Virus record (IMG/VR): IMGVR_UViG_3300027889_000012
Location: 1 to 23,992 of that record
Source of the DNA: a virus
Direction: 5' to 3' (one strand)
DNA length: 23,992 nt
The translations under genes and the position numbers were made by a program. This document shows, in pieces, positions 1-23,992 of this stretch. Below the pieces are notes generated by a model. That model saw nothing but the letters and a program-made list of their open reading frames with translations. It was not told the DNA's origin and did not search any database. Position 1 is the stretch's first letter; each line of letters begins with the position of its first letter.

Positions 1-187
1 CCGCGATCCAGGCATCTACGGCTTTAATCAAATCTACTCGTGCCATTCCAAGACCGAACTTTCGTTCGGCTCGCGTCAACCCCCGCATTTGAGGCGTCTT
101 CCAAAAAACGACAACCTTGGTCGCCGCACCAGCTATCTCGAAGAGCGCGGAAATTTGTTCTGGTGAGAAATTTTCTTCCATGCTCAT
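1..187 (-). CDS. Hypothetical protein, N-terminal part, cut by the window edge
   Basis: About 62 codons read leftward from ATG at 187 and remain open at base 1. The N-terminus is MSMEENFSPEQISALFEIAG, so ATG 181 is an alternative start. The visible part is mixed alpha-helical, with a basic stretch (RGLTRAERKFGLG). I do not recognise the family. It lies 25 bases downstream of the 52-residue gene ending at 213 and continues the leftward early operon. Coding status rests on the long open frame, the spacing and the collinear neighbours; function is unknown. Confidence 0.6.
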   Translation of the reverse strand, partial: MSMEENFSPEQISALFEIAGAATKVVVFWKTPQMRGLTRAERKFGLGMARVDLIKAVDAWIA

Positions 188-212
188 TTTAAGTTTCCCA
201 ACATTGCAGAAG

Positions 213-371
213 TTAGCCGGAAACTGCCGGCGGCGGCGTTGGATGCACTTCTAAATCGCGCTGCCGATATTGGCGGATGACCTCTTTGTATTTTTCGATC
301 TTTGCCAGGGCGTCCGCGAGTTGCTGTTCCACAGTCTTTGGCGGCTTCATCGGAAAATCGTTGATACCCAT
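213..371 (-). CDS. Small hypothetical protein, helical then Pro-rich tail
   Basis: 52 codons plus stop, starting MGINDFPMKPPKTVEQQLAD. A predicted amphipathic helix covers roughly residues 13-42 (many Glu, Gln, Lys, Arg), followed by a short proline-rich C-terminus (HPTPPPAVSG). The start lies 2 bases after the stop of the zinc-type gene at 373, so translational coupling is likely. I recognise no family. It may be a small accessory early protein, and the evidence is only an open frame in tight operon context. Confidence 0.55.
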   Translation of the reverse strand: MGINDFPMKPPKTVEQQLADALAKIEKYKEVIRQYRQRDLEVHPTPPPAVSG

Positions 372-372
372 T

Positions 373-612
373 TTACTTCCCGACCGTCATCGAGGTCGCC
401 CACTCTGCGAGACAATCCTCACATAGCGCCTCACCATCATCATTGAAGCCGACTGCGGCGTTCTTGCAGAACCGAGTGTTACAGGTGGCATTACCGCTGC
501 CATCACAGGCGTCGCATCGGCCCGCGTCCCAAACATCGGGGTCATTGCCACCGTATTTTGATTTGTAAAGCCGGCCTTCGCCATGGCATTTCAGACAGGA
601 AAACACAGACAT
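373..612 (-). CDS. Small cysteine-rich zinc-binding protein (DnaJ-like knuckles)
   Basis: 79 residues with CxxC pairs at residues 6-9 (CLKCHGEG), 33-36 (CDACDGSG) and later C-containing motifs (CNTRFC, CEDC). The CxxCxGxG pattern is that of DnaJ-type zinc knuckles, but there is no J domain, so this is a stand-alone zinc module. An AAGGA-type ribosome site precedes the ATG at 612. It sits 28 bases after a second protein with the same knuckles (641-832). Such free-standing knuckle proteins are common in phage early operons and usually uncharacterised; binding to RNA or protein is an inference. Confidence 0.75.
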   Translation of the reverse strand: MSVFSCLKCHGEGRLYKSKYGGNDPDVWDAGRCDACDGSGNATCNTRFCKNAAVGFNDDGEALCEDCLAEWATSMTVGK

Positions 613-640
613 CAGGGCTTATCCTTCGGTAGCTTGCCAA

Positions 641-832
641 TCATTGTATGTCGTTCATTGTTGCTTTGCGCGCCTGTTTCTCGCCGGCCGGCGTGTAGGG
701 ATAAACTCTGCCATAGACCCAAAAGATGCTGCCCGTCCCGCCGCACGCATGACATCGGGTGTTGCGCGATTCGTCGCGCCAACCTTCGCCGCCGCAGGCC
801 CAACATCTAAGGACGGTCAAATCGTCGTTCAT
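641..832 (-). CDS. Small zinc-knuckle protein with two CxxCxGxG motifs
   Basis: 63 residues. Two CxxCxGxG repeats are visible (CWACGGEG near residue 10 and CHACGGTG near residue 27), as in half of a DnaJ zinc domain, followed by a Lys/Arg-containing tail. Its ATG overlaps the stop codon of the upstream methyltransferase gene by four bases (ATGA), so it is translationally coupled to it. It resembles the neighbouring 79-residue zinc protein in motif type. The function is unknown; zinc binding follows from the motif. Confidence 0.75.
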   Translation of the reverse strand: MNDDLTVLRCWACGGEGWRDESRNTRCHACGGTGSIFWVYGRVYPYTPAGEKQARKATMNDIQ

Positions 833-1530
833 GGGTACTCCATAAACAATTCAGGCCTAGCGTGAGCGTCTTTCAATCGTCTGCAGGCAGTGTCGAAAAA
901 ATCCGGCTCTAACTCGATGCCAATGAACTTGCGGCCGAGGGCGACGGCAGCAACGCCGGTAGTGCCGCTGCCCATAAAGGGATCGACGATGATACCGGCA
1001 GGCGCGCGCTTGCAGAAATAGCGCATGATCTCGACCGGCTTTTCGAACGGATGGTGCCGGTGGCCGTCGTTTCGATCAGCAACGCAGCCCGCGACCGCGT
1101 TGACTTTAACAATCCCGCCGTCACGGCGCTGCGATGTCCATCCCTGACCGCCAACGAACACACACTCAAAACTTGGCTTCCAAGGAAAGGACAGGTCGCC
1201 CGCGCCGGTATGTTCACCCTTGTCCCAGACGACGGTTCCGCGAGTGCCCGGCAATGGGGGCGTATTGACCTTGGCGAAGGCAGCGAATGGGGCGCCCAGC
1301 CCCAGGATCACATCGTCGCGTATTGCCACGTCGTCATCCCCGGCGATCTGGCGGCCTTTCCACATGCCTCCATCGCCCTTCGTGCCGCCGCCCATACCTA
1401 GCTTGGCGTTGATGCCGTAGGGCGGATCGGTGATCGTCACGTAGGACCGCGCACGCTCGAGCATCGGCACAATTTCTCGGCTGTCCCCGAGGTACAGCAC
1501 GGCGTTACCTATGGTCTCAATTCGGCTCAT
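829..1530 (-). CDS. DNA methyltransferase, beta class (N6-adenine or N4-cytosine)
   Basis: 233 residues from ATG 1530. The catalytic motif DPPYG is at residues 35-39 and the S-adenosylmethionine-binding motif DPFMGSGTTG at 183-192. Catalytic before cofactor motif defines the beta class of amino-methyltransferases (D12/N4_N6 type), which methylate adenine N6 or cytosine N4 in DNA. The frame is open up to 1743, but that extension overlaps the 1556-1891 gene and has poor coding character, so 1530 is preferred. No restriction enzyme is adjacent, so it is probably an orphan used for self-protection or regulation. Its C-terminal third closely resembles the second methyltransferase at 10869-11669. 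Target sequence cannot be read from the protein. Confidence 0.92.
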   Translation of the reverse strand: MSRIETIGNAVLYLGDSREIVPMLERARSYVTITDPPYGINAKLGMGGGTKGDGGMWKGRQIAGDDDVAIRDDVILGLGAPFAAFAKVNTPPLPGTRGTVVWDKGEHTGAGDLSFPWKPSFECVFVGGQGWTSQRRDGGIVKVNAVAGCVADRNDGHRHHPFEKPVEIMRYFCKRAPAGIIVDPFMGSGTTGVAAVALGRKFIGIELEPDFFDTACRRLKDAHARPELFMEYP

Positions 1531-1555
1531 GGAAACGGGCACATATCTGTCATTA

Positions 1556-1891
1556 CTAAACTTTTTCCGGCACCTTGCGGCGCTCGGTGTCGAGAATTTC
1601 AGTGAAGATGCTGATGTCAGTTTTGCGCTCGATGAGGGGCCGGAAGCGGGACGCAAGAAATGCAAGCTCATCCGCGTCGCCATCGGCCCAAGTGACGACT
1701 GGATTGATAATCTCGGCCACTCGCACCGCCAACAAAGGGCCATCGTTAAAATGCCAGTGCCCTACCCAGCGAACGACGTAGACTAGACCCTTCGACGGCC
1801 AAATCATTCCCCGCGATTGCAGGCTGGCGCGCCCGGCCGCGTCCGTCGTGGAGTCATCCACGCAGACCACTTTTTGCCCTATCTGGAACAT
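1556..1891 (-). CDS. Conserved phage hypothetical protein (FRPxxERKTDISIFT type)
   Basis: 111 residues beginning MFQIGQKVVCVDDS. A small beta-rich N-terminal domain (residues 1-60, with GLVYVVRW) leads to the C-terminal signature FRPLIERKTDISIFTEIL at about residues 83-100. From memory, this N- and C-terminal pairing recurs in short proteins of rhizobial and other alphaproteobacterial phages with no assigned function. The fold looks like a small SH3-like barrel, which is inference. It lies between the 49-residue gene and the methyltransferase, separated by about 25 bases on each side. Confidence 0.8.
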   Translation of the reverse strand: MFQIGQKVVCVDDSTTDAAGRASLQSRGMIWPSKGLVYVVRWVGHWHFNDGPLLAVRVAEIINPVVTWADGDADELAFLASRFRPLIERKTDISIFTEILDTERRKVPEKV

Positions 1892-1916
1892 CGTGAAGTT
1901 CCCTGCTGTTTCCGTA

Positions 1917-2066
1917 TCAGTCGTAAAAAGCCACGGCGTTGATGTTGTGCCATCGACCGCCGTATAGAGCTTGGTACTTGCTGCGCCAGCGGATCAGATA
2001 GCCGGGATGTCTGGGCCCGCTTCGATTTGGATAGGCACGCGATCCACCCAAGACAAATTTTTTCAT
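1917..2066 (-). CDS. Small basic hypothetical protein
   Basis: 49 residues, rich in Arg, Tyr and Trp (MKKFVLGGSRAYPN, then GYLIRWRSKYQ). The ATG overlaps the TGA of the upstream XF1762-type gene by four bases, which supports expression by coupling. I recognise no family; the basic aromatic composition suggests nucleic-acid contact, but that is inference. Confidence 0.6.
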   Translation of the reverse strand: MKKFVLGGSRAYPNRSGPRHPGYLIRWRSKYQALYGGRWHNINAVAFYD

Positions 2067-2506
2067 AGCGTTGCCTCAAAAAGCAGTTTGCGTTCGGTTG
2101 GTGCCTTATCTGTTCGTAGTCGTGACCCTCGGCTCCAAGAGCCACCCCCGCGCTCCCCCATAAGCCGCCAGCCTGCGCCCGTGAGTGACGTTCCCGGCTC
2201 ACTGGCAAGGATGTAAGTTCCGATCCGGTGGTAGCCCAAAGCGAATGCAGCTCGTGCGCAGGCCCCATAGAGGAATGAGCAGGCATTGTCGGTGCCATCC
2301 GTGCAGAGCCGTGTAACCTCAAGCGTGTCCCCGTCGTCGCGCATACGGGCTACGGGCCGCCCCACGATGGCCACACCCACGAGCTTGTCATCCATGACCG
2401 CGCCAAGGCTGAACTTGTGGCCGATGACGGGCTTGTGATGGCGATGGAGCGCCGCCACAAACTCGTTGGCCTCTTTCAGTTCAACTCTGGTCAGGTGCAG
2501 TTTCAT
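2063..2506 (-). CDS. XF1762-like phage N-acyltransferase fold protein (Mom-like)
   Basis: 147 residues. Recognisable family features are ANEFVAALHRHHKPVIGHKF (residues 13-32), GVAIVGRPVARMRDDG (44-59), LEVTRLCTDGTDNACS (62-77), ILASEPGTSLTGAGW (98-112) and the C-terminal GGGSWSR with APTERKLLFEA. These match the XF1762-type phage proteins, which have a GNAT/acyl-CoA N-acyltransferase fold like the phage Mu DNA-modification protein Mom. The substrate of this family is not established. Its location in an early operon with three DNA methyltransferases makes base modification an attractive inference. Full-length, with ATG at 2506 preceded by a 20-bp repeat leader. Confidence 0.85.
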   Translation of the reverse strand: MKLHLTRVELKEANEFVAALHRHHKPVIGHKFSLGAVMDDKLVGVAIVGRPVARMRDDGDTLEVTRLCTDGTDNACSFLYGACARAAFALGYHRIGTYILASEPGTSLTGAGWRLMGERGGGSWSRGSRLRTDKAPTERKLLFEATL

Positions 2507-2509
2507 TTT

Positions 2510-2529
2510 GCGGTTAACTTGTTGTTACT
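2510..2529 (-). repeat. 20-bp leader repeat B, copy 1
   Basis: On the minus strand this reads AGTAACAACAAGTTAACCGC and sits immediately upstream of the ATG at 2506. A second copy (2857-2876) lies upstream of the ATG at 2848. They share 17 of 20 bases and all three differences are C/T transitions. Role unknown; it occupies the ribosome-binding/leader position of two genes. Confidence 0.65.
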
Positions 2530-2668
2530 ATTTATCGTGGAGGTGGCGGTTGACGAGGCCGCGCATTAGAGCGGCTTTGTGGCGCTCGATTGTGCGCGCG
2601 GGAAAGCGCCAGTAAATCGTCCTCCAATAATTCAGAAAAGTTGGCCGATAAGGGGTGAAAGGCTTCAT
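2528..2668 (-). CDS. Small very basic hypothetical protein
   Basis: 46 residues beginning MKPFTPYRPTFLNYWRTIYW, rich in Arg, His, Tyr and Trp, ending MRGLVNRHLHDK. A GGAGAGAA ribosome site precedes ATG 2668, located between this gene and the upstream zinc protein stop at 2678. No family recognised. Another frame over this stretch is longer but crosses two good gene boundaries and looks like a shadow. Confidence 0.55.
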   Translation of the reverse strand: MKPFTPYRPTFLNYWRTIYWRFPARTIERHKAALMRGLVNRHLHDK

Positions 2669-2677
2669 GGTTCTCTC

Positions 2678-2848
2678 CTATTCGTCGCGGCCTTGGCGCC
2701 GCACCTTGTCTGGGTCTCGTTCTACCTTCGTCGAATAGCGCCGCATGTTCTCGCCGGCGCAGGCGTTGCACTTATCGACCTTCCAACCGCGCCGGACTTT
2801 TAGGAACTCGGTTTCCGGCTTGTCTGTTTTGCATTGCGTGCACCACAT
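2678..2848 (-). CDS. Small zinc-ribbon protein
   Basis: 56 residues with two CxxC pairs: CTQC at residues 3-6 and CNAC at 28-31, a compact treble-clef or ribbon arrangement, followed by a basic Arg-rich tail (RRYSTKVERDPDKVRRQGRD). This resembles phage stand-alone HNH-associated or ribbon proteins in which zinc holds a small DNA-binding fold. The start at 2848 is preceded by leader repeat B. Function is inferred only from the zinc pattern. Confidence 0.7.
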   Translation of the reverse strand: MWCTQCKTDKPETEFLKVRRGWKVDKCNACAGENMRRYSTKVERDPDKVRRQGRDE

Positions 2849-2856
2849 GGATTCTG

Positions 2857-2876
2857 GCGGCTAACCTGTCGTTACT
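2857..2876 (-). repeat. 20-bp leader repeat B, copy 2
   Basis: Minus strand reads AGTAACGACAGGTTAGCCGC, 17 of 20 bases identical to the copy at 2510-2529. It lies in the 40-base gap between the HNH-like gene (ending 2889) and the zinc-ribbon gene (starting 2848). Confidence 0.65.
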
Positions 2877-2888
2877 TTTCCGCTTCGC

Positions 2889-3338
2889 TCAATCAAGAAT
2901 ACCCGCGCGTGCCTTGAACACAACATCGCGCATTGTAGTCAAATCTCCGCGCGCTGCATAGAGTCTCGTGCACAGAAAAACGGGATCGATGCCGACGATA
3001 GACCAGAATGCGCGCTCGCCGATTCGATGTTGTTCCCTGTGGCAGTCTCGGCACAATGGCAGAGCAAATTTATCGGGAGGCTTCTTGCCTGTGCCGCCGT
3101 GTTTGTTCCATGCGCCGGATTGCATCCGAACGTGGGCGGCTTCGCATGGCTCATCGTTACAGCCGAGACACGGCATCTGTCTGACCATCGCCAGGTATAC
3201 CGGGTCGGAATCGCCGACGACTTTCAGCTTGATCCGCTGCGCTATGCCGAAGGCGCTTTTGAGTAGTGCGCCGGGTTGGGCGGGTGGAGTGAGGCGTTGG
3301 GGATGGTTGGGGTTCATGGCTGGGCTGTTATGGGTCAC
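2889..3338 (-). CDS. HNH-type nuclease, DUF968/DUF1364-like phage protein
   Basis: 149 residues from GTG 3338 (alternative ATG 3317). The zinc/nuclease core is visible: CLGC at residues 57-60, then EAAHVRM (66-72), PDKFALPLCRDCHREQHRIG (88-107) and FWSIVGIDP. The AH, CxxCH and H spacing is that of HNH-fold proteins such as DUF968/DUF1364, which occupy the recombination (nin-like) region of many phages. A Holliday-junction or recombination nuclease role is inference. The GTG start coincides with the end of dispersed module A, and the first codons (MTHNSP) resemble those of the gene at 7097 (MTHKNP), so the start and leader have a common origin. Confidence 0.8.
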   Translation of the reverse strand: MTHNSPAMNPNHPQRLTPPAQPGALLKSAFGIAQRIKLKVVGDSDPVYLAMVRQMPCLGCNDEPCEAAHVRMQSGAWNKHGGTGKKPPDKFALPLCRDCHREQHRIGERAFWSIVGIDPVFLCTRLYAARGDLTTMRDVVFKARAGILD

Positions 3339-3376
3339 GAGGGTTTGTTAGTTCCGTTCCGCCGGATTTGGTCAAC
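3328..3376 (-). repeat. Dispersed module A, copy R1
   Basis: 49 bp on the minus strand running from GTTGACCAAATCCGGC to CTCGTGACCCATAA. The inner 41 bp (3336-3376) match copy R2 (6201-6241) at 37 of 41 positions without gaps. The GTG within CTCGTGACC is the start codon of the HNH-like gene. This copy has lost the GANTC site that other copies carry (GATTT on the plus strand). Confidence 0.85.
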
Positions 3377-3382
3377 CGATGT

Positions 3383-3862
3383 TTACGGAGCGTCGATATT
3401 TATGGCTTGTATTTCATCAAGTTTTCGCTGCCAAAAATCCTCGTCGCTTTCGTCATCCTCTTTGCTCATGTCGGAAAGGTCCAAGCCTTCCAATTCATCG
3501 GCGGCGGCTTCGCAGGCTTCGGCGCGTTCTTGCAGCATTGTGCCAGTGTCGGAGTCCTGTAATTGTTCTGGCATGTTGTCGCGAGCGTCCGTGCATTCCT
3601 GCGCTAGATCGCGAAGCCGTTGAGCGATGTCGGCAACATCGGACTCCAAACCATCGCCGGCCTCAAGTGTGCCGATGTCGTCCTCTATATCCCACAGTTG
3701 AGAATAGAAATTCGACTGTGTGAGTTGGGATCGTTTCGGCGCGGTCTTGGAATAATGCTTGCCGCCGAACCGGAACTTCCACCAATAATAGCTGTCGCCA
3801 GCCTTGATGTCAGTTCCGGCTACGTCCTTGCGGGCCTTTTGAACGAAAGTTGCTCGCGCCAT
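3383..3862 (-). CDS. Conserved phage hypothetical protein (SYYWWKFRFGGKHYSKT type)
   Basis: 159 residues from ATG 3862, with an AAGGGAA ribosome site. The N-terminal domain contains ARATFVQKARKDV and GDSYYWWKFRFGGKHYSKT (residues 23-41), then SQLTQSNFYSQLWDI. The C-terminal two thirds are acidic and predicted coiled coil (residues 55-140). I recall the WWKFRFGGKHYS block from many phage early proteins with no known function. The frame is open further upstream to 3961, but that overlaps the 62-residue gene and lacks a ribosome site. A DNA-binding head with a helical tail is inference. Confidence 0.8.
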   Translation of the reverse strand: MARATFVQKARKDVAGTDIKAGDSYYWWKFRFGGKHYSKTAPKRSQLTQSNFYSQLWDIEDDIGTLEAGDGLESDVADIAQRLRDLAQECTDARDNMPEQLQDSDTGTMLQERAEACEAAADELEGLDLSDMSKEDDESDEDFWQRKLDEIQAINIDAP

Positions 3863-3864
3863 GA

Positions 3865-4053
3865 TTAATTCCCTTCGTTGGATTTGGTCAACGTACCGTA
3901 TGAGGGTGCCAAGATACTTGCTGCCGGACGGCTTGCGAAGTTGACGTAAAGATCGCGCCACGATTGAGCGGTCGCGCGCAAGCCATAGTGATCCGCAGTC
4001 GCGATACGCTTGGCAATCATGTCAAGCGCGGCTTGTTTTTGTTGCTCAGTCAT
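3865..4053 (-). CDS. Small hypothetical protein
   Basis: 62 residues beginning MTEQQKQAALDMIAKRIATA; the first 40 residues are predicted helical with LRATAQSWRDLYVNF. It overlaps the end of the OB-fold-like gene by 8 bases (ATG 4053, upstream stop at 4046) and ends 2 bases before the next start. The coding end contains a 13-bp core of dispersed module A. No family recognised. Confidence 0.65.
   Translation of the reverse strand: MTEQQKQAALDMIAKRIATADHYGLRATAQSWRDLYVNFASRPAASILAPSYGTLTKSNEGN
3880..3892 (-). repeat. Core fragment of dispersed module A
   Basis: GTTGACCAAATCC on the minus strand, identical to the first 13 bases of copy R1, 33 bases from its first base through the ATG at 3862 rather than about 41. 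It lies inside the last codons of the 62-residue gene, so it could be a fragment or a chance match. Confidence 0.4.
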
Positions 4054-4531
4054 CCTGCCCGTAAGTTTTCTGATAGACCGCCCGCAAGAGGTTGACGGCG
4101 TGGATCATGGCTTCCTCGTTCAACTCGACGCTGCCCCGGTCGATGATGTGACCTAAGATCGCGCATGTCCACATTCTCTCAGAGTCCTTCGGCGCCGTGG
4201 GGCGCGGCTGGTAGTATTGCTGCCCGTTCTGCTTCGGTTGTGCCGCCGCCGTCGTCAGCGTGGCGCCGTTGCGGTGGGGCTCGGTGAACGAGGCGCCTTC
4301 AGAGCGCACCGGACGCGCAGGCTCGGCAACGATCTTCTTGACGCCGATGATGTTCTTGAAGCCCTTGTCGCTTTCGGTGTACGCAAGCTCATAGGCATTG
4401 CCGGCCTCGAATTCGCGGATACGATCCTGCTTCACCGGCCACCAATCGTTGTTGGTGGTCTTGACGCTGCCGTACTGCTTGCCTTCGGCCGGCGGTTTGA
4501 CGAAAGAGACTTCAATGGTTGCGGTCTGCAT
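4046..4531 (-). CDS. Putative ssDNA-binding/OB-fold-like phage protein
   Basis: 161 residues from ATG 4531. The N-terminal 70 residues form a beta-rich domain (TATIEVSFVKPPAEGKQYGS, then YELAYTESDKGFKNIIGVKKI) of the kind seen in small phage OB-fold proteins, then a linker and a helical C-terminus (LNEEAMIHAVNLLRAVYQKT). The start is decided by an AGGAG site lying inside the last codons of the upstream coiled-coil gene. The linker peptide SFTEPHRNGAT (residues 81-91) reappears as SFTEPKRTDAT in the 5496-5954 protein. OB-fold assignment is inference from pattern, not from a clear motif. Confidence 0.7.
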   Translation of the reverse strand: MQTATIEVSFVKPPAEGKQYGSVKTTNNDWWPVKQDRIREFEAGNAYELAYTESDKGFKNIIGVKKIVAEPARPVRSEGASFTEPHRNGATLTTAAAQPKQNGQQYYQPRPTAPKDSERMWTCAILGHIIDRGSVELNEEAMIHAVNLLRAVYQKTYGQDD

Positions 4532-4532
4532 G

Positions 4533-5279
4533 TCACAGGCTCCTTTGATACTCTGATTTGACACCATCTGGCAGTTCGCCAGTAGCTTCGCGGAATCGCT
4601 TTGCGTCCTTAATAATCTGTTTCTTGAGATCATCCGAGCATCCCATGATGGTGATGGCTGCACAGGCATCCTCCACGGTAAAGACTTCGGCTGTTCTCAT
4701 GCTTAGGGCTTTGCCGCCCATGACTGAGGCGATGCGAACCGGCACATTGCGTTCGGCGGTAGCGGCGGCGCGGTCCGTTTTCTGGAAGGCTTTGAACGCC
4801 TGATCCGCGTCGGCGATAGCGCCGCCTACGTCCGTGCATTCGCCATCTTCCGCGTTGGCGATGGCCTCTTGTTCCGCGGCCTCGGCTTCACGCGCCGCGC
4901 GCTCGGCGGCTTCGGCTTCCTCGCGCAACCGCTGTGCTTCGCGAAGCCGCGCGGCTTCGACGGCGTTGTTGTATTTGCTCAGCCGGGCCTTGGCGAGTTC
5001 GTACAGCTTTTCGAGGGGCTGGCGCACGAGGCGGTATGGCTTGTTGAGGGCTTCGAGCGCCGCGTTGAGCGGATCGGCCTGCGGCTTGCGCTCATCCTCC
5101 ATCGCGTTCAAGGCAACGCGCGTTCGCTCGATATAGGCCGCGTATTGCTTGGCGCCATCGAAGTTCTCGATGACCGGATTGTTTTCGGTGAATACCGAAA
5201 GCTCCGCCATCGCCTCTTTGGCGCTTTCGATTGGCGATGGAGGATTGTTGTGGCCTAATAAGGTGACGGGCGCGTGCAT
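4533..5279 (-). CDS. Phage coiled-coil protein, possible recombination/replication partner
   Basis: 248 residues starting MHAPVTLLGHNNPPSPIESA; the GHNNPP opening is frequent in phage early proteins. Residues 40-110 are helical (YIERTRVALNAMEDERKPQA), and 105-145 are a Glu/Ala/Arg coiled coil. The C-terminal part (190-248) contains AEVFTVEDACAAITIMG and KDAKRFREATGELPDGVK. Immediately downstream (2 bp) is the OB-fold-like gene, an arrangement often seen for phage recombination pairs. I see no catalytic motif, so a structural or loading role is the safer inference. Confidence 0.72.
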   Translation of the reverse strand: MHAPVTLLGHNNPPSPIESAKEAMAELSVFTENNPVIENFDGAKQYAAYIERTRVALNAMEDERKPQADPLNAALEALNKPYRLVRQPLEKLYELAKARLSKYNNAVEAARLREAQRLREEAEAAERAAREAEAAEQEAIANAEDGECTDVGGAIADADQAFKAFQKTDRAAATAERNVPVRIASVMGGKALSMRTAEVFTVEDACAAITIMGCSDDLKKQIIKDAKRFREATGELPDGVKSEYQRSL

Positions 5280-5281
5280 GA

Positions 5282-5494
5282 CTAAGCTACCTTCTCTGTC
5301 GGAAACTTGCCGCGAATGTGCTTGGCAAAGTGCGAGCCAACGGAGTCCGCGTGAATGAGGGCGTGATGATCGGTAGGCATCACTTCGGTCATCCGATACA
5401 GGCCGCCATTGGCGAACTTGATTTCCATGGCCGCCGTAAGTGGATCATAGGCCACGCTTACGATATTGGAGGATTTGACCGGAACGTGCTCCAT
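5282..5494 (-). CDS. KTSC-domain protein
   Basis: 70 residues, essentially one KTSC domain: SSNIVSVAYDP (8-18), MEIKFANGGLYRM (23-35), then SVGSHFAKHIRGKFP (51-65). KTSC is a small domain also found attached to lysyl-tRNA synthetase C-termini; free-standing copies are common in phages and the molecular role is not settled. ATG 5494 is chosen because the domain begins there and the longer open frame to 5689 overlaps another gene. It is 2 bases from its downstream and 1 base from its upstream neighbour. Confidence 0.9.
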   Translation of the reverse strand: MEHVPVKSSNIVSVAYDPLTAAMEIKFANGGLYRMTEVMPTDHHALIHADSVGSHFAKHIRGKFPTEKVA

Positions 5495-5495
5495 T

Positions 5496-5954
5496 TTACT
5501 CTCCCGCTGCCGCGCGTTCCTCATACTCATCATCGGCATGGTAGTCGCCATACTCCTGCTCGGCTTCGACCGCCTGCGCGCAACGCTCAAGCTCGAAAGT
5601 AGCCTCCCCCTGAATGCCGCCAAGGAAAGCTCCATCAAACACATTGGCGTCGATAGTCTCCGATGTATTGGAAGCCGCTTCCTCCCCAACGATCTTCAAA
5701 ACCCGGTCGCTGATCCGCGCCCAATGCGTCAGGAAGTCCGCCAGGTCGCGGAATTGATCGGGGGATGGCGATACATCGAGGCGCGGCACATAGAGCCTCG
5801 CAAGCGCCTGGACAGCTTCCCGATGCACGGTCGCAATCGCGTTATGTCTGGCACCGGACGCGCGGCGTAGCGTGTCAATAAGCGTCTGCGTGGCATCGGT
5901 GCGCTTTGGCTCGGTGAAGGACTCACCTTCAAATCTGAGAGTTTCGTTGCTCAT
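5496..5954 (-). CDS. Hypothetical helical early protein
   Basis: 152 residues from ATG 5954, with an AGGGGC ribosome site. The N-terminus carries FEGESFTEPKRTDAT (8-22), also found in the OB-fold-like protein, followed by helical segments (TLIDTLRRASGARHNAIATV, QFRDLADFLTHWARISDRVL) and an acidic C-terminus (EYGDYHADDEYEERAAAGE). No catalytic motif or known family recognised. An upstream in-frame extension to 6095 overlaps the membrane-protein gene and is rejected. Confidence 0.7.
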   Translation of the reverse strand: MSNETLRFEGESFTEPKRTDATQTLIDTLRRASGARHNAIATVHREAVQALARLYVPRLDVSPSPDQFRDLADFLTHWARISDRVLKIVGEEAASNTSETIDANVFDGAFLGGIQGEATFELERCAQAVEAEQEYGDYHADDEYEERAAAGE

Positions 5955-5985
5955 TGTAAGCCCCTGTGGTCGTGTGAATTTCCGT

Positions 5986-6192
5986 TCAGCGCGCGAGCCC
6001 GTGATCCAGAATGAGGCAAGCCCCTTGCTGATCGAGCGCAAACCAAACAATAACCCCAATGCTGATCGCCAAGAGAGACGCGAGCCCCAAGACAATATGC
6101 TCGTACCGGCGTTCCTGTTGTTCCCGTCGAAGCTGCACGCCTAGGAGTTTAGCGTCTCTCATCATTGGGTCGGAGTCGTGGAAGGTAGGCAT
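5986..6192 (-). CDS. Small single-pass membrane protein
   Basis: 68 residues: a charged N-terminal region (MRDAKLLGVQLRREQQERRY) followed by one hydrophobic span at residues 32-53 (HIVLGLASLLAISIGVIVWF) and a short tail. The positively charged N-terminal side suggests N-in topology. ATG 6192 is 9 bases after copy R2 of module A. The GTG at the end of that module is out of frame here, so unlike in the HNH gene it is not the start. Possible roles such as superinfection exclusion are inference. Confidence 0.65.
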   Translation of the reverse strand: MPTFHDSDPMMRDAKLLGVQLRREQQERRYEHIVLGLASLLAISIGVIVWFALDQQGACLILDHGLAR

Positions 6193-6200
6193 AACTGTCT

Positions 6201-6241
6201 CACGAGGGTTTGGTTGTTCTGTTCCGCCGGATTCGGTCAAC
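6201..6241 (-). repeat. Dispersed module A, copy R2
   Basis: 41 bp, 37 of 41 identical to R1 (3336-3376). It fills the gap between the stop of the 55-residue gene (6242) and the membrane-protein start (6192). On the minus strand it runs from GTTGACCGAATCCGGC to CTCGTG and carries a GANTC (GAATC) site. Confidence 0.85.
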
Positions 6242-6409
6242 TTAGGCTGTGGCCTTCTTGGCGTCGCGCTCGCGGCGCTTCTCGATGTCCACGTAATCGA
6301 GCGCGGCTTGTTCGCGATCAGCGGTGGCGACGGTCTTGCCATCCTTGATGACATCGTACTTGCCGGCGTCGTTCTGGTTGATGAAGTAGCCGCGATAAAT
6401 GAGGCTCAT
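6242..6409 (-). CDS. Small hypothetical protein
   Basis: 55 residues: MSLIYRGYFINQNDAGKYDV leads into a short beta-hairpin-like segment (DGKTVATADREQAALDYVDI) and a basic tail (KRRERDAKKATA). The pattern of a query-like residue pair (YRGY and GKYDV) is typical of small phage proteins of unknown role. Starts 4 bases after the previous stop. No domain assigned. Confidence 0.65.
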   Translation of the reverse strand: MSLIYRGYFINQNDAGKYDVIKDGKTVATADREQAALDYVDIEKRRERDAKKATA

Positions 6410-6413
6410 GGCG

Positions 6414-6572
6414 CTACGCTCCGGTTGAGATTTGACGCGCCAGCTTGATTAGCTCGGCGCCGCGCGGGGAGACCATGCACTCGCTCATCGGGTGCTTGCG
6501 GAGATAGACAACCACTTTGACCGCGTTTGCTTCGTTGGTCTCGGCGGCAAACTTGTCTAGGAGTTTCGTCAT
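6414..6572 (-). CDS. First leftward early gene, small hypothetical protein
   Basis: 52 residues (MTKLLDKFAAETNEANAVKV, then VYLRKHPMSECMVSPRGAEL). An AGGGGAC ribosome site lies 5 bases from ATG 6572. It is the first gene after the divergent control region, the position where lambdoid phages often carry a repressor or antirepressor. It has no helix-turn-helix that I can see. The start is about 22 bases downstream of the predicted transcription start. Confidence 0.65.
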   Translation of the reverse strand: MTKLLDKFAAETNEANAVKVVVYLRKHPMSECMVSPRGAELIKLARQISTGA

Positions 6573-6601
6573 GGCCAGTCCCCTGTGTTCCTATGATTTG
6601 G

Positions 6602-6630
6602 AGAATAGGATTGTCCTATAGGAAAGGCAA
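6602..6630 (-). promoter_or_regulatory. Leftward early promoter, sigma-70 type
   Basis: On the minus strand: -35 TTGCCT (6625-6630), a 17-bp spacer, -10 TATTCT (6602-6607). Start of transcription is expected near 6595, about 23 bases before ATG 6572. The palindrome TCCTATAGGA lies inside the spacer, so an operator-bound protein would occlude the polymerase. Confidence 0.6.
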
Positions 6631-6687
6631 TGCCTATTATCGTCCCGAGCAAGATATTATTGCATGGCAGCTATGCGCTAAGTGCAA

Positions 6688-6717
6688 TTGCGTCGCCTTC
6701 CGGCTTAGGCTTATCCT
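6688..6717 (+). promoter_or_regulatory. Rightward early promoter candidate
   Basis: -35-like TTGCGT (6688-6693), 18-bp spacer, -10-like TATCCT (6712-6717), overlapping the operator half-site TCCTATAG (6714-6721). Transcription would begin close to base 6724, the A of the regulator ATG. The elements are weaker than in the leftward promoter. Confidence 0.45.
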
Positions 6718-6723
6718 ATAGCC

Positions 6724-6936
6724 ATGTCGGATACTGCCGAAATCGCCTTGAAAGAGGCCATCGCTGCCGTTGGCGGCTCTGCCGCGCTCGCTCGGCGCCT
6801 CGGCATCAAGCAGCCATCGGTATTCCAGTGGGAAAGGGTGCCCGCCGAGCGCGTTTTGGCGGTTGAAGCGGCTACTGGCGTCCGCCGGGAGCGGTTGCGC
6901 CCTGACATTTATCCGCCCCAAGAGGCCGCCGAATGA
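6724..6936 (+). CDS. Cro/YdaS-like helix-turn-helix regulator
   Basis: 70 residues. The helix-turn-helix is clear: AALARRLGIKQPSVFQWERV (about 19-38), followed by the YdaS/Cro signature VPAERVLAVEAATGV and the C-terminal RRERLRPDIYP. Family members are small DNA-binding regulators (YdaS, DicC and phage Cro types) acting as dimers on operators. There is no ribosome site upstream of ATG 6724, and the predicted transcript starts at or next to the ATG, so a leaderless mRNA is likely. It sits beside the operator cluster and is the first gene of the rightward operon. No CI-type partner is encoded on the opposite strand. Confidence 0.88.
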   Translation: MSDTAEIALKEAIAAVGGSAALARRLGIKQPSVFQWERVPAERVLAVEAATGVRRERLRPDIYPPQEAAE

Positions 6937-7100
6937 CCCCAAAACCCCGAAAACGGCGCTCGCGCCCCCTGATCGCTTGGTTCCTGCGCCCGGACGTATG
7001 GACTGTAGCAAAAATGATACGCCCGTCGGTCATTGTTTCACGTGAAACACGGTCGAACGGTGACCGAGTCCGGCCTACCCGCGCGAAGGCCCTCTCGTGA
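6933..7100 (+). CDS. Small basic hypothetical protein spanning the parS site
   Basis: 55 residues, highly basic (MTPKPRKRRSRPLIAWFLRP, then KMIRPSVIVSRETRSNGDRV). Its ATG overlaps the regulator stop (ATGA) and its stop overlaps the next gene (GTGA), which favours translation. Against this, its second half is made of a parS site (encoding V-S-R-E-T) and dispersed module A, elements that elsewhere are non-coding. It may therefore be a real gene or merely an open frame through a regulatory leader. Confidence 0.5.
   Translation: MTPKPRKRRSRPLIAWFLRPDVWTVAKMIRPSVIVSRETRSNGDRVRPTRAKALS
7034..7049. promoter_or_regulatory. parS: Perfect parS-like ParB-binding site
   Basis: TGTTTCACGTGAAACA, a perfect 16-bp palindrome identical to the conserved bacterial chromosomal parS consensus (TGTTNCACGTGAAACA) bound by ParB (Spo0J). 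No ParA or ParB gene is visible in this window, so if functional it would use the host ParB or one encoded elsewhere in the genome. The chance expectation of this exact 16-mer in about 24 kb of random sequence is roughly 6 in a million. It is inside the rightward early operon, about 310 bases from the regulator start. Confidence 0.8.
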
Positions 7101-7107
7101 CCCATAA
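7059..7107 (+). repeat. Dispersed module A, copy R5
   Basis: 49 bp from GGTGACCGAGTCCGGCC to CTCGTGACCCATAA, the same length as R1 and with the same ends. The GTG (7097) is the start of the next gene. It shares a 22-base identical block (7056-7077) with copy R6 at 10520-10541 and has a GAGTC (GANTC) site. It begins 9 bases after the parS palindrome. Confidence 0.85.
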
Positions 7108-7333
7108 AAACCCTTCCATGACCCTGCTTTTGCGCAAGCGCGCCCACGCCCTACGCCGCGCCGAGACCGTAGGCCGTGCCGTAGATCGGTTGGAAGGCAC
7201 AAAAGAAGAGCTGGCCGTAAAGAATCGCTATCGAGAATACCTGCAAACCGTCGCTAACCTTACCTTGGCAATCGATCAGTTACGGGCTAGCGAAGGGAAG
7301 GAAGTCAGGGTTTTGGGTAGCTTGGCTACCTAG
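7097..7333 (+). CDS. Hypothetical helical protein
   Basis: 78 residues from GTG 7097 (alternative ATG 7118). Nearly all helical and charged: LLLRKRAHALRRAETVGRAV, then EELAVKNRYREYLQTVANLT. The first codons (MTHKNPSM) parallel MTHNSPAM of the HNH-like gene because both start codons lie at the end of module A. No family recognised. A GAAGG sequence 7 bases before the GTG can serve as ribosome site. Confidence 0.65.
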   Translation: MTHKNPSMTLLLRKRAHALRRAETVGRAVDRLEGTKEELAVKNRYREYLQTVANLTLAIDQLRASEGKEVRVLGSLAT

Positions 7334-7385
7334 TCTGTCAACCGCTGTGCTTGGGTTTTACGGCCATTGGGAATTGAGAAAGCAG

Positions 7386-7628
7386 ATGACGATTCGCCGG
7401 GAGGGAAAAGCGCCGCAAGTTATCCACTGCGATGGCTGCGGCGTGATTTTCGTCACCAAACTTACCGACTGGCGAAAATTCAACTACGCTGCGCGTTGGA
7501 ATGAGGCGAAGGCGGCCGGATGGACGGCGGCTCGTACCGCGACGCCGGGCAAGTCGGATTGGGAGCATTTCTGCGGTGAGTGCAGCACGCAAGACTCTAT
7601 GGCCGTAAAATCAGCGCAGAACGGTTGA
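7386..7628 (+). CDS. Small zinc-ribbon-like hypothetical protein
   Basis: 80 residues from ATG 7386. HCDGCGVIF near residue 16 and HFCGEC near residue 67 give a CxxC...CxxC zinc pair flanking a basic aromatic segment (TDWRKFNYAARWNEAKAAGW, ending in a WEHFCGEC motif). This pattern (CDGC, AGW, WEHxCxxC) is common in short phage proteins of unknown function. A GTG at 7347 would extend the N-terminus by 13 residues without conserved character. Zinc binding is inferred. Confidence 0.7.
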   Translation: MTIRREGKAPQVIHCDGCGVIFVTKLTDWRKFNYAARWNEAKAAGWTAARTATPGKSDWEHFCGECSTQDSMAVKSAQNG

Positions 7629-7667
7629 GGGCCTCGGTAGCCAAGCTAACCAAACAAATTTGGAACG

Positions 7668-7886
7668 ATGACTCACAACCTCATAAAAACCGACCAACAA
7701 ATCACCGCCTTCGTTCTGGAAACGATGCAGACTTTCAGTTTGCTATCCTCATGGGAGCGGCGACAATTACGCAACCAACACCGACGACGTTTTGTTGATG
7801 AAAGCCTGACGGCACAGCGGTCTTTTGGTTTTCCTAATTATCCGGCTGAAACGATGTACGACAATCTCGACTTCGCAGGGGGATGA
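7668..7886 (+). CDS. Hypothetical protein
   Basis: 72 residues beginning MTHNLIKTDQQITAFVLETM, with a basic helical middle (SWERRQLRNQHRRRF) and an acidic end. The opening MTHN resembles that of the HNH-like protein. A GGAACG element precedes the ATG. It ends 3 bases before the start of the DUF1937 gene, whose ribosome site (AGGGGG) lies within its last codons. No family recognised. Confidence 0.55.
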   Translation: MTHNLIKTDQQITAFVLETMQTFSLLSSWERRQLRNQHRRRFVDESLTAQRSFGFPNYPAETMYDNLDFAGG

Positions 7887-7889
7887 AAA

Positions 7890-8354
7890 GTGGCTGAAAC
7901 GCTTCACTATCTCGCAAGTCCATACACTGCTTACGCCGCAGGAATGGAGCAAGCCTTCATCGACATTGCGATCCTCGCCGGTCGTTTATTTGCTATCGGC
8001 ATCCCAACATTCTCGCCAATCGCGCACGCTTTTCCCTACGTCAAATACGGCAACCTTGATCCACTCGATTATCCTGCATGGAAGCCGGTTCAAGAGCGAT
8101 TGATGGATGCCTGCGATTCGCTGATCGTCGCTCATATGGATGGTTGGGAGAAAAGCGTCGGCATCGCGCATGAGGTTGCGTATTTCGAGCGCGGCGACAA
8201 ACCGATATTCGATCTTAATTGCGAATCACTGGTCATGACGCGACGGCAGGTTCATAAACATTTCGACGAACGAATGCAGCTAGGCATCAAGGACATGCCG
8301 CACTATCGCGGCGAGTTGAAGCCGCTGGCGGTTTCGAATCCGAAGGGGCAGTGA
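7890..8354 (+). CDS. DUF1937 protein, nucleoside deoxyribosyltransferase-like fold
   Basis: 154 residues from GTG 7890, preceded by AGGGGG. Motifs: YLASPYTAYAAGMEQAF (7-23), GIPTFSPIAHAFP (37-49), CDSLIVAHMDGWEKSVGIAHEVAYF (75-99), where the Glu of AHEV matches the position of the nucleophilic Glu in nucleoside 2-deoxyribosyltransferases and related MazG-like fold members. DUF1937 proteins occur in many phages and bacteria and are thought to act on nucleotides or nucleosides, without a defined substrate. The C-terminal 45 residues are extra (SLVMTRRQVHKHFDERMQ). A nucleotide-pool or base-modification role is inference. Confidence 0.82.
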   Translation: MAETLHYLASPYTAYAAGMEQAFIDIAILAGRLFAIGIPTFSPIAHAFPYVKYGNLDPLDYPAWKPVQERLMDACDSLIVAHMDGWEKSVGIAHEVAYFERGDKPIFDLNCESLVMTRRQVHKHFDERMQLGIKDMPHYRGELKPLAVSNPKGQ

Positions 8355-8355
8355 C

Positions 8356-9576
8356 GTGAACGACCGCTCAACCCTCGTTGCCCTTCGACCGCCTGCGGGC
8401 GCCAGCGCTCAAGTGTGGGCCTCGCATATAACGACTTGCTGGCGCGCGAGCTTTGAGGGGGTTTTGGAGGCCGGCAACCTATTAAGAGCGGCCAAGGAAG
8501 CGCTGCCCCACGGCGAATTTGAGGCCATGGTGGCAAAGGATTTGCCTTTTAAGCCATCCACAGCGCAGCGGCTAATGAAGATTTCCGCAGACGAGCGGAT
8601 TTCAAATCCTGCGCACGCGCAGCTTTTCCCTCCAACCTGGACGACTCTCTACGAAGTTACAAAATTGGATGACGAACAGTTCGTAAAGGCTGTTAATGAT
8701 GGCACAATCGGTCCTGACATGGAGCGCGCTGATATCACCCAAAAGGTGAAGAAGGCTAAGCGCACTGAGCGCGAGCGCGAGCTTGGGGAAAAACAAAGGG
8801 CTTTGCCGAAAAAAAAATACGGGGTGATCGTCGCGGACCCTGAATGGAAATTCGAGCCGTATTCCGAAGAAAGCGGGATGGACCGTGCGGCAGACAACCA
8901 CTACCCGACCAGCACGAGCGCCGTTATCGCATCGCGCGACGTAGGCTCCATCGCGGCCGATGATTGCGTGCTGTTCCTATGGGCAACAAACCCCATGCTG
9001 GACCAGGCTATCGAAGTTCTCAAAGCGTGGGGCTTTACCTATAAAAGCAATTACGCATGGGGCAAAGACAAGGCCGGAACCGGCTACTGGAACCGCGAAA
9101 AGCACGAGCTATTGCTGATCGGAACGCACGGCAAGCCGCCGGCCCCGGCAATGGGCACGCAGCGCGATTCGTTCCTCTTGGCTCCGCGCGGCGCCCACTC
9201 CGCGAAACCGGAAATCTTTCTCGAAATGATTGAGCAGTACTTTCCAACATTGCCGAAGATCGAACTCAACCGGCGTGGTCCCGCGCGCAAGGGCTGGGAT
9301 GCGTGGGGCAACGAATCAGCAGAACGAATCGCTGACGACTCAGGAACGAATCACCAACCCGCATCTGTTCCTGATTCGGTTGGCACTGACGCCGCCATAC
9401 CCTCAACGTCAGTGTCAGAACCCGCGTCCGTTGAACAGTCCGCCCCCCAGCAGACGGCGGACGCGGGTTCACCTTTATCACTTCCTGAAATAATCCTGCC
9501 GGGGATGGCGCCAACGTTTGCTGAATATGCAGCGTTTACGGATTTGACACCTTCGGGTGTTGGGAGGGCTTCGTGA
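8356..9576 (+). CDS. MT-A70-family adenine methyltransferase with DUF3102-like N-terminus
   Basis: 406 residues from GTG 8356, with a GAAGGGG ribosome site. Residues 20-145 resemble DUF3102 (ASFEGVLEAGNLLRAAKEAL, then TWTTLYEVTKLD), an accessory helical domain. Residues 155-330 are an MT-A70 domain: catalytic DPEW (161-164), VLFLWATNPMLDQAIEVLKA, KHELLLIGTHG, and the C-terminal ELNRRGPARKGWDAWGNE. MT-A70 enzymes transfer methyl to adenine N6; the DPEW variant (instead of DPPW) recurs in this phage subgroup. The last 90 residues are Ser/Pro/Thr-rich and non-catalytic. It probably modifies phage DNA, in this window with two other DNA methyltransferases. Confidence 0.9.
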   Translation: MNDRSTLVALRPPAGASAQVWASHITTCWRASFEGVLEAGNLLRAAKEALPHGEFEAMVAKDLPFKPSTAQRLMKISADERISNPAHAQLFPPTWTTLYEVTKLDDEQFVKAVNDGTIGPDMERADITQKVKKAKRTERERELGEKQRALPKKKYGVIVADPEWKFEPYSEESGMDRAADNHYPTSTSAVIASRDVGSIAADDCVLFLWATNPMLDQAIEVLKAWGFTYKSNYAWGKDKAGTGYWNREKHELLLIGTHGKPPAPAMGTQRDSFLLAPRGAHSAKPEIFLEMIEQYFPTLPKIELNRRGPARKGWDAWGNESAERIADDSGTNHQPASVPDSVGTDAAIPSTSVSEPASVEQSAPQQTADAGSPLSLPEIILPGMAPTFAEYAAFTDLTPSGVGRAS

Positions 9577-9586
9577 GATTCTGTGT

Positions 9587-9628
9587 CACGAGAGTCTTGC
9601 GCGAATTGAGAGACCGGATTCGGTCAAC
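9587..9628 (-). repeat. Dispersed module A, copy R3 (inverted relative to transcription)
   Basis: On the minus strand it reads GTTGACCGAATCCGG, then a 21-bp variable stretch, then CTCGTG (42 bp). It lies 10 bases after the methyltransferase stop in a rightward operon, so it is antisense to transcription, unlike R1, R2, R5 and R6. It carries GAATC (GANTC). Confidence 0.75.
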
Positions 9629-9641
9629 GGTCGGCAGAGCA

Positions 9642-9830
9642 ATGACAGATATGTCGGGAAATCCGATGAGAGAGTGGACCTTTGATCGCTTTCGTAATGG
9701 CCAACTGCTTGCGGAAGCGGCCTCTACTCACGCCGATTCGCAAGCCGAAGCCGAACAAAAGGTCCGCGCCCGATACGCCCGGTTTCGATCATGCGCGCGG
9801 GATACTTACGTACTGCGTACCGAGGAATAG
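9642..9830 (+). CDS. Hypothetical protein
   Basis: 62 residues from ATG 9642 (alternative ATG 9651; the frame is open back to GTG 9573, overlapping the methyltransferase stop by four bases). Starts before 9642 would encode through repeat R3, so the downstream start is preferred, though the GTGA overlap makes the upstream one possible. Content: WTFDRFRNGQLLAEAASTHA, then an acid-base helical segment ending RDTYVLRTEE. No family recognised. Confidence 0.55.
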   Translation: MTDMSGNPMREWTFDRFRNGQLLAEAASTHADSQAEAEQKVRARYARFRSCARDTYVLRTEE

Positions 9831-9834
9831 GATT

Positions 9835-10080
9835 ATGAGCGAGAGAATGACCGCCATCAATCTCCCTGGCCGTTTTGGTTCCGGCTATGCAGATTGGGGA
9901 CGCAAGACAGTCCAGGAAATGGTTGCCCTACTGCGGGACAGAGCCGAATTGATGAAGAGAGACGCGGAAGCGATCTTAGCGGCGAAGGACAGTGATTTTT
10001 ACGTGTGCACCTATCGGGGCGTCAACGTTCGGCGCGATTTGGAAGTGCTGCAAGATGGAAGCGGAAAGCCGAAAGCATGA
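9835..10080 (+). CDS. Hypothetical protein
   Basis: 81 residues from ATG 9835, beginning MSERMTAINLPGRFGSGYAD, with helical ETVQ/LRDRAELMKRDAEAI in the middle. An AGGAATAGG region precedes the ATG. The stop overlaps the next ATG (ATGA), so it is coupled to the following gene. The frame is open upstream to 9682, but this overlaps the previous gene. Function unknown. Confidence 0.65.
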   Translation: MSERMTAINLPGRFGSGYADWGRKTVQEMVALLRDRAELMKRDAEAILAAKDSDFYVCTYRGVNVRRDLEVLQDGSGKPKA

Positions 10081-10379
10081 CGCCGCACGAAATTGAACTT
10101 GCGAAGGCGCTCAATCGCTGCTCGGGCTGGGTGGGCGCGCGGTTTATCACCGATGCCGCCGCGACCGCCGATCTGCTTCCGCAGCATGAAATCAGTTTGC
10201 GCCAGCGCCACTATCTGGAAATTCTCGCGTGGAGGTATCGTCGCCAGTTGCCTTCCCATTTGGTCCCGGAAGCGAAGCCGCCCGGTCTGCCTAAAGTTAG
10301 GAAAGAGCCGCGTCGCAAAAAGGAAAAACAGCCTGCGCCCGATCCCGATCTATTTTGTGAAGCACCGGAGACAACATGA
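10077..10379 (+). CDS. Basic hypothetical protein
   Basis: 100 residues from ATG 10077. LAKALNRCSGWVGARFITDA and RQRHYLEILAWRYRRQLPSHL suggest a helical bundle, followed by a strongly basic tail (PKVRKEPRRKKEKQ). It overlaps both neighbours by four bases (ATGA), which supports coupled translation. The RRQLP helix followed by a polybasic tail suggests nucleic-acid binding, by inference only. Confidence 0.68.
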   Translation: MTPHEIELAKALNRCSGWVGARFITDAAATADLLPQHEISLRQRHYLEILAWRYRRQLPSHLVPEAKPPGLPKVRKEPRRKKEKQPAPDPDLFCEAPETT

Positions 10380-10510
10380 CTGAGCGCGAACGATACCGAC
10401 GCCGGCTCATACACAATCTCGGATTTGTTCTTCTGTTCGGGAAAGTGTCGGACGCGGAGTTAATCAAGATCGTTCTTTGGGTTAAAGACGAATTGGAAAA
10501 CGGCGACTAA
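10376..10510 (+). CDS. Small hypothetical protein
   Basis: 44 residues: MTERERYRRRLIHNLGFVLL, then FGKVSDAELIKIVLWVKDEL. ATG overlaps the previous stop (ATGA). A predicted helix pair with a hydrophobic stretch (FVLLFGK) too short to be a clear membrane span. No family assigned. Confidence 0.6.
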   Translation: MTERERYRRRLIHNLGFVLLFGKVSDAELIKIVLWVKDELENGD

Positions 10511-10522
10511 CTTCTGCGAAAC

Positions 10523-10563
10523 GGTGACCGAGTCCGGCCTATCAAAGTGAAGGACGCCTCATG
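10523..10563 (+). repeat. Dispersed module A, copy R6
   Basis: 41 bp from GGTGACCGAGTCCGGCC to CTCATG, the same 41-bp length as R2 and the inner part of R1 and R5. The ATG (10561) is the start of the next gene. It shares a 22-base identical block with R5 (10520-10541 versus 7056-7077). A GAAGGA ribosome site and a GAGTC site are included. Confidence 0.85.
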
Positions 10564-10872
10564 ACCCAAAATCTTTCCTACCCCGAACAAACAACAGACT
10601 CAACGCTTGGATTCTTCGACCGCCAAGAATGTATCACCATGAATCTAAAATTCGCCAAGGCAATGTTATCAGCAAGACAACGAGGCGAAGAGAGTTTCAC
10701 CATCGGAGCAAAGATCGATCACACACCCTTGGTCGGAGCCTATTTCGACAAACAACTCCGCCACTCGCCCATGTCGTCAGGCGCGGCGGCTTGCCTCAAT
10801 ATGACGCTGGATACGTCGCGGCCGGCGGCGATGCCTTCGGTGTCTCGGCGGATGCCGGATGGGTTTAAGTGA
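10561..10872 (+). CDS. Hypothetical protein
   Basis: 103 residues from ATG 10561, the start codon being the end of module A copy R6. Content: FFDRQECITMNLKFAKAMLS and TIGAKIDHTPLVGAYFDKQL, then a low-complexity Ser/Ala/Met/Arg C-terminus (SSGAAACLN, SVSRRMPDGFK). The stop overlaps the GTG of the second methyltransferase. No family recognised; the C-terminal part may be weakly conserved. Confidence 0.55.
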   Translation: MTQNLSYPEQTTDSTLGFFDRQECITMNLKFAKAMLSARQRGEESFTIGAKIDHTPLVGAYFDKQLRHSPMSSGAAACLNMTLDTSRPAAMPSVSRRMPDGFK

Positions 10873-11669
10873 GCGTTATGGGTCACGGGAGGACCATCGT
10901 GGGATCGGCGCCAGATTCGGTCAACGGGGCGCGGAGAATTGAGCATCTAGCCGAAGGCGTGACGCTTTATCTCGGCGACTGTGGACATTTACTGCCCGAT
11001 CTGACTGGCGCAGACTCACTCATAACCGATCCTCCTTACGGCATCCTTGTACCGGGCGATTTCAAAGAGCGCGTGCGCGATGACCGCGGCGGTAAGCACG
11101 GCCTTAGAATTGCGGAATACGAGGGATATTCCGATACTTATGAGCATTTCAAAAGGCGAATAGTTCCTCGATTAAATTTGGCAATCGGAGCAACCAAACG
11201 CGCGGCCGTATTCACGGGGCCTCACATCATTGAACAACAAAAGCCCGACGCAATAGGTGGCATTTACTGCGCAGCCGCTACAGGTCGAAACGAATGGGGC
11301 TTCAAGAACTTTCTGCCCGTGTTTCTATATGGCGGCGCGCCGGATTTGAATCTCGGCGCCAAAATTCCAACCGCAATAGCGAGTGCAGCTATAGCCGAGC
11401 CGAATGGCCATCCGTGCCCTAAACCTTTGGCGTGGATGAAATGGCTTGTGGCACTCGCCTCCAAACGAGACGAAACAATCCTCGACCCTTTCATGGGCAG
11501 CGGCACAACCGGCGTCGCCGCCGTCAAACTCGGCCGCAAGTTCATCGGTATCGAAATCGAACCCAAGTATTTCGATATCGCCTGCCACCGCATATCCGAG
11601 GCGCTCAAGCAGCCCGATATGTTCATCGAATCACCTAAGCCCGCAAAGCAGGAAGCGTTTGAGTTATGA
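10869..11669 (+). CDS. Second DNA methyltransferase, beta class (paralogue of 829-1530)
   Basis: 266 residues from GTG 10869 (alternative ATG 10878). DPPYG at 54-58 and DPFMGSGTTGVAA at 206-218, again catalytic before cofactor motif, so beta class N4-cytosine or N6-adenine. The C-terminal part (LGRKFIGIEIEPKYFDIACHR) is nearly the same as in the 829-1530 enzyme, and both open with a YLGD element, but the middle differs, suggesting different targets. The first 20 codons are made of inverted module A (R4), so the true N-terminus may be shorter; sequence similarity between paralogues begins at about residue 24 (IEHLAEG). Confidence 0.9.
   Translation: MSVMGHGRTIVGSAPDSVNGARRIEHLAEGVTLYLGDCGHLLPDLTGADSLITDPPYGILVPGDFKERVRDDRGGKHGLRIAEYEGYSDTYEHFKRRIVPRLNLAIGATKRAAVFTGPHIIEQQKPDAIGGIYCAAATGRNEWGFKNFLPVFLYGGAPDLNLGAKIPTAIASAAIAEPNGHPCPKPLAWMKWLVALASKRDETILDPFMGSGTTGVAAVKLGRKFIGIEIEPKYFDIACHRISEALKQPDMFIESPKPAKQEAFEL
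10876..10925 (-). repeat. Dispersed module A, copy R4 (inverted relative to transcription)
   Basis: 50 bp; the minus strand reads GTTGACCGAATCTGGC, then a variable stretch, then CCCGTGACCCATAA. The end shares 12 identical bases (CGTGACCCATAA) with R1 and R5. It lies within the first codons of the second beta-class methyltransferase, so it has been incorporated into that reading frame. It carries GAATC. Confidence 0.75.
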
Positions 11670-12421
11670 GCCACCTTCCCTACCGCCCCGAGCACGTCAA
11701 CGACGCCAGCGCCAACAGCGAAGAACTGACAAACGAGGAACTAGGCGCATTCGTGCGGCTACAGCGCGCCTTGTGGCGGGCGGGCGGCTACCTCCCCGAC
11801 GATCAGAAAAAACTCGCCAGGTACGCCCGCGCGGGCAGCAGATGGGGAATTATCGCGCCGGCAGTCATGGGCAAACTCAACGCTATCGGCGGCAAAGTCT
11901 CATGCCCAACGATTCTCATGACTATTTTCCTTGTCGAACAGCGCCGCGCCAAAGCCGCAAAAGCTGCCGCGTACAGGTATGGCAAAGCTGACCCCTCTCT
12001 GACTTCGCGTAAGCCATTGGACTCGTTGGAGTCGAACATTACCGGAGCAACAACCGAGCACGTTCTTGCGCCCTCCAATCAAAATCAAAACAAGAATCTT
12101 GAATCTAAGAGTCTTAGTGTGAGCGGCGACGCTGCAAGGAGTCTGGCAGATAGATTTTACGAGCAAAGCACAGGCTTTCTCATAAAGCGCGTGGGAATAC
12201 GCGGCCTCGCAGCCCGATCCCAAATCGCCAAATGGCTCGCCGCCCTAGACGGGAACGAATCGGACCTGCAAGCGATTATGGATGCAGCCGGCGCGGAAAA
12301 CCTCCAAGGCGCCCGACTGATAGCCGTCATCGATCAGCGCGTGGGGAACCGCAAGAGCGAACGAAAGCAAGGGCCTCCCCTTCCCTTTCCCCCGAATCTT
12401 GTGATAAACACCGGCAAATGA
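11666..12421 (+). CDS. DUF1376-like (YdaU-type) replication-region protein
   Basis: 251 residues from ATG 11666, overlapping the previous stop by four bases. The N-terminal 75 residues match the DUF1376 pattern (ELGAFVRLQRALWRAGGYLP, DDQKKLARYARAG, then the tryptophan of SRWG), a domain found in YdaU-type replication initiation proteins of phages. Next is a low-complexity linker (Asn/Gln/Ser), and a C-terminal helical region (ARSQIAKWLAALDGNESDL, ARLIAVIDQRVGNRKSERKQ). Replication initiation is inferred from family and position in the early region. Confidence 0.8.
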   Translation: MSHLPYRPEHVNDASANSEELTNEELGAFVRLQRALWRAGGYLPDDQKKLARYARAGSRWGIIAPAVMGKLNAIGGKVSCPTILMTIFLVEQRRAKAAKAAAYRYGKADPSLTSRKPLDSLESNITGATTEHVLAPSNQNQNKNLESKSLSVSGDAARSLADRFYEQSTGFLIKRVGIRGLAARSQIAKWLAALDGNESDLQAIMDAAGAENLQGARLIAVIDQRVGNRKSERKQGPPLPFPPNLVINTGK

Positions 12422-12621
12422 TCGGAAAATACGCCAGCGCCCTCCCCTACACAGACGCGGAACGAGACCGCGACGAAGCCTTGCGTCATAAGGCCCAAGA
12501 TATTATCCACAATCGGCGTAAAGCGCTTAAAACCTCGCAAAACTACAATGTTCCCGGCGATAAAGCGTCGAAGGCGAGAGATTTGAGGACAGTCGGCGAA
12601 CGAGAGGCTCTTGACGAATAA
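12418..12621 (+). CDS. Small charged hypothetical protein
   Basis: 67 residues from ATG 12418 (ATGA overlap with the DUF1376 gene). Helical and highly charged: YTDAERDRDEALRHKAQDII, then HNRRKALKTSQNYNVPGD. Last gene of the rightward early block, 55 bases before a hairpin terminator candidate. No family recognised. Overlap supports coupling to the replication protein. Confidence 0.6.
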   Translation: MIGKYASALPYTDAERDRDEALRHKAQDIIHNRRKALKTSQNYNVPGDKASKARDLRTVGEREALDE

Positions 12622-12675
12622 GGCGCGAAGGGCAATGATCGCAGTTGTTCGTGGTAATAAGCCCCCAGCTTGCTG

Positions 12676-12708
12676 AAACGGCCGTCCGGGCAACCGCGCG
12701 GCCGTTTT
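12676..12708 (+). terminator. Hairpin terminator candidate between early and late genes
   Basis: AAACGGCCG (12676-12684) pairs perfectly with CGGCCGTTT (12699-12707) across a 14-base loop and the stem ends in TTTT (12705-12708). A GC-rich stem followed by a short T run is the rho-independent pattern, although the T run is short and is followed by GG. Confidence 0.5.
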
Positions 12709-12714
12709 GGTGTT

Positions 12715-12730
12715 TGGCAAAAATGTGGCA
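12715..12730 (+). promoter_or_regulatory. Sigma-54-like promoter candidate before the late operon
   Basis: TGGCA (12715-12719) and TGGCA (12726-12730) place GG and GC exactly 12 bases apart (12716-12717 and 12728-12729), the spacing of sigma-54 promoters (TGGCAC N5 TTGC). The match is partial and the predicted start would fall at the ATG (12743). A competing sigma-70 candidate is TTGACG at 12611-12616 with AATGAT at 12634-12639. Confidence 0.2.
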
Positions 12731-12742
12731 AAATGAGTCGCT

Positions 12743-13330
12743 ATGAGTCAGGACGCCCTTGCACCGGCAGAGATTGAACCGCTCAATGCGCGGCAGCTTG
12801 CCTTTGCGCGCGAATTGGGCGTGGCTATCGCCAAGGGAGGGCGTGACGACGAACTGATGGCCGCATATGAAGCGGCCGGCTATGCTCCAAATCGCGGCAA
12901 TGCGCGCCGGCTCGCGGCCGATCCGCGGGTGAAGCGCATCGCCGATGAAGCGTGCAAGGAGGCATTGCGCCTCGCAGGGTTGCACATCGGGTATTTGCAG
13001 GCGAAGGCGTTGGAAATCCTCCATCTTTCGCCTATGGTCATCGTGCGAGCGATCAACAAATGCCTGAACGAGGAAGGCCAGTTGCGTAACGACCTGACCG
13101 AAGCGGAGCGCGCGGAACTCGACGCCGCAACTTGGCCTCTGTCCAAGGTGAAAGTCGGCGACCTCAGTATTGAAATCGCTGATAAGAAATCACTTTTGGA
13201 AATGCTTGGGAAGCAACTCGGCCACGGCAAAGACGATCCCGCGAACGTCAACGTGGACGTGACGCTCGAACAGATGATCGCCGCGAGCTATCAGGTGCGA
13301 GAAGAACAGCCGGTCAAGGAGCCCGCGTGA
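12743..13330 (+). CDS. Terminase small subunit-like protein
   Basis: 195 residues. The N-terminal region has the small-terminase style LNARQLAFARELG (14-26), AAYEAAGYAPNRGNARRLAA (40-59), then PRVKRIADEACKEA. This HTH-containing repeat pattern (GYAPNRGNARRLAADPRV) matches Terminase_2-like small subunits, which bind the packaging site on concatemeric DNA. Its place directly upstream of the large subunit supports this. The stop overlaps the next GTG (GTGA). I see no strong ribosome site at ATG 12743. Confidence 0.8.
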   Translation: MSQDALAPAEIEPLNARQLAFARELGVAIAKGGRDDELMAAYEAAGYAPNRGNARRLAADPRVKRIADEACKEALRLAGLHIGYLQAKALEILHLSPMVIVRAINKCLNEEGQLRNDLTEAERAELDAATWPLSKVKVGDLSIEIADKKSLLEMLGKQLGHGKDDPANVNVDVTLEQMIAASYQVREEQPVKEPA

Positions 13331-13431
13331 TTGTGCGGCCCAGCGCAGACGAGGAAGCCGCCGGCCCTGAATGGGCGATCATTATTGCCCTCTCCCTGGC
13401 AATAATCGTTGTCCTGTTGTGGCGTACATGA
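13327..13431 (+). CDS. Tiny single-pass membrane protein between terminase genes
   Basis: 34 residues from GTG 13327: a charged head (MIVRPSADEEAAGPEW) followed by one hydrophobic span at 14-31 (AIIIALSLAIIVVLL) and a short WRT tail. GTGA overlap upstream and ATGA overlap downstream (13428) argue that it is translated as part of a coupled chain. Function unknown. Confidence 0.6.
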   Translation: MIVRPSADEEAAGPEWAIIIALSLAIIVVLLWRT

Positions 13432-14888
13432 GTGTTGCCGCCTCGCGCATAGCGGAGTGGCGCGAGCATCCTGCACAGATGGTGCTCGAACTTTTTGGGA
13501 TTGAGCCCGATCTTTGGCAGAAAGAATTTCTCGAAGCATTTCCCCACAATCAGCGCATGGCGATGCAAGCCTGCAAAGGACCTGGCAAAAGCACGGTCCT
13601 CGCTTGGATCGGCTGGAATTATCTTCTCACCCGATTGCATCCAAAGATCGCCGCAACCTCTATCAGCGCCGCGAACCTTGCAGATGGTCTGTGGACCGAA
13701 ATGGCGAAATGGCAGCAAAAATCGGCGCTGCTTCTGGATCAATTTGTTTGGACCAAAACACGCATCTTCGCGAGACAATCTCCCGAAACATGGTTCATGT
13801 CAGCGCGCGCATTCTCACAAAGCGCAGACGCCAATGCACAAGCGAATACACTTGCGGGCTTTCACTCCGATTATGTTCTATTCCTGATCGATGAATCAGG
13901 ATCGATGCCGCGCGCCGTGATGGTCACTGCGGAAGCTGCGCTTGCCGGCTGCATCGAAGCGCATGTGGTCCAAGCCGGAAATCCCACGTCGCTCGAAGGC
14001 GCGTTGCATCATGCAGCTACAGCAGCGCGTCGGCTGTGGTTCATCGTCGAAATCACTGGCGACCCTGACGATGCAAAGCGCTCGCCGCGTATTCCGGTCG
14101 AGTATGCGAAGGAGCAAATAGAACAATACGGCCGCGATAATCCATGGGTGATCGTCAATATTTTCGGCCGCTTTCCGCCGTCGTCTTTGAATGCGTTGAT
14201 TGGTCCCGACGAAGTGAACGCGGCGATGAAGCGTAACTATCGCGAAATGGAAATAGGCGCTGCGCCGCGTGTCATGGGCATTGACGTGGCGCGGTTTGGC
14301 GATGACGCAAGCGTTATCTTTCGGCGTCAAGGAATCCAGTGCTGGCCGATCCTCAAATACCGCAACATCGATTCGACGCAAGGCGCAGGTACGACCGCGC
14401 GGCAGTGGGACGACTGGGAAGCCGACGCAGCGTTCATCGACAACACCGGCGGATTTGGTTCGGGTTGGATCGACCAGCTAAGTCAACTTGGCAAAAGTCC
14501 TATCGGCGTAGGATTTGCCAATGAGGCGCACAATAAATCGCGCTACTGCAACAAACGCGCGGAAATGTACTTCGAGGCGTGCGAGTGGATCAAACGGGGC
14601 GGGGCTCTGCCACACAGTCCGGAACTTCTTGCCGCGCTCACGCAAACGACGTACACGTTCAAGGGCGACAGGTTCTTGCTTGAGGACAAAGACCAGGTCA
14701 AGATCAAGATCGGCTACTCGCCTGACGAAGCGGACGCTTTCGTTCTGACCTTCGCGGAGCCGGTCACGCTCAACAAAGCTCGGCCGGCAAGACGCATTCA
14801 ACCTGTTTACGAACCCTTCAAAGACCTTGACAGAATCATCGAACGTTCTAACGCTGTTGGGGATTACAATCCGTATCGCGGAGAATGA
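13428..14888 (+). CDS. Terminase large subunit (packaging ATPase/nuclease)
   Basis: 486 residues from ATG 13428. ATPase: Walker A CKGPGKST (49-56), Walker B YVLFLIDES with D155-E156, coupling region NPTSLEGALHH. Nuclease (RNase H-like): D286 in GIDVARFGDD, D338 in FIDNTGG and D437 in DEADAFVL, the three acidic positions expected for headful or specific cleavage. The Walker A lacks the usual first Gly but retains GKST. It powers DNA translocation into the procapsid and cuts the concatemer. Neighbours are the small subunit upstream and the portal gene further right. The open frame extends upstream to 13371, but ATG 13428 with ATGA overlap is preferred. Confidence 0.95.
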   Translation: MSVAASRIAEWREHPAQMVLELFGIEPDLWQKEFLEAFPHNQRMAMQACKGPGKSTVLAWIGWNYLLTRLHPKIAATSISAANLADGLWTEMAKWQQKSALLLDQFVWTKTRIFARQSPETWFMSARAFSQSADANAQANTLAGFHSDYVLFLIDESGSMPRAVMVTAEAALAGCIEAHVVQAGNPTSLEGALHHAATAARRLWFIVEITGDPDDAKRSPRIPVEYAKEQIEQYGRDNPWVIVNIFGRFPPSSLNALIGPDEVNAAMKRNYREMEIGAAPRVMGIDVARFGDDASVIFRRQGIQCWPILKYRNIDSTQGAGTTARQWDDWEADAAFIDNTGGFGSGWIDQLSQLGKSPIGVGFANEAHNKSRYCNKRAEMYFEACEWIKRGGALPHSPELLAALTQTTYTFKGDRFLLEDKDQVKIKIGYSPDEADAFVLTFAEPVTLNKARPARRIQPVYEPFKDLDRIIERSNAVGDYNPYRGE

Positions 14889-15085
14889 CCATGCCGATTG
14901 GGCTGCTGTTCTGGATGTTGATGATTCTATGGCTGATCTTCGGCGGCGTTTGGTGGCGCAATGGAGCCGGTTGGGCCTACGGTTGGGGCGGCAACATGCT
15001 GTTGCTGTTCGTGCTGCTGTTCCTACTTGGGTGGCACGACTTCGGCTTTATCCTGCAGGGCGGTGCAGGTAGTCCCTTTCGATGA
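14885..15085 (+). CDS. Two-span membrane protein
   Basis: 66 residues from ATG 14885 (ATGA overlap with terminase; ATG 14891 also possible). Two hydrophobic spans at about residues 4-21 (PIGLLFWMLMILWLIFGG) and 37-55 (NMLLLFVLLFLLGWHDF). The shape is that of a small holin-like or other phage membrane protein, though there is no lysis enzyme beside it, so I leave function open. Confidence 0.65.
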   Translation: MTMPIGLLFWMLMILWLIFGGVWWRNGAGWAYGWGGNMLLLFVLLFLLGWHDFGFILQGGAGSPFR

Positions 15086-15227
15086 GTCGGACTATCGCGG
15101 CGAATGCGGTATGATCGCGGGACATCAGCGGGACTTGTGCGACCAGTACCAGCGCGACCACGAAAGCGAAATACGGCCTATTCCGCCTGACCGCATGGAA
15201 ACGCCGTCGATTTGTAGGGGATGCTGA
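15063..15227 (+). CDS. Small hypothetical protein with Cys pairs
   Basis: 54 residues from GTG 15063 (alternative ATG 15111). Content: VVPFDESDYRGECGMIAGH, DLCDQYQRDHESEIRP, and a C-terminal CRGC, so four Cys residues with a terminal pair could bind metal. It overlaps the membrane-protein gene by 23 bases in another frame, which lowers confidence in the GTG start. No family recognised. Confidence 0.5.
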   Translation: MQVVPFDESDYRGECGMIAGHQRDLCDQYQRDHESEIRPIPPDRMETPSICRGC

Positions 15228-15476
15228 ATGGACGAACGTGAACGATGCTTAGCGTGGGGCGTCTATATTAGCGCCGCGCTTTACGATGGCGGCGTGTTTG
15301 CCGCAGGTCTTGTAACGCACAATCCGGTCGCTTGGAAACTCGCGATAGCAACAGCGGGCATCGCCTATATCAGCTACGCGGGGCAGATCATGGGGATGCC
15401 GCGGCGAATCGCAATGGCGGTTGTCGTACTGAATTTTGTCCTCGGCGCGTGCGCCGGTATCGCACTCATACCCTGA
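15228..15476 (+). CDS. Three-span membrane protein
   Basis: 82 residues starting directly after the previous stop. Hydrophobic segments at about 10-28, 35-52 (WKLAIATAGIAYISYAGQ) and 60-81 (RIAMAVVVLNFVLGACAGIA). Holin-like topology is possible but not specific. Lies between terminase and portal, an unusual place for a lysis gene. Function unknown. Confidence 0.65.
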   Translation: MDERERCLAWGVYISAALYDGGVFAAGLVTHNPVAWKLAIATAGIAYISYAGQIMGMPRRIAMAVVVLNFVLGACAGIALIP

Positions 15477-15485
15477 GAGGCCAGC

Positions 15486-15713
15486 ATGAGTTTCCTCGGA
15501 GGCGCACCATCCATTGGCGCACCACCTGCGCCGCCACCCCCGCCGCCGAATCCGCCGACGTTTGCAAACTCACAAGCTGTCGGAACTGCGGCATCACAAG
15601 CCGCGGCAGCGGCGGCCGGCGGCGGTTTTGACAACACGATCAAGTCGGGCAGTCAGCAGGGAGCCCCTGCGCCTTCGACCGCGAAAAAGTCTTTGCTCGG
15701 GGGAACGAACTAA
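15486..15713 (+). CDS. Proline/alanine-rich phage structural-type protein
   Basis: 75 residues beginning MSFLGGAPSIGAPPAPPPPP, with an Ala-rich middle, a Gly-rich TIKSGSQQ segment and a C-terminus KKSLLGGTN. Short proteins of this shape (Pro-rich N-terminus, KKSLLG/KKTLLG end) commonly lie directly upstream of podovirus portal genes, as a small virion or assembly protein. A GAGAGG ribosome site precedes ATG 15486. Disordered by composition; function inferred from position only. Confidence 0.7.
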   Translation: MSFLGGAPSIGAPPAPPPPPPNPPTFANSQAVGTAASQAAAAAAGGGFDNTIKSGSQQGAPAPSTAKKSLLGGTN

Positions 15714-15988
15714 TGCCGCTCGATATCTACGATATTCGCGACAAGTGCGAAGTGCTGCACGCGAATGAGATTGCGGCTGGCGAAGCACAATGCCACGCGG
15801 ATAACATCGACTATCTCCCGTCGCTCGAACCGGGCGGTCCTGTGATTCAGCTGGCGACGTTCGTTGCGGCGCTCAAAGCCCGATGGGAACGCGCGTGCGC
15901 GACGGCGCGAGCGATCAAGGCGATGCAGGCCGGTTATTGCAGCGTGTCGCCGGTTGGGTCGGCGCCGACTAGTGACGCGAGGCATTGA
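15713..15988 (+). CDS. Hypothetical protein
   Basis: 91 residues from ATG 15713 (TAATG overlap with the previous stop). Content: DIYDIRDKCEVLHANEIAAG, then IQLATFVAALKARWERACAT, mostly helical. No family recognised. Ends one base before the GTG of the next membrane protein. Confidence 0.6.
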   Translation: MPLDIYDIRDKCEVLHANEIAAGEAQCHADNIDYLPSLEPGGPVIQLATFVAALKARWERACATARAIKAMQAGYCSVSPVGSAPTSDARH

Positions 15989-16096
15989 GTGACTGAGGAA
16001 ACACTTCAATACGTAATTCTCGGCCTCATATTTGGCATAGGCATTTTTGGCATCGCTCTGTTTGCATGGGTGCAATATAAAAATGCTCGCACCTAA
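15989..16096 (+). CDS. Tiny single-pass membrane protein overlapping the portal gene
   Basis: 35 residues from GTG 15989, one Gly/Ile-rich hydrophobic span at 7-28 (QYVILGLIFGIGIFGIALFA) and a short basic tail. Its end overlaps the portal start (16083) by 14 bases. Similar in shape to the 34-residue protein between the terminase genes. Function unknown. Confidence 0.55.
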   Translation: MTEETLQYVILGLIFGIGIFGIALFAWVQYKNART

Positions 16097-17912
16097 CAAC
16101 GTCGCACCCTACGAACTCATGTCGCCGACGCTGCTTGCGCAGCAGCCAATCGACGCGCCGAAACGCGACGAACGCAACGACAAGAACTGGTCGGTTTATT
16201 TCACGTATCTGGAATCGCGGATTGGCTCGCTTCGATCATGGCGATGGTCGTGGTGGGCGTATTGGGCTGTGCTCGCGGCGTTTTTCATGGCGCGGCGTTA
16301 TATTTTCCTAGTAGTCGCAAATAAAATGTGGAGAGGAAGCCCTATCAACAATGCGATCATGGATACGACTGCGCAAAAGTCGGTTGGCACTTGTTCTGCC
16401 GGCATGTGGAACGGCCTCACGCCGTCGTCGCGCCCGTGGTTCGACATGGGCATCGCGCTACCGTGGATAACACTCGATCCGGACGGAAAAGCGTGGCTCG
16501 AAGATACCGGCCAGCGCGTCAAAACTGTGCTATCGCAATCCAATTTCTACACGACTATGCACCAAGCTTTTCAGGATTTGACCGTGTTTGGCACTGCACC
16601 AATCCTGATTTACGAGGATGTGGAAGATGTGGCGCGGTTCTATCTCCCATGTGCGGGCGAATATTATTTGGCGAATGGCGGGCGATTGGCTATCAATACG
16701 ATGGCGCGAGAATTTACGCTCAACGTGCAACAGATTGTGGATATGTTCCAAATCAAGAACTGCCCCGCTGAAATCGTCACACATTGGCAGAACGGCGGAA
16801 CGAATCTAGATCGCGAATACATTGTTGGGCACTTGATCGAGCCAAACTTTGCGCTTGACGGTCGCGGCGCAAGGACAGGTGAAAAAATACGATTGGTCCC
16901 GGAAGGCTTCGCTTGGCGCGAGATTTTCTGGCTCAAGGGCACCAAGACTGCGCGACCGTTAAGCGTGAAGGGATTCCGTATTCAGCCGTTCGCCGCGTTA
17001 CGCTGTTATTTGGTTGCCAATGACGCTTATGGCCGGTCGTTCTGCATGGACGCGCTCGGCGACAACAAGCAGGTCCAGACCGAAACGCTGCGCAAGGGTG
17101 AATTTTTGGAGAAGGGCGTGCGTCCGCCGATGGGCGCCGACCCGGAGCTTAAGAACGAGCCGGCTTCCACTATGCCGTCGATGATTACCTATACGAACAC
17201 GTCGGGCGGCAAGAAAGGCTTTTGGCCGCTGTTCGAAGTTAATCCGGCGTGGCTCACTGCAATCACGGCGGATATCGCCCAAGTGAATGCTCGGATCGAA
17301 AAATGCTTATTCGTAGATACGTTTATGGCAATCACGCGGATGGCTGGCGTACAGCCGCGCAATGAACTGGAACTGACGAAACGCGACCTTGAACGTTTGC
17401 AGGAATTGGGACCTGTCGTTGACCTGATAGAAAAAGAACTCGATGTTATCATAATGAGGGTCTTGGATATTCTCGAACGTCGCCGCATGTTGTTGCCGAA
17501 ACCAAAATCTCTTGCGGGTATTCCATTGAAAATTACTTATGTCTCCATCATGCGAATGGCACAGCGTTCGTCTGAATACGTGGGTATGAAAGATTTTCTG
17601 ACCACAATGGGTGGTCTATCAAGTGCGGCTAAAGCCGCAGGCGTTCCAGACCCGCTGCGGACCGTCAATCTTGATAAGACCACCACGAAACTCGCCGATG
17701 TTACGAACTTTCCTCCGGAATTGCTGTTCACCCCGCAGGAAGTCGCGGCGCACGATCAGGTTCGAGCCAAGGCGATGCAGGCGCAGCAAGGACCACAACA
17801 GGCGATGGCCGCGGTCGATGCCGCTAAGACGTTGGCGGAGACGCCGATGGGCGGGAATACGGCTCTGAGTGCGATCACGGGGCAAGGTGGTGGTGGAGCG
17901 CCCGCGCCATGA
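16083..17912 (+). CDS. Portal / head-to-tail connector protein (podovirus type)
   Basis: 609 residues from ATG 16083. The sequence pattern matches the Head-tail_con family: WWAYWAVLAAFFMARRYIF (61-79), NAIMDTTAQKSVGTCSAG, then GLTPSSRPWFDMGI, and further GRSFCMDALGD, ETLRKGEFLEKGVRPP, the alpha-helical crown and a C-terminus ending in Gly-rich GQGGGGAPAP. The WWAYW segment is hydrophobic but is a family feature, not a membrane span. The protein forms the dodecameric vertex through which DNA is packaged and is the connector for a short tail. The frame is open upstream to GTG 16047, giving 12 extra residues of low quality. Confidence 0.92.
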   Translation: MLAPNNVAPYELMSPTLLAQQPIDAPKRDERNDKNWSVYFTYLESRIGSLRSWRWSWWAYWAVLAAFFMARRYIFLVVANKMWRGSPINNAIMDTTAQKSVGTCSAGMWNGLTPSSRPWFDMGIALPWITLDPDGKAWLEDTGQRVKTVLSQSNFYTTMHQAFQDLTVFGTAPILIYEDVEDVARFYLPCAGEYYLANGGRLAINTMAREFTLNVQQIVDMFQIKNCPAEIVTHWQNGGTNLDREYIVGHLIEPNFALDGRGARTGEKIRLVPEGFAWREIFWLKGTKTARPLSVKGFRIQPFAALRCYLVANDAYGRSFCMDALGDNKQVQTETLRKGEFLEKGVRPPMGADPELKNEPASTMPSMITYTNTSGGKKGFWPLFEVNPAWLTAITADIAQVNARIEKCLFVDTFMAITRMAGVQPRNELELTKRDLERLQELGPVVDLIEKELDVIIMRVLDILERRRMLLPKPKSLAGIPLKITYVSIMRMAQRSSEYVGMKDFLTTMGGLSSAAKAAGVPDPLRTVNLDKTTTKLADVTNFPPELLFTPQEVAAHDQVRAKAMQAQQGPQQAMAAVDAAKTLAETPMGGNTALSAITGQGGGGAPAP

Positions 17913-18103
17913 GCGTTAAGATCGTTGGATATGCAAAAGGCGACGTGCGCGAATTGGTGCCAAAGCATCAGAACGGCGAAGGCGTCTGCGATTGGCGGGG
18001 TTGTTCTAGCCCTGCGGTTTATACAACGCTCATGGGGCTTACCTTTTGCCTACATCACTTTTCAGAGTATTATTTTGCCGATGATGGTGGGGACCACGAA
18101 TGA
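17909..18103 (+). CDS. Small zinc-type hypothetical protein
   Basis: 64 residues from ATG 17909 (ATGA overlap with the portal stop). KIVGYAKGDVRELVPKHQNG then CDWRGCSSPAVYTT and LTFCLHHFSEYY, giving two C-x4-C and CxHH sets that could coordinate zinc. Short C4/H-rich proteins like this occur after phage portal genes without known role. Ends overlapping the next ATG. Confidence 0.6.
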   Translation: MSVKIVGYAKGDVRELVPKHQNGEGVCDWRGCSSPAVYTTLMGLTFCLHHFSEYYFADDGGDHE

Positions 18104-18357
18104 CCGAACTCGCCGCCCACGAACCGTCGCGCACCAAGGCGAAAAAGAACCCCGACGATTGGCTTACGCGCAAGGAAGCCGTCGTTTATCTCGAAAGCAT
18201 CGGGTGTCCTATTAGCAAGCGCGCGCTTGAAAAAAGGGCTTCAAACAACAATGCGGGTCGCGGTCCAGCCTTCACGCGCGTCGGATGGCGAACAGTCAAA
18301 TATCAACGGCGCGATCTCGACGCCTGGGCGTACAAGGAGACGACGCGATGTGGGTAG
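18100..18357 (+). CDS. Excisionase-like/HTH DNA-binding protein within the structural operon
   Basis: 85 residues from ATG 18100 (ATGA overlap). WLTRKEAVVYLESIGCPISK (21-40) is a helix-turn-helix of the AlpA/excisionase (winged, HTH_17) type, and the second half (FTRVGWRTVKYQRRDLDAW) has the wing and RDLDAW ending common in the family. Such proteins normally regulate or assist recombination. Here it is located between portal and scaffold genes, which suggests it is a late-acting regulator or was acquired from elsewhere. Role unproven. Confidence 0.72.
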   Translation: MTELAAHEPSRTKAKKNPDDWLTRKEAVVYLESIGCPISKRALEKRASNNNAGRGPAFTRVGWRTVKYQRRDLDAWAYKETTRCG

Positions 18358-18521
18358 AACTCAATCAGAGCGAGTGTCACTACATCGTGACGACGCTTGA
18401 GGATTCACTGTACGGCTGCGTGTTTCAACAAACGCGCGACGATATCCGCTCTCTCATCGAAAAGATTCAACCGGGAATTCTTAGCAAGGAGTATGCGCAA
18501 TGTGGCTCAACATCGGCATAG
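18348..18521 (+). CDS. Small hypothetical protein
   Basis: 57 residues from ATG 18348, overlapping the end of the HTH gene by 10 bases. Content: MWVELNQSECHYIVTTLEDS then CVFQQTRDDIRSLIEKIQPG. A helical, acidic peptide ending in AQCGSTSA. The downstream gene starts inside its end (18500). No family recognised. Confidence 0.55.
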   Translation: MWVELNQSECHYIVTTLEDSLYGCVFQQTRDDIRSLIEKIQPGILSKEYAQCGSTSA

Positions 18522-18622
18522 GGTTTGTTTGTTTCTGCGTGGGCTATTACTTGGGCGGGCAGCGGTTGCGCGAGTTGCGTAAAGAACTTCACGACAAACT
18601 CGGCTATGGATATCTCGTGTGA
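18500..18622 (+). CDS. Tiny single-pass membrane protein
   Basis: 40 residues from ATG 18500 with AAGGAG 8 bases upstream. One hydrophobic span at 2-18 (WLNIGIGFVCFCVGYYL) followed by a basic helix (GGQRLRELRKELHDKL). N-in or signal-anchor topology possible. The strong ribosome site supports expression. Stop overlaps the next GTG. Confidence 0.62.
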   Translation: MWLNIGIGFVCFCVGYYLGGQRLRELRKELHDKLGYGYLV

Positions 18623-18867
18623 TCCGCGTTCTTTGGTGTGTGTGGAACGCACCCCATGCGGGCTGCGGCGATCTTCTTTGGGTGTCCGACCTTTACGATT
18701 ACGCGACGGGGTTTCTCGGGCTCGGCGTCATGGCACTCTACGTTGTTCTGATCGCGGTCGATGAATGGCGCAAAGGGATTCGAGAGTATGGCTATGCTGC
18801 ACTGGTCGCGTGTACTTTGGTGCTGATCGTTTTGGTTGCGGGCTTCTTGCTGCCGACGATTGAGTGA
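18619..18867 (+). CDS. Two-span membrane protein
   Basis: 82 residues from GTG 18619 (GTGA overlap). Spans at about residues 30-47 (FLGLGVMALYVVLIAV) and 58-79 (GYAALVACTLVLIVLVAGFL), with a charged connecting loop (DEWRKGIREY). This is the last gene before the 205-base gap and is holin-like in shape, but no lysis genes are beside it. Function unknown. Confidence 0.65.
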   Translation: MIRVLWCVWNAPHAGCGDLLWVSDLYDYATGFLGLGVMALYVVLIAVDEWRKGIREYGYAALVACTLVLIVLVAGFLLPTIE

Positions 18868-19072
18868 TTGGATCATGAGAGGATAGCGCGGCTCGCGCTC
18901 ATCACGGTCAACCATCGGCATCAGGTGACCGAACCGGAATCCCTGCCAATCCGTGACCCCGACAAATCGTTCCACAGGCTCATACTACATTCTATTGCCC
19001 TATATTGCCCGGTGTTCTCCTAGTTTCCTTTGCAACCTCGCCACGATTCAAACATCGTGACACGAATGAGGC
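18868..19072. other. Non-coding gap inside the late region
   Basis: 205 bases with no convincing gene on the plus strand. Visible: AGCGCG GCT CGCGCT inverted repeat near 18884-18898; a degenerate module A-like stretch (GGTGACCGA at 18924 with GTGACCC at 18953); a direct repeat TATTGCCC (18993-19000 and 19003-19010); and a hairpin CACGAT/ATCGTG (19042-19059) close to the ATG at 19073. It may hold a promoter for the scaffold/capsid genes. A minus-strand open frame here could be a remnant, but has no promoter or ribosome site I trust. Confidence 0.45.
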
Positions 19073-19558
19073 ATGGGAGATTTAACCGAACCCGAAATCT
19101 TCGACTGCCTCTCGGACAACTTCCGGAAGGCCGCACAGCTTTGTGAAGATTTGGCGCGTCATCCGCGCAAAGGTCCGAACTACCGGGCACTTCGGGACTC
19201 CCTCAAGCTCATCGAAGGTGCTTGTCGGCAGGCCGCTTACTGGCGCGACGATTCGCGTTGGCTACGCATCGGACTTCTGATGGAGGAAGCCCACAAGCGT
19301 GCGGGCGAATGGCTCCGTGGGATCAAACTGCCGAATGGCACGCGCGTAAAGCTCGCCGAGGGCCATCTGCATCCCTGCTTTGTTCAACTGGCGGACAATC
19401 TCAGGGCCGGCCATCGCAAGGCGGAAGAATTCCGGACGCGCGCCACAGGTCGGCTTGGAACAATCCTCCCTGCAGTATTGCCAGGACCCCACCGCGACAC
19501 GCGCCCGGTCGGGTACCGTCGTCCGTCAGGTTTGATCGTTCCTGCTGGGGTCGCATGA
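19073..19558 (+). CDS. Conserved podovirus hypothetical protein
   Basis: 161 residues from ATG 19073. EPEIFDCLSDNFRKAAQLCE and GPNYRALRDSLKLIEGACRQ open the protein, then WLRIGLLMEEAHKRAGEWL, GTRVKLAEGHLHPCFVQLAD and the C-terminus RPSGLIVPAGVA. I recall this protein, with the RPSGLIVPxxx end, as a conserved unassigned neighbour of capsid genes in BPP-1-like podoviruses. Largely helical. The ribosome site (GAGG) is very close to the ATG. Its TGA overlaps the next ATG. Confidence 0.75.
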   Translation: MGDLTEPEIFDCLSDNFRKAAQLCEDLARHPRKGPNYRALRDSLKLIEGACRQAAYWRDDSRWLRIGLLMEEAHKRAGEWLRGIKLPNGTRVKLAEGHLHPCFVQLADNLRAGHRKAEEFRTRATGRLGTILPAVLPGPHRDTRPVGYRRPSGLIVPAGVA

Positions 19559-19959
19559 TCGATGACGATCCGCCGGACAATGACGATGACAACGAACCCG
19601 CACCGGCCGATCAGCCGACAGTCGATAGCGGCACGAAGCGCGGTCGCGAATCGCAAACTCGGCGAATCAAGCGCGAGGCGAAGGAAGCCGACGAATATTG
19701 GCGACGCCAACTCAACGATCAAATCGCCCGCCGTGAACTCTGGCGCCTTGTCTGCGGCGCGATCGGCGCTCACGCCTTCGAGACGCGCTTTGCCGCTGGT
19801 CCGTCTGGCGTCCCCGATCAATACGCGACTTGGTACGCCAAGGGCGAGCAGGATTTCGGTCTGCGGCTTTATCACAACTGGATCAGGCTCGATCCGCTCG
19901 CGGTTGCCGCGATGCACGCCGAAAACGATCCACGATTCGCGCGTAAAAAAGGTGAGTAA
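19555..19959 (+). CDS. Bbp19-like phage structural-region protein
   Basis: 134 residues from ATG 19555 (ATGA overlap). An acidic low-complexity N-terminus (DDDPPDNDDDNEPAPAD) precedes a conserved domain: RRELWRLVCGAIGAHAFETR (about 68-87), DQYATWYAKGEQDFGLRLYH and LDPLAVAAMHAENDPRF. This matches Bbp19-type proteins of Bordetella phage BPP-1 relatives (pattern LWRLL, FETRF, GLRL, PDAF/LAVAAM). Function not established; position upstream of scaffold and capsid suggests virion assembly. Confidence 0.82.
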   Translation: MIDDDPPDNDDDNEPAPADQPTVDSGTKRGRESQTRRIKREAKEADEYWRRQLNDQIARRELWRLVCGAIGAHAFETRFAAGPSGVPDQYATWYAKGEQDFGLRLYHNWIRLDPLAVAAMHAENDPRFARKKGE

Positions 19960-20909
19960 TGGCCGATAAAGAAACCGCTGCCGCGCCAATCCTCCCGGCA
20001 GTGGAAAAGCCGGCAGACGCCGCCATTGCTGCGCCGGCAAACTCGGCTGCGGCGGATGCTCCTTCGCCGCAGCCGAACACCACACAACCCGAACCACAAG
20101 TGCCGGCAGAGCCGGAACGCACGCCGACACTGTTGGAGAAATTTGACGCGGAGAAGGCGGCGGACGCCAAGCCCGCGGACAAACCGGCCGAGGCGGCCAA
20201 AGCCGCCGATGCTGCAAAGCCGGCCGAACCTGCCAAGGATGCTGCGAAGCCTGCCGAGACGAAAGCAGCGGAGGCTCCGAAACCCGCAGAAGGGAAAGCT
20301 GCGGAAACCAAGCCTGCCGAAGCCGCGAAGCCTGCGGAGCAGGCTAGGCTTGAGCCCGTCGAGTACAAATACACGCTGCCCGAAACGCTGAAAATTGACG
20401 ACGCGCGCAAGACCGAATTGCACGCCGCATTCGATGAATTCCGGACCAACCCGGCAGAGGGTTCGCAAAAGCTCATCGACCTGCACAACAAGGCGATGAC
20501 GGAATACGCGGAGCAAACACGGCGCGATCAGTTCAAGACGTTCAACGACACGAAAGCTGGTTGGGAAACGAATTGGCTTGCCGATCCTGAGATTGGCGGT
20601 GCTGGCCATCGTACTGCGCTCAAGGCGATTGCGCGCGTGCGCGACGATTTTGTTTCATCGGCGCAAGCTGGAACGCCGAAATACGAATCGGATTGGAAAG
20701 ACTTCAAGGAATTTCTCGCCATCACTGGCGCCGGTTCGCATCCCGCGTTCGCGCGGTTGATACACAATCTTTCCGGCTACGTGACTGAGCGAACCGCAGA
20801 GCAGAATCCGGTCGATATCAAGCCTCCGAAAGATATCGGCCGAGCGCCGGGCAGCTTCAAAGAGACGATGTACGACAATCCACGGTCTCACTCCAACGGT
20901 CGCAGTTAG
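19959..20909 (+). CDS. Scaffold-like protein with Ala/Lys/Pro/Glu repeats
   Basis: 316 residues from ATG 19959 (TAATG overlap). Residues 1-130 are low complexity, dominated by PAEAAKPAE-type repeats, likely extended and flexible. Residues 130-316 are helical with conserved-looking segments: YKYTLPETLKIDDARKTEL, FDEFRTNPAEGSQKLIDLH, NPRSHSNGRS. Directly upstream of the major capsid gene, the usual place for a scaffolding protein in these podoviruses, and the helical C-terminal part is compatible. Protease activity is not indicated. Confidence 0.72.
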   Translation: MADKETAAAPILPAVEKPADAAIAAPANSAAADAPSPQPNTTQPEPQVPAEPERTPTLLEKFDAEKAADAKPADKPAEAAKAADAAKPAEPAKDAAKPAETKAAEAPKPAEGKAAETKPAEAAKPAEQARLEPVEYKYTLPETLKIDDARKTELHAAFDEFRTNPAEGSQKLIDLHNKAMTEYAEQTRRDQFKTFNDTKAGWETNWLADPEIGGAGHRTALKAIARVRDDFVSSAQAGTPKYESDWKDFKEFLAITGAGSHPAFARLIHNLSGYVTERTAEQNPVDIKPPKDIGRAPGSFKETMYDNPRSHSNGRS

Positions 20910-20937
20910 CGATCTTGACTGACGAAAGGAACCTCTG

Positions 20938-21984
20938 ATGGCGACCGGACAATGGCCCACAATTGCCGACGTGCTTTCGCGCTCTGACGGCGCGCACAAG
21001 CAAGTCTATATCGCCGAAATGCTATCGCAGGCGATTTCGCTCTACGACGACATGGTGATGGTCGAGGCGAGCGAAGTGTCGGGACACGAATTTGTGTTCC
21101 GGACTTCGATCCCCGCCGGCTCATGGCGCCAAGTCAACCAGGGCGTTCCCTACGCAAAGTCAACGACCGCAAAATCGCGCGTCGGCGTCGGTACGCTTGA
21201 AGATTATTCGCAGGTGGATCGCCTCATCGCCGAGGAATCCGGCGACATGGAGGAATTCCGCAAGAACGAGGACGTGGCCTTCCTCGAAGGCATGGGACAG
21301 ACCATCGAACAAACCGGCTGGTACGGTAACACTGCCGCGACGCCTGCGGAATTCATGGGGCTGTCAGCGTTCTACAATACCGTCGCCACGGGCACGGCGC
21401 AGAACGCGGGCAACGTCATCGACGGCCTCGGCACAGGAACGAGTAATCTTTCGTTCTGGCTGCTGTGCCACGGCGTTCGCACCTTCTACGGCCTCTATCC
21501 GCGCGGCTCAAAAGCCGGGCTGTCGATGGAGGACAAGGCCGATACCGTCCCGGGTTTTGACTCTCTCGGCAATCGCTTCGAGGCTTATACATCATGGTTC
21601 CGCCAGCGCATTGCGATCTGTCCGCAGGACTGGCGCTATTGCGCTCGCATCGCGAACGTGGACGTGACGAACGCGGGTCTTGCGGGTCCGAACGCGCTGG
21701 ATATCTACGCCACGATCCGGCAAATGTTCTTGCTGCCGCCGCATCTTGGCAAGATGACTTCCGGCATCACGCAGACCGACGCGCCCAACGATCCGGCGCC
21801 TGGCATTCATCCGGTGTTCTACACCAATCGTACCGGGCGTCACTGGATGGACGTGCAGGGAATGCGCAATCGCAACGTCCTGTTGGGTCTCAAGGACTAC
21901 GCTGGAATGCCGTGCGATACGCTCGATGGAATGCCGGTGAAAATCAGCGATCAGCTTTTGACCACCGAAGCGCGTGTGGTCTAA
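20938..21984 (+). CDS. Major capsid protein (BPP-1-type HK97 fold)
   Basis: 348 residues from ATG 20938 with AAAGGAAC ribosome site. Patterns seen in this family: MATGQWPTIADVLSRSDGAH, VYIAEMLSQAISLYDDMVM, then GVPYAKSTTAKSRVGVGTLE, LEGMGQTIEQTGWYGNTAAT, ANAGNVIDGLGTG, GSKAGLSMEDKADTVPG, RNVLLGLKDYAGMPCDTLDGM. No N-terminal delta domain is apparent, so scaffolding is separate. It forms the icosahedral shell, stabilised by the Bbp16-like cement protein that follows. Assignment rests on pattern and order. Confidence 0.92.
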   Translation: MATGQWPTIADVLSRSDGAHKQVYIAEMLSQAISLYDDMVMVEASEVSGHEFVFRTSIPAGSWRQVNQGVPYAKSTTAKSRVGVGTLEDYSQVDRLIAEESGDMEEFRKNEDVAFLEGMGQTIEQTGWYGNTAATPAEFMGLSAFYNTVATGTAQNAGNVIDGLGTGTSNLSFWLLCHGVRTFYGLYPRGSKAGLSMEDKADTVPGFDSLGNRFEAYTSWFRQRIAICPQDWRYCARIANVDVTNAGLAGPNALDIYATIRQMFLLPPHLGKMTSGITQTDAPNDPAPGIHPVFYTNRTGRHWMDVQGMRNRNVLLGLKDYAGMPCDTLDGMPVKISDQLLTTEARVV

Positions 21985-22013
21985 CCGCCTCACGGCACGA
22001 AAGGAACAATCTC

Positions 22014-22565
22014 ATGTTGACCGATGCACTTCTCGCGTTCGTGCCGATTGGCGGCAACCTGTCGCTCGTTGCGCCCGCAAGTTCCGTTATCCTCTCGAAC
22101 GTCGTGGATCAACTCGGCGTCGGCGTCGGTGTTGCTCCACCTTCGATCATCGGCAATCAATCGAACTTCGGTTCCGATATGGGCGTCGGCGGTCTGCGGC
22201 CCGAACTGATGATTTCCATCGGGACGGCGGTCGTGGCTACTTCCTCATCGACGCTCAAAGTCGCGTTCCAGGGTGCCCCCGATCCCGGCGCCGCCGGTAA
22301 CTACACGCCGGCTTCAACCGCTTGGGTGGACATCGTTTCGCAAGACGGCATCACGGCGGCGAATCTGACTGCCAATGCCATCCCGGCGCGCTTCCCGTGG
22401 CTTCCCACGATGCCGCCGAATCTGCGTCCGCGGTTCTACCGCTTGGCCTTCACGATTTCGGCGCTCGGTTCGTTCACTGCCGGCACCGTCGCGTCGGCGC
22501 TGGTCACCACGGTTCGCGACGACTACGCGGCGAAGTACGCGCAGAAGAATTACTCGGTCCAGTAA
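22014..22565 (+). CDS. Bbp16-like capsid cement protein
   Basis: 183 residues from ATG 22014 (GAAAGGAA ribosome site). Characteristic features: MLTDALLAFVPIGGNLSLVA at the start, SNVVDQLGVGVG, GNQSNFGSDMGVGG, VAFQGAPDPGAAGNYTP, and the C-terminal RDDYAAKYAQKNYSV. These match the Bbp16 family of capsid cement proteins of BPP-1-type podoviruses, jelly-roll-like proteins that bind between capsomers and strengthen the shell. It directly follows the major capsid gene, as expected. Confidence 0.9.
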   Translation: MLTDALLAFVPIGGNLSLVAPASSVILSNVVDQLGVGVGVAPPSIIGNQSNFGSDMGVGGLRPELMISIGTAVVATSSSTLKVAFQGAPDPGAAGNYTPASTAWVDIVSQDGITAANLTANAIPARFPWLPTMPPNLRPRFYRLAFTISALGSFTAGTVASALVTTVRDDYAAKYAQKNYSVQ

Positions 22566-22599
22566 ATTGATGGCTGGGCGCAAACCAAGGAGTTCGACC

Positions 22600-23289
22600 A
22601 TGGGTGAGGCATCATTGCCGCTCAACGATTCGCCGGAATTCAAGGAAGCCGTCGCGGCTGCGGTCGCTAAGGCTGTTCCGGAAATCCTCGAAAAACTCAA
22701 CGAGACTCGCGGCGACGCGAGTTGGGCGCAGACGCTCGCTATGGCGATTGCGACGGTGAGCGATCAGGGTACGGGCACGAAACGCCGCGTCCCACCGGAG
22801 GTCATGAAAGCCCGCGACGATGCCCGTGCGCGCATGGTTGATTTGATCGTGGCGGCGCGCGCCGCTGGTCGGCTTCCGTCGTATCGCCTGACCAACAAAG
22901 TCCTGTTGGACGAACAGTTGATCGACCCGGTGTGGATTGACAAGAACCATACCGCACAGCCAACCGAAATCGACTGGCCTGGCGTGCCAAACAACGCCAT
23001 GGTGCCACTCAATGACGTGGCGAAAGAGATTCACGCAGCGTTCGTTGAGTCCATCGGCTCAATCGCCAAGGAGCATCAGCTTTTGCACGATCCGCTCAAG
23101 ATCACCAAGGGCGGTTTGGTGGTGCGCGGTGCTCCATCTGCTGCCTCGCACGAGACCACGCTTGAGCGCGTCAGCGCACAGGTCAAATCCGACGAGGGCG
23201 TGCGCGTGAAGCACAAGGATCAATCCGGCCGCTACAAAGATGTGAACGTGCTCGGCACCATCGCCAAGCCGGCGCAACAGAGCGTTTAA
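22600..23289 (+). CDS. Hypothetical virion-region protein
   Basis: 229 residues from ATG 22600, chosen because AAGGAG lies 8 bases upstream; ATG 22570 would add ten basic residues without a ribosome site. N-terminal helical part (EFKEAVAAAVAKAVPEILEK), then a region with RLPSYRLTNKVLLDEQLID and TEIDWPGVPNNAMVPLNDVA, ending with conserved-looking KHKDQSGRYKDVNVLGTIAK. Recurs in this type of phage after the cement gene, role unknown, perhaps a minor virion protein. Confidence 0.68.
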   Translation: MGEASLPLNDSPEFKEAVAAAVAKAVPEILEKLNETRGDASWAQTLAMAIATVSDQGTGTKRRVPPEVMKARDDARARMVDLIVAARAAGRLPSYRLTNKVLLDEQLIDPVWIDKNHTAQPTEIDWPGVPNNAMVPLNDVAKEIHAAFVESIGSIAKEHQLLHDPLKITKGGLVVRGAPSAASHETTLERVSAQVKSDEGVRVKHKDQSGRYKDVNVLGTIAKPAQQSV

Positions 23290-23298
23290 GACACGATC

Positions 23299-23992
23299 AT
23301 GGGAATCCCGGCCCCTAATGGCGTCGATGCCGCTGGTAAGCCGAACGCTGGCGATCAAGCCAATGCGTTCGTTGGCGGCACACTTTCGGCAGTGGGGCCG
23401 GGTAAAGCCTTCGCGTTTCGCGGGCCGATGAACCTCGCGATTTGGGCTTCGATTGCCACGGCTCTTACGACCACGGCGTCGTCACTCGCGATCAGCGTGG
23501 CGCTCGGCACGGGACTTGCCGCTGGAAATGCGGTGAATAGCGTCAATGTCCCGCTCGGGACGACGCTGGCAACATTCAGCGGCACGACGGGAACGCTGGC
23601 GCTGCCGACGTATTCGTATCTCGGCATTCTCAATACCGTTAACGGTCAGGTCACGCTACCGCCTGGATCGAATGTTGCGGCATTGCTCAACGCGACTGTA
23701 ACGGCGGCTTCGACTGCGGATGGCGATACGATCCCGTCCGGGACCACCGTCAACAACGTGGTGCAAAACGATATTGCGGCGACGAACACCAGCGCGGGAA
23801 AGCCTGGTATCATCACGCTCTCGAACGTTCCTACGGCCGCGCCGCTCAATCCGAACGGTCAAGTATGGTTGCAATTCGCTCTGGCGGCCAACGCGGTCAC
23901 AGTCACGGGAGCGGACAGCAACGCGACCTTCACTGGCCCGGCAATCAATTATTCCGCAACAGTGCAGCTTGAGCGTTCGTTCGATGGTGGAG
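23299..23992 (+). CDS. Hypothetical structural protein, N-terminal part, cut by the window edge
   Basis: At least 231 codons from ATG 23299, open to the last base. Starts MGIPAPNGVDAAGKPNAGDQ. Rich in Ala, Thr, Gly, Val and Asn with a regular beta-type alternation (TALTTTASSLAISVAL, LGTTLATFSGTTGTLALPT), like phage adsorption or coat proteins. Its place after the cement gene suggests a virion structural protein, possibly a head or tail component. No specific family recognised from the visible part. Confidence 0.7.
   Translation, partial: MGIPAPNGVDAAGKPNAGDQANAFVGGTLSAVGPGKAFAFRGPMNLAIWASIATALTTTASSLAISVALGTGLAAGNAVNSVNVPLGTTLATFSGTTGTLALPTYSYLGILNTVNGQVTLPPGSNVAALLNATVTAASTADGDTIPSGTTVNNVVQNDIAATNTSAGKPGIITLSNVPTAAPLNPNGQVWLQFALAANAVTVTGADSNATFTGPAINYSATVQLERSFDGG

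Follow-up and report, generated by a model that had tools for sequence, protein, structure and literature searches.

A predicted +1 frameshift extending a small, possibly lysis-associated membrane protein of an epsilon15-like phage by a Pro/Cys-rich tail

Introduction

Known cases of frameshifting in phages concern head and tail proteins, and in influenza A virus the frameshift cassette belongs to PA-X and directs a +1 shift. Phage lambda obtains two forms, the holin/antiholin pair S105/S107, from one small holin gene by a dual start, and thereby tunes lysis; among the spanins, Rz1 is Pro-rich. In PMC5009743, the cps and tsh genes of Listeria phage PSA are described to undergo +1 frameshifts at Pro codons (CCC_UGA and CCC_UCC), capsid or tail extensions are listed for A118, A500, T3 and A2, relatives are noted to use +1 or -1 shifts for similar extensions, and the influenza A cassette is given as UCC_UUU_CGU. 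For two-component spanins (Rz/Rz1, T4 PseT.3/PseT.2), the o-spanin gene can occupy the +1 or the -1 frame of the i-spanin gene, and cysteines in the periplasm as well as intermolecular disulphides are frequent (PMC6139136).

Here, we describe a small gene, tm66, in a 23,992-nt stretch of viral DNA (the window; IMG/VR record IMGVR_UViG_3300027889_000012). The frameshift proposed for tm66 resembles the PSA cases in lying near the 3' end and adding a C-terminal extension; the PSA products are structural, whereas the tm66 class consists of small membrane proteins with a Pro/Cys-rich tail. The site in the window, CCC TTT CGA, is similar to the influenza A cassette, as are those of further tail loci (TCC TTT CGT in L242, L249 and L253, TCC TTT CGC in L221, TCC TTT CGA in L213), but gene and virus are unrelated and the resemblance is confined to the site. 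The lambda forms differ N-terminally through the choice of start, whereas those of tm66 would differ C-terminally through frameshifting. In contrast to the spanins, no coiled-coil i-spanin was seen, nor, by eye, an o-spanin lipoprotein signal (lipobox) in the tail frame of the window, and the tail is joined to a protein with two transmembrane (TM) helices.

Organization of the late region

The order terL, portal, scaffold, capsid identifies the late cassette of the window as that of an epsilon15-like podovirus (Table 1; the portal start was set from relatives). Between the large late genes, slots totalling 2,349 bp hold five hydrophobic ORFs on the + strand and none on the - strand, a hydrophobic ORF being one with a Kyte-Doolittle mean over 19 residues of at least 1.6. 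Dinucleotide shuffles of the slots yielded on average 0.55 such ORFs on the + strand and at most four, none of 300 shuffles reaching five, and a chance origin is therefore rejected.

Table 1. Features of the late region and their positions in the window
Feature	Coordinates	Strand	Basis
34-aa single-TM ORF between terS and terL	13327..13431	+	four-base overlaps on both sides
Terminase large subunit (terL)	13428..14888	+	phrog_2, 2.5e-19
tm66 zero-frame product, 64 aa, two predicted TM helices	14891..15085	+	71 related loci; common MPIG start; AlphaFold
Predicted +1 frameshift site, CCC TTT CGA TGA	15074..15085	+	CCC TTT C in 11/11 distinct +1-type loci, window included
+1-frame Cys/Pro-rich tail, DESDYRGEC...RPIPPDRMETPSICRGC	15081..15227	+	peptide conserved in other loci despite heavy silent change
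tm82a, 82 aa, three predicted TM helices	15228..15476	+	profile search; model mean pLDDT 93.9
Small Pro/Ala-rich protein	15486..15713	+	phrog_831, E 0.00098; matched in most portal-bearing loci
35-aa single-TM ORF before portal	15989..16096	+	sequence only
Portal (head-tail adaptor), epsilon15 type	16083..17912	+	phrog_332, 9.5e-91; epsilon15 portal by tblastn, 31.5%
40-aa weakly hydrophobic ORF	18500..18622	+	positional counterpart of 38-aa MW.. ORFs in L002/L003; no sequence match
tm82b, 82 aa, two hydrophobic stretches	18619..18867	+	relatives only in L002 and L003

The frameshift site and tail of tm66

The tm66 family is widespread: relatives were found in 71 other loci, near-duplicates included, and share its MPIG.. 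start, which places the start codon at 14891, two bases past the terL stop, rather than at 14885. An AlphaFold model (mean pLDDT 71) has helices at residues 3-24 and 29-55. Across 71 proteins, the loop between them holds 61 K/R versus 7 D/E, the tail 48 K/R versus 63 D/E; because the loop is positively charged throughout the family, both termini are probably periplasmic.

Eighteen distinct loci, including the window, end the tm66 frame in PF[HR]* (L090, the same as L089, was dropped). In all 18, the phase of a slippery site predicts the frame in which the tail continues, CCC TTT C preceding a +1 tail in 11 and C CCT TTY a -1 tail in 7; the match persists in 14/14 loci when only tails ending in C..C* are considered, an ending that four of the 18 lack. 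By comparison, two of the 45 other Pro-Phe pairs within long ORFs of these loci carry CCC TTT C. In the window, the predicted slip is from TTT to TTC at 15077-15080, and the tail, which the initial annotation had missed, ends in a conserved Pro/Cys-rich sequence, ..IPPDRMETPSICRGC*, with its stop at 15225-15227, directly before tm82a; the fusion of tm66 and tail (14891-15227) would comprise 111 aa.

The tail peptide is the same in +1 and -1 loci. In the IPPD group (seven loci), the last 15 codons have 5, 4 and 15 variable columns at codon positions 1, 2 and 3, and the summed pS and pN of the tail are 0.69 and 0.21; this pattern of substitution shows clear selection on the tail of the group at the protein level. 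In the TDA group (L087, L092, L095, L100, L104, L115, L121), the tails display little protein constraint (pS 0.56, pN 0.49). Minimum-energy folds of 65 nt, computed without pseudoknots, gave no stimulatory RNA structure after the site in the 18 loci (z -1.4 to 1.7); such a structure is not needed at every known frameshift site.

It is extremely unlikely that the two frames are one long gene broken by sequencing or assembly errors: most loci do come from metagenome contigs, and the near-identical pair L237/L255 differs in frame, but the zero-frame stop lies one codon past the site in 18/18 loci from many separate assemblies, as TGA, TAG or TAA, and both slip directions are matched to the phase of the site. 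Alternatively, the tail might be a very small gene in its own right, on which ribosomes re-initiate close to the tm66 stop without any frameshift. An ATG of its own overlaps the stop in L101, L131 and apparently L230, in L200 and its three duplicates (L223, L225, L227) an ATG comes after a +1 frame that is closed where the membrane ORF ends, and separate translation is conceivable in the window as well, since its tail frame holds start codons. This reading is nevertheless quite improbable, given that no ATG, GTG or TTG occurs in the tail frame back to the upstream stop in 3 of the 18 tm66 loci (L093, L099, L106), that such codons are likewise absent from 7/36 and 11/28 loci of further tail scans, and that direction-matched slippery sites are far more frequent than in the control. 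Programmed frameshifting at tm66 is thus, as a prediction from the compared loci, well supported. As it often has no start codon, the tail can escape annotation.

The tail behind other membrane ORFs

Scans with the tail sequence alone retrieved 71 further loci (L192-L262), one of which, L197, repeats the record of L121. In 64 of them, a hydrophobic ORF ends in another frame ~30-150 nt before the end of the tail; the other seven failed the automatic criterion and stay uncounted, two being cut by a contig edge (L243, L247) and five having a hydrophobic ORF by eye (L198, L210, L233, L246, L248). Dereplication at 95% left 52 distinct loci, 47 with the tail in +1 and five with it in -1. Within the last five codons, a recognised site is present in 39 of the 47 (TTT-C in 31, TTT-T in 8), compared with at most 21 of 481 long control ORFs (12 and 9, respectively). 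The -1 loci have G GGA AAG in two cases and C CCT TTT in one, so that a recognised site is absent from 8/47 and 2/5.

The last scan, for which a prediction had been put down in writing beforehand, brought 33 new loci: a hydrophobic ORF precedes the tail in 28, the tail is in +1 in 22 of these, and TTT-C/T is found in 20 of the 22. Contrary to that prediction, the tail is in -1 in the other six and C CCT TTY in none of them; L240 and the near-identical L241 and L254 have G GGA AAG, which was noticed afterwards, and L230, L252 and L255 are without a -1 site. Single linkage by BLAST divides the 64 TM ORFs into groups of 54, 6, 3 and 1, of which the largest may be over-merged, so that its members cannot be called unrelated. 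No GenBank phage was matched, though the filter used may mask such proteins, and blastn of two tail loci gave a single 42-bp match for one and none for the other. A pattern scan for lipoprotein signals in L192-L262 had four matches, convincing only in L248, where an ORF that carries a signal of the lipoprotein type (LLLAGC) and overlaps the end of a tm66-like ORF terminates in this tail.

Neighbouring endolysins and the role of tm66

No endolysin was noted nearby initially, and none has so far been recognised in the 24-kb window. This is expected: the window stops 6 kb beyond the portal, and GH108, found in 8 of 34 epsilon15-like records, lies 14-37 kb from the portal (distances taken by hand). 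Elsewhere, 11 of the 17 tm66 records that bear an endolysin have it at most 3.1 kb upstream on the same strand, as against 0.58 expected at random placement, the endolysin families having been chosen after the neighbours were seen, the 3.1-kb limit after the distances were seen, and related records being included. Among the tail loci, 16 of 64 have an endolysin, always on the same strand and in 15 of 16 at 0.3-2.9 kb upstream; that of L197 is also counted within the 11/17. No separate endolysin frame was found in 33 of 50 records; Amidase_2 matched in one of the 50, within a 1248-aa frame, and GH19 in none, its control being silent too.

For tm66, a role in assembly or at the envelope rather than as a holin, as proposed initially, is less well supported than a holin-type reading, because the gene is often located just downstream of an endolysin in other phages and the window's portal is also matched in only 4/71 tm66 loci (stretches of up to 4 kb on each side). 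As expected of a holin, tm66 is a small protein with at least one TM helix; a match to a known holin family did not emerge, since 21 members had no PHROGs match at E 0.1 and Pfam Phage_holin_2 reached only E 0.42. It is unlikely, though worth weighing, that tm66 and its tail form a moron-like cargo gene for superinfection exclusion or another envelope function: the distribution of tm66 is patchy, it lies on the strand opposite to terL in L002, L003 and L023, and in the epsilon15-like record G015 a long distance separates it from the endolysin. Its location directly behind endolysins, on their strand, in other phages argues against such cargo, as does the outcome of a search for the motif GWHDFGF in 84,980 bacterial and archaeal species genomes, where none of 43 pattern matches was confirmed as a relative, giving no indication that prophages carry tm66 itself. 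Genome-contig scans with the portal and with tm66 alike gave no relative.

A rather probable interpretation is that tm66 encodes a small lysis-associated, holin-like inner-membrane protein and yields two products by a +1 slip, its lysis role being inferred from the endolysin neighbours of its relatives. Most ribosomes would stop at the TGA at 15083-15085 and release a 64-aa protein with two TM helices, and a fraction, as the sequence suggests, would slip by +1 on TTT-C just before the stop and add 48 Pro/Cys-rich residues ending in CRGC. The tail would be exposed to the periplasm and able to form disulphides. The two forms probably set the timing of lysis, or couple the lesion in the membrane to the outer layers, in the manner of holin/antiholin pairs or spanins. 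More tentatively, and with somewhat greater doubt than confidence, a single modular tail (..PPPPPSICRGC) may be shared by several kinds of lysis-associated membrane proteins, to which it would mainly be added by frameshifting (+1 on UUU-C/U; -1 on CCCUUU or GGGAAAG); the ratio of the two holin forms, and with it the time of lysis, would then follow from the slip rate, and the tail would act as a portable module in the periplasm, one also present on a lipoprotein (L248). Predicted tail-adding frameshifts beside endolysins in many phages hint at a new way of controlling host lysis. If true, phages would have, in addition to dual starts, another means of obtaining a holin together with its regulator from a single gene, and there would be a class of frameshifts in small membrane proteins adjoining endolysins as well as a bacterial-virus counterpart of the UUU-C site.

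Other small ORFs of the late region

The initial annotation had joined six small hydrophobic ORFs, tm66 among them, into a chain mostly coupled by four-base overlaps. All six exist where it had placed them, although the one at 18500 is weakly hydrophobic (1.52). The 34-aa ORF indeed overlaps terS (GTGA) and terL (ATGA), and tm82b the 18500 ORF (GTGA), but the ATGA at 14885 is doubtful in view of the MPIG.. start, and the 35-aa ORF abuts the ORF at 15713-15988 without overlap and overlaps the portal gene by 14 bases. Relatives exist for tm66, tm82a and tm82b, whereas none was found for the ORFs at 13327, 15989 and 18500 (tblastn on the collected loci, PHROGs, Pfam), which are placed by position only. 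Searches of PHROGs and Pfam with these small TM proteins stayed below the cut-off, and tblastn in GenBank phages left tm66, tm82a, the phrog_831 protein and two other TM proteins unmatched, with a low-complexity filter that may mask such proteins.

What stands is that the packaging/portal region contains several small membrane genes, more than expected by chance; the reading as a single conserved chain is rejected, because the ORFs have independent distributions among relatives and do not travel together. For the same reason, and with three of the ORFs lacking a found relative, a joint action in head assembly at the membrane is very improbable, even though tm82a lies upstream of the portal in 17/17 ORFs. 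The small TM ORFs other than tm66 are separate genes that fill slots in the same late region.

In L003, the terS-terL slot holds a different ORF of 63 aa, and L002 and L003 have other small TM ORFs in slots similar to those of the window, and different ORFs in the one before the portal. Between the window and L003 (of which L086 is the contig), tm82b has a pS of 0.61 and a pN of 0.15. A fold search with the tm82a model had no PDB match and a best BFVD match of TM 0.86 but E 0.67, which is not significant. The tm82a ORFs of the profile search (16 besides that of the window among 156 sequences searched, three of them identical) are all on the + strand, and in all 12 loci whose sequence includes terL the gene lies between terL and portal, a position that would fit a head- or envelope-related role.

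Late cassette and small hydrophobic ORFs

The window, an IMG/VR virus record of 23,992 bases, has a late cassette of the epsilon15 type. The closest portals are those of the relative loci L002 and L003 (68% identity), and among the best 80 loci listed the remaining ones mostly show 50-62% identity.

Coordinates and profile matches of the features discussed
Feature	Sequence	Position (strand)	Match or description
terS	window		phrog_51
terL	window		phrog_2
phrog_831 protein	window		phrog_831
portal	window		phrog_332
scaffold	window		phrog_458
major head protein	window		phrog_212
ORF 13327	window	start 13327	small hydrophobic
tm66	window	14891-15085 (+)	64 aa, two predicted TM
tail	window	15081-15227	Pro/Cys-rich, +1 frame
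tm82a	window	15228-15476 (+)	82 aa
ORF 15989	window	start 15989	small hydrophobic
85-aa protein	window	18100-18357 (+)	phrog_66 (excisionase/regulator), very weak, E 0.097
ORF 18500	window	start 18500	small, weakly hydrophobic
tm82b	window	18619-18867 (+)	82 aa
terL	L005	2939-5443	single 834-aa frame
methyltransferase-terS region	L118	239-4192	near tm66 with tail
lipoprotein-like ORF	L004	553-942	small ORF
89-aa protein	L111	4149-4415	one hydrophobic stretch (NSRKIQEVHLSINSRMDQLL)

The six small ORFs that the initial annotation had described are present where it placed them, and the slots hold five hydrophobic ORFs versus 0.55 in shuffles. Its reading of the six as one chain threaded through the packaging and portal genes fails, however: relatives of tm82b were found only in L002 and L003, tm82a forms a family of its own, and searches for relatives of ORFs 13327, 15989 and 18500 found none. 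The tm82a family comprises 17 ORFs (iterated profile on 156 sequences: the window, L002-L085 and L087-L157), all on the plus strand upstream of the portal, and lies between terL and portal in 12/12 loci whose sequence includes terL. Structure prediction for tm82a gave a three-helix bundle with high confidence, and fold searches with this model returned no significant match.

The 85-aa protein is also plus-strand in L002 and L003; its homologues in 23 other loci (near-duplicates counted) lie on the minus strand between the portal and a 161-aa gene. The L005 terL exceeds that of the window by well over 300 codons, the extra stretch being inserted directly behind the ATP-binding region and intein-like by eye.

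The tm66 family

The ORF annotated from 14885 is better read from 14891, since relatives open with MPIG, mostly behind a purine-rich ribosome-binding sequence. The viral contig search yielded 71 other loci; a scan of bacterial and archaeal genome contigs confirmed no relative, and nothing in PHROGs or Pfam exceeded the cut-off. A minus-strand homologue occupies the interval from terL to the phrog_831 gene in L002, L003 and L023. Charge counts predict a topology with the loop inside and both ends outside.

In L118 two genes match those of the window, the methyltransferase at 79% over 86 aa and terS at 60%, with terL and portal unmatched within the 8-kb locus, a gene content that points to mosaic exchange. 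The 89-aa protein, without PHROGs or Pfam match, recurs directly behind tm66 in L111, L112, L113 and L122 and upstream of it in L100.

A tail added by probable frameshifting

Between the tm66 stop and the tm82a start, the +1 frame encodes a tail ending in IPPDRMETPSICRGC before the stop codon, and very probably a programmed frameshift joins this tail to the membrane protein. Among the loci collected first, a narrow tail-end pattern gave 17 rows (duplicates counted), all adjoining tm66. Of the 72 tm66 proteins, the window's own and those of the 71 other loci, 19 end in PF[HR]-stop, or 18 after removal of the duplicate L090. The codons are CCC TTT C in 11 of these 18, all with the tail in +1, and C CCT TTT/TTC in the other seven, all with the tail in -1, the frame in L092, L100, L104 and L115 being assigned from likeness to other tails of the TDA group. 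Fourteen of the 18 tails end in C..C-stop. Among 45 other Pro-Phe pairs from long ORFs of the same loci, two were CCC TTT C and two had C CCT before Phe. The tail frame wholly lacks ATG, GTG and TTG in three tm66 loci. In the IPPD group of tails the peptide is kept despite heavy silent change, and members reach it via +1 or -1; TDA tails are hardly constrained (pS, silent change, 0.56; pN, replacement change, 0.49). A search for RNA structure 3' of the slip site found none.

Three tail-DNA scans added 71 loci (L192-L262), 64 of which have a hydrophobic ORF ending just upstream in a different frame. In the first batch this held for 36/38 loci, 35 in +1 (TTT-C 22, TTT-T 3, neither 10); the remaining one, L209 of the tm66 family, is in -1 and reads C CCT TTT. 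A prediction recorded ahead of the last scan was judged on its 33 new loci: 28 have the upstream ORF, 22 of them in +1, with TTT-C or TTT-T in 20, and six, contrary to prediction, in -1. Among the latter, L240, L241 and L254 (two distinct) carry G GGA AAG, a heptamer described as highly shift-prone in E. coli (PMC5009743); no -1 site was found in L230, L252 and L255. After dereplication, TTT-C/T is present in 39/47 +1 loci, compared with control counts of 12 and 9 of 481 for TTT-C and TTT-T, and a -1 heptamer in 3/5 -1 loci. TCC TTT CGT precedes the stop in three near-identical loci (L242, L249, L253). The tail has a separate start in L101, in L131, in the L200 group and apparently in L230, and in L248 it is attached to an ORF that carries a lipoprotein-like signal and overlaps a relative of tm66.

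The near-identical L237 and L255 differ in the frame of the tail (one +1, one -1), through either an indel or an assembly error. Lipoprotein-like small ORFs with C-x10-C or C-x12-C occur in L004, filling the terL-phrog_831 slot, and in L102, directly behind tm66.

Among the titles and abstract openings listed from a collection that lacks most subscription papers, none dealt with frameshifting of a holin, an antiholin or another membrane protein, or with frameshifting in lysis; the peptide PPSICRGC likewise occurs in no paper of that collection. This absence does not prove the tail or the frameshift unpublished.

Relation to lysis

Whole-record endolysin searches covered 50 of the 71 tm66 records and found GH24 in six, M15_4 in seven and GH108 in eight; Amidase_2 matched once, in a 1248-aa frame, and GH19 not at all, alongside a silent control. 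Separate endolysin-sized frames were found in 17 records and in none of the other 33. In eleven of the 17 the endolysin frame precedes tm66 on its own strand by no more than 3.1 kb, versus 0.58 expected, with positions taken by hand from tables, the limit chosen after seeing the data and related records all retained. In one more tm66 record, G001, the endolysin would be near tm66 too if the record is circular. Three queries from tm66 loci found an endolysin in 16/64 tail loci, always on the same strand and in 15 cases 0.3-2.9 kb upstream; by our estimate ~3 of 16 would be expected, because these loci are only ~2-15 kb long.

The chances that tm66 is a holin-like lysis factor appear about even, and one may speculate, by analogy with lambda S, that its short and long forms counteract each other. 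The endolysin lies 14-37 kb from the portal in epsilon15-like records, and the window's tm66 would therefore work far from its endolysin gene; some known holin genes are likewise distant from theirs.
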